Source: Sphingobacteriales bacterium 44-61
Lineage (GTDB): Bacteria; Bacteroidota; Bacteroidia; Chitinophagales; Chitinophagaceae
Assembly (NCBI GenBank): GCA_001898405.1
Contig: MKTW01000008.1
Coordinates: 1 to 64,000, forward strand
DNA length: 64,000 nucleotides
Direction: 5' to 3'
The notes below the pieces were generated by a model, which made no database searches, was not told the origin of the DNA, and saw nothing but the letters and a program-made list of their open reading frames with translations. A program made the translations under genes and the position numbers. Positions 1 to 64,000 of this stretch are shown piece by piece; positions within the stretch are counted from its first letter, which is position 1; each line of letters begins with the position of its first letter.

Positions 1-71
1 CCCGGCTGCCTAAGGCAAACCGGGATATTAATTAAATTTGTCAACCTATTTTAGGACGATACACAGATACA

Positions 72-1415
72 TTAAAATGCTTTCTTCTCTGCCGGCATTT
101 TAGGCGTTTCCTTCTGTGTATACATTGTAGGTGTCACTTTCTTAGGATCACCCTGATACACCCAGGTAATATTATTGATATACTTGTTGAATACAGAATT
201 CAGTTGCTGCAGTGTCACTTTATCTACGTCTTCTTTGATCTGGATCGATCTTTTCCAGTTGCCGTGCAACACTTCATTGGAAGCAAGTGAAGCTGCCTGT
301 GCTTCATTCGTTTCATTACGATAATATATACCGGTAAGGAAGCCGGTCTTTTCATTTTTCAACTCGTCGGCAGTAAAGCCTTCTTTCTTCACCTTGTCAA
401 TTAATCCACGGGCTACTGCAATGTATTTATCAGGCTCGGTGGTGGTTACAGAAAGATTGGCATAAGGTGTAGTGCCACCGCTGAACCAGGCCTGCGGCGC
501 ATACGAAAGACCATGCTTGCTTCTTACTTCCAGGAAATGCCGGCTGGCAAAAATGCTCATGGCCAGTGAAAACGCATTGTAATCAGGCGAGCCGGGTAAT
601 GGGCCGCTGGCAATACCTCTTACATAGTTAGTAGCATTGGCGCGTTCTTCTTCTTTGAATGAATTGGTTGCCGGTGTATAACTTTTCTTTTGCTCAACAA
701 AGGGAGCGCCTGCGGGCACTTTACTCAGCAGGGCTTTTACTTTTTGTTCAATAGTAGCTTTATCGAGATCGGCCACCACTACGATCACCATGCGGGAACG
801 GGTGAAGATGGATTGCCAGTATTTCTTTGTTTCGGCAGATGTCAGCGCTGTAATGGAAGCTACAGTGCCTTGCGGCTCTTTGGCATAATTGGTACCTGCA
901 AAAGCGGTCTGCTTTGCCAGTTTATTGATCGCATTATCAGGGCTTGATTCGCTGGCCCGCAGGTTATTGATCGCATCCTGTTTGATACGGTCAAATTCTT
1001 TCGGATCAAAGCGGGGTGAAGTGAGTGCATCGGTATACAGCGGCCATACTTCATCAAAATCGCTTTTGATACAGTTAAGGCTAAAGGAAGCAAAGTCCAT
1101 TCCGGAGCCACCGCCAACCTGTGCGCTTACTTTATCCAGTTTGTCTTTAAAACTGTTTTTATCATCTTTCATCGTACCGCATTCGGTAAGGGCATTCATA
1201 GCCAGGTTTTCGATACCGGCTTTGGAAGCGGGATAATTTTGCACGCCGCCTTTGATAATGGTTTGTATCACCACTATGTCATTACCACTGGGTTGAACGA
1301 TCACTTTTACCCCATTAATGGTCATATCATAAGGGGAAGCCTGTTTCTGAGCTGAACCGGCAAATGGCAGGGCCAGCGCAACCAGGCATATTGTATATTG
1401 AAATATCTTTTTCAT
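72..1415 (-). CDS. M16 family peptidase-like protein, catalytically inactive partner
   Basis: Predicted periplasmic or outer-membrane-associated M16 (insulinase) family subunit of 447 aa. The start at 1415 (MKKIFQ) is chosen because it begins a clean signal peptide ending near AGSAQ; an in-frame ATG 24 nt upstream gives an unlikely extension. The fold-typical segment GIENLAMNALTE aligns with the GLSHLFEHMFF of the gene just upstream, so the zinc motif HxxEH is replaced by NLAMN and the protein should not bind catalytic zinc. It begins 31 nt after the stop of the active M16 gene and is probably co-transcribed with it. Active/inactive M16 pairs are known to form heterodimers; that these two do so is inference. 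Confidence 0.88.
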   Translation of the reverse strand: MKKIFQYTICLVALALPFAGSAQKQASPYDMTINGVKVIVQPSGNDIVVIQTIIKGGVQNYPASKAGIENLAMNALTECGTMKDDKNSFKDKLDKVSAQVGGGSGMDFASFSLNCIKSDFDEVWPLYTDALTSPRFDPKEFDRIKQDAINNLRASESSPDNAINKLAKQTAFAGTNYAKEPQGTVASITALTSAETKKYWQSIFTRSRMVIVVVADLDKATIEQKVKALLSKVPAGAPFVEQKKSYTPATNSFKEEERANATNYVRGIASGPLPGSPDYNAFSLAMSIFASRHFLEVRSKHGLSYAPQAWFSGGTTPYANLSVTTTEPDKYIAVARGLIDKVKKEGFTADELKNEKTGFLTGIYYRNETNEAQAASLASNEVLHGNWKRSIQIKEDVDKVTLQQLNSVFNKYINNITWVYQGDPKKVTPTMYTQKETPKMPAEKKAF

Positions 1416-1446
1416 CCGTAATAGTTTTAGTTTAACCAATAGAGGC

Positions 1447-2808
1447 TCAGTTCTTGAAGAATTCGTTCACCTTCAGTTGCTTGCTCATATCTTCATTGAT
1501 GATCATGCCAGCAATGTATGGCTTATCAATAATGTATTTTTTGAGATAGTTCTGAATATCTGCACGGGTCACATTCATCAGGTTCTTCATATAATCAGTG
1601 TAATAATCCAGTGAAGCGCTGCACCACCAGAATGTAAGCGTGCTGCTGAGGGCAGAAGGCTTTTCATTGGCGCGGATGAAATTGCGGCGCAGGATATCCT
1701 TTGCAGTTTGAAATTGCTCATCAGTAAAATAATCAGCATCTGCAAAATGGTTCACCTGGTTAAGCACTTCTGCAGTGAATTCTTTCAATTTGCCCGGATT
1801 GGGTACCGCAAGGATCTGGACAGGCCCTACATGCGCTGCTGACTGGTAAGAAACGCCTGCATAGCTGGCCAGTCCTTTATCAACCAGCGCCTGCTGCCAT
1901 TTGGAAGAGTTCAATCCAAGAATAGTAGAGAATACATCAGCAGCCAGCGTGCCAACAGAATCCCTTCTTGTATCGGGCCCTTGCCATACATACATCACAT
2001 AAGGTGTTTGTGCAATGGATGATTCTTTAACGAAGTATTCTGTTTTTTCAATGGGTTTAAATTCAGGGATAGGGTATTTCTCATGGGGATTAAAACCGCT
2101 GCTGGCCCAATCGCCAAAAATTGCTTTGACTTTGGCAAATGCTTCAGCAGGTTTAACATCACCCGTGATCACCAGCAGTGAATTGTTGGGGAAATAGTAT
2201 TTGTCTTTGATCACCATCATTTTTTCCGGTGTGGCTGAATTGATGATATCGTGATCGCCGATCGGATTTTTGCGGGTAAACAGATCGCCCCACACTTTTT
2301 TACCTACTGTGATCCACAACTGGAAATAAGGATCGCTCTCTGCACGCTGAAACTCTCCATCCACTACCGGCCTTTCTTTTTGCATGTCTTCTGTGCGGTA
2401 GATGGGAAAGCGGATCGCTGCATTCATGAATTTCAATCCTGCATTAAGGCTGTCCTTATCAAAAGTGAAGAAGTAGTTCACTCTTTCATCGCCTGTTGTG
2501 CCGTTCCAGATCATGCCCAGCTCTTCCGTGCGTTTGATGAATTTTTCCTGGTCAGGATAATCCTTGTTCGCTTTGAAAAACATATGCTCAAACAAGTGGG
2601 AGAGGCCACTGTATTCAGGCCCTTCTGTATAAGCACCGTTCTTAACGGCGATCTCAATAGTGGCAAGCGGCACTTTATGGTTTTCGATCACGACCACCTC
2701 AAGGCCGTTGTCCAGCTTTTGCCAATAATAATTATCGGGTAGCCGCGGCTGTGAAAATGCAGTTACACTGGTGGCCAGCATTGCTGCTACAAGTAATTTT
2801 TTATTCAT
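1447..2808 (-). CDS. M16 family zinc peptidase, active subunit, secreted
   Basis: Insulinase-like metalloprotease of 453 aa. Zinc ligands are visible as H71-L-F-E74-H75 with a downstream third ligand at E152 in VVDGEFQRAES. The start at 2808 is preferred because MNKKLLVAAMLATSVTAFSQ is a good signal peptide; the open frame runs on to 3021 but would then overlap the neighbouring metalloprotease gene with non-conserved sequence. It is expected to degrade peptides in the periplasm. It lies directly upstream of the zinc-less M16 gene on the same strand, which suggests a two-subunit protease. Confidence 0.92.
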   Translation of the reverse strand: MNKKLLVAAMLATSVTAFSQPRLPDNYYWQKLDNGLEVVVIENHKVPLATIEIAVKNGAYTEGPEYSGLSHLFEHMFFKANKDYPDQEKFIKRTEELGMIWNGTTGDERVNYFFTFDKDSLNAGLKFMNAAIRFPIYRTEDMQKERPVVDGEFQRAESDPYFQLWITVGKKVWGDLFTRKNPIGDHDIINSATPEKMMVIKDKYYFPNNSLLVITGDVKPAEAFAKVKAIFGDWASSGFNPHEKYPIPEFKPIEKTEYFVKESSIAQTPYVMYVWQGPDTRRDSVGTLAADVFSTILGLNSSKWQQALVDKGLASYAGVSYQSAAHVGPVQILAVPNPGKLKEFTAEVLNQVNHFADADYFTDEQFQTAKDILRRNFIRANEKPSALSSTLTFWWCSASLDYYTDYMKNLMNVTRADIQNYLKKYIIDKPYIAGMIINEDMSKQLKVNEFFKN

Positions 2809-2971
2809 AGAAAAAATTTGAACCTGCAATGCAGGTTGGTTAAAGGGATTATTCGGAAGGTACAGAAGTTGGGGAAGCCCCGGAAATAATTCGCCCTTGT
2901 TTTTGCCTTGGAATTTCAGAAAATTTAATAGCGGCGAATAAGCCGGATGCCCGGCTTTTAGCCATGATATT

Positions 2972-3628
2972 TCAGGTAAGACCTGCATGGTCCGGATGCC
3001 AGATACTGCTGAATTCTCCAATAATAGCCTGATTGTTTTTCCAGTCCTGCCGCTGCAGTTTCAATAGAACAATATCCTCTTCTCTTACACGCCGGAATCT
3101 CGGGCTCATGGTGCCTCCATTGGTGTTATCACCAGCCCTGGCGGCAGGGTTATATTGATAGGGAGAATCAACAATGGTACCGCGGGGATACATAATGCCC
3201 GGCACACCAGTTCCCCTTATATCCAGGTTGCCGGGATGATCCAATCCGATCGTATGGCCGTATTCGTGCGCTGCTGTAGTAGAGCCTTCGTATAAATTAT
3301 CGCGTTTGAAATAACCGGTATTGCATCCCAATCCATCTACAAACGAAATATTACCCATGGCAAATTCCTCGATGCGGAAATAATTATTCTTCGGATCAGT
3401 GTTCTCAAATATTTCTTCAGGTGTAATAGCAGGATGGAAATAACCGGTGATCTGAAAAATAAGCCGCAACTCCCTGCCTTTAATACGAACAAGGGCCTGT
3501 GGTTCATTCCACATCATTTCAATCTCTTTCCTGATATACTCCGTAATATCCGCATCGGCGGCATTGCCGTAAGTGATGATATGGGAATGAAGAATGAGCT
3601 GGTCGTTAATGATCTCAGCATGGCCCAT
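2972..3628 (-). CDS. Matrixin/metzincin-like zinc metalloprotease
   Basis: 218-aa protein with the extended metzincin zinc motif H121-EYG-H125-TIGLD-H131 and a downstream Met-turn (GIMYPRG, Met about 146), the hallmarks of matrixin/M10-type peptidases. No signal peptide or prodomain is evident, so where it acts is uncertain. It starts 10 nt after the stop of the fused beta-oxidation gene on the same strand and may be co-transcribed with it. The N-terminal half (KGRELRLIFQITGYF) looks like the beta-sheet core of the catalytic domain. Substrate unknown. Confidence 0.85.
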   Translation of the reverse strand: MGHAEIINDQLILHSHIITYGNAADADITEYIRKEIEMMWNEPQALVRIKGRELRLIFQITGYFHPAITPEEIFENTDPKNNYFRIEEFAMGNISFVDGLGCNTGYFKRDNLYEGSTTAAHEYGHTIGLDHPGNLDIRGTGVPGIMYPRGTIVDSPYQYNPAARAGDNTNGGTMSPRFRRVREEDIVLLKLQRQDWKNNQAIIGEFSSIWHPDHAGLT

Positions 3629-3638
3629 GATTATCCTT

Positions 3639-6017
3639 TTAGTTCCTTACCGGTTTACCACTTTTCAATACGCTCTGTATCCGCTCCAGGGTTTTCTTTT
3701 CTCCGCAAAGAGAAAGGAATGCTTCCCTTTCCAGGTCGAGCAGGTACTGCTCTGTTACCAATGTAGGTTCGCTCAGATCACCGCCACACATTACATAGGC
3801 CAGTTTCTTTGCTACCACCACATCATGATCTGTTGCATAGTTAGCTCTCCACATGCCGTTGATACCGGCATATAGCGCACCCAATGCGGAGCGCCCCAGC
3901 ACTTTCACATCTTTACGTTGCACCGGTGTGGTATAGCCGCTGTCGAATATTTCGATCACCGATTTTTTTGCTTCGGCAATACGTCTTCCCTGGTTCATCA
4001 CGATCTCATCGTGCCCCTTGCGGTACACACCAATATTAAACCCTTCTGCTGCAGAAGTGCCTACTTTGGCGGTAGCAATAGTAAGAAAACGATTCTTCAG
4101 GGTAATGGTTTCTGGCTCGTCTTCATGCATTTCATCAGAAGCGCGCAATACAAACTCCTTGGTACCGCCACCTCCGGGTATCAATCCCACACCAAGCTCT
4201 ACCAGCCCTGTATACGTTTCTGCTGCCGGGCAAACTTTATCGGCATGCAGGCTTAATTCGCAAGCTCCTCCCAGTGCCAGCCCATGTGGCGCCACTACTA
4301 CTGGTACTGCTGAATAGCGTGCACGCATCATCGTATTCTGAAACAGGCGGATGGCCATATCCAACTCATCATATTCCTGTTCAATTGCCAACATAAAGAT
4401 CATTCCCACATTGGCACCAGCGGAGAAATTGGCGCCTTCATTGGCGATCACCAAACCCTTGGCTCCTTTTTCTGCTTTGTCGATCGCTGTTTGAATACCG
4501 GATAACACATCACCACCTATACTGCCCATTTTGGTGGACCATTGCAAACCCAACACATCATCTCCCAGGTCGTACAACTTGCAACTGCCGTTTTTCCAAA
4601 CCAGTTTATCCTGGTAATTGCTCATGATGATGAACGACTCACCACCAGGAACCGGTTTATAGGTTTTGGAGGAAGGATCATAACTGAGCTTTCTTCCACT
4701 TTCAATTTTATAGAATGTTTTATTACCAGCAGCCAGCATCTCTTCCACCCATGAAGCAGGCTGATAACCGGCTTCTTTCATGGCTTTCACCGTTTTTTCC
4801 AATCCCAGCACATCCCAGCTTTCAAAAGCGCCGATCTCCCAGCCAAAACCAGCCATCATTGCATCATCCACGCGGTATACTTCATCGCTGATCTCAGGAA
4901 TGCGGTGGGAAATATAGGCAAACAGGCCATAATGGAAATGGCGGTAGAATTCACCTGCCTTGTCGGGACTACCTACCAGCATTTTCAGGCGTTGGTAAAG
5001 ATCATCAACAGGTTTGGCAGCTTCAAGCGAAGCAAATTTTGCTTTAGCCCGTGGTTTATATTCAAAGGTTTTGAGATCGAGTGTATAAATCTCTGATTCC
5101 CCTTTTTCATTTTTGCGTTTGGAGAAGAATCCCTGTCCTGTTTTATCGCCCAGCCAGTTATTCTCTACCATTTTATTCAGCCAGCCAGGAATGATGAATG
5201 AATCACGCGCTTCATCGGATGGGCAATTATCATACACACCTTTAGCAACTTTCACCAATGTATCAATGCCCACTACATCTGCTGTGCGGAAAGTAGCGGA
5301 TTTAGGGCGGCCAATCATAGGCCCGGTCAATGCGTCCACTTCATCAATGTTCAACCCAAGTTTATCCACCAATCCAAATATGGCCATGATGCCATAGACC
5401 CCAATGCGGTTGGCAATAAAAGCAGGCGTGTCTTTACAAAGCACGGTTGTTTTACCCAGGATCAGATCGCCGTAATGCATCAGGAAGCTGATCACTTCAG
5501 GATCTGTATGTGGTGTGGGTATGATCTCCAGCAAACGCAGGTAGCGTGGAGGGTTGAAAAAGTGAGTGCCGCAGAAGTGTTTTTTGAAATCATCAGTTCT
5601 TCCTTCTGCCATCAGGTGAATGGGAATACCGGATGTGTTGGAAGTAACAAGTGTTCCAGGTTTCCGGAACTGTTCCACTTTATCGTAGATCAGTTTTTTT
5701 ATATCGAGTCTTTCCACCACCACTTCAATGATCCAGTCGCAGGAAGCGATGTCCTTCATATTATCATCGAAGTTGCCGGTAGTAATTTTTTTGATCACGT
5801 CTTTATCGTAAACCGGCGATGGATTGCTTTTCACCGCTGCTGTCAATGCATCATTCACGAGTTTATTCCTTTCTGCAGGTTTGGTGCTTTCTGTCGCTTC
5901 TTTAGGCACCATGTCCAACAACAAAACCTGCACGCCCACACCTGCAAAATGACAGGCGATCCTTGATCCCATTACCCCGCTACCAAGTACAGCCACTTTT
6001 TTAATGATCCGGTTCAT
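3639..6017 (-). CDS. 3-hydroxyacyl-CoA dehydrogenase / enoyl-CoA hydratase fusion (FadN/FadB-like)
   Basis: 792-aa bifunctional fatty-acid beta-oxidation enzyme. The N-terminal NAD-binding Rossmann motif is GSGVMGSRIACHF (about residue 11), followed by the 3-hydroxyacyl-CoA dehydrogenase C-terminal domain (TGPMIGRPKSATFRTADVVG). A crotonase-type domain occupies roughly residues 470-700, with VVAPHGLALGGACELSLHAD and ELGVGLIPGGGGTKEF. This order, dehydrogenase first and hydratase second, is that of FadN rather than E. coli FadB. It would hydrate enoyl-CoA and oxidise the L-3-hydroxyacyl-CoA in the cytoplasm. No thiolase or acyl-CoA dehydrogenase gene is adjacent. Confidence 0.93.
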   Translation of the reverse strand: MNRIIKKVAVLGSGVMGSRIACHFAGVGVQVLLLDMVPKEATESTKPAERNKLVNDALTAAVKSNPSPVYDKDVIKKITTGNFDDNMKDIASCDWIIEVVVERLDIKKLIYDKVEQFRKPGTLVTSNTSGIPIHLMAEGRTDDFKKHFCGTHFFNPPRYLRLLEIIPTPHTDPEVISFLMHYGDLILGKTTVLCKDTPAFIANRIGVYGIMAIFGLVDKLGLNIDEVDALTGPMIGRPKSATFRTADVVGIDTLVKVAKGVYDNCPSDEARDSFIIPGWLNKMVENNWLGDKTGQGFFSKRKNEKGESEIYTLDLKTFEYKPRAKAKFASLEAAKPVDDLYQRLKMLVGSPDKAGEFYRHFHYGLFAYISHRIPEISDEVYRVDDAMMAGFGWEIGAFESWDVLGLEKTVKAMKEAGYQPASWVEEMLAAGNKTFYKIESGRKLSYDPSSKTYKPVPGGESFIIMSNYQDKLVWKNGSCKLYDLGDDVLGLQWSTKMGSIGGDVLSGIQTAIDKAEKGAKGLVIANEGANFSAGANVGMIFMLAIEQEYDELDMAIRLFQNTMMRARYSAVPVVVAPHGLALGGACELSLHADKVCPAAETYTGLVELGVGLIPGGGGTKEFVLRASDEMHEDEPETITLKNRFLTIATAKVGTSAAEGFNIGVYRKGHDEIVMNQGRRIAEAKKSVIEIFDSGYTTPVQRKDVKVLGRSALGALYAGINGMWRANYATDHDVVVAKKLAYVMCGGDLSEPTLVTEQYLLDLEREAFLSLCGEKKTLERIQSVLKSGKPVRN

Positions 6018-6104
6018 ATAGCATTTTTAAAATTAGTTAGCTAAACAACTATTTTCGATACCGAAGTTAGGTCTTTTTAAACTATGTAGAAAATGAATAG
6101 TGGG

Positions 6105-9100
6105 TTATTTATGCCGCCGCATATACCGGTTTAGCTGACGTCTGTTCTTTCCCAGTCCCACACTGCTTCCCACCCCGCTAAGGGTGATTTTTACGAGATA
6201 ATTCAATGCAGAGCGGTCGTGTAAACGGATAAAGAAAACCGTTCCTTTTCTATCTGTATTCTTATTCCTCAAAATGGTATTCACCAGTGAATTGACGGCA
6301 CCTCTGAAAAAGGATTTTTTTTCCTGGTTGGGCTTTCCGTTCAATAATACTTTCAGATCGCGGTAAGCCATGACCATTTCTCCATACGCCACCTGGTCAT
6401 TTCCCGTAACATGCATGGTCATTGTGTCAAGATAGCCTGATTTTAACGTTGAGCCGGCCAAAGGCCCCAATGCATGATTCAATACTTTGAGATCGGCTTT
6501 TCCCATTTGTAGCTGCATCACGAAGCCTCCTGCTGTGTCGGTGTATGATCCTTTTGTTTGCAAAGCCGTGAACACTGAATCTTCCAGGTAAGCAGTGGCC
6601 CTTATGGAAAGGCTGTCGGAAGCAGTGGCCCCATAATTACGTATCGAAGTGATCAGTCCATTCAAACGGTTCACATGTATCCAGCCCGATGCTTCTGTTT
6701 TTTCATTATACTCACCGTATTTAACCCAGGCATTCCGAAGCTGCAATGAATCAATGGATATTTTTGCCGGAAACATTTTCAGATGGTCAACAGGAAGCGG
6801 ACGCACAATGCCCGGCTCTCTTGGTAGGCGTTTATCGCGGAAATCATCGAGCCTTGCATCGTTAACTGAAATACTGCGCATGTCAAGGACAGTATCTTTT
6901 AAGAACCGCTCCAGGTTCACTCCATTAATATTGACTCTGCCGGTTTTTACAATGGCATAATCGATCTGGTAGGGATGTGTTTTTACAAAATCTTCCTGGC
7001 TTTGCATCGGCCGGTAAGAAAACGAATCTAAAGAAAGGCCCTGTGTATTCTTATCAAAATTGATATTGTGCCATTCAAACCGGTTATGATTGTTCTGGTA
7101 ATTACCCGTGACCTCTCTCAACGTGAAATTTGTATTGTGTTTTACAAGTTCATACAGGTTCAGCAGAAGTGAAGAGCTGACAGCAAGGTCATTCAGCTTT
7201 GCTGTAACAATAACCAGTTTTCCCGCATTCTTATCGATGCTGTCGAGCACAAAATCCCTGGCAGACAGTTGCGCCAGCTTCCCTTTCCAGTCCCAGGCTC
7301 CTGCTTCATTTTTATGAAATGCGAGTTTTTCTGCTTCTGCTGATAGCTGGCCTTCACGTGTATTGAAAGTTTTTCCTTTTTTATTCCTGAATGAAAAACG
7401 GTTTAGTAAAAAAGATAGCCTGCCGGCCTTAAGACCAGCGCCTTCATTATTCGTCGTTAATTGTTCCAGCTCCAGGAAATTATTATCAGCGCCTTTCCAT
7501 ACCAGCCAGCCTGTTTCATTTTCTTCCTGCTTCCGTATGTAAATATCGGGTTGCTGTATGCGCAGTTTGTCAATACTGATCATTGGCCATTTACCCGGTT
7601 CCTTATCCGTTTCCTCTTCTGCCTCACCCGCCAGGTACATATTTGCCAAAGGCTTGTTGATGGTAAGAGACTGGATCCGGAAATCTTTATTGATCAGGGA
7701 ATTGATATCTGCCACCATATTAGCAGAAGTGATTTGTATACTGACGGAATCACGGTTGCCCTGCTGTGTATACCGGATATTTTCCAGTGAAGAAGGTTGT
7801 TTATCTGTAATATTGAACCGGTCAACCTGTAAAAGAGACCGTTTGTTTTTCAAAGTAAGATCATTACCTGTTGCTGCAAAGCCATCCAGTTGCCATTTCT
7901 TTCCTGCTGTTGAAAAAGCATTGGCTGAAACCGACTGCAGGTAAAGCGAAATATCATTAGGAGGCGAATGAATATTGAGCGTCGTTTTTGATCCATTGAT
8001 ATTTTGGATAATAATATCTCCTGGTTGTTGACGGGAAGAGGATGGCGACTGTGTTGTAATATCCATCGAGGCTTGATCCCATTTTACTCCTCCAAGCAAT
8101 AATTTCTTTTGTTTTTCATCTATCAGCATGGAAAGAATGGAAATATTCTTTGCCTGTATCGCCAGCTGGCCTTTCTTCCTGATATTGATCGATGCGGCTT
8201 TCAGTTGATTACCTGAGCTGGTCAATGCCATATCTTCCAGTTCAGCATCCAGCCCATCCATTGTAAAAGACCCCTTCTGGAATGTCAGCATATTCACAGC
8301 TTGCTGTATGCCTGTAAGATTTCGGGATTTCATCAGCTGCTGAGCTGTAACAAAACTTGTTACATTATCCAGTTGCAGTTTTGCATTATTCCTGAAATCC
8401 AGGTTCAACTGCCCGTTGATGATATTCAGGTTATGTAATTGCAATAACTTATTAACTTCCTGTAAGGCTTTAAAAATATCTCCCGGCTTATCATTCCCGC
8501 TGCGGCTGAGATCGTAATTGATGACGGGTTTATACAGTACGATCTGTTCTGCTTTCAACCGCCTGTCAAACACAAGGTGGTCCCACGACAGTCCATACAA
8601 TTCAAACTGCGGCATGGCGACCCGGTTTACCGATTTTCCATTTTTATATTCTTTATAGGCAAAATTGCTCAGGCTGATACGGTTGTTTATTAAAAGAATA
8701 CTGTCAAACTGTACAGAAAAAGCACTGTCGCGGACAAAATTCTCAGAATTGCGGATGGCCATGGCAAAGCGCTCTACCGTCAATGGCCTGGGTGCATCTT
8801 TTTTGATGCGTAATCCCTGCATCTCAAAATTGTTGTGAGTGGAAACAAAGGAACTGGGATGTCCCAGGCGAACGGTATTGATATCAAAAGAGCCGTTCTC
8901 CACTATCACAAACTTTAATTGCAGATCACCTGTTAATTGTTGCACCAACTCATCCAGCCTGGGTGTATTTACCGTTGGCTCATCATCTTTCAGATTTACA
9001 TTCAATGCAAATCGTGGATTGATGCAATACACGGAATCGGCTTTGATCAGTTCACTCCGATACAAAGTGTCAAAGTCGATATTGGTCATTTTCAACTTGT

Positions 9101-9917
9101 CGAAAAATACTGTGAAGGAGTTATTGCTGCTGTCGCCCTTGTTCGCCGTGATAGTACAACTGTCAAACTCTGCCAGTTTGTGTTGAAGGTTGATACGAAA
9201 ATTGCTGAAGCTAAGCCGGTGCCTTCCGTCCGGGAAAAAGATATCCTGGTGAGTGGTTTGCAGGGCAAGATTATCACTGAAGAGTATTTTATCCCGGCTT
9301 TGCCCCTGTGCACTGTCTACCCGGAGATTGTCCAGGCGGAAATAAATATTGGAGATGGCGACCGGTTTTTCATTAGCGGCAGGATCAGCTTTGTTGACCA
9401 TGGAAAACTTCCCGTTATCAATCTGGAACCTGTCTACTTCCAGTACTTTCAATGCATCACGGATAGAATTGTACACTCTTCCCATTTCCTGGGGAATGGA
9501 AAGAGCTTCTCCATCCTTTTTATTGTCGGGAACACGTAAACTGGTTACTGTGATCACGGGGTTTACCAGTTTCAGCGAATCGATCAGAAATGTTTTTTCA
9601 GCAATGAGCGGGTAAAACTTTTTCAACCGTAATTGTAAACGCTCCACTTCAATGCGGTAATTGTTGGGAGATGTGGAGTCGTCCGTGGTATAGAAAACAG
9701 CTTTCCGGAGCTCCATTCTTTTTTTGAACCAGTTGTAGCTGAATTTTTCCACCTGAAGCTTCAGCTTCCCGTTGGATTGCCGGTTTACCAGCTCAGCAAG
9801 AATATCTTCAGCATGATTTACAAACCAGAAATGAAACCCCAGCAGTATGCCTACCACAGAGCCTGTAACAATGGCGATTATTTTGAGTAGTTTTCGGGAT
9901 ATACCTATTGCCGTCAA
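6105..9917 (-). CDS. Large AsmA/DUF748-like envelope protein
   Basis: 1270-aa protein with one N-terminal membrane anchor (about residues 10-29, LKIIAIVTGSVVGILLGFHF) followed by a very long beta-rich region with repeated patterns such as I.ID.L.L....I and VDRFQIDNGKF. This arrangement is typical of AsmA-like repeating beta-groove proteins, which are implicated in lipid transport between membranes. The C-terminus is short and basic (KNRRQLNRYMRRHK). It is monocistronic, with about 100 nt to each neighbour. Assignment to the AsmA superfamily is by pattern, not by search; the substrate is unknown. Confidence 0.7.
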   Translation of the reverse strand: MTAIGISRKLLKIIAIVTGSVVGILLGFHFWFVNHAEDILAELVNRQSNGKLKLQVEKFSYNWFKKRMELRKAVFYTTDDSTSPNNYRIEVERLQLRLKKFYPLIAEKTFLIDSLKLVNPVITVTSLRVPDNKKDGEALSIPQEMGRVYNSIRDALKVLEVDRFQIDNGKFSMVNKADPAANEKPVAISNIYFRLDNLRVDSAQGQSRDKILFSDNLALQTTHQDIFFPDGRHRLSFSNFRINLQHKLAEFDSCTITANKGDSSNNSFTVFFDKLKMTNIDFDTLYRSELIKADSVYCINPRFALNVNLKDDEPTVNTPRLDELVQQLTGDLQLKFVIVENGSFDINTVRLGHPSSFVSTHNNFEMQGLRIKKDAPRPLTVERFAMAIRNSENFVRDSAFSVQFDSILLINNRISLSNFAYKEYKNGKSVNRVAMPQFELYGLSWDHLVFDRRLKAEQIVLYKPVINYDLSRSGNDKPGDIFKALQEVNKLLQLHNLNIINGQLNLDFRNNAKLQLDNVTSFVTAQQLMKSRNLTGIQQAVNMLTFQKGSFTMDGLDAELEDMALTSSGNQLKAASINIRKKGQLAIQAKNISILSMLIDEKQKKLLLGGVKWDQASMDITTQSPSSSRQQPGDIIIQNINGSKTTLNIHSPPNDISLYLQSVSANAFSTAGKKWQLDGFAATGNDLTLKNKRSLLQVDRFNITDKQPSSLENIRYTQQGNRDSVSIQITSANMVADINSLINKDFRIQSLTINKPLANMYLAGEAEEETDKEPGKWPMISIDKLRIQQPDIYIRKQEENETGWLVWKGADNNFLELEQLTTNNEGAGLKAGRLSFLLNRFSFRNKKGKTFNTREGQLSAEAEKLAFHKNEAGAWDWKGKLAQLSARDFVLDSIDKNAGKLVIVTAKLNDLAVSSSLLLNLYELVKHNTNFTLREVTGNYQNNHNRFEWHNINFDKNTQGLSLDSFSYRPMQSQEDFVKTHPYQIDYAIVKTGRVNINGVNLERFLKDTVLDMRSISVNDARLDDFRDKRLPREPGIVRPLPVDHLKMFPAKISIDSLQLRNAWVKYGEYNEKTEASGWIHVNRLNGLITSIRNYGATASDSLSIRATAYLEDSVFTALQTKGSYTDTAGGFVMQLQMGKADLKVLNHALGPLAGSTLKSGYLDTMTMHVTGNDQVAYGEMVMAYRDLKVLLNGKPNQEKKSFFRGAVNSLVNTILRNKNTDRKGTVFFIRLHDRSALNYLVKITLSGVGSSVGLGKNRRQLNRYMRRHK

Positions 9918-10017
9918 GAGGCGGACATTTTACATGAATTTACTCAAATCCCGCGCATTAAACAACAGTGAAGTGACAAGAGAATGTTAATGGTTGATAG
10001 AGTGTGGTTTTGAAGGT

Positions 10018-10455
10018 TTAAGAGGCAAGCATCTCTTTTTTCAGGAACAGATCTAGCTTACCAGCCCAGAACCCCAGGTCCCTGATAAGATTGATCATTT
10101 CGGTATAATCCATTCCTTCAATATTCCTCTCGGTTACGGCACATAATATCCCTCTCGATTCATCGGCAGTGAGCTTATAACCGAGATAAGTGGCATTGAT
10201 GGCCAATGCGGTTTTATACAGCATGAACTGTTTGGGAATATCCCTTGGTATTGCACAAAGTGGTGACATGCACCGGATAAAGATCTGTTGTTCCTGTTCC
10301 GGGTTCTTTTGTGCAGTCAGGAATACTTCGATGGTAGAACTGCCCTGCACGAAATACCAGGCACCTGTTTGTTCATTGTAAATATCATCAGCATTTACAC
10401 CGATATCAGCGCACAAATGCCGGATGTATTGTTTTACTGTTTCGATAGAGGTCAT
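10018..10455 (-). CDS. YbjN/type III chaperone-like small protein
   Basis: 145-aa soluble protein. The alternating layout (an N-terminal helix, then GAWYFVQGSSTIEVFLTAQ, then IFIRCMSPLCAIP, then helices with ALAINATYLGYKLT) resembles the YbjN / T3SS-chaperone-like fold. The family is thought to act in protein-protein interaction or stress response; the role here is unknown. It follows metG on the same strand by about 80 nt and could be read through from it. Confidence 0.6.
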   Translation of the reverse strand: MTSIETVKQYIRHLCADIGVNADDIYNEQTGAWYFVQGSSTIEVFLTAQKNPEQEQQIFIRCMSPLCAIPRDIPKQFMLYKTALAINATYLGYKLTADESRGILCAVTERNIEGMDYTEMINLIRDLGFWAGKLDLFLKKEMLAS

Positions 10456-10536
10456 AAATGCCTGGTTAAGGTTTTATGCAAGGCAAACTCGTATCGCTGC
10501 AAATTATTGTCCGGCCTCCCGGCTTTTACAACGGAA

Positions 10537-12645
10537 TTAACTTACCGACGATCCGTTTGCAGTTGCCTCGTCCGGATTCACAAACTTCAGCTTGCCATTG
10601 TCTTCAGCCATCAGTATCATTCCATTGCTTTCAATGCCTCTCATTTTCCGGGGAGCAAGATTGGCAACTACTACCACCTGTTTCCCGATAATAGCGGAAG
10701 GCTCAAAATGCAAAGCTATGCCGGATACAATGGTCCTTTTTTCAAAACCGAGGTCCACTTCCAACTTGAGCAGCTTATCTGCTTTTGCCACTTTTTCTGC
10801 TGCAGTGATAGTGCCAACTTTAAGATCGAGTTTGGCAAAATCATCATATTGTATTTCCGCTTTGGCTACGGGTGTTTCTTTAGGTTGTTCGTTCACTGTT
10901 GTTTCAACGGGTTTAACTAATCCTGCTTTTAATTTTTCCACCTGTGCAATGATCTCGCTATCCTCGATCTTCCTGAATAATAGTTGGGGCTCTCTCAGGC
11001 TATACCCCACACTCAGCAATTTCATGCTGCCGGCATTTTTCCATTCCAGCATTCTGTCTACCACTTTCATCTTATGCAGCATTGATTTGGCTGTGTTGGG
11101 CAGGAACGGATTGATCAGGATTGCGAGATTGGCTGTTAACTGCAAACAAATATGCAAACAGTTATCGATCTGTTTTTGCAATTCAGGTTTGGCTGCCAGT
11201 TCTTTTGCCAGTATCCAGGGTTCCTTTTTCTGCATATACTGGTTGCCTTTGCGGGCCAGATCGATCACTTCATACAGTGCTTCGCGGAATCGATACTCCT
11301 CCAACAGGGAAGTTACCGTGTCTTTAGTGTTGCTGATGGCCGTGATGAGTTGTTTATCTTCATCATCGATCAACTCATTATGGAAAGGAGGCACTTTGCC
11401 ATTGCATAGTTTATGCATCAGTACAAAAGTGCGGTTCTCGAAATTGCCGAATATATCGGTGAGCTCGCTTTTGTAAGCCTGCTGAAAACCTTTCCAGGTA
11501 AATTCGCTGTCTTTGGTCTCCGGTGCTATCTGTGTTAAATAATAACGCAATGCGTCAACCATCTGTCCGCCGCCATTTTCCTTTTTCACAAAATCATTGA
11601 TATAATCACGCATTTCCAGTTTCCAGTTCCGGCTGGTGCTCATTTTATCACCTTCCAGGTTCAGGAATTCATTGGCCGGCACATTGGCGGGTAATATATC
11701 GCCATGCAATTTCAGCATCACGGGAAAGATGATACAATGGAACACGATATTGTCTTTACCGATAAAATGGACAAGTTTCGTGTCCTTATCCTGCCAGTAA
11801 GGTTTCCAGTCTTTATCATGGTCAAGCGCCCATTGCTTGGTGGCGCTGATATAACCGATCGGTGCATCAAACCATACGTACAGCACTTTTCCTGCTGCAT
11901 CGGGCAATGGCACTTTCACGCCCCAGTCAAGATCACGGGTAACGGCCCTTGGCTGCAGCCCGCCTTCGATCCAGCTTTTGCACTGGCCTACTACGGATGG
12001 CCTCCAGTCATCCTTATGATCTTCCAGGATCCATTTCCGTAAGAAATCTTCATGCTTGCCTAATGGAAGATACCAGTGGGTAGTTTTTTTCTTTATGGGC
12101 TTGCTTCCGGTTAATGTGCTTACAGGATTGATCAGTTCATCAGGGCTGAGGGAAGTGCCACAGCGTTCGCACTGATCGCCATAAGCATTTTCATACCCGC
12201 AGTTGGGGCAGGTGCCTTTTATATAACGGTCAGCCAAAAAAGTTTTGGCTTCCTCATCATAATATTGTTCAGTCTCTTTTGTTTCCAGTTCACCACGGTC
12301 ATTCAGATAAGTAAAGAATTCCCGGGCTGTTTCATGATGCAAAGGAGAACTGGTGCGATGATAGATATCAAAGGAAATGGACAGGTCTTCAAAATCCTGT
12401 TTCATCGCTTCATGATATTTATCGATGATCGCCTGCGGCGTGGTGCCTTCTTTCATTGCCTGGATAGGAATAGCAGTGCCATGCTCATCACTGCCGCACA
12501 CAAATACTACGTCCCTTTCCTGTGCGCGCAGGTAACGGACATAAATATCTGCAGGTATATAAGCGCCGGCGAGGTGCCCTACGTGTTTCAATCCATTGGC
12601 ATAGGGCAGGGCAGACGTGATCAGGTATCGTTTCGGGGTCGTCAT
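10537..12645 (-). CDS. metG: Methionyl-tRNA synthetase
   Basis: 702-aa class I aminoacyl-tRNA synthetase that charges tRNA-Met. The HIGH-type motif is HVGHLAGAY near the N-terminus, the zinc knuckle is CPNCGYENAYGDQCERCG, and the KMSKS loop is KMSTS. A C-terminal EMAP/Trbp111 tRNA-binding domain (LDLKVGTITAAEKV through GMILMAEDNGKL) is fused, as in the long dimeric MetG form. The start at 12645 (MTTPKRYLITSALPY) matches the conserved N-terminus; the frame remains open upstream to 12759 but that part has no conserved sequence. Transcribed divergently from the LD-carboxypeptidase genes. Confidence 0.98.
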   Translation of the reverse strand: MTTPKRYLITSALPYANGLKHVGHLAGAYIPADIYVRYLRAQERDVVFVCGSDEHGTAIPIQAMKEGTTPQAIIDKYHEAMKQDFEDLSISFDIYHRTSSPLHHETAREFFTYLNDRGELETKETEQYYDEEAKTFLADRYIKGTCPNCGYENAYGDQCERCGTSLSPDELINPVSTLTGSKPIKKKTTHWYLPLGKHEDFLRKWILEDHKDDWRPSVVGQCKSWIEGGLQPRAVTRDLDWGVKVPLPDAAGKVLYVWFDAPIGYISATKQWALDHDKDWKPYWQDKDTKLVHFIGKDNIVFHCIIFPVMLKLHGDILPANVPANEFLNLEGDKMSTSRNWKLEMRDYINDFVKKENGGGQMVDALRYYLTQIAPETKDSEFTWKGFQQAYKSELTDIFGNFENRTFVLMHKLCNGKVPPFHNELIDDEDKQLITAISNTKDTVTSLLEEYRFREALYEVIDLARKGNQYMQKKEPWILAKELAAKPELQKQIDNCLHICLQLTANLAILINPFLPNTAKSMLHKMKVVDRMLEWKNAGSMKLLSVGYSLREPQLLFRKIEDSEIIAQVEKLKAGLVKPVETTVNEQPKETPVAKAEIQYDDFAKLDLKVGTITAAEKVAKADKLLKLEVDLGFEKRTIVSGIALHFEPSAIIGKQVVVVANLAPRKMRGIESNGMILMAEDNGKLKFVNPDEATANGSSVS

Positions 12646-12745
12646 AGTCTGCAAAAATACCGGAATTATGGGTGAAAGAGAAACGTTGCCTGTTGCAGTT
12701 GTTCGTCGACCACTTGGCCATCGGTCAACGAACAACAACCCTTCC

Positions 12746-12777
12746 TTTGAGATAGCCAATAACTTGAACTACCTTAG
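12746..12777 (+). promoter_or_regulatory. Bacteroidota-type promoter for the LD-carboxypeptidase pair
   Basis: TTTG at 12746-12749 and TACCTTAG at 12770-12777 are separated by 20 nt, matching the TTTG-N19-21-TAnnTTTG pattern at six of eight -7 positions. The ATG at 12782 lies only 4 nt downstream, so the transcript would be nearly or fully leaderless. Confidence 0.55.
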
Positions 12778-12781
12778 ATCA

Positions 12782-13801
12782 ATGATGAACCGCAAAAACT
12801 TCCTTTCTTCTGCCGGCGCCCTTATCGCCTCGTCCGCTATCCCGTCTTTTGCAACAACGGATGAAAGTACACCGGCAATCATCCCGGCCTACCTGCGGAA
12901 AGGGGACCTGATCGGCATTACTTCACCGGCTGGTTATATCACACATGAAGAGATCCTGCCGGCAGCAAGACTGATGGAAAGCTGGGGCTATCGCATCCGT
13001 CTTGGCAAGACCATTGGCATGCGCGATGGTACTTTCGGAGGCACAGATACAGAGAGGCTGGCAGATATGCAGCAGATGCTGAACGATAAGGAGATCAAAG
13101 CCATCATGTGTGCCCGTGGCGGTTACGGCTCCATCAGGATCATTGATAATTTGCAGTGGAACCGGTTCCGCGAACATCCGAAATGGATCATTGGCTTCAG
13201 TGATATCACTGTTTTGCATTCCCATATCCTGCGCAATTTTGGGATCGCTTCCATTCATTCCAAAATGTGTAACAGCTTTCCGGAAGTTTGGGAAAAGGCC
13301 GATCCGGTACAGAAAGAAACGATTGAATCTATCCGCCGGGCACTGGCAGGTGAGAAGGTCCAATATACGGCGGCAGCAAATCCACAAAACAGGAACGGAA
13401 CAGCTACCGGGATACTGACCGGCGGAAATTTAAAGACACTGGAAACCCTGGCCGGTTCAGCTTCAGATATACATACGCAAAACCGGATTCTGTTTGTGGA
13501 AGATACCGGTGAATATCTTTACAGTATCGACCGCATGTTCTGGAATCTTGCCCGTACGGGTAAACTCGGGCATCTTGCCGGCCTGATCATTGGCGGATTT
13601 AAGATCAAACAGGATGATCCCGGCGAGGAATTTGGGAAGAACTTACAGGAAATCGTATTGGAAAAAGTAAAAAAATATAAGTATCCGGTATGTTTTGATT
13701 TCCCGGTAGGCCATCAGCGCGATAATTTTGCATTGAAATGCGGCGTACAGCATAAACTGATTGTGCAAACCGGCGCCAGCACCTTAACAGATAGATTATG
13801 A
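12782..13801 (+). CDS. LD-carboxypeptidase (peptidase S66), exported form
   Basis: 339-aa serine LD-carboxypeptidase that trims the terminal D-Ala from muropeptide tetrapeptides. The nucleophile region is GFSDITVLHS, the acidic residue lies in LFVEDTGEYLYSIDRM, and the His is in FPVGHQRDNFALK, together the S66 triad. The N-terminus MMNRKNFLSSAGALIASSAIPSFA resembles a Tat-type signal (N-R-K-N-F-L), so this copy is probably exported. The start at 12782 or 12785 is chosen for that signal; the open frame extends to 12617 into metG on the other strand. It overlaps the next gene by 4 nt. Confidence 0.9.
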   Translation: MMNRKNFLSSAGALIASSAIPSFATTDESTPAIIPAYLRKGDLIGITSPAGYITHEEILPAARLMESWGYRIRLGKTIGMRDGTFGGTDTERLADMQQMLNDKEIKAIMCARGGYGSIRIIDNLQWNRFREHPKWIIGFSDITVLHSHILRNFGIASIHSKMCNSFPEVWEKADPVQKETIESIRRALAGEKVQYTAAANPQNRNGTATGILTGGNLKTLETLAGSASDIHTQNRILFVEDTGEYLYSIDRMFWNLARTGKLGHLAGLIIGGFKIKQDDPGEEFGKNLQEIVLEKVKKYKYPVCFDFPVGHQRDNFALKCGVQHKLIVQTGASTLTDRL

Positions 13802-14709
13802 TCAAAACTCCTCCTTACCTGCAACCCGGCGATACCATCGGCATCGTTTGCCCGGCAGGATATATGAGCCTTGAAAAAGCAGCCGAATGTATCCGTGTGC
13901 TCCGGGAAGAATGGGGCTACAATGTAAAAATCGGGAAAACCCTGGGTGGAGCTTCCACTACTTATTTCTCCGGCACAGATGAAGAAAGGTTGACCGATCT
14001 GCAGCAAATGCTGGATGATGACGAAGTGAAAGCGATATTGTGCGGACGTGGTGGTTATGGCACTGGCCGTATCATTGAGCAGCTGGATTTTAAAAAATTC
14101 AAAAAGAATCCGAAGTGGATCATTGGCTTCAGTGATATCACAGTGCTTCACTCGCATCTTTACAGCAACTATTATATCGCCAGCCTGCATGCGCCTATGG
14201 CGGCAGCTTTCAATGAGGCAGGATACATCAACCGCTATGTACAATCATTGCGGTCAGCCTTGCAGGGTACCTGGGCCAGGTATACCTGCGAACCGCATCC
14301 GTTCAACAGGACGGGTGAAGCTATTGGCGAATTGGTCGGCGGCAACCTGTCACTGATCGCCCATCTTGTCGGCTCAGATTCCGATATCAAAACAAAAGGC
14401 CGTATTCTTTTCCTGGAAGATATCGGCGAATACAGCTACAATATTGACCGGATGATGTATCAGTTGAAACGGAGCGGCAAGCTGAAAAATCTTGCAGGGC
14501 TTATTATTGGCGGTTTTACGGATATGAAGGATACAGAAAGGCCTTTTGGTAAAGATGTATACGAGATCATCCGTGATATTATAGAAGAATATAACTATCC
14601 CGTCTGCTTTGGATTCCCCGTCAGCCATGAAAAAGAAAATTATGCATTGAAAATAGGAGCAGGGTATAAACTGAAGATCACTAAAAGCCGGGTACTGCTG
14701 GAGGAGTGA
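13798..14709 (+). CDS. LD-carboxypeptidase (peptidase S66), cytoplasmic form
   Basis: 303-aa paralogue of the preceding gene, without any signal peptide (it starts MIKTPPYLQPGDTIG). All S66 elements are kept: GFSDITVLHSH (Ser), LFLEDIGEYSYNID (Glu) and FPVSHEKENYALK (His). The start overlaps the upstream stop as ATGA, indicating translational coupling. The pair therefore offers the same muropeptide-trimming activity outside and inside the inner membrane, fitting peptidoglycan recycling. Confidence 0.92.
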   Translation: MIKTPPYLQPGDTIGIVCPAGYMSLEKAAECIRVLREEWGYNVKIGKTLGGASTTYFSGTDEERLTDLQQMLDDDEVKAILCGRGGYGTGRIIEQLDFKKFKKNPKWIIGFSDITVLHSHLYSNYYIASLHAPMAAAFNEAGYINRYVQSLRSALQGTWARYTCEPHPFNRTGEAIGELVGGNLSLIAHLVGSDSDIKTKGRILFLEDIGEYSYNIDRMMYQLKRSGKLKNLAGLIIGGFTDMKDTERPFGKDVYEIIRDIIEEYNYPVCFGFPVSHEKENYALKIGAGYKLKITKSRVLLEE

Positions 14710-14720
14710 TCTCGCCTGTA

Positions 14721-14807
14721 AGCTCCTTCCCATTGTCACCCCGGACCTTAGCGAACTATAGCTGCAACTGTACTAAACCTGGTCCGGGGTGACAGCAGAA
14801 AGGAACT
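14721..14807. repeat. Short copy of the GTCACCCCGG palindromic repeat
   Basis: GTCACCCCGGACC at 14735-14747 is perfectly complementary to GGTCCGGGGTGAC at 14781-14793, with weaker flanking pairing (CTCCTT against AAGGAAC). It shares its core with the two long copies near 35.3 and 37.9 kb but lacks the inner hairpin. It lies between the LD-carboxypeptidase operon and oxyR and could also act as a terminator, although no T-run follows. Confidence 0.7.
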
Positions 14808-14883
14808 ACAGATTATCAATTAAACCAAGACAGAGATAGTAATAATTGATTAGTTTTGCATTCCTATAAGTTAAATCTATATA

Positions 14884-15819
14884 ATGACCCTGGTTCAGTT
14901 AGAATACATTATCGCCGTGGACACCTGGAGGCATTTTGCCACTGCTGCTGAGCATTGCTTTGTGACCCAGCCCACGCTAAGCATGCAGATACAGAAACTG
15001 GAAGAAGAACTGGACGTAAAAATATTTGACCGCAGCAAGCAACCCGTTGTGCCAACGGAAACAGGAGCCGAGATCATTGAGCAGGCCCGGGTGATACTGG
15101 CAGAAAGAAACGTGTTGCTGGAAAAACTGCAAAACAAAAAAGGAGTGCTGACGGGTGAGCTCCGGATCGGGATCATCCCCACCCTGGCTCCTTACCTGCT
15201 GCCGCTTTTCATTCAGCCATTTGCTAAAAAATTTCCCTCTGTAAAACTGGTCGTGCATGAAATGATGACCGAGTTGATCATTGCCCGTCTGCGGGAAGGG
15301 AAAATTGATGCAGGTATTCTTGTTACACCTTTGCAGGAAGCTGGCATCAAAGAGTTTGTATTGTTCTACGAAGAATTGATGGCTTATGTTTCGAGAAAGA
15401 ATGCCATATATGAAAAGTCCTATATCCTGCCGCAGGATATAGATCCGAATAAATTATGGTTGCTTGAAGAAGGCCATTGTTTCCGCTCGCAGATCGCGAA
15501 CCTTTGCGAACTGCGCAAAATGAGCAAGGAAGGAAGTTCATTCGATTATGAAGCCGGCAGTATAGAAACCCTGCGCCGCATGGTGGAAATGAACGACGGC
15601 ATTACCATCATCCCGGAACTTGCCACACTTGATATGCCTGCCCGTCAAACCCAATTGATACGCTATTTCAAAAAACCTTCACCCATGCGTGAAGTGAGCC
15701 TGGTAGTGCACAGGAATTTTGTAAAAAAGGCATTGATCGATGCACTCAAAGAAGAGATATTAAGGACCATTCCTGAAAAGATCCGCAAGAACAGGGCAGC
15801 GAATGTGGTACCGGTTTAA
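14884..15819 (+). CDS. oxyR: LysR-type peroxide sensor OxyR
   Basis: 311-aa LysR-family regulator with an N-terminal winged HTH (FATAAEHCFVTQPTLSMQIQ) and an effector domain. The key segment EEGHCFRSQIANLCEL carries two cysteines nine residues apart, in the same context as the redox pair C199/C208 of E. coli OxyR, so it should form a peroxide-induced disulfide. TAGTTTTG at 14851-14858 could be the -7 element but has no clear -33 partner. No catalase or ahpC gene is adjacent, so its targets lie elsewhere. It converges with the next gene with a 5-nt gap. Confidence 0.92.
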   Translation: MTLVQLEYIIAVDTWRHFATAAEHCFVTQPTLSMQIQKLEEELDVKIFDRSKQPVVPTETGAEIIEQARVILAERNVLLEKLQNKKGVLTGELRIGIIPTLAPYLLPLFIQPFAKKFPSVKLVVHEMMTELIIARLREGKIDAGILVTPLQEAGIKEFVLFYEELMAYVSRKNAIYEKSYILPQDIDPNKLWLLEEGHCFRSQIANLCELRKMSKEGSSFDYEAGSIETLRRMVEMNDGITIIPELATLDMPARQTQLIRYFKKPSPMREVSLVVHRNFVKKALIDALKEEILRTIPEKIRKNRAANVVPV

Positions 15820-15824
15820 GGCAC

Positions 15825-16643
15825 TCAAAGCTTCAACACTGAATCTATTTTTTCCTGGAACATTTTATGCTCGGCCAGATCATTGTGTTTCCCTTTGTCA
15901 ATAGCGATCAGTTCAGATCCCTGCGGAGCTATTTTCAGCAGCCGTTCGGATTGACTAAAAGGGACCACTTCATCGTCTGTGCCATGAAAAAGTGTGACCG
16001 GTGTTTTTATCTGGCTGAAATATTCATTGGTAGGAAAATGATAATGAAGCATCAGGCTTACGGGATACATAAAAGCATAGTGTGAAGCCAGCGCATCTAT
16101 ACTGTAATAAGGTGTTTCCAGCATCAGCCGTTTGCATTCTCTTACAGAAGCCAGTTGTGCGGCTACTCCCGATCCCAATGATTTCCCATAAAGGATAATA
16201 CTATCACCCGAAAAACGCGCCCTTGCCATTTTATATAGTGTAAGCGCATCCTTGTATAAGATCTGTTCAGTTCTTTCACCAGTGCTTTTACCAAAACCCG
16301 GATAATCCATCATCCACACTTCATAATTATTACGGGTGAAAGAACTTGCATAAGGGGCATAACGCTCTATGTTTTTCCGGTTCCCATGAAAATATAATAC
16401 GACACCCTTGCAAACGGTATCAGGAACGGTGAAGCGAACAATGCTCAGGTTCTTTTCGCCGTCAACCGGAAGATATATTTCTTCAAATGGCTGACTGAAA
16501 TTGAATGCATGTTCTGCAGGCAGAGCGCCGGGGTGGAACAGGAATTTATCCTGGAGAAAATATAAGGCAATGCCACAGATTATATAAACAGCCGCAATGA
16601 TCTGCAGCCATTTCCAAAGCTTACGGGTTATTGTTTTTTGCAT
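15825..16643 (-). CDS. Alpha/beta hydrolase, Bem46-like, membrane-anchored
   Basis: 272-aa protein with an N-terminal hydrophobic anchor (LQIIAAVYIICGIALYFL) and an alpha/beta-hydrolase domain. Visible motifs are the oxyanion region LYFHGNRKN, the nucleophile elbow GKSLGSG, the acidic residue in FHGTDDEVVP and the His in DKGKHNDLAEH. It resembles the gene at 18252-19040 across the whole length, so the two are paralogues. Substrate unknown; a serine esterase or peptidase acting at the membrane is likely. Confidence 0.85.
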   Translation of the reverse strand: MQKTITRKLWKWLQIIAAVYIICGIALYFLQDKFLFHPGALPAEHAFNFSQPFEEIYLPVDGEKNLSIVRFTVPDTVCKGVVLYFHGNRKNIERYAPYASSFTRNNYEVWMMDYPGFGKSTGERTEQILYKDALTLYKMARARFSGDSIILYGKSLGSGVAAQLASVRECKRLMLETPYYSIDALASHYAFMYPVSLMLHYHFPTNEYFSQIKTPVTLFHGTDDEVVPFSQSERLLKIAPQGSELIAIDKGKHNDLAEHKMFQEKIDSVLKL

Positions 16644-16659
16644 GATGCTATTACACTGT

Positions 16660-16983
16660 TTAGATCACCAACATATCATACACTACTACTTTTTCCCACA
16701 GATGGCTGTACTTTTTCACGAAAGCTTTATGGATGGGATGCACCTGGTAGGCATCCTGCTCTTTTGCAGAATCGAAATACATCAGTTCTGAAACATCGTA
16801 GCTATTGTCTACCACTTCCCGTTTCTCCGTGGAAGCCGGTGTGCCGATCAGCAGGTCTTTTACTTCTTTGATGGCCGACAGGGTTTTCAGTCCTTCGATC
16901 AATTGCTTGCGGTCTGCTTCCAGGCCGGGGTTTTTCAGCCAGAAAAAAACATGGTGCACTACCCGGGAAGATGTCTGTTGCAT
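16660..16983 (-). CDS. Dabb (stress-responsive A/B barrel) domain protein
   Basis: 107-aa protein with the dimeric alpha-beta barrel pattern: RVVHHVFFWLKNPG at the start, a central helix, and the typical end DAYQVHPIHKAFVKKYSHLW. Dabb proteins are small cytoplasmic dimers, often of unknown function or acting as cyclases or oxygenases. It lies 16 nt upstream of the hydrolase gene on the same strand. Confidence 0.88.
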   Translation of the reverse strand: MQQTSSRVVHHVFFWLKNPGLEADRKQLIEGLKTLSAIKEVKDLLIGTPASTEKREVVDNSYDVSELMYFDSAKEQDAYQVHPIHKAFVKKYSHLWEKVVVYDMLVI

Positions 16984-17025
16984 AGATGATGAAATATGAA
17001 AGCGTAAATTAGGTAAAAACCGGGC

Positions 17026-18159
17026 TTAATACCGCATGTTATAATAATCACTTATTCCGCATTGCGCTTTATTCAGGATATCGTTCATGATAACGCGGAT
17101 GATCTCATCATTGGATGGAGGGAACTGCTCCCGCTGATTGATGATTTTTTTATCTTCATCGCTCAAAGCCCTTTCATCGCCGGTATAAATGGCAAAACTG
17201 TATACCCATCTGTAATCGGAGCGGTAAGTGTCGCTCCATAAATAACGGTTATCTATATCACGGATAGTCGCCTGCAAGAGGCCATCAGCCTGCAGCTCAC
17301 GCCTGATAGTAGTGATCTTGGCTTTCACGGTAATGTATTCTTTAACCACAGAATCGGCTTTGATTACCCTTTCCTTTCCAACAATCTGCTTGCTTACTTC
17401 CCTGGTGCTCCGCTGATCGCGGTAGCGGCCGATATTGATATCGCTGAAGCGCATTTCAGCGACATTATCTGCCCGCATATTAACGGCTTCATTGGGTGAG
17501 TAAAACCGGAGAAACTGGCTGCGGTTGTTATTGTTCAGGTAGCGCAGCATATCATAATTGAAGCTATTGAAGTCGTAGAAATAAGAACTGTACTGGAACC
17601 CAAAACGGCTGGGTGGCAATATCACCACGTTGGTAACCGCATTGGCGAATGCTTCATCCAGCTTTTGTTTGATAGACAGATCGCCGGGTTTTAATGACAA
17701 CGCTTTTTGAAATTCATTGTATGCATCGCGATAGCCTTTCTTTGTATTCTGATCCATCAGTTCAAGCCCTCTTTCATAACGGACATTGCCCGCTTCTTCC
17801 TTATAGGTTGTTACAAAAGATGAATAATCTGTTGGTTGCACCACTTCATATACGGAAGGAGAGCGACGGATAGCTTCATACAGGTTTTGGAGGCTGATAT
17901 ATTCCCTGTAAATATTTTCCCAGCGCAGGTCTGAATTGCTGTTGGTATAGTTCTCTATCTTTTTTTCATGATCGCTTACTGCATAGCGATAAGCATTCTG
18001 CAGAATATCCAGTGTGGCAGCATCGCCTGGTTTTTTTGACAGTTTCTTGGCAGCCTGTTCCACTGCCTCATCATAGCGGCCCTGCCGGTAAAGTTTTTCT
18101 GCATTCTTGCAGGAAACAAAAGTAATGGCAAGAAGAAAAAAGAAGGAGTAGAGTTTCAT
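17026..18159 (-). CDS. Lipoprotein with N-terminal TPR-like repeats
   Basis: 377-aa predicted lipoprotein. The start at 18159 (MKLYSFFFLLAITFVSC) gives a canonical lipobox with Cys17; four upstream codons are disregarded. Residues about 19-60 (AEKLYRQGRYDEAVEQAAKKL) look like a tetratricopeptide unit, and a further one appears near GYRDAYNEFQKALSLKPGD. The remainder is unfamiliar. Probably envelope-attached; function unknown. Confidence 0.75.
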   Translation of the reverse strand: MKLYSFFFLLAITFVSCKNAEKLYRQGRYDEAVEQAAKKLSKKPGDAATLDILQNAYRYAVSDHEKKIENYTNSNSDLRWENIYREYISLQNLYEAIRRSPSVYEVVQPTDYSSFVTTYKEEAGNVRYERGLELMDQNTKKGYRDAYNEFQKALSLKPGDLSIKQKLDEAFANAVTNVVILPPSRFGFQYSSYFYDFNSFNYDMLRYLNNNNRSQFLRFYSPNEAVNMRADNVAEMRFSDINIGRYRDQRSTREVSKQIVGKERVIKADSVVKEYITVKAKITTIRRELQADGLLQATIRDIDNRYLWSDTYRSDYRWVYSFAIYTGDERALSDEDKKIINQREQFPPSNDEIIRVIMNDILNKAQCGISDYYNMRY

Positions 18160-18251
18160 TTGCATACACATGGTTTTTTATTGGACGGCCGGGCCGAAAG
18201 ATAGTTAACAGGATGATGGTCAATTAGAAAAATCTTAACAGCATCGCCGTT

Positions 18252-19040
18252 TCATTCTTTCAGGATATCCCGCACGAAATTATGATACTCATCAAACTTC
18301 GGAAGATTATTGTGTCCTCCGCCCTGTATCCTGATCAAAGTTATTTTCTGCGGATTAAGTTTTTGTAACCGTTCACTGTGCCGGATAGGGATCAGCCAGT
18401 CGCGTGTGCCATGGATAATATAGGTATGGCAATTCACTTTCCTGATCCATTTATCGGTGCGCAGATGATAACGCAACACATATTTTACCGGCAAAATGGG
18501 AAGAAAGCGTTCCACCACTTTCCGGAAACTGTAATACGGTGCATCCAGGATCAGGTACCTGGGTTTGTTGTCTGAAGCCAGTTTGCTGGCAAAACCGCTG
18601 CCAATGCTGCGGCCGTAAACGATTATATGATGCTCGTCGTATTGCTTCAGCAGTGTTTCATATACAAACTGCATATCGTCCAGCATTTCCTTTTCGCTGC
18701 GCTTGCCGGTGCTTTTGCCAAAGCCGCGGTAATCAACCAACACCACATCATAATTATAGCGGTAAAAATCCCTGGCGTATTTTGCCCATCCTTTAATACT
18801 GCGGCTATTGCCATGGAAATACAGGATCAGTCCTGCCGGAGCTTCACGGTAAAAATGAAGACCGTTGATCCGTACTCCCGGTTCCACATCAAAGAAATAT
18901 TCACGGAAGGGGATATCATATTTGAATTGAAAGTCCTGCGCCAGTTTCTCCGGCTTGAAAATGAATTTCTCCTGCAGCAAATAAGCCAGGATGGAAAGCA
19001 GGGCGATACTACCCAGAATATACCAGATAAAGGAAGGCAA
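18252..19040 (-). CDS. Alpha/beta hydrolase, Bem46-like, membrane-anchored
   Basis: 262-aa paralogue of the hydrolase at 15825-16643. The N-terminal anchor is FIWYILGSIALLSILAYLL. The elements LYFHGNSRS, GRSIGSG (nucleophile Ser), HGTRDWLIP (acid) and GGGHNNLPKF (His) are intact. It starts 27 nt after the stop of kup on the same strand, so it may share its transcript. Substrate unknown. Confidence 0.85.
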   Translation of the reverse strand: MPSFIWYILGSIALLSILAYLLQEKFIFKPEKLAQDFQFKYDIPFREYFFDVEPGVRINGLHFYREAPAGLILYFHGNSRSIKGWAKYARDFYRYNYDVVLVDYRGFGKSTGKRSEKEMLDDMQFVYETLLKQYDEHHIIVYGRSIGSGFASKLASDNKPRYLILDAPYYSFRKVVERFLPILPVKYVLRYHLRTDKWIRKVNCHTYIIHGTRDWLIPIRHSERLQKLNPQKITLIRIQGGGHNNLPKFDEYHNFVRDILKE

Positions 19041-19067
19041 ATTGATATAGCAGTTTAAAGTTTGCGG

Positions 19068-21041
19068 TTAATCTTCCACCCGTTTCAATCGCAAATTCGT
19101 TACCGGTGCTACTATCAGCGGGAATTTCTCCACAGTTACATTCGCTGCATCCAGGCCGAAACCTCTTTCTTCGGAAAGGCTATGCTCTTTCAGCCAGAAA
19201 TGCAGTTTCATGATCACCCGCTCGGTAAAAGGTAATTCATTGTCCTGGCTCAGGTATTTTTCCATCACCATGAATTGAAAATCACCGACCGTATTGCTGC
19301 TGGCCAGGCTTTCATACCGGCTGATGATATTTACTTCCTTATTGGCCACCAGGTCTTCCACCACTTTGCGGAACATCAGGTTGATCCGTGGTTCCATCCG
19401 GAATCCCAAACGGAAATCGATCCGGATAATATCATTGGGAATGATGTGCTCCACTTTGTATTCGCAGGTGTAGGGGTCATCCAGTGTATCTACATGCACA
19501 AACCAGTAAATATCCGCCCGCTTGGGTTTTTTATTCAGTATGGAATAGATGATCTTATGCTCGATCTCTTTGGGATTATTGGCACTCGTAAGATATATGA
19601 GGTGGGTGGCATATTTTGGCACGCCCCGGTCATTACTCAATTCCTGTATCTTGGGGATATAGTGTTCCATCCGCACAAATTCCACATAGCGGTTCTTGAT
19701 ACGCCGTGCGCGGAACCAGACATACATCACGAGGAACATCAGGCCTCCAACAAGTAAGGTGATATAACCGCCATGAACGAATTTATCCATCAGGGCTACG
19801 AAGTAGCCGGTTTCCACTGTCAGATAACCAATCAGGAACAGCCATATCCATAGCGAACCTTTCCGTTGCAATACCAGGTAATTGGCAAAAAGAATGGTCG
19901 TGGTCAGCATGGTCACAATAATGGCGAGGCCATAAGCCGCTTCCATATTGGATGATTTTTTAAAATAGAGCACCACACCCACGCAACCTATAAACAGCAG
20001 CAGGTTCACGGCCGGGATAAAGAGCTGTCCTTTTTCTTCCGATGGGTAACGGATCTTCACTTTAGGCCAAAGATTCAGTCGCATGGCTTCCCCGATCAGC
20101 GTAAATGCACCCGAGATCATGGCCTGGCTGGCAATAACAGCAGCCGTGGTAGCGATCACCACACCCGGGATAATGAACCATTCCGGCATCAGATCATAAA
20201 ATGCATTAACGCCCAATGTTCTTTTGGTGACTTCCGTGATCTCAAGTCCATTCCTGTTGGCCAGCAGGTAAGCACCCTGACCAAAGTAGTTGAGCAGCAA
20301 GCAACATTTTACATACACCCAGGTGGTCCTGATATTGCCGCGGCCACAATGGCCCAGATCGCCATAAAGCGCTTCAGCCCCGGTGGTACAAAGGAATACA
20401 GCACCCAATAGCCAGAACCCGTGCGGATAGGTGCGGAGGAATTCTATGGCATAATGCGGACTTAATGCTTTGAAGATCGCCAGGTCGTCCGATACGTGAA
20501 CAGCACCCAGCACTGCCAGCATGGTAAACCAGACAAACATGACCGGCCCGAAGATCTTACCAATGGAAGCCGTTCCAAATTGCTGAAGGAAAAAGAATAC
20601 ACAGAGGATGATCAGTACAATGATCATGATCGTGTCTGTAGGCATGCCTCTCAATTTGGGCAGTTCTTCCAGACCTTCTATCGCAGAGGTAATAGAGATA
20701 GGCGGAGTGATGATACCATCGGCCAGCAAGGCGGCACCGCCGATCATGGCCGGAATGACCAGCCATTTCTTTCTTCGCCGCACCAGCGCATAGAGTGCAA
20801 AAGTGCCACCCTCCCCCCGGTTGTCGGCCCGGAGGATCAGGATCACATATTTGATAGTGGTTTGAAGGGTAAGTGTCCAGATAATACAGGACAGGGCCCC
20901 GATGATCAGCTCTTCACTGACTGTTCTTCCTCCAATAATGGCATTGAAAACGTACAGGGGGGAAGTGCCTATATCGCCGTAAATAATTCCAAGAGCAATG
21001 ATAAGTCCTGCGGCGGTGACTCTGTTAGTGGGTATTTTCAC
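19068..21041 (-). CDS. kup: KUP-family potassium uptake protein
   Basis: 657-aa K+/H+ symporter of the inner membrane. The family signature GIIYGDIGTSPLYVFNAIIG is at the N-terminus and about 12 hydrophobic segments follow, for example MIGGAALLADGIITPPISI. A C-terminal soluble domain of roughly 200 residues (from YIPKIQELSNDRG) completes it; the length is normal for the family. It is transcribed divergently from the hypothetical gene at 21285 across a 243-nt gap with no clear regulatory motif. Confidence 0.96.
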   Translation of the reverse strand: MKIPTNRVTAAGLIIALGIIYGDIGTSPLYVFNAIIGGRTVSEELIIGALSCIIWTLTLQTTIKYVILILRADNRGEGGTFALYALVRRRKKWLVIPAMIGGAALLADGIITPPISITSAIEGLEELPKLRGMPTDTIMIIVLIILCVFFFLQQFGTASIGKIFGPVMFVWFTMLAVLGAVHVSDDLAIFKALSPHYAIEFLRTYPHGFWLLGAVFLCTTGAEALYGDLGHCGRGNIRTTWVYVKCCLLLNYFGQGAYLLANRNGLEITEVTKRTLGVNAFYDLMPEWFIIPGVVIATTAAVIASQAMISGAFTLIGEAMRLNLWPKVKIRYPSEEKGQLFIPAVNLLLFIGCVGVVLYFKKSSNMEAAYGLAIIVTMLTTTILFANYLVLQRKGSLWIWLFLIGYLTVETGYFVALMDKFVHGGYITLLVGGLMFLVMYVWFRARRIKNRYVEFVRMEHYIPKIQELSNDRGVPKYATHLIYLTSANNPKEIEHKIIYSILNKKPKRADIYWFVHVDTLDDPYTCEYKVEHIIPNDIIRIDFRLGFRMEPRINLMFRKVVEDLVANKEVNIISRYESLASSNTVGDFQFMVMEKYLSQDNELPFTERVIMKLHFWLKEHSLSEERGFGLDAANVTVEKFPLIVAPVTNLRLKRVED

Positions 21042-21284
21042 TATCTATTTTGTTATTGTGCTGGTACAGACCTTGCATTCGGGGCTATAACGCTTGCAAA
21101 GGTATATGCAAAAATCAATTACAGGTATAAGGTGTTAAAAGATTGGGGATACGCAACCTTTTCAGCAATTTTCGCGCCTAACAGCCGTTCATGTAATCTG
21201 GGGGTTTCCCGCATCTTTGACAAATAAAAAGTCACCTTTTTGGTAGTCAAACTGTAACTTTAACGAGCAAAAAATCAGAATATT

Positions 21285-22808
21285 ATGACCGTTGGAAGAT
21301 GGATTTTATGTTTAATGGTACTGCTTTCGGGGTTATCGGCCAGTTCCCAGCGGATCGTTTATTCCGAGCCGGAACGGGATGATACCCGCCGTCTGAATTT
21401 TGAGATCATCGGCAAGATCAATGGCAATTTTCTTGTTTATAAAAGTATACGCAATAATAACTGGATCGCTATCCTTGACAACGATATGAAACAGATCGCC
21501 AAGGTGGACCAGAATTACCTGCCTGATAACGACCGCGTGATCAATGTTGATTTTTTCCCTTACAGCGATTTCTGTTATATGATCTACCAGTACCGGAAAA
21601 AGAATATCATCCATTGCGTAGCTGCCAAGATCGATGGAAAAGGACAGAAAATGGGAGAATTGATTGAACTGGACACCACACAGGTAGGAGGGGGTAGCGA
21701 CAGCAAAATATACACCGTCCTTTCCAGCGAAGACAAAAGCAAGATCATCATTTTCAAGATCAATAAAAAGAACAAACGTCTTTTCATGATCACCACCCTG
21801 CTGATGGATGATAAGCTGAACCAGTTAAAGAAAAGCAGGCTGTCTATGCCAATGGAAGACCGCGATGATGATTATCTCAGCGAATTCCAGTTGGACAATG
21901 ACGGCGATCTTATCTTTTCCAAATTCAACCGGGTGAACAACGAAAATATCGGCAATGCCGCTTTTGTGGTGAAGTATGCCCAAGCGGATTCCTTTATGGT
22001 CAAGGAATTGAAGGTAGACAAGTTCTTTCTCGACGAAATACGCATTAAGCCGGATAATTTCAATAAAAGATATTTCCTCACTTCTTTCTTTTTTAAACAG
22101 AAAAGAGGCAACACGGAAGGCTATTATTTTTATGTATGGGATAAAGCGACCCAGCAACCTGTTATAGAAGATACCGTTTCTTTCAGTGAACAGCTACGCC
22201 GCGAAGCCCGTGGCAATGCCAGCGTGAAAGCTGCTTTCAATGATTATTTCATCCGCCAGATCGTGACCCGGAAAGACGGGGGATTTGTGATCGCCAGCGA
22301 AGCATTTTACACCACGTCGAGGGGAAACAATATGTGGAACCGCTGGAATTATATGTATTCACCCTATTTCCGTTCTTACGATTATTATTATTACTCTCCT
22401 TATTATAACAACAGTTTCTGGGGCAACCGCTATTATGATTACCAGAACGTGCGCTACCAGGCCGATAATATCGCCATACAATCCTTTGATAAAAATGGTA
22501 AACGTGAATGGAGCAGCGTGATCGCCAAGGAGCAGTTTGATGATCAGTCGGACGACTTGCTTTCTTACCAGATCATGAACACCGGCGGCCAGGTGCATTT
22601 CCTGTTCAATAACCTGGAAAGAAGAGTGCAGTTGCTCAGTGATTTCTCATTGACGCCGGATGGGCAACTGACCCGCAACCCAACTTTGAAAGATCTTGAC
22701 CGTGGCTATGAATTCATGCCGAAATATGGTAAGCAGGTGAGTGCGCGGCAGATGATCATTCCATGCATATACAGGAACTATGTGTGCTTTGCGAAAGTGG
22801 AATATTAA
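21285..22808 (+). CDS. Secreted hypothetical protein, Tyr-rich loop
   Basis: 507-aa protein starting with a signal peptide (ILCLMVLLSGLSASSQ). The body has repeated short beta-strand patterns (NFLVYKSIRNNNWIAILD; KIIIFKINKKNKRLFMITTL) that suggest a propeller-like fold. A striking aromatic stretch around residues 360-395 contains SYDYYYYSPYYNNSFWGN. I do not recognise the family. It is followed after 64 nt by a membrane protein gene on the same strand. Confidence 0.7.
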   Translation: MTVGRWILCLMVLLSGLSASSQRIVYSEPERDDTRRLNFEIIGKINGNFLVYKSIRNNNWIAILDNDMKQIAKVDQNYLPDNDRVINVDFFPYSDFCYMIYQYRKKNIIHCVAAKIDGKGQKMGELIELDTTQVGGGSDSKIYTVLSSEDKSKIIIFKINKKNKRLFMITTLLMDDKLNQLKKSRLSMPMEDRDDDYLSEFQLDNDGDLIFSKFNRVNNENIGNAAFVVKYAQADSFMVKELKVDKFFLDEIRIKPDNFNKRYFLTSFFFKQKRGNTEGYYFYVWDKATQQPVIEDTVSFSEQLRREARGNASVKAAFNDYFIRQIVTRKDGGFVIASEAFYTTSRGNNMWNRWNYMYSPYFRSYDYYYYSPYYNNSFWGNRYYDYQNVRYQADNIAIQSFDKNGKREWSSVIAKEQFDDQSDDLLSYQIMNTGGQVHFLFNNLERRVQLLSDFSLTPDGQLTRNPTLKDLDRGYEFMPKYGKQVSARQMIIPCIYRNYVCFAKVEY

Positions 22809-22872
22809 GATCGCCGGTTATTTGATCGATGGCGCCAAAACCTAATCATTTACTAACTGTAATATCCTATCC

Positions 22873-23862
22873 GTGACGGGTCTATTTAAACAGAAAAGCC
22901 CAGCCAATCTTTTGCTGCTTTTGATCACCGGTGTGCTGATCAAGTTGCCTATGTTCATGAACCCCCATCAACCGCTTTCAAAACCGGCAGATGGCGTGCT
23001 TTTCAATATCATTCTCCATTTTTTTGAACCTGCAGCTCGTTCTTTCAACCTGTTCTATCCGTTACTGGCATTTGCCCTGTTATTTATACAGGCTGTGATA
23101 CTCACCCGCTTTATCAATAACCAGCGGATGATGAACAAAGCCACTTACCTGCCAGGCATGTCATATATGCTGATCACTTCATTGATGCCGGAGTGGAATT
23201 ATTTTTCTGCGCCTTTGCTGGTCAATAGCATATTACTTTATATCCTTTCGGGGTTATTCAATATTTATAATAAGCAAAATGCCAAAGCTGCCATTTTCAA
23301 TATCGGGCTGGCATTGGGTATTGCCGGTTATCTCTTTATTTCTTCCCTGATATTCATTGTATGGATATTGCTGGCATTGGCTGTAATGCGCCCCTTCCGG
23401 TTGAATGAATGGATGATCTGCCTGCTGGGCATCACCACACCATTCTATTTCTATGCTATCTACACCGTCATTGACGGAAAATGGGACTGGCAGGAATTTG
23501 TACCACATATCACACTGGGTCTTCCTTCACTGAAGCAATCAGCCTGGCTGGCAGGTAGTGTTTTCCTGATCATGATACCATTTCTTACAGGAGGATATTT
23601 TGTACAGGAAAACCTTCGCCGCATGCTGATCAATGTACGCAAAGGCTGGAGCCTGTTATTATTATTCCTCCTGGCTGCCCTGCTGCTGCCATTCGTGAAT
23701 ACCAGTGCCACGTTCGAGAACTGGATCATGGCCATGGTGCCAATGGCGGCATTCCATGCATGTACTTACCTGTATTCGACCTGGCGTATTTTCCCCCTGG
23801 CACTTTTCTGGATTACAGTAGGGTTTGTTATTGCATACCAGTATTATGGTCCGGGTTGGTAG
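22873..23862 (+). CDS. DUF6427-like polytopic membrane protein
   Basis: 329-aa protein with about nine or ten hydrophobic segments. The opening [25 protein letters not shown] and the internal [22 protein letters not shown] are typical of a Bacteroidota-specific membrane family (DUF6427, recalled by pattern). It starts with GTG at 22873. Function unknown; it precedes purQ, whose promoter lies inside its last codons. Confidence 0.75.
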
Positions 23863-23885
23863 TTGGGGACGTTATTGTATCTTTG
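23856..23885 (+). promoter_or_regulatory. Bacteroidota-type promoter for purQ
   Basis: TTGG at 23856-23859 and a perfect TAnnTTTG element, TATCTTTG, at 23878-23885 are separated by 18 nt. It overlaps the 3' end of the upstream membrane protein gene and would give a leader of about 20 nt before the purQ ATG. Confidence 0.6.
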
Positions 23886-23908
23886 CTCCTTACCATCAAT
23901 TCTACATA

Positions 23909-24583
23909 ATGAAATTCGGCGTTGTTGTTTTCCCGGGGTCCAATTGCGACAGGGACATGTTCGATGCATTGAAATATGACCTGGGTCAGGATGTGACTAT
24001 GCTTTGGCATAAAGACAAGGATCTCAGTAAGTTCAATACGGAAGACTGCATTATTCTCCCTGGCGGTTTTTCCTACGGCGACTACCTTCGCTGCGGTGCT
24101 ATTGCCAGGTTCAGCCCAATGATGCAAAGCGTGATAGAATTTGCCAATAATGGCGGAAAAGTGTTCGGGGTCTGCAATGGTTTCCAGATACTCTGCGAGT
24201 CAGGCTTGTTGCCCGGCGCCCTGCTGCGCAATGCCAATCAGCAGTTTGTATGTAAAAATGTATATATAAAGAGTTCGGCTGAAGATATTTATAAGATCCC
24301 GGTAGCGCATGGTGAAGGTCGTTACTATGCTGATGAAAAAGTGCTGGATCAACTGGAAGCCAATGGTCAGATAATTTTCAGGTATTGCGATGAGAACGGG
24401 CATATTACCCCGGATGCCAACCCTAATGGCGCCCTCCGGAATATTGCCGGGATCTGCAATGAACAACGCAATGTTTTTGGCATGATGCCTCACCCCGAAA
24501 GAGCCTGCTCTGAGATTTTGAGCAATACAGACGGCCGCCAGATCATTGAAAACCTGTTGATGGCCAAACAACTTGTTTACTAA
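23909..24583 (+). CDS. purQ: Phosphoribosylformylglycinamidine synthase subunit PurQ
   Basis: 224-aa glutaminase subunit of FGAM synthase (purine biosynthesis), which supplies ammonia to PurL. Class I amidotransferase residues are visible: the Cys in [19 protein letters not shown] and the His/Glu pair in MMPHPERA. The start at 23909 ([16 protein letters not shown]) is the conserved N-terminus; the upstream in-frame extension belongs to the preceding gene region. It stands alone here, without purL or purS. Confidence 0.96.
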
Positions 24584-24605
24584 ACAGATCGTCTGTTTTA
24601 TTGTT
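24582..24605 (+). terminator. Terminator after purQ
   Basis: AAACAGA at 24582-24588 pairs with TCTGTTT at 24592-24598 around a 3-nt loop, followed by a T-rich run. The left arm overlaps the purQ stop codon. Confidence 0.6.
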
Positions 24606-24686
24606 ATCTGTTCAGAATCCTCATTTTAACAATCCTGAATAGCGCAAAACGTACAACTTTGCGTATATAGATAGAAAAACAGCACT

Positions 24687-25139
24687 ATGAAGAAATTTTT
24701 CCTGTTCGCATCCATTGTATTTGGCGCGTTAAGCCTTCAGGCTCAGCAAAATCCTGTGTCCTGGACTTTTTCTTCCAAGAAAGTTGGCGACAAGCAATAT
24801 GAGCTGCACATGACAGCCACTATCCAGAAAGGATGGCACCTGTATTCTCAAGTCCAGCCGGAAGATGCGATCGCGATCCCTACTGGGTTCAAGATCAACA
24901 ATAACCCTTTGCTGACACTTGAAGGGAAGATCAAAGAGGAAGGCAAAATGGAAAAATTCCATGATGCAAAGCTGGAGCTATCTGCCCACCAGTATTCCAA
25001 TAAAGTAGATTTTGTGCAAGTGGTAAAGCTGAAAGCAAATGCAAAAACGAATGTGACCGGTATGGTTGAGTTCCAGACATGTAATGATGAAAAATGTCTG
25101 CCGCCCAAGAAAGTCAACTTTACGATTGACCTTAACTAA
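24687..25139 (+). CDS. Secreted DsbD alpha-domain protein (stand-alone)
   Basis: 150-aa exported protein with the signal peptide MKKFFLFASIVFGALSLQAQ. It is a single N-terminal DsbD-type (DsbC/DsbG-reductase interface) immunoglobulin-like domain and keeps the cysteine pair in FQTCNDEKCLPPKKV. It is followed 25 nt later by a full-length DsbD whose own alpha domain lacks these cysteines. This protein could therefore be the thiol-carrying domain that passes electrons from DsbD to periplasmic partners (inference). Confidence 0.85.
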   Translation: MKKFFLFASIVFGALSLQAQQNPVSWTFSSKKVGDKQYELHMTATIQKGWHLYSQVQPEDAIAIPTGFKINNNPLLTLEGKIKEEGKMEKFHDAKLELSAHQYSNKVDFVQVVKLKANAKTNVTGMVEFQTCNDEKCLPPKKVNFTIDLN

Positions 25140-25164
25140 ACCAGGTCTGCCCGTTTAAATCACC

Positions 25165-27108
25165 ATGCAAAAGTTAGCAGCACTTCTTTTCGTATTCATT
25201 TTTTCCGGCATCAGTTCATTCGCCCAGGATTCCACCAATTCCATCCCCGGTTGGAAAGTGGAAAGCCGTAAAACAGGCGAAGGGAGCTATGAATTGCTTT
25301 TCAATTTACCCACAGTTGCAAAATGGCAGGTGTATGCACCTAACCAGGTATTGCTGGATATCAAAACCACTGAATTGCAGTTCAGCGATTCTTCAGTGCA
25401 GCAGCAGGGAGAATTTATATTGAATGAAGCACCCCTGGAAATAAGCAGCCCTATTTTCGAAGGCACTAAGATAAAAGTGTACGAAGGCAAGGCAGGATGG
25501 AAAGCACTGATCAGGATTGAGGGCACCGTTCCTGCCAAATTGCAGGGTACACTTTTATATACTTACGGACGCGATAATGAATTCTATCCATCCACACCAC
25601 TTCCATTTGTTGTAGAACTGGAAGGAGGAGTGCAGGCATCTACATCAATAAAAATCGCTTCACTGGATATTAATAAGCCGGTAAACGATTGCGGTGATGA
25701 AGGCACGGAAAATAAAAGCATGCTCAGCATCTTCCTGCTGGGCTTCCTGGGTGGATTGGTAGCGTTGCTTACTCCCTGCGTATTTCCCATGGTACCGGTT
25801 ACCGTTACATTTTTTACAAAAAAATCGCAGGACCGGCGCAAGGGTATTTCCAATGCGGTGTTGTATGGCTTCTTTATTTTCCTGATCTATATTCTTATTA
25901 CGATACCATTCCACCTTGCAAACATCAGCCCGGAGATATTGAATAATATTTCCACCAATGTCTGGCTCAATCTCCTGTTCTTCGCTGTGTTTGTGACTTT
26001 TGCTTTATCCTTTTTTGGTTTGTTTGAGATCGGCTTGCCGGCAGGACTGGCGAATAAAGCAGATTCAAAATCAGGAATGGGCAATATCGGCGGTATATTT
26101 TTTATGGCCGCTACGCTGGCAATTGTTTCTTTTTCCTGCACAGGTCCTATCCTGGGCACATTGCTGGTAGGCGTGGTGGACCAGGGTGCATGGCCGCTGA
26201 CAGCGGGCGCCGCAGGTTTTGGTTTGGCACTGGGCCTGCCCTTCGCATTGTTTGCCATGTTCCCCAATTGGCTACAGTCATTACCGAAATCAGGCGGATG
26301 GATGACCGATGTGAAAGTAGTATTGGGTTTTGTGGAGCTTGCTCTTGCAGTGAAGTTCTTATCCAATGCAGATCTTGTAAAACAATGGGGACTGCTGAAA
26401 AGAGAGGTATTCATCGGTTTATGGGTGATCATTGGTATACTGATCGTATTGTATCTCTCAGGCAAACTCAGATTTGCACATAGCTCACCGGTAAAGAAAT
26501 TTTCTTTCACCCGGATAGCATTCATCGTTCTATTTGCTTCCATCACGCTTTATCTTATACCCGGTCTTACCAACACAAGCTGGGCAAGATTAAAACTGAT
26601 CAGTGGATTTCCGCCACCTCGTGGTACTTACAGTCTTTACAACCAGGACAAAAACCTGTTTGAGCCCATGCATAATAATTATGCAGAAGCGCTTGCACTG
26701 GCAAAAAAGGAAAATAAGCCTGTATTGATCGATTTCACTGGTTGGGCCTGTGTGAATTGCCGCCGTATGGAGGAAAATGTATGGCCCGATCCTTTGGTTG
26801 ACAGCCTGATGAGAAAAGAATTTATCGTGGTTTCTTTATATGTGGATGAAAGAAGTAAGTTGCCGCTGGCTGAGCAATCGACCGTAACACTCGACAATGG
26901 TACAGAGAAACCGATCATTACTGTAGGGGATAAATGGGCTACATTCCAGACAGAAAATTTCAATGCTACTTCCCAGCCTCAATATGCCATCATTACTCCA
27001 GACCAGGTGGCACTGACCCGCACTAAATTTTATACGCCGAATGCAGAGGAATTTGCAGCATGGCTGGAATGCGGATTGGAAGCGTTCCGTAAGGGAAATA
27101 ATAGGTAA
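25165..27108 (+). CDS. dsbD: Thiol:disulfide interchange protein DsbD
   Basis: 647-aa membrane reductant transporter. Layout: signal peptide (to about residue 20), N-terminal alpha-like domain (to about 150), eight-helix beta domain with its redox cysteines in TPCVFPMVPVTV and FSCTGPILG, and C-terminal thioredoxin-like gamma domain with WACVNC. It should move electrons from cytoplasmic thioredoxin to the periplasm. Oddly, in the alpha domain the position of the usual Cys pair reads TYGRDNEFYPS, with no cysteine. The preceding small gene supplies an alpha domain that keeps the pair. Confidence 0.93.
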   Translation: MQKLAALLFVFIFSGISSFAQDSTNSIPGWKVESRKTGEGSYELLFNLPTVAKWQVYAPNQVLLDIKTTELQFSDSSVQQQGEFILNEAPLEISSPIFEGTKIKVYEGKAGWKALIRIEGTVPAKLQGTLLYTYGRDNEFYPSTPLPFVVELEGGVQASTSIKIASLDINKPVNDCGDEGTENKSMLSIFLLGFLGGLVALLTPCVFPMVPVTVTFFTKKSQDRRKGISNAVLYGFFIFLIYILITIPFHLANISPEILNNISTNVWLNLLFFAVFVTFALSFFGLFEIGLPAGLANKADSKSGMGNIGGIFFMAATLAIVSFSCTGPILGTLLVGVVDQGAWPLTAGAAGFGLALGLPFALFAMFPNWLQSLPKSGGWMTDVKVVLGFVELALAVKFLSNADLVKQWGLLKREVFIGLWVIIGILIVLYLSGKLRFAHSSPVKKFSFTRIAFIVLFASITLYLIPGLTNTSWARLKLISGFPPPRGTYSLYNQDKNLFEPMHNNYAEALALAKKENKPVLIDFTGWACVNCRRMEENVWPDPLVDSLMRKEFIVVSLYVDERSKLPLAEQSTVTLDNGTEKPIITVGDKWATFQTENFNATSQPQYAIITPDQVALTRTKFYTPNAEEFAAWLECGLEAFRKGNNR

Positions 27109-27177
27109 TCATTGACCGATATCATGCAGGTTCGGGCGGGACAAAGGAGAAGGAACTACTCGTTCCGACGACTTGAA

Positions 27178-27216
27178 ATAAAAAAGCTATTCAATTGATG
27201 AACAGCTTTTTCAATT
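27178..27216 (+). terminator. Terminator after dsbD
   Basis: AAAAGCT at 27182-27188 pairs with AGCTTTT at 27204-27210; inner bases TTCA and TGAA extend the stem, and a T-run follows. It lies about 70 nt downstream of the dsbD stop. Confidence 0.65.
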
Positions 27217-27357
27217 TGGTGTCATTCTGTAACAACCTGTTGCCAGGCAAGCTGGAAGAATCTCGAAGAGATATTTCCGGGGTGCAACGGGAGAGACAGA
27301 ATGACAATTACGTTCTGTCAGTTATGGTTGCGGACGCAAAGATAGTAATACAACAGA

Positions 27358-27939
27358 TTAAAGGGCAATTTGTTTTTGAACCATTAATTTTCTCAGGTTA
27401 ATTAAACCATAACGCATGCGGCCGAGTGCGGTATTGATGCTGCAGTCTGTAGCAGCGGCTATTTCTTTAAAGCTCATGTCGGCATAATGACGCAGGATGA
27501 TCACCTCGCGCTGGTCTTCAGGAAGCCTTTCCAGCATTTCGCGTACGCGGTGATGGCTTTGCCTTTTCATCATAACAGTTTCAGCACTGTCATCAGTGAA
27601 GTTCAGCACTTCAAAAATATCTTTGTCTTCGCTATTGCGGATAGTAGGAGTTCTTTTCACTTTGCGGAAATGATCTACGCAAAGATTATGGGCGATACGC
27701 ATGGCCCAGGGCAGGAATTTTCCCTCTTCCGTGTAGCGGCCGCTGCGCATGGTATCAATAATGCGGATAAATACATCCTGGAAGATGTCTTCTGCCAGGT
27801 ACTTATCCTTTACAAGAAATAAAATGGAGGTATACAATTTGTCTTTGTGACGGATCACAAGGGTTTCCAACGCTTCAAGGTGGCCATCCGTGAACAGTTG
27901 GATGAGTTCATGGTCGGTTTTTTTGACTAAAGCTTTCAT
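27358..27939 (-). CDS. RNA polymerase ECF-type sigma factor
   Basis: 193-aa sigma-70 family protein with region 2 (YLAEDIFQDVFIRIIDTM; FLPWAMRIAHNLCVDHFRK) and region 4 with its HTH (MSFKEIAAATDCSINTALGRMRYGLINLRK). No anti-sigma gene is adjacent, so its signal is unknown. Transcribed divergently from uvrA across 285 nt. It resembles the SigW-like constitutive sigma factors common in Bacteroidota. Confidence 0.93.
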   Translation of the reverse strand: MKALVKKTDHELIQLFTDGHLEALETLVIRHKDKLYTSILFLVKDKYLAEDIFQDVFIRIIDTMRSGRYTEEGKFLPWAMRIAHNLCVDHFRKVKRTPTIRNSEDKDIFEVLNFTDDSAETVMMKRQSHHRVREMLERLPEDQREVIILRHYADMSFKEIAAATDCSINTALGRMRYGLINLRKLMVQKQIAL

Positions 27940-28224
27940 ACTCCTACAGGTTTAGGTGGTAGTTAATGGATATTGGTTAAACAAAAAATTAATGGAACAA
28001 ATCAGCAAAAAAAGCTGTTAAGCTATAAAGTGTAGAAGTATTGTACGATAGGCGAGGTGGTTTTTAGGTTTTTCATTTTTTGGATATTGGATTTTAAAAA
28101 TAGAACTTTTTTATAATCCGGCCAACAATTCCTTTCACAAAGAATTAAATCTGCTGCAAAAGAAATGTTAAGGATATTGCATGAAGTTTGCGACTGTTAA
28201 GGCTTTACATTTGCCAGGCGAATA

Positions 28225-31086
28225 ATGGAAAAGACAATAAAAGGGAAAAATCCCGTAATTCAGAAGACCGTAAATTCCGCAGAAAACATCCTCATCAAGG
28301 GAGCCAGGGTGCATAATCTCAGGAATATTACCGTAGAAATTCCCCGGAACAGCCTGGTAGTTGTAACCGGCGTATCAGGCTCCGGAAAGTCCTCTCTTAC
28401 TATCGATACCTTATATGCAGAAGGGCAGCGACGCTATGCAGAGAGCCTTAGCGCTTATGCCCGCCAGTTCCTGAACCGGATGAATAAACCGGATGTGGAT
28501 TATATTAAAGGACTATGCCCGGCCATTGCTATTGAACAAAAAGTGATTACCCGCACTCCCAGGAGTACTGTGGGCAGTATGACCGAACTCTATGATTATC
28601 TCCGTCTTTTGTATGCGCGTACCGGCAAAACCATTTCTCCCATTTCCGGTAAACAGGTTAAGAAAGATGATGTAACAGATGTGGTCCGTGTCATTACCCA
28701 ACTTGAACAGGGCAATAAAGTTTTTATCCTCGCCCTTTTTAAACAGCATAAGAACCGCGATCTGAAAGAAGAACTGAATATCCTGGTGCAAAAGGGATTT
28801 TCACGGGTCTATCTCCGGGAAACAACCGGTGGTACCGGAGAAACACTTCGTATAGAAGACCTGGCGGAAATGAACGATAAAGAACTGAAAACAACACTGA
28901 CCGCTAAAAGTAAACAACTGTATATCCTGGTAGACAGGATCGTGGTAAAGGAATTTGAAGAAGATGATATTCACCGTATTTCGGATTCAGTAGGTACCGC
29001 TTTTTATGAAGGCGAAGGGGATGTATATATAGAGGTACAGGGTGAAAAGCCTTCCGGCAATAAGTTTCTGCATTATAATAACCGCTTTGAGCTGGATGGA
29101 ATGCAGTTTGAAGAGCCGGTCCCCAATCTTTTCTCCTTTAATAATCCTTTCGGTGCATGCCCCACATGTGAAGGCTTTAGCCAGGTATTGGGTATTGACA
29201 GCGATCTCGTGATCCCGGATAAAAGATTAAGTGTATATGACGGAGCAATAGCTCCCTGGAAAGGAGAGAAACTGGGGTGGTGGCGTGAACAGTTTATCAA
29301 AGGGGCAAAGAAATTCAATTTCCCGGTACATAAACCCATCGCAGATCTGACAGATAAGCAATATCAGCTATTATGGGAAGGAAATGAACATGCATTGGGT
29401 ATCAATGCTTTCTTTAAAGAAGTGGAGCAAAACCTGTATAAAGTGCAATACCGCGTATTACTCAGCCGCTACAGGGGGCGCACCAGTTGCCCGGATTGCA
29501 AAGGCTATCGCCTCCGCAAAGAAGCATTGTATGTGAAAGTGGGTGATAAACATATCGGAGAACTCAGTGAGCTTCCGGTAAAAGACCTGAAAGTATGGTT
29601 TGATAACCTGGAGAAAAAGCTGAGCGATCATGATAAGCAGATCGCAAAAAGAGTGTTGTTGGAAATCCATCACCGTTTGAAAACCTTGCTGGATGTAGGC
29701 CTTGGTTATCTTACAGTGAACCGCCTCGCTAATTCACTCAGTGGCGGGGAAAGCCAGCGTATCCAACTGACGCGCAGTCTTGGAAGTAACCTCACCGATT
29801 CTTTGTATATACTGGATGAACCATCCATCGGTCTTCATTCCCGCGACACTACTAATCTTATCGCCGTACTGAAAGAACTGCGTGACCTGGGAAACACTGT
29901 GGTGGTTGTGGAGCATGATGAACTGATGATGCGTGAAGCAGATCATATTATCGACATGGGGCCGCTGGCCTCCCATCTCGGTGGGCAGGTAATAGCTGAA
30001 GGTGATTATGATTCGATCATCAGCAATCCCAAAAGCCTGACAGGAAAATATCTTAGCGGCGAGTTGAAGATAGAACCGCCTAAGACCGTGCGTAAATGGA
30101 ACAGGTCCATTACAGTTGAAGGAGCAAGACAGAACAATCTGAAAGATATCACTGTTGAGTTTCCACTGAATGTGCTTTGCGTAGTAAGCGGAGTAAGCGG
30201 CAGCGGGAAAACCACCCTGGTAAAACAGATCTTATACCCGGCACTCCGTAAACTAAAAGGTGAGTTTGGAGATAAAGTAGGTTTTCATAAAGCCATCACT
30301 GGCGATATAGATAGTATAGGCCAGATAGAAATGGTGGACCAGAACCCTATTGGTAAATCATCACGCAGCAATCCTGTAACCTATATCAAGGCATATGATG
30401 AGATACGCGATCTTTTTGCAAGACAGCCATTGAGCAAGATGCGAGGATTTCAACCCAAACATTTTTCCTTTAACGTTGATGGCGGCCGTTGTGATACCTG
30501 CAAGGGTGAAGGTGAACAGGTAGTGGAGATGCAGTTCCTTGCCGATGTGCACCTGACCTGCGAAGCCTGTGGCGGCAAACGGTTTAAAGAAGAGGTGCTG
30601 GAAGTGAAATATAAAGACGCCAGCATTTATGATGTGCTGGAAATGGGGGTGGACGAAGCCATTCAATTCTTCAGTGAAGAAAAAGCGCTGGCCAAAGCAT
30701 TGCAACCATTGAGTGATGTGGGTCTTGGCTATGTAAAACTGGGACAATCATCCGACACACTTTCCGGTGGTGAAGCGCAGCGTGTAAAACTGGCTTCTTT
30801 TCTTGGTAAAGGCAGAGCGAGCTCAAAGATCCTGTTCATTTTTGATGAACCTACAACCGGTCTTCATTTTCATGATATTCAAAAACTGCTGGCTTCTTTC
30901 AATGCATTGATTGAGCAGGGGCATTCCATTCTTGTTATCGAACATAACACGGATGTGATCAAAAGTGCCGACTGGCTGATCGATCTTGGACCTGAAGCAG
31001 GTGATGGCGGAGGAACACTTGTGTATGCCGGTAAACCGGATGGTGCGAAGAAAGTGAAGAACAGTCATACCGGTAGTTTTTTATAG
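28225..31086 (+). CDS. uvrA: Excinuclease ABC subunit UvrA
   Basis: 953-aa damage-recognition ATPase of nucleotide excision repair. Two ABC modules are visible: Walker [10 protein letters not shown] and GVSGSGKTT, signatures [11 protein letters not shown] and [11 protein letters not shown]. Zinc modules are CPTC...CPDC in the first half and CDTC...CEAC in the second. At the position after [12 protein letters not shown], where many UvrA proteins carry extra cysteines, there are none. TACATTTG at 28206-28213 may be the -7 element, but its nearest TTTG is only 15 nt upstream. Length and order are normal. Confidence 0.95.
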
Positions 31087-31433
31087 GCTTAACACGCACT
31101 ACAAAGAAACACTTAGCCTCTATTGAAACTCAGCCTGTAATCATTATTCCTTTGATCGTAAAACTTCGATTGCAGTAAAGAAACGCCTGAAATGCTTGCA
31201 GGTTCAGGGTTTGCTGTATATGTTTGTGCCCGTTGTTTTGTTGTCACTTGGTTCAATCTTATCCAATTCTTCTGAAATCCGTACCGTCAAATCCCTCGAG
31301 GAAACTAAATTCTGTTCATTGCAGACAAAGCAAGGTAATGCCGGTGTTTTTAAATCCAATCCTGGTCAGGGCCATGTCCTGGTTTTCATGAGTTGTTTTG
31401 TTATTTAAAACATACACCGATAAATACCTTGTG
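31087..31433. other. Intergenic region without a supported gene
   Basis: 347 nt between uvrA and the T9SS cargo gene. It contains only a short TTG-initiated frame lacking any recognisable domain. No good terminator hairpin or promoter was seen; TACCTTGT at 31425-31432 is a poor -7 match just before the next ATG. Confidence 0.5.
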
Positions 31434-32084
31434 ATGAAAAGATCTTGCTTGATTTTAGTTATGCTGGCTTCGCTGTCTTCAGTGTATGCGCAAAATCAAA
31501 CAAATAATTCCCAGGGAGAAAAAGGGACCTTGCCTGTGATGTTTGACAGTGTAAGGGCTAATGTGAAGAATGACCTGGTGCAGATAGGCTGGTGCAATCT
31601 TACTGAAAGGGAAGTGAAGTATTATATGATCGAGCGTTCTGCAAATGGAACAGACTTCACACCTATTTACCAGCAACCGCCTTCCCGTAATCTTGACGAT
31701 AAAGCTTCATATACTTATATTGATTCTAGGCCTGCTACCGGCCCTAATTTTTACCGCATAAAAGTTGCCATTACCAATGGCAGGATGATCACCAGCCGCA
31801 TCTTAAGGGCAGAAATGGATTTTTCAAATACTGGATTTACTCTATATCCCAATCCTGTAACAGGAGATGAATGTATAATCAGCCTGGCTTCAGAATGGAA
31901 AGGAAAGTATACGCTGGAGGTGGTAAACAGCTCAGGATTGCGTATCCAACAGGTTATGCTGAGCAATCAGGGTAATGGCATTTCACAAGCGATAAGCCTT
32001 CCTGCTGGTACAAGACCCGGCATTTATGTAGTAAGGATAAAAGGAGGAGAATATACAGCCAGCCAGTTGCTGGTTAAAAAATAA
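31434..32084 (+). CDS. Type IX secretion system cargo protein (type A sorting domain)
   Basis: 216-aa exported protein. The start at 31434 gives a clear signal peptide (MKRSCLILVMLASLSSVYAQ); an upstream in-frame ATG at 31398 is ignored. The middle part (VQIGWCNLTEREVKYYMIERS; TYIDSRPATGPNFYRIKVA) is a fibronectin-like fold. The C-terminal 80 residues are a T9SS type A domain: LYPNPVTGDECII, GIYVVRIKGGEYTASQLLVKK. The domain should direct it across the outer membrane to the surface. Confidence 0.9.
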   Translation: MKRSCLILVMLASLSSVYAQNQTNNSQGEKGTLPVMFDSVRANVKNDLVQIGWCNLTEREVKYYMIERSANGTDFTPIYQQPPSRNLDDKASYTYIDSRPATGPNFYRIKVAITNGRMITSRILRAEMDFSNTGFTLYPNPVTGDECIISLASEWKGKYTLEVVNSSGLRIQQVMLSNQGNGISQAISLPAGTRPGIYVVRIKGGEYTASQLLVKK

Positions 32085-32086
32085 AT

Positions 32087-32138
32087 AAAAAGCCCTCAGG
32101 TTGAATGTGCATCCATGTCTGAGGGCCTTTTTATTTTT
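32087..32138. terminator. Bidirectional terminator
   Basis: GCCCTCAG at 32092-32099 pairs with CTGAGGGC at 32119-32126; A-runs precede and T-runs follow, so it can stop both the T9SS cargo gene and the convergent DUF4293 gene. Confidence 0.8.
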
Positions 32139-32144
32139 CTTTAC

Positions 32145-32564
32145 CTACCTGAGTTTATTGAGGCTCTTCACCAGTTTTTCATCTTTCAGTATTCCGCGTG
32201 TGGCCATGATAAAACCGATCAGCATACCCGCTACATAAATGGATGTCAGTGCAAAGCGGCCCGACTGGAATTTCCTTACTTCAGTGAAGTACAGTATAAC
32301 CAGTATAACAGCAAGGACTACCCCGGCAATGCTGAGCTTCACTTGTGTTTTCCTGTCTTTAAAAAGAAAGACCGCAATGGCCCCGGCCAGGGTAGCGGCA
32401 CCCGTCAGCACCAGCAGGAAAAAATTACTGCCGGCCATGAGTTCATCTATGGTAAGGATATTATTATCTCCCAGGCGCTGGCCTGTATAAAAAGGATACA
32501 GGAAGGTCAGTACCGAACAGACGGTGGCTAATAATAACCAGAGTGTTTGCTGGCGTTGTATCAT
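32145..32564 (-). CDS. DUF4293-like four-helix membrane protein
   Basis: 139-aa protein starting MIQRQQTLWLLLATVCSVLTFLYPF with four hydrophobic segments (about residues 7-25, 46-67, 75-94, 105-121) and a charged tail. The IQRQQ(T/S)LWLLLA start is the hallmark of DUF4293, a family confined to Bacteroidota. Function unknown. It follows glyA by about 55 nt on the same strand. Confidence 0.88.
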   Translation of the reverse strand: MIQRQQTLWLLLATVCSVLTFLYPFYTGQRLGDNNILTIDELMAGSNFFLLVLTGAATLAGAIAVFLFKDRKTQVKLSIAGVVLAVILVILYFTEVRKFQSGRFALTSIYVAGMLIGFIMATRGILKDEKLVKSLNKLR

Positions 32565-32619
32565 AATGGATCGGTTTAGGTTTGAACAACCGGTTAACAG
32601 TATAAACTTATTAAAATAT

Positions 32620-33897
32620 TTACAATTCAGGATACAGCGGGAACTGTTGCATGAATTGTTTTACTTCCGCTTTTACAGAACCGATAGTTTTTTCGTCGTC
32701 TGCATTCATCAGCACTTTATCTATCATGGCTACCACGGTTTCCATATCTTTTTCTTTCATGCCGCGGGTAGTGATGGCAGGAACCCCTACGCGGATACCG
32801 GAAGTAACAAAAGGTGATTTATCATCAAATGGTACGGCGTTCTTATTAAGGGTGATATGTGCTTTGTCGAGCGTTTCCTGTGCTTTTTTTCCTGTCAGGT
32901 TTTTATTGCGGAGATCGATCAGCATAAGGTGATTGTCTGTGCCATTGCTGATAAGATCATACCCACGGCTTACCAAAGCTTTTGCCATTGCCTGGGCATT
33001 GGTAATGATCTGTTTGGCATAAGTGGTATAGCTGTCTGAAAGGATCTCTCCGAATGATACTGCTTTGGCAGCGATCACATGCTCGAGTGGCCCGCCCTGA
33101 GTGCCGGGAAATACAGCCAGATCAAGCAGTTGGCTCATAGTGCGGGTATTGCCTTTGGGATCTTTGATGCCCCATGGGTTTTCAAAATCATGACGGAGCA
33201 TGATAATACCACCTCTTGGGCCACGCAGGGTCTTATGGGTAGTGGAGCTGACGATATGACAATGGTCAAACGGATCATTCAGCAATCCTTTGGCAATAAG
33301 GCCGGCAGGGTGGGCGATATCGGCAAACAGGATGGCGCCTATTTTATCGGCCACCTCCCTGATGCGTTTATAATCCCAGTCGCGGCTATAAGCAGAAGCG
33401 CCGCAGATGATCATTTTCGGTTTTTCTTTCAGGGCTGTAGCTTCGAGTTGATCATAATCTACCAGGCCAGTGTCTTTTTTCACTCCATAGAAGATAGCCT
33501 GATAGTTTTTACCACTGAAATTGGCAGGGCTGCCATGCGTAAGGTGGCCGCCCATGCTGAGATCGAGACCTAATACTTTATCGCCTGGTTTTACGCAGGC
33601 CAGGAATACGGCAGCATTGGCTGTGGCACCGCTATGAGGCTGCACGTTGGCCCAGGAAGCATTAAACACTTTCTTCAATCTTTCAATGGCAAGGGTCTCT
33701 ATTTCATCCACTACTTCACAACCACCATAATAACGCTTGCCGGGATAGCCTTCGGCGTATTTATTGGTGGGTACGGTTCCCATCGCCTGCATTACCTGCA
33801 GGGAGGTAAAATTCTCAGAGGCGATTAATTCAATACCGTTGCGCTGGCGTTCCAGTTCCTGGTTGATAAGATCGAAGATTTGAGTGTCTTTTTGCAT
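32620..33897 (-). CDS. glyA: Serine hydroxymethyltransferase
   Basis: 425-aa PLP enzyme that interconverts serine and glycine and feeds one-carbon units to tetrahydrofolate. The PLP lysine is in [15 protein letters not shown]; the typical N-terminal IELIASENF and the [13 protein letters not shown] substrate loop are present. Length is normal. It is divergent from the nucleotidyltransferase gene across a 363-nt repeat-rich gap. Confidence 0.97.
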
Positions 33898-33933
33898 GAA
33901 GAATGTTTAAGAAGTTGGAGTAGGAAGTATAAA

Positions 33934-34115
33934 GAGTTTAAAGTTTAAAAGTTTAAGGCTGAAGAGTTAATAGTTTAAGGTTTAAAAGGTTGGAATTAAT
34001 AGTTTAAAGTCGATGGCTTATGCCTGTTTATCAAATTCGCTGATCTTCTGAATACGCAGGTCTTTAAACCTTAAGCTATTAAACCTTTAAACACTTAAAC
34101 CTTAATCTCTTAACC
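33934..34115. repeat. AT-rich GTTTAA inverted repeat between glyA and a nucleotidyltransferase gene
   Basis: The gap holds many copies of GTTTAA/TTTAAAC. A left arm at about 33966-33985 (TTAATAGTTTAAGGTTTAAA) matches the complement of a right arm at about 34062-34084 with one mismatch over 20 bases. Flanking GTTTAA clusters extend the pairing loosely. The arms enclose about 75 nt. A putative promoter for the plus-strand gene (TTTG at 34192, TACTTTCG at 34213) lies beyond it. Confidence 0.75.
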
Positions 34116-34260
34116 TTGAGATGGCTACGGCTGCCAGCCGCCGCAAAATTACGTCTGCCGGGAATTGAAAGCGCGGTTGGGCGGATAAGTTTTTGTTTGC
34201 GGTAAAAATCACTACTTTCGTTGGCTTTTAAATTTTTTATTAAAAGTCCCAAACGGGGAA

Positions 34261-35253
34261 ATGAAGGCAATAATACCAGTAGCAGGCGCAGGCACCAAAT
34301 TGCGCCCTCATAGTTATACACAACCGAAGGCACTGATCCCACTGGCTGGCAAGACTGTGTTGAGTATCATTATTGACCAGATGCAGGAAGCAGGGATAGA
34401 TGAATTCGTTTTTATAGTAGGATACCTGGGCGATAAGATCCGCGATTATGTGAGGGCGAAACACCCTGACCTGAAAGCGCATTATGTGCAGCAGATAGAC
34501 CGGCAGGGGATTGGTCATGCTATCAAGATCACCCGTGAAGTGGTCAATGATGATGAAGTGATCGTAGTGCTGGGTGATACTATTTGCGAATACGATGTAA
34601 AAGCAGTTGTAGAGAGTGATTGTTCAATGCTTGGTGTGAGAAAAGTGGATGACCCCCGTGAGTTCGGTGTGGCAGAGATCAATGAAAAAGGATTTATCGA
34701 ACACGTAGTAGAGAAGCCACACATTCCTAAGTCTAATATGGCCCTGGTCGGGATTTATAAGATCAAGGAAAGCGGCCAGCTTTTTAAATGCCTGGAAGAT
34801 AACTTTCTCCAGGGATTGCGTACGCACGGCGAGTACAGTCTCACTGATGCGCTGGATTGCATGCTGAAACAAGGCATTCAATTCAAGCCTTTCAAAGTAG
34901 ATAGCTGGTTTGATTGCGGCCGTAAAGACACCCTGCTCGATTCCAATGCCACATTATTGAAAAAATTCGAAGGAAATGGTGAAACGAATTATCAATTCGA
35001 GAACACCGTCATCATTCCTCCTGTCAGCATCGGCGAAGGCTGTGATATAAAAAACTCTATCATCGGCCCCGATGTTACTATCGGCGAAAACACTCGCATC
35101 AATTATTCTATTGTAAGAAATTCTATTATCGGTTCCTACTCTAATCTTTTTGATATCGTTCTTGAAGCTTCGATCATCGGTAGCGATACAGGACTTAAAG
35201 GTGAAACAAGAACATTGAGTATCGGGGATAATACGAGTATTGATTTAGGATAG
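34261..35253 (+). CDS. Sugar-1-phosphate nucleotidyltransferase with left-handed beta-helix tail
   Basis: 330-aa enzyme that should couple a sugar-1-phosphate to an NTP. The N-terminal GT-A domain opens with MKAIIPVAGAGTKLRPHS, the nucleotide-binding loop, followed by PKALIPLAGK. The C-terminal quarter has hexapeptide-type repeats (ISIGEGCDI, IIGPDVTIGENTRI) of a left-handed beta-helix. This architecture resembles long RmlA- or GlmU-like proteins. The substrate sugar cannot be read from the sequence. It may supply nucleotide sugars for envelope polysaccharides. Confidence 0.85.
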   Translation: MKAIIPVAGAGTKLRPHSYTQPKALIPLAGKTVLSIIIDQMQEAGIDEFVFIVGYLGDKIRDYVRAKHPDLKAHYVQQIDRQGIGHAIKITREVVNDDEVIVVLGDTICEYDVKAVVESDCSMLGVRKVDDPREFGVAEINEKGFIEHVVEKPHIPKSNMALVGIYKIKESGQLFKCLEDNFLQGLRTHGEYSLTDALDCMLKQGIQFKPFKVDSWFDCGRKDTLLDSNATLLKKFEGNGETNYQFENTVIIPPVSIGEGCDIKNSIIGPDVTIGENTRINYSIVRNSIIGSYSNLFDIVLEASIIGSDTGLKGETRTLSIGDNTSIDLG

Positions 35254-35257
35254 GTCT

Positions 35258-35442
35258 GGAGTCGGTAGTCCCCTTCCCGTCTGTCACCCCGGCCCTGGTT
35301 CAGTTAGCTTTCAGGTTTAAAGAATATAAGAGCCGGGGTCTCCTCAACGTTGGGGAGACCCCGGCTCTTAGTGTATTATTCTTGTTAGTTTTCTTAAACC
35401 AGGGCCGGGGTGACAGACAGCGGGAAGTGGACTACCGACTCC
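35258..35442. repeat. Nested palindromic repeat, long copy 1
   Basis: Outer arms (35258-35300 and about 35396-35442) are near-perfect complements containing CTGTCACCCCGGCCCTGGTT and its reverse complement. Inside them a second hairpin pairs GAGCCGGGGTCTCC with GGAGACCCCGGCTC around CAACGTTG-like bases. The same structure recurs at 37885-38076. It contains no open frame of interest and no transposase. Confidence 0.88.
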
Positions 35443-35452
35443 GATCACCCCC

Positions 35453-35460
35453 TATCTTTG
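35453..35460 (+). promoter_or_regulatory. -7 promoter element 4 nt before a start codon
   Basis: TATCTTTG is a perfect TAnnTTTG match at 35453-35460 and the ATG of the nitronate monooxygenase gene is at 35465. No TTTG is seen at the expected -33 position, which lies in the arm of the palindromic repeat. Confidence 0.45.
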
Positions 35461-35464
35461 CTTC

Positions 35465-36412
35465 ATGGCAACCAACCGAATCACCTCCCTCTTCAACATC
35501 GATTATCCCATTGTCCAGGCTGGCATGATCTGGGCCAGCGGCTGGCGCCTGGCCAGTGCTGTAAGCAATGCCGGCGCACTGGGCCTTATCGGAAGCGGAA
35601 GTATGTATCCCGATGTGTTGAGGGAGCATATCCGTAAATGCAAAGCAGCTACGGATAAACCCTTTGGAGTGAACGTGCCCCTGCTTTATCCCGATATTGA
35701 TAAGCATATAGAGATAATACTCGAAGAAAAGGTGCCTATTGTGTTCACTTCGGCCGGCAATCCTAAAACATGGACAGGCATCCTGAAAGAAAAAGGTGTG
35801 AAAGTGGTGCATGTAGTAAGCAGCAGCAAGTTTGCCCGCAAGGCAGAGGATGCCGGTTGCGATGCAGTGGTGGCCGAAGGGTTTGAAGCCGGCGGACATA
35901 ATGGGCGGGAAGAAACCGGCTCCATGGTATTGATACCTGCCGTGGCAGCGGCTGTAAAGATCCCTGTGCTGGCAGCAGGCGGCATTGCTACAGGGCGGCA
36001 AATGCTGGCCGCCATGGTAATGGGCGCAGAAGGCGTGCAAATGGGCAGTCGGTTTGTGGCCTGTGAAGAAGCTTCTTCCCATGAGGCATTTAAAAAACTG
36101 GTGGTGGATGCCCAGGAAGGCGATACGGTGCTGACGATGAAACAGCTCACCCCTGTTAGACTGATCCGCAATACATTTTACCACCAGGTGCAGGAAGCGG
36201 AGCAAAGGGGAGCATCGCCCGAAGAGCTGAAAAACCTGCTGGGAAGGGGAAGGGCCAAAAAAGGGATGTTCGAAGGGAACCTGGAAGAAGGAGAGCTGGA
36301 AATAGGGCAGGTGAGCGCTTTGGTAGATCGTATTTTACCGGCTGCAGATATCGTAAAAAAAGTATGGGAGGAGTTTACAGAGGGTCTCGCAAATCCCATA
36401 AGAATGACCTAA
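35465..36412 (+). CDS. Nitronate monooxygenase / FabK-like flavoprotein
   Basis: 315-aa FMN-dependent TIM-barrel protein. FMN-binding segments are PIVQAGMIWASGWRLASAVSNAGALG, AEGFEAGGHNGRE (catalytic His) and PVLAAGGIATGRQM with GAEGVQMGSRF. This is the 2-nitropropane dioxygenase family, members of which oxidise nitronates or reduce enoyl-ACP. The choice between these cannot be made here. The start (MATNRITSLFNIDYPIVQ) fits the family. Confidence 0.88.
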   Translation: MATNRITSLFNIDYPIVQAGMIWASGWRLASAVSNAGALGLIGSGSMYPDVLREHIRKCKAATDKPFGVNVPLLYPDIDKHIEIILEEKVPIVFTSAGNPKTWTGILKEKGVKVVHVVSSSKFARKAEDAGCDAVVAEGFEAGGHNGREETGSMVLIPAVAAAVKIPVLAAGGIATGRQMLAAMVMGAEGVQMGSRFVACEEASSHEAFKKLVVDAQEGDTVLTMKQLTPVRLIRNTFYHQVQEAEQRGASPEELKNLLGRGRAKKGMFEGNLEEGELEIGQVSALVDRILPAADIVKKVWEEFTEGLANPIRMT

Positions 36413-36477
36413 CTTTATATTATGGCCCAGTGTGCTTGTTGTAGTGCGATTAACCATTAATCACCAAATAGGGTCTC

Positions 36478-36882
36478 ATGAAACCGAAATCAATCCTCAT
36501 GGCCATAAGTCTCCTTAGTGCCGGAGTAACTTATGCCTCACCCACCGATCCTTTATGCTGCGATGTAAAAGGCAAAAAGAATGATATTGAAGGGCTGGTA
36601 ATACATGCGGAAAATAAAAAGCCGCTGAAAGATGTAAACATCACTGCCTATCTTATTTCAAAAAAAGAAAAAGCAGTACATACGGATGAACTGGGCAGCT
36701 ATTCATTTGAAGCATTAAAACCCGGCACCTATAAGTTCGTATTTGAAAAAGCCGGCTTCAGAAAAGTGACCAAAGAAAAGATCGTGATCAAAACAGATGA
36801 AGCATTTCAATTGAACATTGAAATGATCGAGAATAAAGATTTTGACCTCGTGCCTTCTCCGCTGCATTTTGCCGATTTCTAA
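36478..36882 (+). CDS. Small exported carboxypeptidase-regulatory-like protein
   Basis: 134-aa protein with a signal peptide (MKPKSILMAISLLSAGVTYA) and a single CarboxypepD_reg/CNA-B-like beta-sandwich: GLVIHAENKKPLKDVNITAYL, then DELGSYSFEALKPGTYKFVFEKAGF. Such domains occur at the N-terminus of TonB-dependent receptors, but here the domain stands alone. Function unknown. Confidence 0.82.
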   Translation: MKPKSILMAISLLSAGVTYASPTDPLCCDVKGKKNDIEGLVIHAENKKPLKDVNITAYLISKKEKAVHTDELGSYSFEALKPGTYKFVFEKAGFRKVTKEKIVIKTDEAFQLNIEMIENKDFDLVPSPLHFADF

Positions 36883-36906
36883 TTAATAGCCACAACAATA
36901 AATTAA

Positions 36907-36938
36907 AAATGGCCTTCTGTAAAGAAGGCCATTTGTTT
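36907..36938. terminator. Bidirectional terminator
   Basis: AAATGGCCTTC at 36907-36917 pairs perfectly with GAAGGCCATTT at 36924-36934 around a 6-nt loop; it lies between convergent genes ending at 36882 and 36965. Confidence 0.8.
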
Positions 36939-36964
36939 TCACGGCTGTACTGGTAAGCAAAGGA

Positions 36965-37759
36965 TCAATACAATTCACGATCATGATCAATATTGAAATT
37001 GTCCGCGTTTTTCTTAATGTTGATCTCTTTATGTTTTTCCAGGAAGTTCTTGTATTTGCTGTATATCTGTGGTGAAACCTCTTTCCCGTTAACTGTCAGT
37101 TTACCGTCTTTATGGCGGATGGTGTAGTCATCTTTTTTATTGAGCAGGCCATCGTTTTCCAGCCCATCCACAAATGTTTTGTATTCACGCAATTCTTCCT
37201 TGGCCTTTTCTATTTCCACTTTCGCTTTCGCCAGGTCTTCTTTCAGTCTGGGCTCGATGTTTTTCATTTCTTCTTTCACCCTTTTCATTTCATCCTGAAG
37301 CTTAACCATGTCGATTTGTTTTACTTTCTCCATTTCTGCTTTTATTTCATCCCAATTCACTTTATCAAGTGATTCCTTTACTTCTGCCTGTATCTTTTTA
37401 AAATCGATTTCCTTCATGGCTCTTTCCATTTCTTCTTTCACTTTTTCCATATTCACTTCCTGCAGGGCCTTCTGTACTTCAAGCTGGATTTTTTGCTCAT
37501 CCAGTTGCTTCATGGCTTGTGCCACACTGGCCATTGCTTTATCAAGATGTGCTTTCATATCTATTTCATCCAATTCAGCTATCGCTTCATCAAGATCACG
37601 CACTTTTCTTTCTCTTTGCTGAGGTATAGTATCCTTGTCAGATGTTTGTTGCTGATAACGGGGCGCCTGGTGGCGGTCCCAGGAAAGAAGAGCCACCGTT
37701 GAAAGGAGGATAAGGGTTGCCAGCGCAATACGGCTGACAAAAAATGAGCTGGGTTTCAT
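36965..37759 (-). CDS. Membrane-anchored coiled-coil protein with about 16-residue repeats
   Basis: 264-aa protein with one N-terminal membrane segment (IALATLILLSTVALLSW) and a long charged helical region. Six or seven degenerate repeats of about 16 residues follow the pattern (D/N)-x-x-K-(I/V)-x-x-E-(V/M)-x-x-A/S-(L/M)-x-x-(V/I), for example DFKKIQAEVKESLDKV and NMEKVKEEMERAMKEI. The C-terminal part (YTIRHKDGKLTVNGKEVS) is a small beta unit. I do not recognise a named family; a periplasmic or envelope scaffold is plausible. Confidence 0.75.
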   Translation of the reverse strand: MKPSSFFVSRIALATLILLSTVALLSWDRHQAPRYQQQTSDKDTIPQQRERKVRDLDEAIAELDEIDMKAHLDKAMASVAQAMKQLDEQKIQLEVQKALQEVNMEKVKEEMERAMKEIDFKKIQAEVKESLDKVNWDEIKAEMEKVKQIDMVKLQDEMKRVKEEMKNIEPRLKEDLAKAKVEIEKAKEELREYKTFVDGLENDGLLNKKDDYTIRHKDGKLTVNGKEVSPQIYSKYKNFLEKHKEINIKKNADNFNIDHDRELY

Positions 37760-37884
37760 AACTGTTGATTTAAGGTTAAATAGTATTACACGAAATTCTT
37801 CGTACCAAATATACGACTGATTTCGTATGATGCTAAATAAAAATCAGCTTAAGGGAATTTTTAACACATAAGGGATGTTCTGAG

Positions 37885-38076
37885 CCTTAGTCGGGAGTCC
37901 GCTTCCCGCTGTCTGTCACCCCGGCCCTGGTTTAGTAAGTGTACTGATTTAAAGAATATAAGAGCCGGGGTCTCCTCAACGTTGAGGAGACCCCGGCTCT
38001 TAATGTACTATTCCTGTTGATTTTCTTAAACCAGGGCCGGGGTGACAGACAGCGGGAAGTGGACTCCCGACTAAGG
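37885..38076. repeat. Nested palindromic repeat, long copy 2
   Basis: Outer arms starting CCTTAGTCGGGAGTCC and ending GGACTCCCGACTAAGG contain the same GTCACCCCGGCCCTGG core as the copy at 35258-35442; the inner hairpin GAGCCGGGGTCTCC / GGAGACCCCGGCTC is also conserved. It ends 5 nt before the stop of the ABC permease gene on the minus strand, so it could terminate that transcript. Confidence 0.88.
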
Positions 38077-38081
38077 GCCAG

Positions 38082-39353
38082 CTATCGCTTGATCGCCCAT
38101 TTTATCATCTCCTTCCACGTCGGCTTTTTACCATACATCAGGATACCGGTGCGGTAGATCTTGCCGGCAAACCAGGTAGTAAAGATAAAACCGATGATAA
38201 GAGATACCATGGAAAGGCCTAACTGCCACCAGGGAACAGTGCCGGGTACTCCGAAAGGTATTCTTGCCATCATAAAGATCGGAGAACTGAACGGTATGAT
38301 GCTTCCCCATACTGCCAGTGGGCTGGAAGGATCTTTGATGACTCCGGGCAGAAGAACGATGGAAAGAATAACGATCATCGTAATAGGGAAGCTTAATGAT
38401 TGCGCTTCCCGCATGTCTTCGTTTACTGCACTTCCGATCGCAGCATATAAGGATGAATAAAAGAAAAATCCACCCAGCAGATAGAATGCAAAACAGCCAA
38501 GGATCAATGGCACATCAATGCTCGTGAAAATGGCTTGTACTCCTCCAATAACATTGTTGGCGGTAACACCATTGCCAAGGGAAGAGGTGAAATTGTAAAT
38601 AAGGAACATGCAAAGCACCCAGATGAAAAATTGTGTCAATGCTACCAAACCGATCCCGATGATCTTGCCAAGCATCAGCTGGAATGGTTTTACAGATGAT
38701 ACGATCACTTCGGCAATGCGATTGGTCTTTTCTTCCATCACACCCATCATTACCTGGCTGCCATACAACAGGAGAATGATATAAATAAGAAAGCCTGCAG
38801 CATAGCCAATACCGGTTGCAACACCGGAGTTGGCAGTGGTATCATTGAAGTTTTGCTGCCTTAGCGTCACTGTGCTTTCTTCCAGCTTTGTTTTAATGCT
38901 GTCGGTAATCCCCAGCTTTTCATTTTTAATGCCATCCCAGATATTGTTGAGCTTGCGCTGCACGCCGGAAGAGCTCTCTATGCCCAGGGTCCTGCCTGTT
39001 TGGAGGGAAAGCTTTAAGCCTGCTTCCCAGTTGCTTTCGGGCGACACAACAATGAACCCGTCGTAGCCCAATGCTTTGTAATTGGCTTTGACACTGTCTG
39101 CACTGTAATTGACAAGGGAAAGAATATTGGAACTGTCTTTCAGATTTTCCCTTTCAATTTTCCCTTTATCAAAATAGCCGGAAGAATCGATCACGGCTAC
39201 GCGGAGCACGGAAGATGTTGAAGAGGCGATATACGTGGAACCGAATATCAGTCCAAGATATAGCAAGGGGAAAAGGATCGTACTGATGATAAATGTTTTT
39301 TTCCTGACCCTTGTAAGGTATTCCCTTTGTATGATGAGTAATATCTTATTCAT
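38082..39353 (-). CDS. ABC-2 type transporter permease (NatB-like)
   Basis: 423-aa permease. An N-terminal helix (FIISTILFPLLYLGLIFGSTYI) is followed by an extracytoplasmic domain of about 150 residues and a block of five or six helices (GFLIYIILLLYGSQVMMGVMEEKTNRIAEVIVSS and later). This is the architecture of Na+ exporter NatB and related ABC-2 permeases. The ATPase gene is 31 nt upstream on the same strand, giving a two-gene exporter operon. Substrate unknown. Confidence 0.9.
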   Translation of the reverse strand: MNKILLIIQREYLTRVRKKTFIISTILFPLLYLGLIFGSTYIASSTSSVLRVAVIDSSGYFDKGKIERENLKDSSNILSLVNYSADSVKANYKALGYDGFIVVSPESNWEAGLKLSLQTGRTLGIESSSGVQRKLNNIWDGIKNEKLGITDSIKTKLEESTVTLRQQNFNDTTANSGVATGIGYAAGFLIYIILLLYGSQVMMGVMEEKTNRIAEVIVSSVKPFQLMLGKIIGIGLVALTQFFIWVLCMFLIYNFTSSLGNGVTANNVIGGVQAIFTSIDVPLILGCFAFYLLGGFFFYSSLYAAIGSAVNEDMREAQSLSFPITMIVILSIVLLPGVIKDPSSPLAVWGSIIPFSSPIFMMARIPFGVPGTVPWWQLGLSMVSLIIGFIFTTWFAGKIYRTGILMYGKKPTWKEMIKWAIKR

Positions 39354-39384
39354 AATTGCGAATTAGTGTTAGGTGTTAATGGCA

Positions 39385-40323
39385 TTAAGCAGTTACTTGC
39401 TGGAATTGGCGGGCAGCGGGAGTGTCCTCCACCAGCCTGATGAAAATATCATTCAGCGAAGGCAGTATTTCATTGAATGATTCAATATGCAATCCTTTAT
39501 GGATGAAATATTCCAGTACATCATTATTAGTGTAGCCAGGATCGAGCTTGATCACTACTTCATGTTCATTCTTTTCTTTTACCTGGAATAAGTGGATGGC
39601 GAGATGCTCAGCCATCAGCTTATTGGAAAAGCTTACGCGGAAAAGATTTTCCTTGTAATTATGTTTGATATCTTTCACTGTGCCATCCAGCATTTTCTGC
39701 CCTTTATTCACCAGGGCAATATGATCGCAGATCTCTTCCACCTGTTCCATCCGGTGTGTACTGAATATAATAGTAGCACCTCCTTTGGCCAGGTTATAGA
39801 TCTCATCCTTGATAAGATTGGCATTCACGGGATCGAGGCCGCTGAAAGGCTCATCGAGAATGATCAGTTTGGGATTATGCAAAACGGTGGTCACAAATTG
39901 CAGTTTCTGGCTCATCCCTTTTGAAAGGTCTTCCACTTTTTTATTCCACCAGCTATCCATGTCGAGGCGGGTAAACCATTCTTTGATCTTTGTAGTGGCA
40001 TCATGTTTACTCAACCCTTTCAATTGGGCAAGATAGAGGGCCTGTTCACCGATCTTCATTTTTTTATACAAGCCTCTTTCTTCGGGCATGTAGCCGATAT
40101 GGACAATATCGTTCAGCGGATCGAATTTTTTACCATCGAAGATGATCTCACCCTGGTCAGGATAGAATATGCCCGTGATCATGCGGATCAGGGTTGTTTT
40201 ACCTGCACCATTCGGACCGAGCAGGCCGAATATTTGTCCTTTTTCAATAGTGAGGCTGATATCATCCACAGCTTTCTGCGTGGCAAAATACTTTCTGAGG
40301 TTTTGGAGCTCAAGAATTGGCAT
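39385..40323 (-). CDS. ABC transporter ATP-binding protein (NatA-like)
   Basis: 312-aa ATPase with Walker A GPNGAGKTT, signature LSKGMSQKLQF, Walker B LIILDEPFSGLDP and the switch His in FSTHRMEQVEE. A C-terminal extension of about 90 residues is typical of ATPases paired with ABC-2 permeases. The start at 40323 (MPILELQNLRKYF) is preferred over the ATG at 40344. It energises the permease encoded directly downstream. Confidence 0.93.
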   Translation of the reverse strand: MPILELQNLRKYFATQKAVDDISLTIEKGQIFGLLGPNGAGKTTLIRMITGIFYPDQGEIIFDGKKFDPLNDIVHIGYMPEERGLYKKMKIGEQALYLAQLKGLSKHDATTKIKEWFTRLDMDSWWNKKVEDLSKGMSQKLQFVTTVLHNPKLIILDEPFSGLDPVNANLIKDEIYNLAKGGATIIFSTHRMEQVEEICDHIALVNKGQKMLDGTVKDIKHNYKENLFRVSFSNKLMAEHLAIHLFQVKEKNEHEVVIKLDPGYTNNDVLEYFIHKGLHIESFNEILPSLNDIFIRLVEDTPAARQFQQVTA

Positions 40324-40436
40324 TGTGTGTAGTTTGTGAAGCAAAAATAACCGTCCTGTGCTCTCCTGGCTAATATTTCATCGAAGTAATATACCGCCAA
40401 AGGAGTTATTGACCCGTTAATAACCATTGGCCCGGC

Positions 40437-42017
40437 TCAGGCCATTTCTTTTATCCTTTGCGCTACCCTTTCTCCGTCCATGGCTGCGCTTACGATGCCG
40501 CCGGCATATCCGGCTCCTTCTGCGCAGGGATAAAGGTTTTTCACCTGGGGGTGTTGCAGGGTCTGCGGGTTGCGCGGTATGCGTATGGGAGACGAAGTGC
40601 GGGATTCTGCGGCTACAACCACGGCTTCATTGGTAAAATAACCTCTCATCTTTTTCCCAAATTCCCTGAATGCCTGCCGGAGGCTGTTATCAACAAAGGG
40701 AGGCAGTACTGTTTCCAGTGCTGCTGATTGAAGTCCGGGGAGATAAGAGCAGTGGGGCAGGGTAGCGGAAAGCTTTTTTTCGCTGAAATCGACCAGTCTT
40801 TGAGCGGGTGCCACAAACTTGCCGCCGCCTGCCTGGAAAGCCTTTTGTTCCACCAGTTGCTGGAACTTCATTAATAATAACGGGTCTTTTATGGAAGCGG
40901 GCAGTTTTTGTTTCTTCATATAGGATAGTGCATCTTCCGGCGAAATAGTGACTACAATGCCGCTGTTGGCATAAGGATTATTTCTTTTGGAAGGGCTCCA
41001 GCCATTTACCACCAGTTCACCTGGGGAAGTGGCAGCAGGAGCAATGATTCCACCCGGGCACATGCAAAAGGAGAAAACGCCCTGTCCGTCTACCTGCTGG
41101 ACCAGGCTGTAGGAAGCAGGCGGCAGCAACTCATCTTTGGAAGTGGTGTGGTACTGGATATTATTGATCAGTGATTGGGGATGTTCCACGCGAACACCGA
41201 GGGCAAATGGTTTTGCTTCGATCAGTATGTTTCGGTGGTGGAGCATTTCAAAAATATCGCGGGCTGAATGACCCGTAGCAAGCACTACCGCTCCGGCTTT
41301 GAATACTGAACTATCGGCTGTTCGTACTCCTTTTGCTTCACCATTTTCTATAATGATGTCCACTACTTTTTTTTCAAACAGGAATTCACCGCCATAGCCG
41401 GTGATTGTTTCACGCATGGCTGTGATGATCTGCGGCAGTTTATTGGTACCGATATGCGGATGTGCTTCGTACAGGATCTTTTCTTCAGCGCCGAAGTGTA
41501 CAAAGAGGTTAAGGATCCTGGCTATATCGCCGCGTTTGGAACTGCGGGTATATAATTTACCATCACTGTAAGTGCCGGCTCCGCCTTCACCGAAGCAATA
41601 GTTGCTTTCAGGGTTTACTTCGCCTTCTTTGTTCAATGCGGCAAGATCGCGGCGGCGTGCGCGTACGTCCTTACCTCTTTCGAGAATAATGGGTTTGATG
41701 CCGGAAAGGATCAGGTTAAGTGCAGCAAATAAACCGGCAGGTCCTGCGCCAACGATCAATGCCGTATTGGCAGCTTTGCTTACATCTTTGAAGTGGAATG
41801 GCATCAACTCCCTTTGCTGATAAGGCTCATTGATAAAAGCCTGTACGCTGAGATTGATCCAGGCCTGGCGTCCGCGGGCATCGATGGATCGCTTGAGAAT
41901 AGTGAAACCAGAAACATTATCAGGTTTCACAGCAGCAGCGCTGGCGATATATCTTTTTACAGCGGTTTCGCTGGCTGCTTCGGAAGGAAGCAGTTTGAGG
42001 GAAATAAGCTTTTGCAT
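40437..42017 (-). CDS. FAD-dependent dehydrogenase-like protein (COG2509 type)
   Basis: 526-aa flavoprotein. An N-terminal domain of about 85 residues precedes the FAD-binding motif ALIVGAGPAGLFAALNLILSG. Further family segments are YCFGEGGAGTYSDGKLYTR, VVLATGHSARDIFEMLHHR and the C-terminal YPCAEGAGYAGGIVSAAMDG. Members are annotated as uncharacterised FAD-dependent dehydrogenases; the substrate is unknown. Monocistronic. Confidence 0.9.
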   Translation of the reverse strand: MQKLISLKLLPSEAASETAVKRYIASAAAVKPDNVSGFTILKRSIDARGRQAWINLSVQAFINEPYQQRELMPFHFKDVSKAANTALIVGAGPAGLFAALNLILSGIKPIILERGKDVRARRRDLAALNKEGEVNPESNYCFGEGGAGTYSDGKLYTRSSKRGDIARILNLFVHFGAEEKILYEAHPHIGTNKLPQIITAMRETITGYGGEFLFEKKVVDIIIENGEAKGVRTADSSVFKAGAVVLATGHSARDIFEMLHHRNILIEAKPFALGVRVEHPQSLINNIQYHTTSKDELLPPASYSLVQQVDGQGVFSFCMCPGGIIAPAATSPGELVVNGWSPSKRNNPYANSGIVVTISPEDALSYMKKQKLPASIKDPLLLMKFQQLVEQKAFQAGGGKFVAPAQRLVDFSEKKLSATLPHCSYLPGLQSAALETVLPPFVDNSLRQAFREFGKKMRGYFTNEAVVVAAESRTSSPIRIPRNPQTLQHPQVKNLYPCAEGAGYAGGIVSAAMDGERVAQRIKEMA

Positions 42018-42638
42018 GAGGTCAGGTTTTTATCCTGAAACAATGATTTTGCATCGCAAAAATACGATATGGATACATATCACTCAAGTTGGGGATGAAG
42101 ATAAGTTGAAGTAAAAGTATTGCTAAATACACACCTTGAGAGGGTGTTTTCACCTATAAAAAAAAGTAGGAGCAGATTATGGGTTTTTGTTTGTAACAAT
42201 AAGGAAATCTTTATACCTTCAAAATATCCGGTTGAATGATGCTAAAGAAATTTTAGCATAGTGAATTTAAAGGACATTAAGAATTTTTTTTGACCGGTTA
42301 TTGTAAAAAATCCGATCCGGGGAAACCGCCACTATTTTCATTTTACGCCTAATTTTTGGGGAACTAAGAGTACAAAAATATGCCGTCAAAAACGGCTTAA
42401 TGAGAAACTATTTTTATAGGCTCAAAGCTTTGAAATATCTAAATTTTCCGAATAAAACTGATGAAATGCAATACAATTATCATTATCGAAAAAAGGGGTG
42501 AATAAAAATTTTTTTTTCTCCAAGAAATATAGATATTCGCCGTCCTGTCCAACTTTTTTTATTGACATCGTGTGGGGATTTTTCTTGGACATTTTTCAAA
42601 GGACTATACTTAACTCGATATAAACTGCTATCATACTG
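42018..42638. other. AT-rich region upstream of dnaA
   Basis: 621 nt with no supported gene. It is very AT-rich and contains one clear inverted repeat, ATGCTAAA at 42239-42246 and TTTAGCAT at 42252-42259. TTTG at 42190-42193 and TACCTTCA at 42214-42221 (20-nt spacer) could be a promoter. No DnaA-box sequence (TTATCCACA or close) was found by eye, so an origin here is not supported. Confidence 0.6.
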
Positions 42639-44072
42639 ATGGACAAGAATGCTGAAAAAGTCTGGACCAATTGTTTGAAGATCATCAAGGATATTGTTGA
42701 ATGGCAGCATTACAAAACCTGGTTTGAGCCGATTACTCCCGTTTCCATAAAGAATAATGTTTTAGTGATACAGGTTCCGAGTCAATTCTTTTTTGAATAC
42801 CTCGAAGAACATTATGTAAATTTATTGGCAAAGACTTTGAAGAGAGAGTTAGGAAAAGAAGCCCGCCTGGAGTACCGGATCATGGTAGATAGTGGAAACA
42901 GCAAAAACAAGCCGCTTACGATGGATGTGACGGGACAGGGGTATAAAACTTTTTCAAATAATGAAATGGATTTTCCTCTTGTAATAAATAATCCTGTTAA
43001 AAATCCTTTTGTGATTCCGGGTCTGAAGAAGATGCAGATAGACCCGCAGTTGAATCACATCTATACATTCGATGCTTTTGTAGAGGGAGACAGTAACCGG
43101 GTTGCCCGCAGAGCTGGTAAAACAGTGGCGGAAAAGCCTGGAGCCAATTCCTTCAATCCCCTGGTTATATATGGAGGTGTAGGGCTCGGAAAAACGCATT
43201 TGGCACAAGCAATTGGTAATGAAGTAAAAAGATTGCATCCTAATAAAGTGGTGCTGTATGTGAGTTCAGAAAAGTTCATTAACCAGTTTATGGACCATAG
43301 CCGCAACAATGCGATCAACGACTTTATTCATTTCTATCAGCTCATAGATGTTCTTATTATAGATGATGTGCAGTTTTTTGCCAAAGCAGAAAAATCGCAG
43401 GATGCATTCTTTGCCATCTTCAATCATTTGCATCAATCGCATAAGCAGTTAATCCTTACATCTGATAAATCGCCCAAGGATCTTGATGGTGTCCAGGAAA
43501 GATTATTGAGCCGGTTCCGCTGGGGCCTGAGTGCCGACCTGCAGATCCCCGATTATGATACCCGTATTGAGATACTGGAGAAGAAAATGAAGAATGACGG
43601 GTTGGAAATGCCTAAGGAAGTGATAAAGTATATTGCCTACAATATCAATAGCAATGTGAGGGAACTGGAGGGTGCGCTTATCTCACTGTTGGCACAATCT
43701 TCGCTTAACAGAAGGGAGATAGATTTAGATCTTGCTAAAAAGGTGCTACGTAATTTTATCAAATCATCCAGTAAAGAGATAACTATCGATACTATTCAAA
43801 GAATGGTATGCGAATATTTCGACGTCTCTTATGACAAACTGCTGCAAAAAACCCGCAAGCGGGAGATTGTGCAGGCAAGGCAGATCACGATGTATTTGGC
43901 TAAAGCATTCACAAAAAATTCTCTTAAAACGATCGGCGAGCATTTCGGTGGCCGTGATCATACCACGGTGATCCACTCCTGCCAAACGGTGAAAGACCTG
44001 ATGGATACGGATACGGTGTTCAGGGAAAATGTGCTGGAACTTCAACAAAAAGTGCAGTTGGCAGCGATGTAA
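42639..44072 (+). CDS. dnaA: Chromosomal replication initiator DnaA
   Basis: 477-aa initiator. Domain I is at the N-terminus (KVWTNCLKIIKDIVEWQHYKTWFEPI), the AAA+ domain has Walker A GGVGLGKTHL and Walker B VLIIDDVQFF, and domain IV carries the DnaA-box reading HTH with FGGRDHTTVIHSC. Length is normal. Followed by a terminator; no dnaN neighbours it. Confidence 0.98.
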   Translation: MDKNAEKVWTNCLKIIKDIVEWQHYKTWFEPITPVSIKNNVLVIQVPSQFFFEYLEEHYVNLLAKTLKRELGKEARLEYRIMVDSGNSKNKPLTMDVTGQGYKTFSNNEMDFPLVINNPVKNPFVIPGLKKMQIDPQLNHIYTFDAFVEGDSNRVARRAGKTVAEKPGANSFNPLVIYGGVGLGKTHLAQAIGNEVKRLHPNKVVLYVSSEKFINQFMDHSRNNAINDFIHFYQLIDVLIIDDVQFFAKAEKSQDAFFAIFNHLHQSHKQLILTSDKSPKDLDGVQERLLSRFRWGLSADLQIPDYDTRIEILEKKMKNDGLEMPKEVIKYIAYNINSNVRELEGALISLLAQSSLNRREIDLDLAKKVLRNFIKSSSKEITIDTIQRMVCEYFDVSYDKLLQKTRKREIVQARQITMYLAKAFTKNSLKTIGEHFGGRDHTTVIHSCQTVKDLMDTDTVFRENVLELQQKVQLAAM

Positions 44073-44093
44073 GAAAGCAGAAAATATTATAAA

Positions 44094-44123
44094 AGTCCCG
44101 GGCCTGAGTCCGGGATTTTTTAT
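44094..44123 (+). terminator. Terminator after dnaA
   Basis: TCCCGG pairs with CCGGGA around GCCTGAGT, followed by a run of six or more T bases, 20 nt after the dnaA stop. Confidence 0.8.
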
Positions 44124-44207
44124 TATATAACTATTAGCAGGTTTTTTGGGTTATGTTGCCGGTAATCTTTATTTTTGCCACCCCTTTAAAACGGGGTAAT
44201 TCAGCCT

Positions 44208-44296
44208 GGTGAGGTGGATGAGTGGCTGAAATCAGTAGTTTGCTAAACTGCCGTACGGGTAACTCTGTACCGCGGGTTCGAATCCCGCCCTCACCG
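44208..44296 (+). tRNA. tRNA-Ser (anticodon GCU)
   Basis: Acceptor arm GGTGAGG / CCTCACC with discriminator G, anticodon stem GTAGT / ACTGC with loop TTGCTAA giving GCT, a long class II variable arm (CGTACGGGTAACTCTGTACC), and T-arm GCGGG-TTCGAAT-CCCGC. CCA is not encoded. Confidence 0.96.
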
Positions 44297-44420
44297 CCCT
44301 CGACCGCCGAAGCTGCAGAGCGAAAGTGGTTTTTAACTGGCAAGAAGCTTTCCTGGTTTGTAACTTTGGGAAGCTGATAAATGAATAAGCCGCCTACGCC
44401 TTTGGCTTCGGCGGCCGATA

Positions 44421-44494
44421 CGGGAAGTAGCGCAGGCCGGTAGCGCACCTGGTTTGGGACCAGGGGGTCGCAGGTTCGAATCCTGTCTTCCCGA
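44421..44494 (+). tRNA. tRNA-Pro (anticodon UGG)
   Basis: Acceptor arm CGGGAAG / CTTCCCG with discriminator A, D-arm GCGC/GCGC, anticodon stem CCTGG / CCAGG with loop TTTGGGA giving TGG, and T-arm GCAGG-TTCGAAT-CCTGT. CCA is not encoded. An integrase gene follows about 325 nt downstream, so this tRNA 3' end is the likely integration site. Confidence 0.96.
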
Positions 44495-44520
44495 CTTTTA
44501 GACATATCAATTGATGTCAG

Positions 44521-44559
44521 ATCCTTGTAAACGTAATGATTTACAAGGATTTTTTTTTA
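44521..44559 (+). terminator. Strong intrinsic terminator after tRNA-Pro
   Basis: ATCCTTGTAAA at 44521-44531 pairs perfectly with TTTACAAGGAT at 44540-44550, followed by eight T bases. Confidence 0.85.
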
Positions 44560-44593
44560 TCTCCCTGTCAAATCAAATCAAAGAAAAGCAATC

Positions 44594-44647
44594 TACTCGT
44601 GAGTAATTCCGTGAGTAAAAATCGGTATGCCATTTGTACTCACGGAA
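44594..44647. repeat. Cluster of GTGAGTA motifs (candidate recombination-protein sites)
   Basis: GTGAGTA occurs twice directly (44599-44605 and 44611-44617) and once inverted (TACTCAC at 44637-44643). TTCCGTGAGTA at 44607-44617 is a perfect 11-bp complement of TACTCACGGAA at 44637-44647. TACTC and GAGTA also form a small inverted repeat at 44594-44605. The position between the tRNA and the integrase suggests binding sites for integrase or an excision factor. Confidence 0.6.
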
Positions 44648-44761
44648 CCGCCCTTAATCAATTGTATATCAGATAAGTAAGTTATTTTTTTTGACATGAT
44701 CTGATGTGTTTTGACAAAGCGCAAAATCGGATTTTGGAATGAATTCAGACCCCAGGATCAG

Positions 44762-44797
44762 GAGGATTTGAACCTGCGTCCTATGAGGATTTGAACC
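44762..44797. repeat. 13-bp direct repeats upstream of the integrase
   Basis: GAGGATTTGAACC occurs at 44762-44774 and again at 44785-44797, an exact 23-bp period. Read on the other strand, GGTTCAAATCCTC resembles a tRNA T-arm. These could be integrase arm-type sites or remnants of a tRNA-derived att site. Confidence 0.65.
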
Positions 44798-44819
44798 ATT
44801 TCAATACTCAATGCCGTGA

Positions 44820-46112
44820 ATGAAGTGTGAGAATGAAATCAAATTTTTTCAAGCTAAAAGAATTTGTATGTGTGAAAGGCAAACATTCAGCATTGACTTC
44901 ATCGTACGTAAATGTAAAGCAGATAAAAGGAGGGCTGATATTTTCGCCCGGGTTACGGTCGATGGAGAAATTGCAGAAATCTCAACCAAAAACCAGATTG
45001 ACTACAACAATTGGGACAACAAAAAAGAAATTGTTAAGGGTAAAAGCATTGAAATAGCGACAATCAACGAACACATCCGGGATGTTCGTTACCGCTTAAC
45101 TGAAAAACATCGTGAGTTAGAACGGCAGGCAGAATTGATCACTGCAATGTCTGTGAAGCAAGCGTATTTAGGTGTCCAGAAAAAAATAAAAGGGCGCAAG
45201 CTGCTTGAGCTGACCGAATACTATGAAAAGATTTGGAAAGACAAAATTGAGTTCAAGAACTACGATACAACGATAGACTATATCAAACGTTTTGTGAAAA
45301 GCCATTTTGAGGTGGAAGATATTTATCTCTCACAGGTAGACCTCCAATTTGCTACTGACCTGGAACATTACATCAGGAACAACCCGCTAAAAGCGCACGA
45401 CCCCTGTAAAGGAAATGGCTTGGGCAAGCACCTGCAGCGATTCAAGCGAATACTTAACTGGGCAACGGAAGAAATCAAGTGGATTGCGATTAACCCATGT
45501 GCTAAGTACAAGTGTGCCATTAAAAAGGCTAAGAGAAAAAAGTTGAAGATAGAAGAACTGATTGCAATAGAGCGGCATGTATTCGTAAATCCAAAACTGG
45601 CTTATGTTCGGGATCTTTTTATATTCTCTTGCTACACGGGACTTGCTTTTGCTGATGTGATGGCGTTGTGTCCTGCCGATTTTGAGAGACTAAAGAACGG
45701 TGTTATTTTATGTACGATATACCGGACCAAATCTGATGAACTATGTGCCATTCCTTTCTTGAAAAGGGCTATTGAAATAATGCTTAAGTACAATGATTTT
45801 AAAACACCTAATCATGATAAGATATTCCCCCATATAACAAACCAGGAGGTTAATAGGTGCCTGAAGATAATAGCCGATATGTGTGAGGTATATACTCCTT
45901 TAACTTTCCATGTGGCTCGTCATACTTTCGCAAAAGTCATAGCACTTAAAAATGGCATTCCATTAGAGACTGTTCAGATTATGTTAGGACATACAAAGAT
46001 TACTACCACACAGATATATGCAGATGTAGATGAAGAAAAGGTATTGAATGACATGGAAGGCATGGACGAAAAGATTGAAAAAAGGAAAGAACTTGCTATG
46101 GCAAGGGCCTAA
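44820..46112 (+). CDS. Tyrosine recombinase / integrase
   Basis: 430-aa integrase of the Bacteroidota mobile-element type. Residues about 20-110 are an arm-binding plus helical region, 125-235 the SAM-like core-binding domain (LTEYYEKIWKDKIEFKNY), and the rest the catalytic domain. Catalytic parts visible are the His/Arg box HVARHTFA, LGHTKITTTQIYADV with the following His and Tyr nucleophile, and a Lys in TIYRTKSDE. The first Arg of the box is replaced: FSCYTGLAFADV, as is common in this subfamily. The start could also be the ATG at 44868. Confidence 0.92.
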   Translation: MKCENEIKFFQAKRICMCERQTFSIDFIVRKCKADKRRADIFARVTVDGEIAEISTKNQIDYNNWDNKKEIVKGKSIEIATINEHIRDVRYRLTEKHRELERQAELITAMSVKQAYLGVQKKIKGRKLLELTEYYEKIWKDKIEFKNYDTTIDYIKRFVKSHFEVEDIYLSQVDLQFATDLEHYIRNNPLKAHDPCKGNGLGKHLQRFKRILNWATEEIKWIAINPCAKYKCAIKKAKRKKLKIEELIAIERHVFVNPKLAYVRDLFIFSCYTGLAFADVMALCPADFERLKNGVILCTIYRTKSDELCAIPFLKRAIEIMLKYNDFKTPNHDKIFPHITNQEVNRCLKIIADMCEVYTPLTFHVARHTFAKVIALKNGIPLETVQIMLGHTKITTTQIYADVDEEKVLNDMEGMDEKIEKRKELAMARA

Positions 46113-46115
46113 TGA

Positions 46116-46156
46116 TTAAAAGCGGTATCGACCAGCGATACCGCTTTTAAAAGTAT
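46116..46156. terminator. Terminator after the integrase
   Basis: TTAAAAGCGGTATCG at 46116-46130 is a perfect 15-bp complement of CGATACCGCTTTTAA at 46136-46150 around a 5-nt loop. Confidence 0.85.
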
Positions 46157-46352
46157 CTTGATAGAGTATTTAGATTTCTTATAGGCTTTATACCATTTCG
46201 ACACAATGGTCAATGAAGTGAACTGGGACGGTGAGAAGGACTGGTCTCGATTAAACCTGTGAAAGAAGAGTTTTAAGTATGCCAATAATATTGTAAATTA
46301 ATCAATAAGCCCATCTGCTATTGGAATATAGATAAGATAAAGAAAAGCGAAA

Positions 46353-47084
46353 ATGAAAGAACCTCACTTAATGCGTACAATAACTTACGATTCGGTTGAA
46401 TTAACCACCGATCAAACTGTATACGATTTCTTTAAGGATTGGGACGACGTTCGGGGAGATAGATACAATGCTGAAATTGAAGCAAACCTGGTTCGTAGAA
46501 TACTGAATAACCCGTATGATGCAAGTCAAAGTTTGCTCTACGATGAATTGCTGATCCCCAGGTCATATAATTTCTTTACGGAGGTTAAAGGTCCTATCAT
46601 AACCGATTCGGCGTCTCCGGGGGATATTGATATATTGGGAGTTGACAAAAATAATCCTCATTTGGCGATCGGTATTCAGGTTAAAAGGATCAAAGCCTGG
46701 ATAACGGAAGAGGACAAGGCTATCGTGAAAGCCAACCAGATAGGTAAAGGTGTAGAGCAGACAAGGTATATGTTCAAAAAATATCGGTTCCACAAAAATT
46801 ACCTGATGCTGGTCATAGTTGCGGATACGATGTACCGAAGAAATGATTGCCAAATATTCAGGAATCTGTCTCTTGATGAAAAGCAAGATGTTTATCGTCA
46901 CCCTGCGTTAAAAGAACTGCCTGAGCAGGCGGGTGTTTTTACTTATGAGATAAGCCAGCCTTCCAGTAATGCGGTTCATTTGACGGGGACCTTAGCAGCA
47001 AAGGTATTGAAAGCAGCAGTGCCAGTGGAGCAAGAGAGTAGTACAACTGAATCAGTAATACAATTTTTAAGAATGCAGGGATAA
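46353..47084 (+). CDS. PD-(D/E)xK nuclease-like protein of unknown function
   Basis: 243-aa protein. Residues 90-113 read GDIDILGV, about ten residues, then GIQVKRIK: a D-x-D followed by Q-x-K, the layout of the PD-(D/E)xK nuclease core (compare Mrr-type QxK). An acidic helix with E41 and E43 precedes it. A helix (GKGVEQTRYMFKKYRF) and a hydrophobic strand (YLMLVIVADTM) follow, as in that fold. No DNA-binding domain is visible. It may be a nuclease or a degenerate relative. It converges with the HExxH gene, the two stops 27 nt apart. The start could be the ATG at 46353 or 46371. Confidence 0.6.
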   Translation: MKEPHLMRTITYDSVELTTDQTVYDFFKDWDDVRGDRYNAEIEANLVRRILNNPYDASQSLLYDELLIPRSYNFFTEVKGPIITDSASPGDIDILGVDKNNPHLAIGIQVKRIKAWITEEDKAIVKANQIGKGVEQTRYMFKKYRFHKNYLMLVIVADTMYRRNDCQIFRNLSLDEKQDVYRHPALKELPEQAGVFTYEISQPSSNAVHLTGTLAAKVLKAAVPVEQESSTTESVIQFLRMQG

Positions 47085-47111
47085 GTAGTGAAGATCAATA
47101 ATGAACAATGG

Positions 47112-47570
47112 CTACAGTTTTTTCAGCATTTTCTTGATCTCCCGTTTGGTCATTCCTTCTGAAGCATTATAGGCAACATACTTTTTGTCGTGCTCCTGGT
47201 GGAATTGCAGCAGCGCCTTTCCAAAACCTCTGTCAATGGCCAGCAAATCAGCATTTCGTTCCTCTGCTGTTTCATCACTGCTTTTTCCAGTTGCAATAGC
47301 CCAAAGGCGACCCCAAAGAGATTCCCGGCTATCTAATACCAAATGCGCCAGTTCGTGCGCGAGACAACCGGTAAAGGCTTCAGGAGAGAATTTAAGTATT
47401 CTTTTTTCGATATAAATGCGATACCCAATGATCAGCCATTGGACGGCCATATAGTAGTCATGCTCTTTCCCTGCGACAAAAACATACTTTATCCGCTTTG
47501 ATGCAAGTTCAGGAAAGTTATTGGCAATAACTGTCTTTGCTATTTGGATTGCCTCATTTTGGGTGAGCAA
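47112..47570 (-). CDS. HExxH zinc-protease-like protein
   Basis: 152-aa protein with H72-E-L-A-H76 inside a hydrophobic helix (GCLAHELAHLVLD) and a downstream third-ligand type motif E-E-R-N-A-D (about 103-108, AEERNADLLAIDRGFGKAL), the gluzincin layout seen in ImmA/IrrE-like and M48-like proteins. The N-terminal part forms beta-strands (RIKYVFVAGKE; IGYRIYIEKRIL). No signal peptide. Its position within the element suggests an accessory or regulatory role; the substrate is unknown. Confidence 0.65.
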   Translation of the reverse strand: MLTQNEAIQIAKTVIANNFPELASKRIKYVFVAGKEHDYYMAVQWLIIGYRIYIEKRILKFSPEAFTGCLAHELAHLVLDSRESLWGRLWAIATGKSSDETAEERNADLLAIDRGFGKALLQFHQEHDKKYVAYNASEGMTKREIKKMLKKL

Positions 47571-47656
47571 TTTGAAGAGTTTAGTGTATAAAATTACAGG
47601 AATTTACTTCTTCCTGAATACAGACGATTCCTGCAGAAAATTGAAGGATCCGTTAA

Positions 47657-48256
47657 TTATCTTCGTTTACCCGTGGATAATCCTATCTTATAGGCCCAGT
47701 TGCATATACGAATTGTTTGATTATTGCTAAGGCCAGATTTGCTATATATCCAAAGTGCAGACAATACACCGGCGCCTATGCTCCAATAGAAATAGCCGGT
47801 TATTCTTGCATCCGGATTTGTTGAAGAAGGACCGATTAAATTCTCCACAAAAAAATAGACCAGCAAAGCGGGGATAAGGCAGACAAAGCAATAGTTGATC
47901 AGCCAAAATAATACCCAAACTTTCCGGTTGGCGATACGCTGTGCGGTCATTATTCCTTTAAAGAAAAAGACTACGCAGTTTAGCAGGTAGGCCACCCCTA
48001 CTAACAGGATTATTTTTTCCCAAACTGCTGAGGAAATAAATAATGCCGTATCCTTTAAGATTAGATAAGCGGTCAATAAAACACCTGACCATAAGAAGCA
48101 GGCTTGCGCTATCTTGAAAAAGGCCGACAGCCAAATAGCTGTATTCCTGGCAGCAACCTTAGCGGCCTTATCCATCGACTTGCGTTCTGCTTGCTCTTCA
48201 TCCAGATAATATTGGTTTTCCCAATAATAATCGGGGCGTGTCGGATTAGGTATCAT
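47657..48256 (-). CDS. Four-helix membrane protein of unknown function
   Basis: 199-aa protein with a polar N-terminus of about 40 residues (PDYYWENQYYLDEEQAERKS) and about four to five hydrophobic segments (FLWSGVLLTAYLIL; IILLVGVAYLLNCVVFFF; VLFWLINYCFVCLIPALLVYFF; YFYWSIGAGVLSALWIY). No family recognised. It lies downstream of the mob genes on the same strand and may be part of the transfer region. Confidence 0.65.
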   Translation of the reverse strand: MIPNPTRPDYYWENQYYLDEEQAERKSMDKAAKVAARNTAIWLSAFFKIAQACFLWSGVLLTAYLILKDTALFISSAVWEKIILLVGVAYLLNCVVFFFKGIMTAQRIANRKVWVLFWLINYCFVCLIPALLVYFFVENLIGPSSTNPDARITGYFYWSIGAGVLSALWIYSKSGLSNNQTIRICNWAYKIGLSTGKRR

Positions 48257-48345
48257 AGGTGAAAGTTTGAAGTAATTATATTAGATATATCCTCAAAAAT
48301 TGTACCTGCTTTTGGTTGTATACTGGGAACAGGTTAGGTGCAAAG

Positions 48346-48377
48346 CAACAGGCGGATGCCCTTCCGTCCGCCCGTTG
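48346..48377. other. Hairpin between the lipoprotein and membrane protein genes
   Basis: CAAC-A-GGCGGA pairs with TCCGCC-C-GTTG (48346-48356 with 48367-48377). There is no clear T-run, so termination is possible but not certain. Confidence 0.4.
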
Positions 48378-48442
48378 TTTGGGAGTGATTACCTGACGAT
48401 ACAGCTCTTACGGTTGTCTGATCCTTTTTACCTGACAACTAA

Positions 48443-48973
48443 CTATTCGACGACTAACCATTTTATCCGGAATCCTTCAGTCGCAAAGGGCGGAATGCTC
48501 CATATAAAGCAGGTATTAAGGATGATCTGTCTGCTCTTGTATACAAGGTTGGTAAATGGCGGAATAGCTGCGTCCACATAGGTGCAACCCAGCGTCCAAA
48601 CGTCGCTGTAATTGCTTTGCAAATTGCCATAATAAGTATGCAGCACCTGTAATTGTGATCGGAATAGTGAATATTCTTCAACCCTGTTCTCCGCACGATA
48701 GGTAACTGAAACCAGGTTTCCTCCTACTGTAATTTCCTGCCCATTTTCAAGGATAATCTTATTGACTGGAAAAGAAGGGTTGCCCGTTAATTGGATAAGG
48801 TGATCGAAGGAAAGGACGCAAGTATTGAACAGGTCCCATTTAGGTTTGATAATCCTGGGGGGCATAACAGGAATGTCTGCTAATAACGATTTTTTTTGCA
48901 TGGCAGTGTCCTGTTCCTTGCTGCAGCTGATAAGCAGCATGAAGAGCCCTGCGATATAGATGCTTGTTCTCAT
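48443..48973 (-). CDS. Small lipoprotein of unknown function
   Basis: 176-aa protein with a lipobox (MRTSIYIAGLFMLLISC). After the Cys the sequence SKEQD is acidic, which in Bacteroidota can favour surface exposure (inference). The body is beta-rich with three cysteines and no known domain (KIILENGQEITVGGNLVSVTYRA). It sits 68 nt downstream of mobC on the same strand. Confidence 0.65.
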   Translation of the reverse strand: MRTSIYIAGLFMLLISCSKEQDTAMQKKSLLADIPVMPPRIIKPKWDLFNTCVLSFDHLIQLTGNPSFPVNKIILENGQEITVGGNLVSVTYRAENRVEEYSLFRSQLQVLHTYYGNLQSNYSDVWTLGCTYVDAAIPPFTNLVYKSRQIILNTCFIWSIPPFATEGFRIKWLVVE

Positions 48974-49041
48974 ATTTGATGATTTAACTGTTTTAAAAAA
49001 AGGAATGCTGTCAGGTGATCAGGGAACCTTGCCCCGAAGAG

Positions 49042-51036
49042 CTACTGTTGTCGTTTTACGATCTGGTGTTCCAATGTTGGATCGTTGAACACCTGCTCCA
49101 ATATGCTGTTAACAATATCCTGCACGTCTTGCTTGATCATTTGGGATCTGTTTTTAATCGTCTGTGGGGTAACTTTATGAACGACTTGTAAAGACTCGTA
49201 GTTTTCTTTCTCCCGTTTAATACTGGCATGATCGTTTACCACGAATGAATGGAATGCCTTTTGCTCAATTGGTTGATCAGGATTATCAGCAACAATGCCT
49301 ACAAACTCCCCGGAAGAGAGACTGGAAATAGTGCTGGCTGGTACAGACTGTTCTAATTGTTTGGATCGGGAAACGGATGTATCACCGCTGTTGATGGAAA
49401 TACTTTGCCTGTCCTGGAAGGTCTTGGCAAAGCGTTCACTCAGTAACCGGGCGGTTTCTCCGCTGACCTGTCCGCTAATAATATTGCCCGTGATATTGAA
49501 GATCGTCTCTGCCTCTTCTCTGGAATAAACTGTTTTTAAAAGGCTATAATCCTGCACGGCAATAATGGTGGTTATATTATTGCTTCTACCAGTAATAATT
49601 GTCTGCATTACTGTAGCTGCCCTGACCGAAGCGAACTCATCCAGCACCTGGGCGCAGTCATATTTTCCCTGTTGGTTAATGAGGCGGTTAAGCCGATCAA
49701 TATATAGGGACATGATCGGTGCCAGGGCCTCCTGATATTGCGGGTTATTGCCGAGACAAAAGATTTTCGGGTGCTGCGGGTCATTAATGTCTAAAGTGAA
49801 ATCGTTACCTGAAAGCACGTAATAAAACTCCGGGGTGGAGATCCTGCCCAATGGAATTTTAACAGAAGCCATTTGGCTGTTAAGGGTTTCCATTTCGTTA
49901 TCTAAATAGGCCTGGATAAACGGATTAATCAAGGTACAAATTTCAGGCTCTGTTTTTAAAATAGTGAACAGCTTATCGTATTCGACATGGATCAGTTCAA
50001 TCGCATGTGGCAGGGTACAATATTCTCCATCTTCATATTTTCTCAGGAACCAAATGACTGCGGATAAAAGATTAATTGGTGAATCGACGAAGAATTCACC
50101 TTGTTTGTTTGCCCACGTCTTATTCATACTTAAAAGCAACGATTTACTGGATTCAATTGCGCTGATCATGGAAGGAAGGGTGGCCGGATTAATAGGATTG
50201 CATTGATGTGAAAGAGATGGATCGGTAAAGTTGACGCTCACAAATGATGTATTAGGAGGATAGCCATCTTTATGTTTCAAAAAATGATTATAGGCCAGCG
50301 TGGTCAGTTCCGGGAACTTTTGATCGAATACAAATACGGCCTGTTTTTTGGCGATCAGTTGACGCAGCAGGTTCTCAATAATGAAGTAAGATTTTCCACT
50401 TCCGGCCGAGCCCATAACCAAAATTGACCTTCTGGCATTGAGAAAATTAATTTTCGATGATCGCCATTTCCCTTTGTACTTATACCGGGCCGGTAAGTTC
50501 AGGGAGTAGGCGTCAGTCAGCAGTCTTTCTTCTTGTGGAAACCCCTCATTGTCGTGGTTAAAAACCTGATTACTGATATTGCTTTTGATGATCCGGGCAA
50601 GTACCGCTCCGCCGGTGATCACCAGTATAACACCCCCTCCGGTCAGCAGCATATAGCAGGAGGCGATCGTGGTAAGTTCCAGTGTTGCCGCTAACAAGAG
50701 GAGGCCGCTGGTAAAGTAAAGAAGCAGGCCTGTTATCAGGTAAGCCAGTCCAATACGGTAGTTGAGTTTTTCGCTCTTTTTGCCCTTTACCCCAATCAAG
50801 GAGACCAGCAGCATTCCGAGCGCAATGAGTTTTGATTTTAGAAAACTATCCAGCAAACCGGTCTTAGTAATATTGGTCAACAATTGATCGCTAAGGGAAG
50901 CGGTCAGTCCCCATATCCGGAATGCTTCATAACAGAAATAATAAAAGTGAAGAAGCAAAATAAAGATGGCGATCATGCGGGTCATGTCAATAATCTTTTT
51001 GAGCCCCATTTCATTTTCACCTGTTCGCATAGCCAT
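49042..51036 (-). CDS. mobC: Type IV coupling protein, MobC/TraG-type
   Basis: 664-aa VirD4-like ATPase that links the relaxase-DNA complex to a conjugation channel. The N-terminus has the YWFCY-like segment (HFYYFCYEAF) and several membrane helices. Walker A is MGSAGSGKSYF, and Walker B lies in CAQVLDEFASVRA. It is 16 nt downstream of the relaxase gene. The element has no channel genes of its own, so this protein would dock to a helper system. Confidence 0.88.
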   Translation of the reverse strand: MAMRTGENEMGLKKIIDMTRMIAIFILLLHFYYFCYEAFRIWGLTASLSDQLLTNITKTGLLDSFLKSKLIALGMLLVSLIGVKGKKSEKLNYRIGLAYLITGLLLYFTSGLLLLAATLELTTIASCYMLLTGGGVILVITGGAVLARIIKSNISNQVFNHDNEGFPQEERLLTDAYSLNLPARYKYKGKWRSSKINFLNARRSILVMGSAGSGKSYFIIENLLRQLIAKKQAVFVFDQKFPELTTLAYNHFLKHKDGYPPNTSFVSVNFTDPSLSHQCNPINPATLPSMISAIESSKSLLLSMNKTWANKQGEFFVDSPINLLSAVIWFLRKYEDGEYCTLPHAIELIHVEYDKLFTILKTEPEICTLINPFIQAYLDNEMETLNSQMASVKIPLGRISTPEFYYVLSGNDFTLDINDPQHPKIFCLGNNPQYQEALAPIMSLYIDRLNRLINQQGKYDCAQVLDEFASVRAATVMQTIITGRSNNITTIIAVQDYSLLKTVYSREEAETIFNITGNIISGQVSGETARLLSERFAKTFQDRQSISINSGDTSVSRSKQLEQSVPASTISSLSSGEFVGIVADNPDQPIEQKAFHSFVVNDHASIKREKENYESLQVVHKVTPQTIKNRSQMIKQDVQDIVNSILEQVFNDPTLEHQIVKRQQ

Positions 51037-51052
51037 AAAACCTCCTTGTTTT

Positions 51053-52390
51053 TTAATGTTTTTGTTTTTTTCTTCGTTTCTTTTTAAGGTCCATCATCAG
51101 TTCAACAGGGAGCGTTGTGGGAGTTGAAGCCGTGTCGGGTGTGGTGAGCTGTGGCAGCGCTTGCAACGGAAATAACTTTGTCTGTCCATCGGTAACAGTG
51201 GCGATTGAGGGTTGCTTTGTTTGCTTTTGAGCGGAACCAGCGACCCCCGTTTGGGATGTTTGAACGGATCTTTGTTGTTTGCTGGTAAGTTTTCTTTGCT
51301 GTTGCTGTACAGTCTGCGGCACCAGGTTCTCTGTACAACGTTTTCTGATTTCGTTGGCACTATAGGATTTACCTAATTCACTGCCGTTGAACACACATTT
51401 CTTTTCCATATCCACATAGGTAATCCCGTACAGCAAGCCGCTCTCATTTTTGCGGGGAACAAGACTTATTTTTTCTCTTCGCAAGGCAGCCATCAGTTCA
51501 TCGAGCGAGGGGTTCGGATGCCTAAAGAAAGCCATATCAATCGCATTCTTTACGCGCAGTTTATGACGCTGTTTAAGTGGCTCGTTGGCTGTAAATTTTG
51601 TTTCCAAGAAAGTCAGTGTGGGTTTGCTATAGATATGACTGGCGGGAATGGGTACGCCGATCTTCTGTCCCTTCTCATTCAGTACACGATAGACAAGCCC
51701 ATTATTCTTGTAAATACGGGAATCCTTGCTGCCTCTGTCCGCTACAATATTGTATTGCTGAAGGACAGCATTCAGTTCGGGCAACGAACTATACAGGTAA
51801 TTGGGTAGCACATGATCAAGCACATTGGTAATAGCTCTTTTTATGCCTGTTTTGGGATTCTTGCCAGCCAGAACTTTTGAGGCATTCACCGCCTTTAATT
51901 CATAGGCCTGTTTTAATCCGGCAGATTCTGCCCGGACCAGGTTGAAGTCTTTTTCGATCTGTTTTCTGGCAGGTTCAGATTTATCTCTGCCAATGTAGTG
52001 CAGGTTAATAGCCTTGCCATTGCTGCGGATATTAGTAGTGACGATGTGTATATGTGGATGGTCTGCATCATGGTGCTGATAGACCAGGTAAGGCTGCTTG
52101 GCGAACCCGATCTTTTGCATATAGCTATCTGCAATCCGCTTGAGCGTTTCAATGGTAAGGCGCTCAGACGGGTCGAAGTTCAAGGAGATATGTATGCTGT
52201 TAACGGTAGTGCTTTCGCAAAGTGTTGTCAGCTTCTGAAGCGTCTTTAGTTTATCCTTAAATGTCAGCTCTGCGGTATCCTTTCCAAAGCCTGCTGAATG
52301 GATCAGTACAGCATCTTTTTCAGCCAGCTTATTTTCGTTGTAATGAAGGATATTCCGCAGCGATTTGCCGGGGGTTATCCTTGCAACCAT
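51053..52390 (-). CDS. mobB: Relaxase, MobB-type (MOBP/Bacteroides)
   Basis: 445-aa mobilization nuclease. The relaxase HUH metal-binding motif is H-P-H-I-H (111-115, in HHDADHPHIHIVTTN), and LHYNENK near residue 15 holds a candidate catalytic Tyr. The C-terminal half is basic and low-complexity with many Gln and Lys, ending KKKRRKKQKH. It would nick oriT and lead strand transfer. It overlaps mobA by 16 nt. Confidence 0.93.
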   Translation of the reverse strand: MVARITPGKSLRNILHYNENKLAEKDAVLIHSAGFGKDTAELTFKDKLKTLQKLTTLCESTTVNSIHISLNFDPSERLTIETLKRIADSYMQKIGFAKQPYLVYQHHDADHPHIHIVTTNIRSNGKAINLHYIGRDKSEPARKQIEKDFNLVRAESAGLKQAYELKAVNASKVLAGKNPKTGIKRAITNVLDHVLPNYLYSSLPELNAVLQQYNIVADRGSKDSRIYKNNGLVYRVLNEKGQKIGVPIPASHIYSKPTLTFLETKFTANEPLKQRHKLRVKNAIDMAFFRHPNPSLDELMAALRREKISLVPRKNESGLLYGITYVDMEKKCVFNGSELGKSYSANEIRKRCTENLVPQTVQQQQRKLTSKQQRSVQTSQTGVAGSAQKQTKQPSIATVTDGQTKLFPLQALPQLTTPDTASTPTTLPVELMMDLKKKRRKKQKH

Positions 52391-52770
52391 TGGTCATTGA
52401 TTTGATTGATTTTTGATTTGATTTCGGACACCTTATTAAGCATGATTTTTTGGGCTGATTCATTCAATGCCATCCAGCCAAGTATCTCCGGCACGTCACG
52501 TAACAAGTGCAGGCGTTTGACTACCTGATTGTAGTTATTACCGATGGCGTTGAGTTCCTCACGAAGCACAATTAGCTCTGCCATTAAGTCATCGAGTGAC
52601 TGGTTTCGATACTTGACCTGGACAGGTTTATTGAGCAATACTTTGCGCAGGTATTCGCTTAAATGCTGGTGGGTGGTCTTAGCAAATTGCTTGTTGATAT
52701 GGTCAAATTCTTTGTCGGTAAGCCGGACATAGAGGCGCCGGCTTCGATTGTTTTTTGATTCACTCATCAC
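52375..52770 (-). CDS. mobA: Mobilization accessory protein MobA (relaxosome)
   Basis: 131-aa protein with an N-terminal ribbon-helix-helix-like DNA-binding part (RRLYVRLTDKEFDHINKQFAKT; LSEYLRKVLLN) and a helical tail with LIVLREELNAIGNNYNQVVKRL. This is the oriT-binding partner typically placed just upstream of the relaxase in Bacteroidota elements. The first ATG at 52770 or the second at 52767 could be used. Confidence 0.88.
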   Translation of the reverse strand: MMSESKNNRSRRLYVRLTDKEFDHINKQFAKTTHQHLSEYLRKVLLNKPVQVKYRNQSLDDLMAELIVLREELNAIGNNYNQVVKRLHLLRDVPEILGWMALNESAQKIMLNKVSEIKSKINQINDQWLQG

Positions 52771-52919
52771 ATGGTACTTTTCACGTTATCAAAAAATGAT
52801 TCATCAGTCCCTGAAATGACTGCCCCCGACTTTGGAGGATAGGGTAGCCAGATTCAGTTGGAGGGACTTTGTCCGACAACTGTACATCTGGCCGATTGCG
52901 GTGGAGCAGTCAATCCTGG

Positions 52920-52946
52920 CCAGCCATGCCGTGGCATAAAGGCTGG
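52920..52946. other. Hairpin upstream of mobA, candidate oriT
   Basis: CCAGCC-ATGCC at 52920-52930 pairs with GGCAT (52933-52937) and GGCTGG (52941-52946) around a 2-nt loop with a 3-nt bulge. A smaller hairpin GGAC-TTT-GTCC lies at 52864-52874. The 261-nt gap between mobA and the primase-like gene is the usual place for oriT. The nick site cannot be read from this. Confidence 0.5.
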
Positions 52947-53031
52947 CACCAGTCGCAAAGCGATCTTTTTTATCTCTATTTGTTCACAGATGACACTTCA
53001 ATTGTTCTTCTTACTGTGGAAGAAAAAACAT

Positions 53032-53922
53032 TCAGGGAGATTGTCTTTGCTGTTGCTTTATCCCTGAACCGAAGGCAGTCAACCACTTGTTCAAGTCACC
53101 ATGATGGCGGTACAATCCCCTTTCATCGGAGAATTTTTTCGGGTCAAGATCAAGTGCTTTTTTCGTGCATTTTTGTCCCGTATTATCGTTGTCGAGATAG
53201 AGAAAAGTTCGTTCATGTTGCTGCATTTTTGGCAGCTCTTTTTCAAAAAATGAAGTAGAATTGAGGATCAGGAAATTCCGGTTTGGCTGTGGTTGCTGGT
53301 GCAGCATAGCCTTGTAAGAAAGGAAATTAAAGAAGCCTTCAAATACTGCCAGTTCCTTTGAACCGTTGTCAAAAAAGGTAGGAGCTTTGGGCTTACTGGC
53401 GGCTTTGATATACTGATTACGCAGTTCATAGCCGCCTTCATTGTTGGGGAATCCGAGGGCATAATATTGCTTGCTATTAAGCTCGTAGTGAACTTCTTTT
53501 AAATAAGCATGTGCGATGTCATCAGGTATGCGGCGGCTGCGGAAATATTTGATCAGGGGAAGGGAGGCAATAGGCTTTACACGGAGTATCTTAATAGTGC
53601 CTGCCTCTTCATCCAGACCGTGATATTTTTTTTGTACATCTTTATGAAGAACGGGCTTTACTCCTGGGCCTTGCAATAGATTCAGAAAATTACTTTCATT
53701 GCATTTGTGGTATTTCACACCGAAGTCAACAATATTCCCAGATTCACCAGTTCCCCAATCTTTCCAGCGGTTCAGTTTCCTGTTGATCTTAAAGGAAGGC
53801 GTTCTTTCTTCATGAAGCGGAGAATAATACCAGTAATTGGGTTCGGTTATTCGATGTGGAGTAAATCCCAACTTAGACAGGTAATCCACCATGTCTATTT
53901 CTTTTGCTTGTTTAATGTTCAT
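53032..53922 (-). CDS. Primase-like protein with toprim domain and degenerate CHC2 zinc region
   Basis: 296-aa protein. The N-terminal segment YYSPLHEERTPSFKIN and GTGESGNIVDFGVKY follow the DnaG/CHC2 pattern, but the zinc cysteines are absent (only the His remains). The C-terminal toprim-like domain shows AVFEGFFNFLSYKA and LYLDNDNTGQKC. The start at 53922 (MNIKQAKEIDMVDYL) matches the family; the frame is open to 54000. Such proteins occur near mob genes and may prime or bind transferred single strands. Confidence 0.8.
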   Translation of the reverse strand: MNIKQAKEIDMVDYLSKLGFTPHRITEPNYWYYSPLHEERTPSFKINRKLNRWKDWGTGESGNIVDFGVKYHKCNESNFLNLLQGPGVKPVLHKDVQKKYHGLDEEAGTIKILRVKPIASLPLIKYFRSRRIPDDIAHAYLKEVHYELNSKQYYALGFPNNEGGYELRNQYIKAASKPKAPTFFDNGSKELAVFEGFFNFLSYKAMLHQQPQPNRNFLILNSTSFFEKELPKMQQHERTFLYLDNDNTGQKCTKKALDLDPKKFSDERGLYRHHGDLNKWLTAFGSGIKQQQRQSP

Positions 53923-54021
53923 ACGCACTTTTTTCTTGCTCACAAAATCATTGACAGGTGAAAGTAAGATGAGCGGGCAAAAAAGAAATGGCTTGTGCAA
54001 TATCGCTACAGGTTAAAGCGG

Positions 54022-54039
54022 TGTATGCTCAGTTGCATA
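54022..54039. promoter_or_regulatory. Inverted repeat between divergent genes
   Basis: GTATGC at 54022-54027 and GCATAC at 54034-54039 form an exact inverted repeat with a 6-nt gap, in the intergenic space between the primase-like gene (start 53922) and the plus-strand gene at 54087. A further GTATGC lies at 54085-54090. Could be an operator for either gene. Confidence 0.45.
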
Positions 54040-54086
54040 CGATAATTTTGGCTTTTAAAAATCATTGTTCAATAAAAGCGAAGCGT

Positions 54087-54371
54087 ATGCTAAGTGCGAA
54101 AGATGTAACTATTGTGTATGAAACCATGCTCTCCTTTCCGGGGATGACAGATGCAATTAAAATCAGCCTGCAGATTCCTCGCAAGCAAGCATTGTTACTG
54201 GCAAAGGTGATTGAACTGGGCGTTGCCATGAGAGGAAATGATCCGAATGGTCTGTTGGCCGTAGTGGACAATGAGACGCTAAATGATCTGAAAGCAGTCT
54301 CCGCTGACCTGCTGAAAAAAGCAGGTCTTACCGAAATGAACGAGAAACTAAATGCGCTTCAGTCTAAATAG
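54087..54371 (+). CDS. Small helical protein of unknown function
   Basis: 94-aa protein, mostly helical (VIELGVAMRGNDPNGLLAVV; NDLKAVSADLLKKAGLTEM). The start at 54087 (MLSAKDVTIVYETML) is preferred over the ATG at 53988, whose extra 33 residues are hydrophobic and unlike the rest. No family recognised. It is followed 5 nt later by another small gene, so the two are probably co-transcribed. Confidence 0.6.
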   Translation: MLSAKDVTIVYETMLSFPGMTDAIKISLQIPRKQALLLAKVIELGVAMRGNDPNGLLAVVDNETLNDLKAVSADLLKKAGLTEMNEKLNALQSK

Positions 54372-54376
54372 CAGTT

Positions 54377-54709
54377 ATGGCAGTGAATGTGCTATCCTGG
54401 AATGAAGCGTTGAAACGTGGGCATGAACCCCGGTTGTATAGTTATGCAGCCGGGGACATTCCGTTAGGAAATGTGGAGGCGACGTTGGACTTTAAAATCT
54501 GGGCACAAAAGGTAATGGGAATTGGCTGTTATTTTACGAAAATGGAGACTGGAAAGAAATTTTTGCTGACAGTTTACTGCCATCGTTCAGGTGCGTACAA
54601 GATCAATGGTAGCGCCATAGATTTTTCATCCTGCCCCACTAATGAGCTGTACCAACTGATCATCAGAAGCGATTTCAAAAGTGGAAGAATTTATTTTACA
54701 GTGGTATAG
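54377..54709 (+). CDS. Small protein of unknown function
   Basis: 110-aa protein with no signal peptide, alternating beta-strands (IGCYFTKMETGKKFLLTVYCH; YQLIIRSDFKSGRIYFTVV). It starts 5 nt after the preceding small gene and ends 3 nt before a convergent gene. No family recognised. Confidence 0.6.
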   Translation: MAVNVLSWNEALKRGHEPRLYSYAAGDIPLGNVEATLDFKIWAQKVMGIGCYFTKMETGKKFLLTVYCHRSGAYKINGSAIDFSSCPTNELYQLIIRSDFKSGRIYFTVV

Positions 54710-54712
54710 GAA

Positions 54713-55768
54713 TCAGGGCATCTTTTTCAGTATATCAGGTAGTTCTTTCAGTGATGCTTCATAGCGTTCTTTAATAATCCCTGCATTATGAACCATATAT
54801 CCCTTTTCTGCTTTTATAGCATGGATGGTATTGAGACAAGCCGTGGCATGATCTTGTATATCTAATGTCCGGTCATCATGTCGTAAGTGACCTAATGCTT
54901 CGATCAACGGGATAAAAAAACGATCTTTTAGCTCGTAAATATCATAGTCGCCCGTATCCTGTTTTGGATAAATGTGGGCATCAAAGAGATCATGTAATGA
55001 TCTATACCCATCGTCGCTTAATGGGTTAGCCCCACCATGTTGCTTTTCCACCGCCGTACCATATTGGGAAAAGGATCGAAGTAGGTGCTGTAAGTGTTCA
55101 GTAAGTTCTTGGTTGCACTGGGAAGTTTTTGCAAGAAACTCGTTGAATTTCTCTTTAAGAACATCATAGTGATTGGTTAATATATCAACTGTTCCCACCA
55201 CCTTATTTGCCTTTTTTACCGCTTCTGTGTAATTACGGCTCTTGCGTTGAATGTAGCTGAGCAATTCACTTTTATCCAGACTTCTGAACACGTCTCCTTT
55301 TAAGGATGGGAATATAGAAAGTTTTGGAATATCATACACGTCTTTGTTCAGTTCTTTGACAAAAGTATCCAGGCTGTCTATCTGCTGTTGTATCGGGGAT
55401 TCCATAAGCGTTAGTTCTGCTTTCCATCGTCTACCAGTACGGGAAACCCTTTTGTGCTGTGAAAAATAATCAATCACCCTGTTTACGAGGATACCCAATA
55501 GCAATGTAAGGATTGGAAAAACGTATTTCATGTTATCCTTACCGGGTGTTTCCTTTAGAAGTAATACTGTGGTATTTTGTGCAGGATGAGTAGCGATTTG
55601 TACACTATCCATTGCCCGGATCGGCAGTGTATCTGCGCTGGATATTACCGTGTCCGGGGTAAGTTCAGGAGCAGGTTTGGGGCGAGTATTTTTTTGAGCA
55701 TGGGTAACAGAAAAGTGTGCAAGGAGCAGGATGCAGAGTACGGCTTGCGGTAATCGTTGAACAGACAT
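54713..55768 (-). CDS. Membrane-anchored coiled-coil protein of unknown function
   Basis: 351-aa protein with the start at 55768 chosen for a signal peptide (MSVQRLPQAVLCILLLAHFSVTHAQ). A second membrane helix lies near MKYVFPILTLLLGILVNRVIDYF and a mostly helical, charged cytoplasmic-like region follows (QIDSLDTFVKELNKDVYD; TVDILTNHYDVLKEKFNEFL). No family recognised. It lies just downstream of the RadC-type gene on the same strand, whose stop (55851) is 82 nt before this start. Confidence 0.6.
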   Translation of the reverse strand: MSVQRLPQAVLCILLLAHFSVTHAQKNTRPKPAPELTPDTVISSADTLPIRAMDSVQIATHPAQNTTVLLLKETPGKDNMKYVFPILTLLLGILVNRVIDYFSQHKRVSRTGRRWKAELTLMESPIQQQIDSLDTFVKELNKDVYDIPKLSIFPSLKGDVFRSLDKSELLSYIQRKSRNYTEAVKKANKVVGTVDILTNHYDVLKEKFNEFLAKTSQCNQELTEHLQHLLRSFSQYGTAVEKQHGGANPLSDDGYRSLHDLFDAHIYPKQDTGDYDIYELKDRFFIPLIEALGHLRHDDRTLDIQDHATACLNTIHAIKAEKGYMVHNAGIIKERYEASLKELPDILKKMP

Positions 55769-55850
55769 GGTGGTCAGGTTTAGAAGAGAAAAATAATATG
55801 GATAGATTGATTTAGCAATACTTCTCAAAAAGGTAAGGCAAAAAAAGGGG

Positions 55851-56321
55851 TTATAAAACCCCTTCTTCTGCAAACGAAACATATTCATCTGCCGTAATGA
55901 TCAAATGATCCAATATTTCAATATCGAACAATTTGGCCGCCTCCTTCAGCTTTTGAGTAGCATCCAAATCTCCCTTGCTGGGCTGCAAACTACCTGAAGG
56001 GTGGTTATGGGCGAGAACTAAAGCAGTGGCTGTGGCTTTGATGGCGCAAGCAAGAATCAGACGGTTATCTATTGAGACATGGTCAATAGCGCCTGATGCG
56101 ACGTGGTAAACCCCTAATAGCCGGTTGCCATTGTTAAGCAATAATACTTTACATTCCTCTTGGATCTCGATCAGGTCATGATTCCAGACAGCGCGTAACA
56201 GCACAAAAGCCTCTTCGGCACGCTTAATTATAGGCCGATGAGAAACAGGAATGGGTGATTTGTATACCAATTCTACTTCGGTGATTTGTGCGAAATCTGT
56301 TTGATTGCATGTACTTTCCAT
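55851..56321 (-). CDS. RadC-type JAB-domain protein
   Basis: 156-aa protein with the JAMM/JAB zinc motif LVLAHNHPSGSLQPSKGD (H-x-H and a distal Asp). It lacks the N-terminal UPF0758 HhH region of full RadC, which is normal for the short form carried by mobile elements. The role of mobile RadC proteins is unproven; no repair function is assumed. Confidence 0.9.
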   Translation of the reverse strand: MESTCNQTDFAQITEVELVYKSPIPVSHRPIIKRAEEAFVLLRAVWNHDLIEIQEECKVLLLNNGNRLLGVYHVASGAIDHVSIDNRLILACAIKATATALVLAHNHPSGSLQPSKGDLDATQKLKEAAKLFDIEILDHLIITADEYVSFAEEGVL

Positions 56322-56658
56322 GATTAAGTGTTTAAAGGTGATTGAAAATTTTTGGAAAGCACTTGCGGCCCGCGCCGAATATGCGCAAGGAGGAACGCAA
56401 TAAATGAGAGGGCTGTGGGATGGGGCTTGTGTTTATGGCGTAGTTCCTTGCCAGCTTATTATAGGCAAGGGCCGATCTTTGTGAACAAACAAGACTATTA
56501 CCTTTTTATTGTAACAGTCTACTAATGGCAGTATACATGAAACTCAAAAAATGACCAAGCTGCCGCCCTGCCTGCCTTCTGTTTACCTATACACGCGGGC
56601 AGGGCGGCAGCTTTTTGGCCGCCGTCCCTGCGCTGATCAAGGCTCTTTAAACCTCTTT
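56322..56658. other. Intergenic region, holds a strong terminator
   Basis: 337 nt between the RadC-type gene and the end of the accessory operon. Its main content is the hairpin described separately at 56557-56613; no other gene is supported. Confidence 0.6.
56557..56616. terminator. Long-stem bidirectional terminator of the accessory operon
   Basis: AAGCTGCCGCCCTGCC at 56557-56572 is a perfect 16-bp complement of GGCAGGGCGGCAGCTT at 56598-56613 around a 25-nt loop. T-runs flank both sides on their respective strands. It follows the last gene of the minus-strand operon (stop at 56659). Confidence 0.8.
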
Positions 56659-57102
56659 TTAACGGATATATGTCCCGCTTGCATGAAAGGGGTAATATCC
56701 CTCGGTCAGTCTGATCTCTGTTTTAAAGAGCTGTGCAGCTCTCCGGGCCAGCTTCAGGGCCTCGGTTCTTTGCTGGAAATACCGGGTCTGGCAGGGTACT
56801 TCATCCCACGGCTGGCGGATGCCGGTCGGCTTCAGTTGGAAGTTATAGCGAACGGCCCCCGGTAGGGGCTGGCGGCTGGAAAACTGGCTAAGTCCATAGC
56901 CTTGCAACAAAAGGACGGGGCTAAAATCCTTTATTTTAAAAGGGCTGAACGGGAGTTGATCTACTTGCCGGATGGTCAGTTCAAGGGAGCTGCCGGCCAT
57001 GATCAGCAGGATTTTGCCGCTACGGGCCTGTTGGATGGCGAAGTGTCCGCTGAGTATTTTATTATGGGCTATTTCAAAGCAAAAAGTATTCAGTGTGTTC
57101 AT
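56659..57102 (-). CDS. Hypothetical accessory protein
   Basis: 147-aa protein. The start at 57102 (MNTLNTFCFEIAHN) is directly preceded by a 42-bp leader shared with the gene at 58198. Visible features: beta-strands (KILLIMAGSSLELTIRQVDQL), a helix RTEALKLARRAAQLFKTE and the tail EGYYPFHASGTYIR. No family recognised. Last gene of the ssb operon; a terminator follows 43 nt later. Confidence 0.65.
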   Translation of the reverse strand: MNTLNTFCFEIAHNKILSGHFAIQQARSGKILLIMAGSSLELTIRQVDQLPFSPFKIKDFSPVLLLQGYGLSQFSSRQPLPGAVRYNFQLKPTGIRQPWDEVPCQTRYFQQRTEALKLARRAAQLFKTEIRLTEGYYPFHASGTYIR

Positions 57103-57141
57103 AAGAAAGTGCGCCCCTTGTTGCCCGGCTGCGCCCCCGGT
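57100..57141 (-). repeat. Duplicated leader, copy 1
   Basis: A block ending at the ATG of the gene at 57102 is the same as the block at 58196-58237 except for two adjacent bases. On the coding strand it reads CCGGGGGCGCAGCCGG, a short variable part, then AAGGGGCGCACTTTCTTATG. Confidence 0.85.
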
Positions 57142-57147
57142 TTTCAT

Positions 57148-57378
57148 TTACAGGAATGTCAATAATTGTTCATCATAGTCAAACCGGTGTCTGTCGTCCT
57201 CGTGGGTGTAGCGAAAAACAACGGTGGGCGTTCCTTGGCGGATGCCCCTGATCTCAAAGCCATCGGGTAAGGGGTGGCGGGTAAACAGGGAGCGGCCTTT
57301 GGGAGTGGTATAGCCCAGCAGGTCGGCGGCTATTTGTTCCGCCGTCTTTTTGTTGGCATGTAGTACGGTTGATCTCAT
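57148..57378 (-). CDS. Small hypothetical protein
   Basis: 76-aa protein; the start at 57378 (MRSTVLHANKKTAEQIAADLL) is preferred over the ATG at 57453, whose extra residues are proline- and lysine-rich and overlap the upstream gene. A short helix is followed by basic beta-strands (GFEIRGIRQGTPTVVFRYTHE). It is 28 nt downstream of the DUF3560 gene on the same strand. No family recognised. Confidence 0.6.
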   Translation of the reverse strand: MRSTVLHANKKTAEQIAADLLGYTTPKGRSLFTRHPLPDGFEIRGIRQGTPTVVFRYTHEDDRHRFDYDEQLLTFL

Positions 57379-57406
57379 TTTGAAAGGTTTTAGGTGGTTG
57401 GAGGGT

Positions 57407-58198
57407 TTAGGGTTTTGCTTCGGGTTGATATTGGGCAGCAAACTCTTTAGCAAGGCTGACAGCTACGGGGCTGTAATGGCGTTGCCAGGCGCCTTCCCTT
57501 TTGCTCCAGTGGAAACCTCTTTTTCCCATTGCTTTCCGCAGTTCTTTAAGTGGTTTTGCGGGAAAGATCAATTGTACCCTGTCCGCTTCCATATTTTCCA
57601 GTATACGGACGGTGTTAATGGTCGTTTCTTGGGAAGTACGTACGGCCAGTTTTTCCAGCCACGCGATACGCTGTTTGACGCTGGCGATATTGCTATTGTT
57701 ATTGCGCAAGCTATAGGAAGCAAAGCCGATCTGACCCATAACGTCAGGGGTGTTCAGTTGTTCCCATAGCTCGGGTGTAGCAAAAGGCAATTGCAAAAAG
57801 GCCTCTTTATTTTTTTGCCGGATACATTTATTCGCGGCTTTCATAAATTCCTGATTTCTTTGCAGCCCTGCTAATTTGTCTTTCAACTTGGCAAGGGCTT
57901 GCGGGTCATCGGAAAATATGGCATCGCTGTTCTCGATGGTGTCGGCTTTATTTTCATAATATTCTGCCTTGTCCCATGTCTTAAATGCCTTATCAAATTT
58001 TTGGTGTATTTTCTTTCGGAAATTCCTGTCCCTTTGTTCGGAATGGTGGCCTACGTGGATCGGCTGCCCGAATGGAATATGGGAAGCCATTTCTTTTGCT
58101 TCGCGGTGCAAGTCAATGGCTTTTTCTTTATTCTTTTCCGCCTGTTTTTTGGCGTTGTCAATTCTATTTTGTCTGCGTTCTTCAAAATCATGTTTCAT
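57407..58198 (-). CDS. DUF3560 domain protein
   Basis: 263-aa protein with a charged helical N-terminus (DNAKKQAEKNKEKAIDLHREA) and the DUF3560 motif HIPFGQPIHVGHHSEQRDRNF. The C-terminal part (RKAMGKRGFHWSKREGAWQRH) is a second conserved unit. DUF3560 is common on Bacteroidota and actinobacterial mobile elements; its function is unknown. Its start is directly preceded by the second copy of the 42-bp leader. Confidence 0.88.
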   Translation of the reverse strand: MKHDFEERRQNRIDNAKKQAEKNKEKAIDLHREAKEMASHIPFGQPIHVGHHSEQRDRNFRKKIHQKFDKAFKTWDKAEYYENKADTIENSDAIFSDDPQALAKLKDKLAGLQRNQEFMKAANKCIRQKNKEAFLQLPFATPELWEQLNTPDVMGQIGFASYSLRNNNSNIASVKQRIAWLEKLAVRTSQETTINTVRILENMEADRVQLIFPAKPLKELRKAMGKRGFHWSKREGAWQRHYSPVAVSLAKEFAAQYQPEAKP

Positions 58199-58237
58199 AA
58201 GAAAGTGCGCCCCTTGTTATCCGGCTGCGCCCCCGGG
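58196..58237 (-). repeat. Duplicated leader, copy 2
   Basis: Same block as at 57100-57141, placed directly before the DUF3560 start codon and filling the 48-nt gap to the upstream gene. The two downstream coding sequences are not similar. Confidence 0.85.
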
Positions 58238-58246
58238 TTTGATTGA

Positions 58247-58681
58247 TTATTTTAAGAATCCTTGTTGTTGAAGGTTTTTGAACCATATAGCGGCTACGCT
58301 GCATTGGCCTTGCTGCCAAACTTTGATATAGGAGGTTACCCGGTTGTTTTCAATGCGGATACATTCATCAAACTGGTCTGAACTATCCTGCCGGAACAGT
58401 TGGGGGTAGATTTCAATGGCTTCGTATTCCTGCGGGTGACTGCGGTTATCTACGACGATAAAGCACATTTCCGGGTCGCGCATCAGGTCGCCATTTTGTT
58501 CATAGTAGTGGCAAAGGCTGTACAGGGTTCCTTTACCTGTGCCTGTTTCTATATTGGCGGTTAACCGTTCAATGGTCAATGGCATATACCCTTCGGAGGT
58601 TAATTGAATGGATTCCTGCTCCTTCATTTTTTTGAGTAGGCGGCAGAATATCCGGGTAGCGGTTGTATTTAATTTTCGCAT
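58247..58681 (-). CDS. DUF6908-like protein
   Basis: 144-aa soluble protein. The core SLCHYYEQNGDLMRDPEMCF and EAIEIYPQLFRQDSSD are family-like (DUF6908, recalled by pattern), as is the N-terminal helix ATRIFCRLLKKMKEQ. This family is regularly found on Bacteroidota mobile elements. Function unknown. Confidence 0.75.
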   Translation of the reverse strand: MRKLNTTATRIFCRLLKKMKEQESIQLTSEGYMPLTIERLTANIETGTGKGTLYSLCHYYEQNGDLMRDPEMCFIVVDNRSHPQEYEAIEIYPQLFRQDSSDQFDECIRIENNRVTSYIKVWQQGQCSVAAIWFKNLQQQGFLK

Positions 58682-58712
58682 GGTTGAAAAAATGAATTGG
58701 TGAATAAGGGGG

Positions 58713-58946
58713 TTAGAATTGCAGTTGCTGCAGGGCTTCGCGTATTTCCAGCCCGTTATCGGTGTCGCTATCGTAAAGCTGGTACAGGTCGTTATGAATA
58801 GCGTCTGGCGATTGGGGTATTCCCACTATGGGTTCATCATTTTCAGGGCAGTCATGATCTACGATGATGTACTGAAGGGGAACGTTACTATAAACAGCCT
58901 GAATAGCGGCATCCTGTATGTCAATTATAATCTTGATAGGTTGCAT
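58713..58946 (-). CDS. Small hypothetical protein
   Basis: 77-aa acidic protein; the start at 58946 (MQPIKIIIDIQDAA) is preferred over the ATG at 58970, which overlaps the upstream gene. Short beta-strand, then DSDTDNGLEIREALQQLQF at the end. Member of the ssb operon; no family recognised. Confidence 0.6.
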   Translation of the reverse strand: MQPIKIIIDIQDAAIQAVYSNVPLQYIIVDHDCPENDEPIVGIPQSPDAIHNDLYQLYDSDTDNGLEIREALQQLQF

Positions 58947-58956
58947 CGTTTTGCTT

Positions 58957-59433
58957 TTAGGATTGATCAATTATTTTATTGAAGTGGGCGTTTATCTGCT
59001 GGCTGCCGTATTTGCGGCGTATGGTTTCCAGCGGTGCGCCGTTGCCTCTTGTTTTGAAAATTTCACTGCGGTAGTACCAAGCAACTTTTTTTGATGCGAA
59101 GTGCAAACCGGCTTTGTGCAGGGTTTCTTTTACTGGTTTAGTGTTACCGGTGACCCATATCCAGTTGCCGACCAGTTCAATGAGGATGCCGGGCAGGTGG
59201 ATGATCTGCTCTATTACTTTGCGGTATTCTTCGGAAAGTCTGATCTCCCGGTCTGCTTCTTCATCTGACAAGCCAGCCCCTTTGGCGAGTCTGGCACAGG
59301 CGTAGGCATATTCGGTGTTGATAGCCTGCATGGTGGCGGTGTCTCCGCCCGTGTCCGGGTGATTTTCTTTTGCCAGTTTTCTGTACAGGTTTTTTACTTC
59401 CTCGATGCTGGTACACGTAGTAAAGAATTTCAT
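58957..59433 (-). CDS. J-domain protein
   Basis: 158-aa protein whose first 45 residues are a short J domain with the signature H25-P-D27 (VKNLYRKLAKENHPDTGGD). The remaining part includes a beta unit (NWIWVTGNTKPVKETLHKAG; ASKKVAWYYRSE). J domains stimulate Hsp70 ATPase activity; the partner is unknown. It lies 51 nt downstream of ssb on the same strand. Confidence 0.82.
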   Translation of the reverse strand: MKFFTTCTSIEEVKNLYRKLAKENHPDTGGDTATMQAINTEYAYACARLAKGAGLSDEEADREIRLSEEYRKVIEQIIHLPGILIELVGNWIWVTGNTKPVKETLHKAGLHFASKKVAWYYRSEIFKTRGNGAPLETIRRKYGSQQINAHFNKIIDQS

Positions 59434-59484
59434 AAAAAGCCACTCCTTTGTTTTGGCTCCGGGAGTGGGCGGAGGTTAGGAAGG

Positions 59485-59910
59485 TTAGAAAGGGAGGTCG
59501 TCAGTGGTTTCGGCAGGTGTTGCTCCGGTAGCTGCTTTAGTTTTCTTTTTGCCGTTCCTTTTGTTGGTTTGTTTAGGGGGTGGCGGCGTGTCTTTCGGTT
59601 TGGGGGAATACAGGTCAATGTTTTGTACCTGCTGGATAATAGAGGCCCGGGCTTCTCCATCGGGTGAAGTCCATGTGTCGAGTCCGATGTGTCCGGTAGT
59701 GGCTACGAGATTTCCTTTTTTCAGGTAGGCGGCAATGCCGGTAGAAAGCCAATAACTGCAATTGACGTAGGTGGTGGATTCTTTTACCTCGTCGCTTCCC
59801 TTCGCTTTGTATTTTCTGTTCAGGGCAAGGGAGAAATTAACGACTTTGCGGCCGTCCTTTGTTTGGTTGATCTTTGCATCTGCGGTGAGTCGTCCGATAA
59901 GAGTTTGCAT
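59485..59910 (-). CDS. ssb: Single-stranded DNA-binding protein
   Basis: 141-aa OB-fold SSB. It starts MQTLIGRLTADAKINQTKDG and carries the core YVNCSYWLSTGIAAYLKKG and GLDTWTSPDGEARASI. A flexible tail ends in the acidic DDLPF tip that recruits partner proteins. It is the first gene of the minus-strand accessory operon and likely protects single strands during transfer. Confidence 0.93.
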   Translation of the reverse strand: MQTLIGRLTADAKINQTKDGRKVVNFSLALNRKYKAKGSDEVKESTTYVNCSYWLSTGIAAYLKKGNLVATTGHIGLDTWTSPDGEARASIIQQVQNIDLYSPKPKDTPPPPKQTNKRNGKKKTKAATGATPAETTDDLPF

Positions 59911-60017
59911 AACGAAAATTTTGAGGTTGAATAATGTGGGCTTGCTGTTCGCTGCGCCCGTTCTTTCTTTTTCGCCAGCAACGCTTTGGATTGCAGCCCG
60001 GAGGATCTTTGCCAGTT

Positions 60018-60101
60018 TTTGCGATAAAAAATACTACCCCCGCGAACTGAAGTCCGGCGATAGCCGGACACCGCTATTGGGGTGGAGATTTTTTTCGCAA
60101 A
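60018..60101. other. Nested hairpin, candidate structured RNA or transfer/replication site
   Basis: Outer pairing TTTGCG (60018-60023) with CGCAAA (60096-60101) and AAAAAAT with ATTTTTT (60026-60032 with 60088-60094). Middle pairing CTACCCC (60034-60040) with GGGGTGG (60079-60085). Tip hairpin GTCCGGC-GATA-GCCGGAC (60052-60069). The whole forms an imperfect stem of about 84 nt. Confidence 0.6.
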
Positions 60102-60327
60102 CCCGCCAGGGCCAGCGTAGCCGCAGGCGAAGCGCAGAACTTGCAAAGTCACGGAGGGATGCAATACAAGAGTCCGGATAGCAATGAAAAGCAGTGTGGG
60201 GAGCGTGCAGCGGGCCAATGCGTGAGGGATTGCAGTGGAAAGCCCGCAGCCGTTAAGGAACGAAAGCGGCGAGGACTTGCAACGAAAAGCCCGACCCGTA
60301 GGGGCACGCCCTGTCTTCTATATTTTA

Positions 60328-60359
60328 TTGCGTAGGAAGAAAAAAAACAGGTATCTTAT
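60328..60359 (+). promoter_or_regulatory. Putative promoter of the HARE/nuclease gene
   Basis: TTG at 60328-60330 and TATCTTAT at 60352-60359 are 21 nt apart. The ATG at 60364 is 4 nt downstream, so a near-leaderless transcript is expected if this is used. Confidence 0.4.
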
Positions 60360-60363
60360 AGGT

Positions 60364-61059
60364 ATGACACTTCATGCGGCTATTGTTCAGCTCTTGCAGG
60401 TTACCCAACAACCAATGACTATCCGGGAGATCGCGGATCACCTGAATTTCCATCACTGGTATGTAAAAGCAGACGGGTCGAAGATCACTGCCTTTCAGAT
60501 CGGCAGAAGGATAAAAGGGCATCCGGAGTTATTTAGCCTGGATCATTCGGTCGTTCATTTGTTAAAGGAAAATGGCGTTATTCAGGTTGGTGGTAGCCAT
60601 TACCAAAAGAAAGTAAGGGAGCGAAATAAAAAAGCGGTAAGGGATGAGCAGTATGTGCTGGATATATGCGACCAGGTGTTGGGTGTGATTTCAAAACGGG
60701 GACACCGGTTTGATTTCCTGTTGGGAGATAAGAACAAGCAGGGAAAAGCAGCGAAGTTGCCGGTAGATGCGTATTATGAAAGGCTGGGACTGGTGATCGA
60801 GTACAGGGAGCGGCAGCATACGGAGGCCGTGTTTCATTTTGACAAGCCGGACCGTGTGACGGTAAGCGGCATGGGCCGGGCTGCCCAAAGAAAAAGATAC
60901 GATCAGTTTAGAAGGGAGGTATTGCCAGCCCAAGGCCTTAGCCTAATAGAAATAGACTATTCCCATTTCCTGCATAATAGCAGCAAAAGAATTAAACGAG
61001 ATAAAAGCAGGGATACGGAGATCATCCGGCAACGCTTATGGTCATTTATACCGAAGTGA
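60364..61059 (+). CDS. HARE-HTH / Vsr-like nuclease fusion protein
   Basis: 231-aa protein with the start at 60364 (MTLHAAIVQLLQVTQQ); the frame is open upstream but is GC-rich noncoding. Residues 1-67 match a HARE-HTH-type winged helix (QPMTIREIADHL; ITAFQIGRRIKGHPELF), a DNA-binding module often joined to modification or restriction enzymes. Residues 130-205 read VDAYYERLGLVIEYRERQH, then D-R, then a helix, then GLSLIEIDYSHF: a Vsr/DUF559-like PD-(D/E)xK core with D135, E146 and Q151-H152. Likely a DNA-targeting endonuclease. It converges with the phospholipase-D-like gene. Confidence 0.65.
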   Translation: MTLHAAIVQLLQVTQQPMTIREIADHLNFHHWYVKADGSKITAFQIGRRIKGHPELFSLDHSVVHLLKENGVIQVGGSHYQKKVRERNKKAVRDEQYVLDICDQVLGVISKRGHRFDFLLGDKNKQGKAAKLPVDAYYERLGLVIEYRERQHTEAVFHFDKPDRVTVSGMGRAAQRKRYDQFRREVLPAQGLSLIEIDYSHFLHNSSKRIKRDKSRDTEIIRQRLWSFIPK

Positions 61060-61072
61060 GTAACGGTAAATT

Positions 61073-61921
61073 CTACAGACGATATTGGGCCATGAGTTGC
61101 TTGCAAAAGGCTACTTCTTCCGTTGAAAATAAAGGCGTGTAGGTGGGGCGGGTGACCAGGTATTCGAGGGAGAGCTCGACCTTATGGGGAATTTGTTCTG
61201 CCAGTTTCTTGAAGCCGGATTTCATGTCGCCGGAGGTCATTTCATCGTGTAAGATCCTTTTGACGAACTCCACGCCTCCGCCGTCCTTTTCCATTCGTTC
61301 CAACAGATTGGGGCTGATCGAGAGCTTTAAGGATTGGGTGATCGCAAAGGAACGCTTGATGGCTTCCTGAAAATCCCGGCGCAGGGCGATCTCCTGTTCA
61401 TCCAGGGTGGAAAGCTGCAGGGAGGTATCCACGGCAGAAAGCCGGAAGCCCTCAAGCGTAGCGGCATCCTGTACAGCAATGGCACATTTATCACAGAAAA
61501 AAATATGCTTGGCCCGGAAACCTTCAAATACCAGGTTTTCTTCCCTACTGTCATTATCCCTTGTCAGGATAAGAATATTCTCTTCATTGGTCCGGGCCGC
61601 ATACGACCAGTTATAAGAACCATTGATGATAATACGTTGGTCGATCACGCAGAACTTATGATGCAGGAAGGTCCGGGTGACGACAAACAATTGTCCTTTG
61701 GCGGCTATAAAATCCTTCAGGTGGCTGGTATTGCTGAAGTTCTCTTTGGAGTTGCTGATGGCGATCCTGATAGGGATTCCTTTGTGCTGCAGGTGGGTCA
61801 GCTCTCTAATAATATCTTCATCGGTGAGCCAGGCTACGGCCAGTATGATCTCTTTTTCGGCACTCCTTAATTGGTCAAGGATATGAAACCTGATCCTGGA
61901 GAAATGAACTGCGATCTGCAT
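61073..61921 (-). CDS. Single-HKD phospholipase-D-like nuclease
   Basis: 282-aa protein with one HKD motif, H87-H-K89-FCVI-D94, followed by N100-G-S102, and the upstream helix/strand pattern of the Nuc/PLD fold (EIILAVAWLTDEDIIREL). A CxxC (FFCDKC) lies about residue 140 and the C-terminal half is helical. Proteins with a single HKD act as dimers, often as nucleases. No signal peptide, so it should act in the cytoplasm. The small gene at 61930 lies 8 nt upstream and is probably co-transcribed. Confidence 0.82.
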   Translation of the reverse strand: MQIAVHFSRIRFHILDQLRSAEKEIILAVAWLTDEDIIRELTHLQHKGIPIRIAISNSKENFSNTSHLKDFIAAKGQLFVVTRTFLHHKFCVIDQRIIINGSYNWSYAARTNEENILILTRDNDSREENLVFEGFRAKHIFFCDKCAIAVQDAATLEGFRLSAVDTSLQLSTLDEQEIALRRDFQEAIKRSFAITQSLKLSISPNLLERMEKDGGGVEFVKRILHDEMTSGDMKSGFKKLAEQIPHKVELSLEYLVTRPTYTPLFSTEEVAFCKQLMAQYRL

Positions 61922-61929
61922 GGGTGGCG

Positions 61930-62163
61930 TTATTGTTTACTGCCGGCTTCTTCCAATAGGGATTTGATCAATAACAGATCATCATAGCGTGGCCGGGCAA
62001 CGGCGTCTGCCATGACACCAGATTTGATCCTTTCCATATTAGAAGAAACGAATTTGGGCAGGTCGGTAATCGTCACTGCGGGATTCAGGGCAAATGAACG
62101 TGGCAGTTCAACAGATGCAAAAAATGATTCCAGTGCTGCAAGTTCGGATGGTGTGGCGATCAT
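61930..62163 (-). CDS. DUF6965-like small protein
   Basis: 77-aa protein. The pattern LESFFASVELPRSFALNPAVTITDLPKFVSSNMERI, ending RYDDLLLIKSLLEE (given here in parts, residues 10-71), fits a small Bacteroidota family I recall as DUF6965. It precedes the PLD-like gene by 8 nt. Function unknown; a regulatory or partner role is possible. Confidence 0.65.
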   Translation of the reverse strand: MIATPSELAALESFFASVELPRSFALNPAVTITDLPKFVSSNMERIKSGVMADAVARPRYDDLLLIKSLLEEAGSKQ

Positions 62164-62270
62164 ACAATAGAATTATGTCCAAAAGTAATTCAATTATCTC
62201 AGTGAAAGCAATCCAACCTTAACAGCATGTGGCAAGTGTTCTCTCTACGGAAATAACCTATCTGGCAAAA
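62164..62270. other. Intergenic, nothing supported
   Basis: 107 nt between the DUF6965-like gene and the 51-aa microprotein; no motif or repeat was seen, and no copy of the tRNA-Pro 3' end. Confidence 0.4.
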
Positions 62271-62426
62271 TCATCTTCTCTTAATACCGTACAGCGTATC
62301 ATTAATCCTTATGGTGTCCAGCAGTGGATTTTCCTTAAAGGAATTGTTGTGATCTTGGTGTGCATGAATGAACAGCAAGGATAACAGGTTTATCACTGCT
62401 GCGGCTATAATAATTGGTTTCTTCAT
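62271..62426 (-). CDS. 51-aa signal-peptide or membrane microprotein
   Basis: Not reported by ordinary length cut-offs. The frame starts at ATG 62426 with GGAGGAG about 7 nt upstream, a strong Shine-Dalgarno that is rare in this window. Translation begins MKKPIIIAAAVINLLSLLFI, a signal peptide or single membrane helix, followed by a polar tail (HAHQDHNNSFKENPLLDT) and ends with GIKRR and TGA at 62271-62273. No known family; the RBS and clean signal support translation. Confidence 0.6.
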   Translation of the reverse strand: MKKPIIIAAAVINLLSLLFIHAHQDHNNSFKENPLLDTIRINDTLYGIKRR

Positions 62427-62513
62427 TGTTTTGCTCCTCCGAACAATGACTATTTGCTGTTAAGCAAGGTTGTTTTGGAGGGGTAGAGCGCAACCGATGT
62501 AAAGTAGTAGATT

Positions 62514-63002
62514 TTATGTTTTTGTTGACCGATGCTTTCTTTTTGATTTATCCATGCGCAGATATACCGGTAACTGCGTTTCCCAGTATTGTTTGATTCT
62601 ATTTATATCTTCTGGTTTGGGTGCGCATGTTTTCTGTTGGAGATCATAACGCCAGGACAGGCCATTGCATTGGTAAATGATAGCAACAACACTATCTCCT
62701 TGCTGAATGGATTCTGCTTTATAACTATACTTTTCAGGTTCAAATTTTTTAGTCAGGATGGCATGGATCACTGCCGTTTTATGTTCGTTGCTTAATTCTT
62801 TCACCAATTTCCTGGTTATTTTATGATCGAGACAGGCGACGATCGCCTCAGCATCCCGGGTAAGTCTCAACTCCGTTCCGTAATTAATTTTCAGGAATAT
62901 GGATTCGCAATTGAGCTGGTCGATATAATGGGCTATTGAATCCTGTCCCCAGGTACTGGATAGGTTACTCAATAATATAAGACTGATCAGTATATGTTTC
63001 AT
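62514..63002 (-). CDS. Small exported protein of unknown function
   Basis: 162-aa protein with the start at 63002 (MKHILISLILLSNLSSTWGQ, a signal peptide). The body has three Cys residues (NCESIFLK; AIVACLDHK; YQCNGLSWRYDLQQKTC) and no known domain. It begins one base after the stop of the RHS gene on the same strand, the position of an immunity gene in RHS toxin loci. Its export argues for a periplasmic role if it is one. Confidence 0.6.
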   Translation of the reverse strand: MKHILISLILLSNLSSTWGQDSIAHYIDQLNCESIFLKINYGTELRLTRDAEAIVACLDHKITRKLVKELSNEHKTAVIHAILTKKFEPEKYSYKAESIQQGDSVVAIIYQCNGLSWRYDLQQKTCAPKPEDINRIKQYWETQLPVYLRMDKSKRKHRSTKT

Positions 63003-63003
63003 T

Positions 63004-64000
63004 TTATAGTTTTCTGAATTTGGGAGGAAATAGGGTGGCAGGTGAAAATGCCGGTGGTTTGGTGTTGCCGGTGACATTGGTGACCTGGTTATTGTTGATG
63101 GTTGCGGCTACAGAAACCGGAATGGTAACATTGGGAATAGCTGATGGAATATTCAAATTCAGTGTGAGGGTATTGTTGGCAAAATCACCGGCAGGATTAA
63201 TCACCCTTTCGTATCCGCCAATGGAATTCTCCGTTGCAATAGCTGTATTGTGGGCGGCTCCCATTTGTGCGGCTGTGGTTAATCCTTTTGTTTGTATCTC
63301 AAAACCTTCTTTTGTTTCGTGGCCGATAATGGACTGGGCAGATACATAGCCGGTGGCTGAAAAATTGCTTATGTCGCCTACATCAATGAAGTGTGTGCCT
63401 GGCTGAGCGCTATAATTAGTGCCCTGTGCATCCACGGCATGGCCATTGTCGGCTATCGGTACATTCTGCGCCATTGCATCATTGGCATCTATAGCGGTAA
63501 AGGTAACATCTGTTCCGTGCGAAATAGTTTCCTGCATGGTATTGTAAAACGCTTGCTGTTCTGCATTCATTTCACCTTCCTGACTGGTTGCATTCAAGAC
63601 ATATCTTCCGGTGCTGCTCTTGCCCAGTGTATAAAATCCACCTAAGCCATCGTTTACCTGCTTTTCGTAAGTCGTCACTGCAGTGGTGTTACCAGGCAAC
63701 GAGTTCACGATCAAAGAATCGCCATTGACATCCGTAAATAGGATCGGGTTGTTTGCGGTATAATGATAGGGTGTTAATGAGGAATATTTATGAGCGAACC
63801 TATCTTGATTAAAGAATCGTCCCACCTGGTTGTCATACATCCTTGAGCCATAATCCAGCCATTCCAGCCCTGTGCCGTCAGCAAATTCCCCCTGCTGTTC
63901 TTCCTTCCCGTTGAACTTATATTTATTGGCAGGGTCGCCAAAATTCAGGGACTTTCCGCTGATGCCCGCCATTTGCAGACCGAAAGGATAATAATGTGAT
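63004..64000 (-). CDS. RHS-repeat-associated core protein, 3' part (runs off the window)
   Basis: C-terminal 331 residues of a larger protein; no stop lies between 63972 and the window edge, and the frame continues with HYYPFGLQM, the usual RHS lead-in. The core ends [20 protein letters not shown] and [19 protein letters not shown], about residues 35-85. After it comes a variable domain with an HExxEG-like stretch ([17 protein letters not shown]), [12 protein letters not shown] and a tail of Thr/Asn-rich beta sequence. RHS cores carry variable C-terminal toxin domains; whether this one is toxic is unknown. Confidence 0.85.

Follow-up and report, generated by a model that had tools for sequence, protein, structure and literature searches.

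The stretch of DNA analysed here (the window) comprises 64,000 nt of Sphingobacteriales bacterium 44-61. Its minus strand carries a relaxase gene, a MobC-like gene and a coupling-protein gene and, to their right, an ssb gene that starts at 59910. The ATG of the next open reading frame (ORF) lies at 60364, and the gap between them (59911 to 60363) measures exactly 453 nt. The ORF list holds no convincing frame in this gap, as an earlier note made from the sequence alone had stated; its HARE/nuclease label for the ORF to the right found no backing, as that ORF has no Pfam match at E 0.001. The gap consists of two separate structures, a nested hairpin at 59986-60169 and a repeat element at about 60209-60311 (Table 1). 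Folded as RNA, the whole 453 nt are ordinary (z -0.98 for the plus and -1.89 for the minus strand), indicating that the stem signal is local. A repeat finder at default settings listed nothing in the gap, and Rfam at gathering thresholds reported two tRNAs only in the whole window.

Table 1. Features of the window that bear on the 453-nt gap.
Feature	Position	Strand	Remarks
Relaxase	51056..52390	-	PF03432, E 6.1e-30; on the side and strand expected relative to the hairpin
MobC/NikA-like accessory protein	52378..52770	-	PF19514, PF21983
CHC2/Toprim primase-like gene	53035..54000		within the element
ssb, served gene	59485..59910	-	PF00436, E 1.7e-17
Leader stretch TTGCTGGC(G/C)AAAAAGAAAGAACG	59959..59981	-	identical in both copies of this genome and in G071 and G141
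Long nested imperfect hairpin, candidate single-stranded DNA promoter	59986..60169	+	about 184 nt; fold with coordinates
Inner stem	60018..60101	+	core of the larger hairpin
Family core AAATACTACC-variable loop-TGGAGATTTTT	60029..60093	+	pattern match
7-bp tip hairpin	60052..60069	+	within a loop that varies among family members
Candidate -33 TTG, 3' arm	60141..60143	+	has the sense of the non-template strand if the folded strand is transcribed leftward
Degenerate -7 position TACAAGAG	60165..60172	+	family consensus TAnnTTTG; 21 nt past the TTG
Flavo-1-like dispersed repeat	60209..60311	+	Rfam match 60209-60300; similarity elsewhere 60219-60311
Two TTGCA..G.AAAGCCCG blocks	60230..60293	+	47 bp apart; facing sides of the Flavo-1 internal loop
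ORF to the right of the gap	60364..61056	+	

The 84-nt stem described in the earlier note is real: its DNA fold has a z score of -5.9, and 0 of 200 shuffled sequences were equally stable. The tip hairpin is a perfect 7 bp (GTCCGGC/GCCGGAC, 60052-60058 paired with 60063-60069), and the inner stem closes at its base with TTTGCGA/TCGCAAA, above which AAAAAAT pairs with ATTTTTT. This stem is itself the end of a longer series of pairing steps, which from the outside inward are TTG/CAA, ATTGCA/TGCAAT, CCC/GGG, CTTTGC/GCAAAG and AGTT/AACT, followed by the 84-nt core. The same genome contains a second copy of the region 34 kb away (C8:93585-94002), 77% identical, which stands before another leftward gene group. 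The outer arm reads ATTGCATCC/GGATGCAAT in this second copy and in genome G141, and ATTGCATCG/CGATGCAAT in genome G071.

The ssb leader (59820-59985, minus strand) can be read as M/LQxxALLAKKKER in four related elements. A leader peptide MQxxALLAKKKER is one possibility, with four copies only and no ATG in the window copy; the stretch may be either a peptide or conserved DNA. The leader pattern, with a spacing of 6 N, had no match in viral contigs; its matches among genome contigs were Longitalea luteola and a planctomycete contig regarded as a chance match.

The repeat element was compared with the Rfam family Flavo-1 (RF01705), which it matches over the full length of the model (positions 1-76 of 76) at 30.8 bits (E 1.6e-4). 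Of 17 further loci scanned, 15 scored 29.0 to 34.8 bits, and the remaining two (L002 and L018) did not reach E 0.05. Since these scores lie below the gathering threshold of 42, the repeat is filed as Flavo-1-like rather than as a member of Flavo-1. The 47-bp period noted earlier is real, with two copies of the block, TTGCAGTGGAAAGCCCG at 60230 and TTGCAACGAAAAGCCCG at 60277. Unlike Flavo-1, the repeat is a variant with a variable central stem, and some copies hold long inserts (L067, L031). Such inserts lie in the central loop or by the terminal GACCC/GGGGCACGCC arm in L067, L031, L025, L016, L019 and L021, and the copies with inserts look like a modular dispersed element.

The distribution of the repeat marks it as an element separate from the hairpin. 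The repeat part was matched in 25 of 147 genomes of the family (two more matched the hairpin part only, giving 27 listed) and in 34 of 395 genomes of the phylum. Among 26 copies obtained with a strict pattern, three lie beside a hairpin, namely both copies of the window's genome and that of the Bacteroides plasmid p5482; the covariance model of the hairpin described below (R1) had no match around the remaining 23 copies, in loci that mostly extend about 1.5 kb to either side. The window's genome has three Flavo-1 matches, two of which are the copies beside hairpins. With DNA energies the plus strand of the repeat is the more stable in 20 of the 26 copies and the minus strand in 5, and with RNA energies the numbers are 16 and 10, a weaker preference than that of the hairpin. 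A Flavobacterium psychrophilum transcriptome, in the accessible part of its report, places Flavo-1 in both orientations relative to transcripts, with many copies outside them (PMC9723704). We treat Flavo-1 apart from any role as a single-stranded DNA (ssDNA) promoter. In the Bacteroides fragilis plasmid Q1F2-p2 (L078, 3100-3581), a Flavo-1-like copy lies to the right of an apparent, unannotated ArdC start, and a different long hairpin ending in ATACCTTAG stands between the two, in the same order as in p5482. This hairpin has no R1 match and is perhaps a divergent promoter hairpin.

We searched for relatives of the hairpin using the pattern AAATACKACC-N14-44-TGGAGATTTTT, which matches once in the window and not in 100 shuffled versions. 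It was found at seven places in five of 395 genomes of the phylum, of which one falls within an ORF and is regarded as a chance match; the reversed control pattern had no match in the same genomes. Matches of the core pattern within ORFs (L085, L088 and L089) were dropped as chance. Plain DNA similarity recovered the hairpin part in one of the 395 genomes, the window's own, and in three others of the family (G071, G141 and G101), and a pattern and a covariance model were therefore needed. A stricter pattern of the arms found none in viral contigs, and the phage collection searched gave no match.

Model R1 was built from 15 aligned sites, ranging from the two copies of the window's genome to those of p5482 and of a Bacteroides ovatus element. 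Because the genome scan scored no more than 16 or 10 first-look candidates in each genome, the counts are lower bounds: sites were present in at least 42 of 244 genomes of the family and at least 22 of 385 of the phylum (E up to 0.01), five matching genomes being common to both samples. The hairpin is also found on Bacteroidales plasmids. In total, 92 matches over 89 fetched sources yielded 77 nonredundant sites, 64 of them held out from model building; near-duplicates were removed, as was L171, a near-perfect palindrome matched on both strands. The kept sites score at least 36.4 bits (64.3 for the window site, one of the 15 used for building), compared with a best score of 27.9 in 66 other loci (233,867 bases in total, the F leading region among them). 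Scans with Rfam returned no family for the hairpin, either in the window or at nine further loci. In the open literature, to which our search was confined, we found no published description of this hairpin family, and searches with its core sequence strings gave no paper on the subject by title among the matches listed.

The family folds as a single strand. For the plus strand, taken by convention as that carrying TACTACC, the mean fold z score is -5.25, and 66 of the 77 sites lie below -2. Pairing each outer arm with its cognate gave -23.8 kcal/mol, compared with -12.8 kcal/mol for arms taken from other sites, and a site's own partner ranked in the top 5% for 53 of 77 sites and best for 32; these outer arms lie almost wholly outside model R1. 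The covariance model search across Bacteroidota genomes, as suggested in the earlier note, revealed both conservation and compensatory changes for the stem, and the observation stands as far as conservation is concerned. Over 17 named pairs and 89 distinct rows, 147 cells are doubly changed compared with 46.7 in shuffles (0 of 500 reached this number), and 131 of the 147 fall in six outer pairs that are absent from the model structure. The 15 sites used for building, which were picked by their exact core, display slight covariation in the core (2 of 11 pairs). RNAalifold applied to the gap-rich alignment (A2) returned no consensus and no pairs. The sites are related by descent, and p-values of sign tests thus overstate their independence.

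The fold also prefers one strand. It is more stable on the plus than on the minus strand in 70 of 77 sites, by -4.5 kcal/mol, of which -1.9 is owed to base composition, and the preference exceeds the shuffled difference in 61 of 77. A count of G·T pairs with ordinary pairs on either side gave 143 for the plus and 50 for the minus strand, favoring the template strand of the left-hand gene, whereas within the inner stem G·T and A·C cells occur in similar numbers (35 and 30). A stable hairpin on the template strand of the served gene is thus found here as in the ssDNA promoters of the Frpo/ssi type. RNA energies give the same direction in 14 of 15 sites. This preference for the template strand speaks against an RNA transcribed from the ssb side.

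Bacteroidota promoters are described, in the available parts of two reports, as TTTG at -33 and TAnnTTTG at -7, with the -33 element weakly conserved (PMC6847099 and PMC9723704). We looked for TTG-N18-23-TAnnTTTG in the 3' arm read 5' to 3' and found the full box at 35 of 77 sites, compared with 0.73 in shuffles (maximum 5 in 100). The 5' arm contains it once and the reverse complements of both arms not at all (0 and 0) over the same 77 sites. When TAnnTTTG is scored by itself, 48 of 77 sites have it in the 3' arm, the other 29 being without the exact string; for the 64 held-out sites the counts are 31 with the full box and 42 with TAnnTTTG. Going outward from the tip, the order is an AT-rich tract, the -33 element and the -7 element; at the 35 sites with the full box, pairing to the 5' arm reaches 92% for the -33 TTG and 49% for the -7 box.

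In the interval from the start of the served gene to the far end of the element, a TAnnTTTG that points left occurs less often than in shuffles (4 of 69 sites compared with 10.2), and one that points right occurs more often (46 compared with 14.8). The box of the 3' arm is wrongly directed for a double-stranded promoter of the left-hand gene, and it would be rightly directed in a folded single strand: the 3' arm of a folded template has the sequence of the non-template strand, so that a box that points rightward in double-stranded DNA would drive leftward transcription in the hairpin. At the family level the boxes are rebuilt in the stem toward the served gene, and the window copy retains the TTG and the TA only. 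Its -7 position is TAC without TTTG, as in the second copy of the same genome, G071 and G141, and these four are diverged members of the family. Activity is less certain for the window copy than for the family as a whole, and this copy may be weak, rely on another box or have decayed.

We then considered the flanking genes, which were called with a crude ORF caller of our own. At 69 of 76 sites the nearest left-hand gene is transcribed away from the hairpin, and at 7 it points the wrong way; the right-hand gene is unbiased (36 plus, 40 minus). Seventy served proteins were scanned against Pfam, covering 68 of the 69 left-hand genes, the annotated ArdC of p5482 in exchange for a spurious ORF, and the JAB gene of the B. 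ovatus element. They include 23 SSB, 14 DUF6943, two RadC and two DUF932 proteins, and one each of ArdA, ArdC, PcfK, putAbiC and AbiEii. Some served genes are not related to transfer by name (outer-membrane protein, DUF6266, DUF4238). The B. ovatus element (L094) has two hairpins, one before JAB and one before ArdA, and two sites within a few hundred bases occur in L094, G370:C19 and G036:C28. Eleven served proteins (left-hand genes of L108, L117, L118, L119, L157, L163, L167, L170, L172, L173 and L175; ten aligned) form a family of about 70 residues without a Pfam family in the scan. They share the motif LSRLMxLSWxIQ...TRSKALxAAWAIxSNED..., and an AlphaFold model gives three helices with a mean pLDDT of 81 and no match in the PDB at E 0.001 or better. 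This family is a candidate establishment or antidefense protein.

A later set of five Bacteroidales plasmid loci, collected by DNA similarity to the L114 core, has the same traits. TACCTTTG is present in 5/5, the full box in 4/5, and the plus strand is the more stable in 5/5 (L186 and L190 have the same sequence). The nearest gene lying fully to the left is leftward in 4/4 annotated loci, and belongs to small-protein/PcfK groups.

The position of the hairpin relative to the transfer genes was analyzed in 20 genomes with 44 sites. A PF03432 relaxase lies within 45 kb on the same contig for 20 sites, and none does for the other 24. The nearest relaxase is to the left in 18 of 20 and on the opposite strand in 19 of 20, with both traits in 17 and 3 failing; counting each relaxase once, the layout holds for 15 of 18. 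p5482 has a layout like that of the window with a DUF5712 relaxase, and a search for DUF5712 relaxases in 14 genomes gave one match, on a contig without a hairpin site. An origin of transfer presumably lies just upstream of the MobC/NikA-like gene of the window. If, as is usual in conjugation, the tra side of an element enters the recipient last, the plus strand of the window would be the one transferred, with the hairpin in the leading region. Several plasmid records with the hairpin are typed as nonmobilizable by MOB-suite, although two of them have tra genes. The genome of the window (G000; contigs C2, C8, C10, C11, C16 and C17) has nine PF03432 relaxase matches and four R1 sites, and thus seems to carry many conjugative elements.

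Taken together, the hairpin is probably an ssDNA promoter of the leading region of the element, similar to Frpo in function and unrelated to it in sequence; we put the probability of this reading at about 0.7. During conjugation the transferred strand would reach the recipient as single-stranded DNA, and the plus strand of 59986-60169 would fold back on itself. The 3' arm, with its AT-rich tract, -33 TTG and -7 TAnnTTTG near the base, would stand in for the absent non-template strand. RNA polymerase carrying the primary sigma factor of Bacteroidota would bind the folded duplex and transcribe leftward on the same strand into ssb, and the newly arrived element would thereby switch on protective genes at once. 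The family itself, its covariation, its strand preference, the consensus of the 3' arm, the rule of the served gene and the relaxase geometry can all be read from sequence and argue for this promoter; use of the fold by RNA polymerase and activity of the degenerate window copy are inferred. It is also rather probable that ssb, ardA/ardC, DUF6943 and the new family of about 70 residues would be switched on at strand entry, the last two as establishment or antidefense proteins.

Among the functions that the earlier note had offered for the region (single-strand origin, replication site or noncoding RNA), one acting on ssDNA fits best, with a promoter preferred over an origin. As to noncoding RNA, the repeat block does match an Rfam RNA family, Flavo-1, at a score below gathering. 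A single-strand initiation site, at which the folded plus strand primes the complementary strand through a primase or an RNA polymerase primer with no gene promoter involved, would agree with a structure that prefers one strand, with a hairpin before ssb and with the primase-like gene of the element; the title of Masai and Arai 1997 also names transcription together with primer synthesis for Frpo. A priming site need not precede operons that point away from it, yet 69 of 76 sites do, sometimes as two sites a few hundred bases apart, and a primase has no need of a sigma-type -33/-7 box. We consider this alternative unlikely.

Two other possibilities seem less probable still, and about equally so. 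If the -7 box served an ordinary double-stranded promoter reading rightward, with the hairpin as an operator or a cruciform, the rightward consensus and the rightward ORF of the window at 60364 would be explained, but the right-hand genes show no bias in orientation; the complementary 5' arm would be superfluous, and the left-hand gene would be left without a recognizable promoter at 65 of 69 sites. The hairpin could instead be part of a structured RNA, noncoding or antisense, that is read rightward from the plus strand and controls the left-hand gene. The greater stability of the plus fold with RNA energies is in line with this proposal. Against it, the promoter consensus lies inside the 3' arm and not upstream of the hairpin, the link with the side and strand of the relaxase is left unexplained, and the hairpin corresponds to no Rfam family in the loci scanned.

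The ssDNA promoter reading invites comparison with Frpo of the F plasmid, a stem-loop reported, in the part of the source available, to restore -10 and -35 boxes and to allow early expression of leading genes (PMC9849209). Like Frpo1 and Frpo2 of F and the ssi-type promoters of ColIb-P9, the hairpin described here is long and imperfect and precedes ssb, probably within the leading region of a conjugative element. As a control we took a pair of F sequences 89% identical to each other as Frpo2 (upstream of ssb) and Frpo1 (13553-14012 of L185). Both are more stable on the template strand (-121.5 compared with -112.5 and -128.5 compared with -114.5), as are most of the hairpins described here on the template strand of the left-hand gene. 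A simple scan for TTGACA/TATAAT in these two copies did not place the boxes. The likeness extends to the presence of more than one copy per element, to boxes and an AT-rich UP element within the stem, as given for Frpo in the accessible passages of PMC11541004 and PMC9849209, and to the served genes, as SSB and DUF932 are both annotated in the F leading region. More generally, SSB and antirestriction genes fit the ssDNA promoter type, and the relaxase side and strand at 17 of 20 sites suggest a leading region. The differences lie in the sequence: a search of the F leading region (L185) with R1 gave no match at E values up to 1, the boxes are TTG and TAnnTTTG instead of TTGACA and TATAAT, and the family occurs in Bacteroidota with a conserved TACTACC...TGGAG internal loop and a side hairpin.

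A likeness to STAXI (Weinberg 2010) should also be mentioned: in the portion of that report available, this structured motif occurs as repeats in the vicinity of ssb, antirestriction and integrase genes, and ssDNA was considered for it (PMC2864571). Unlike our family, STAXI is there a repeated pseudoknot listed for Enterobacteriales (PMC2864571), and Rfam scans of the window and of further loci returned no STAXI.

Single-stranded promoters explain how protective genes are expressed on arrival of enterobacterial plasmids. A large survey of leading regions used known Frpo sequences and boxes of the E. coli type, and the string 'Bacteroid-' is absent from its main text (PMC11541004). In the open literature, searched in part by abstract or listing, we found no published counterpart of the proposed promoter. 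Bacteroidota exchange genes by conjugation, yet their polymerase recognizes different boxes. The motif and its covariance model may provide a finder for leading regions and antidefense genes in this phylum, and the hairpin is a candidate part for genetic tools.
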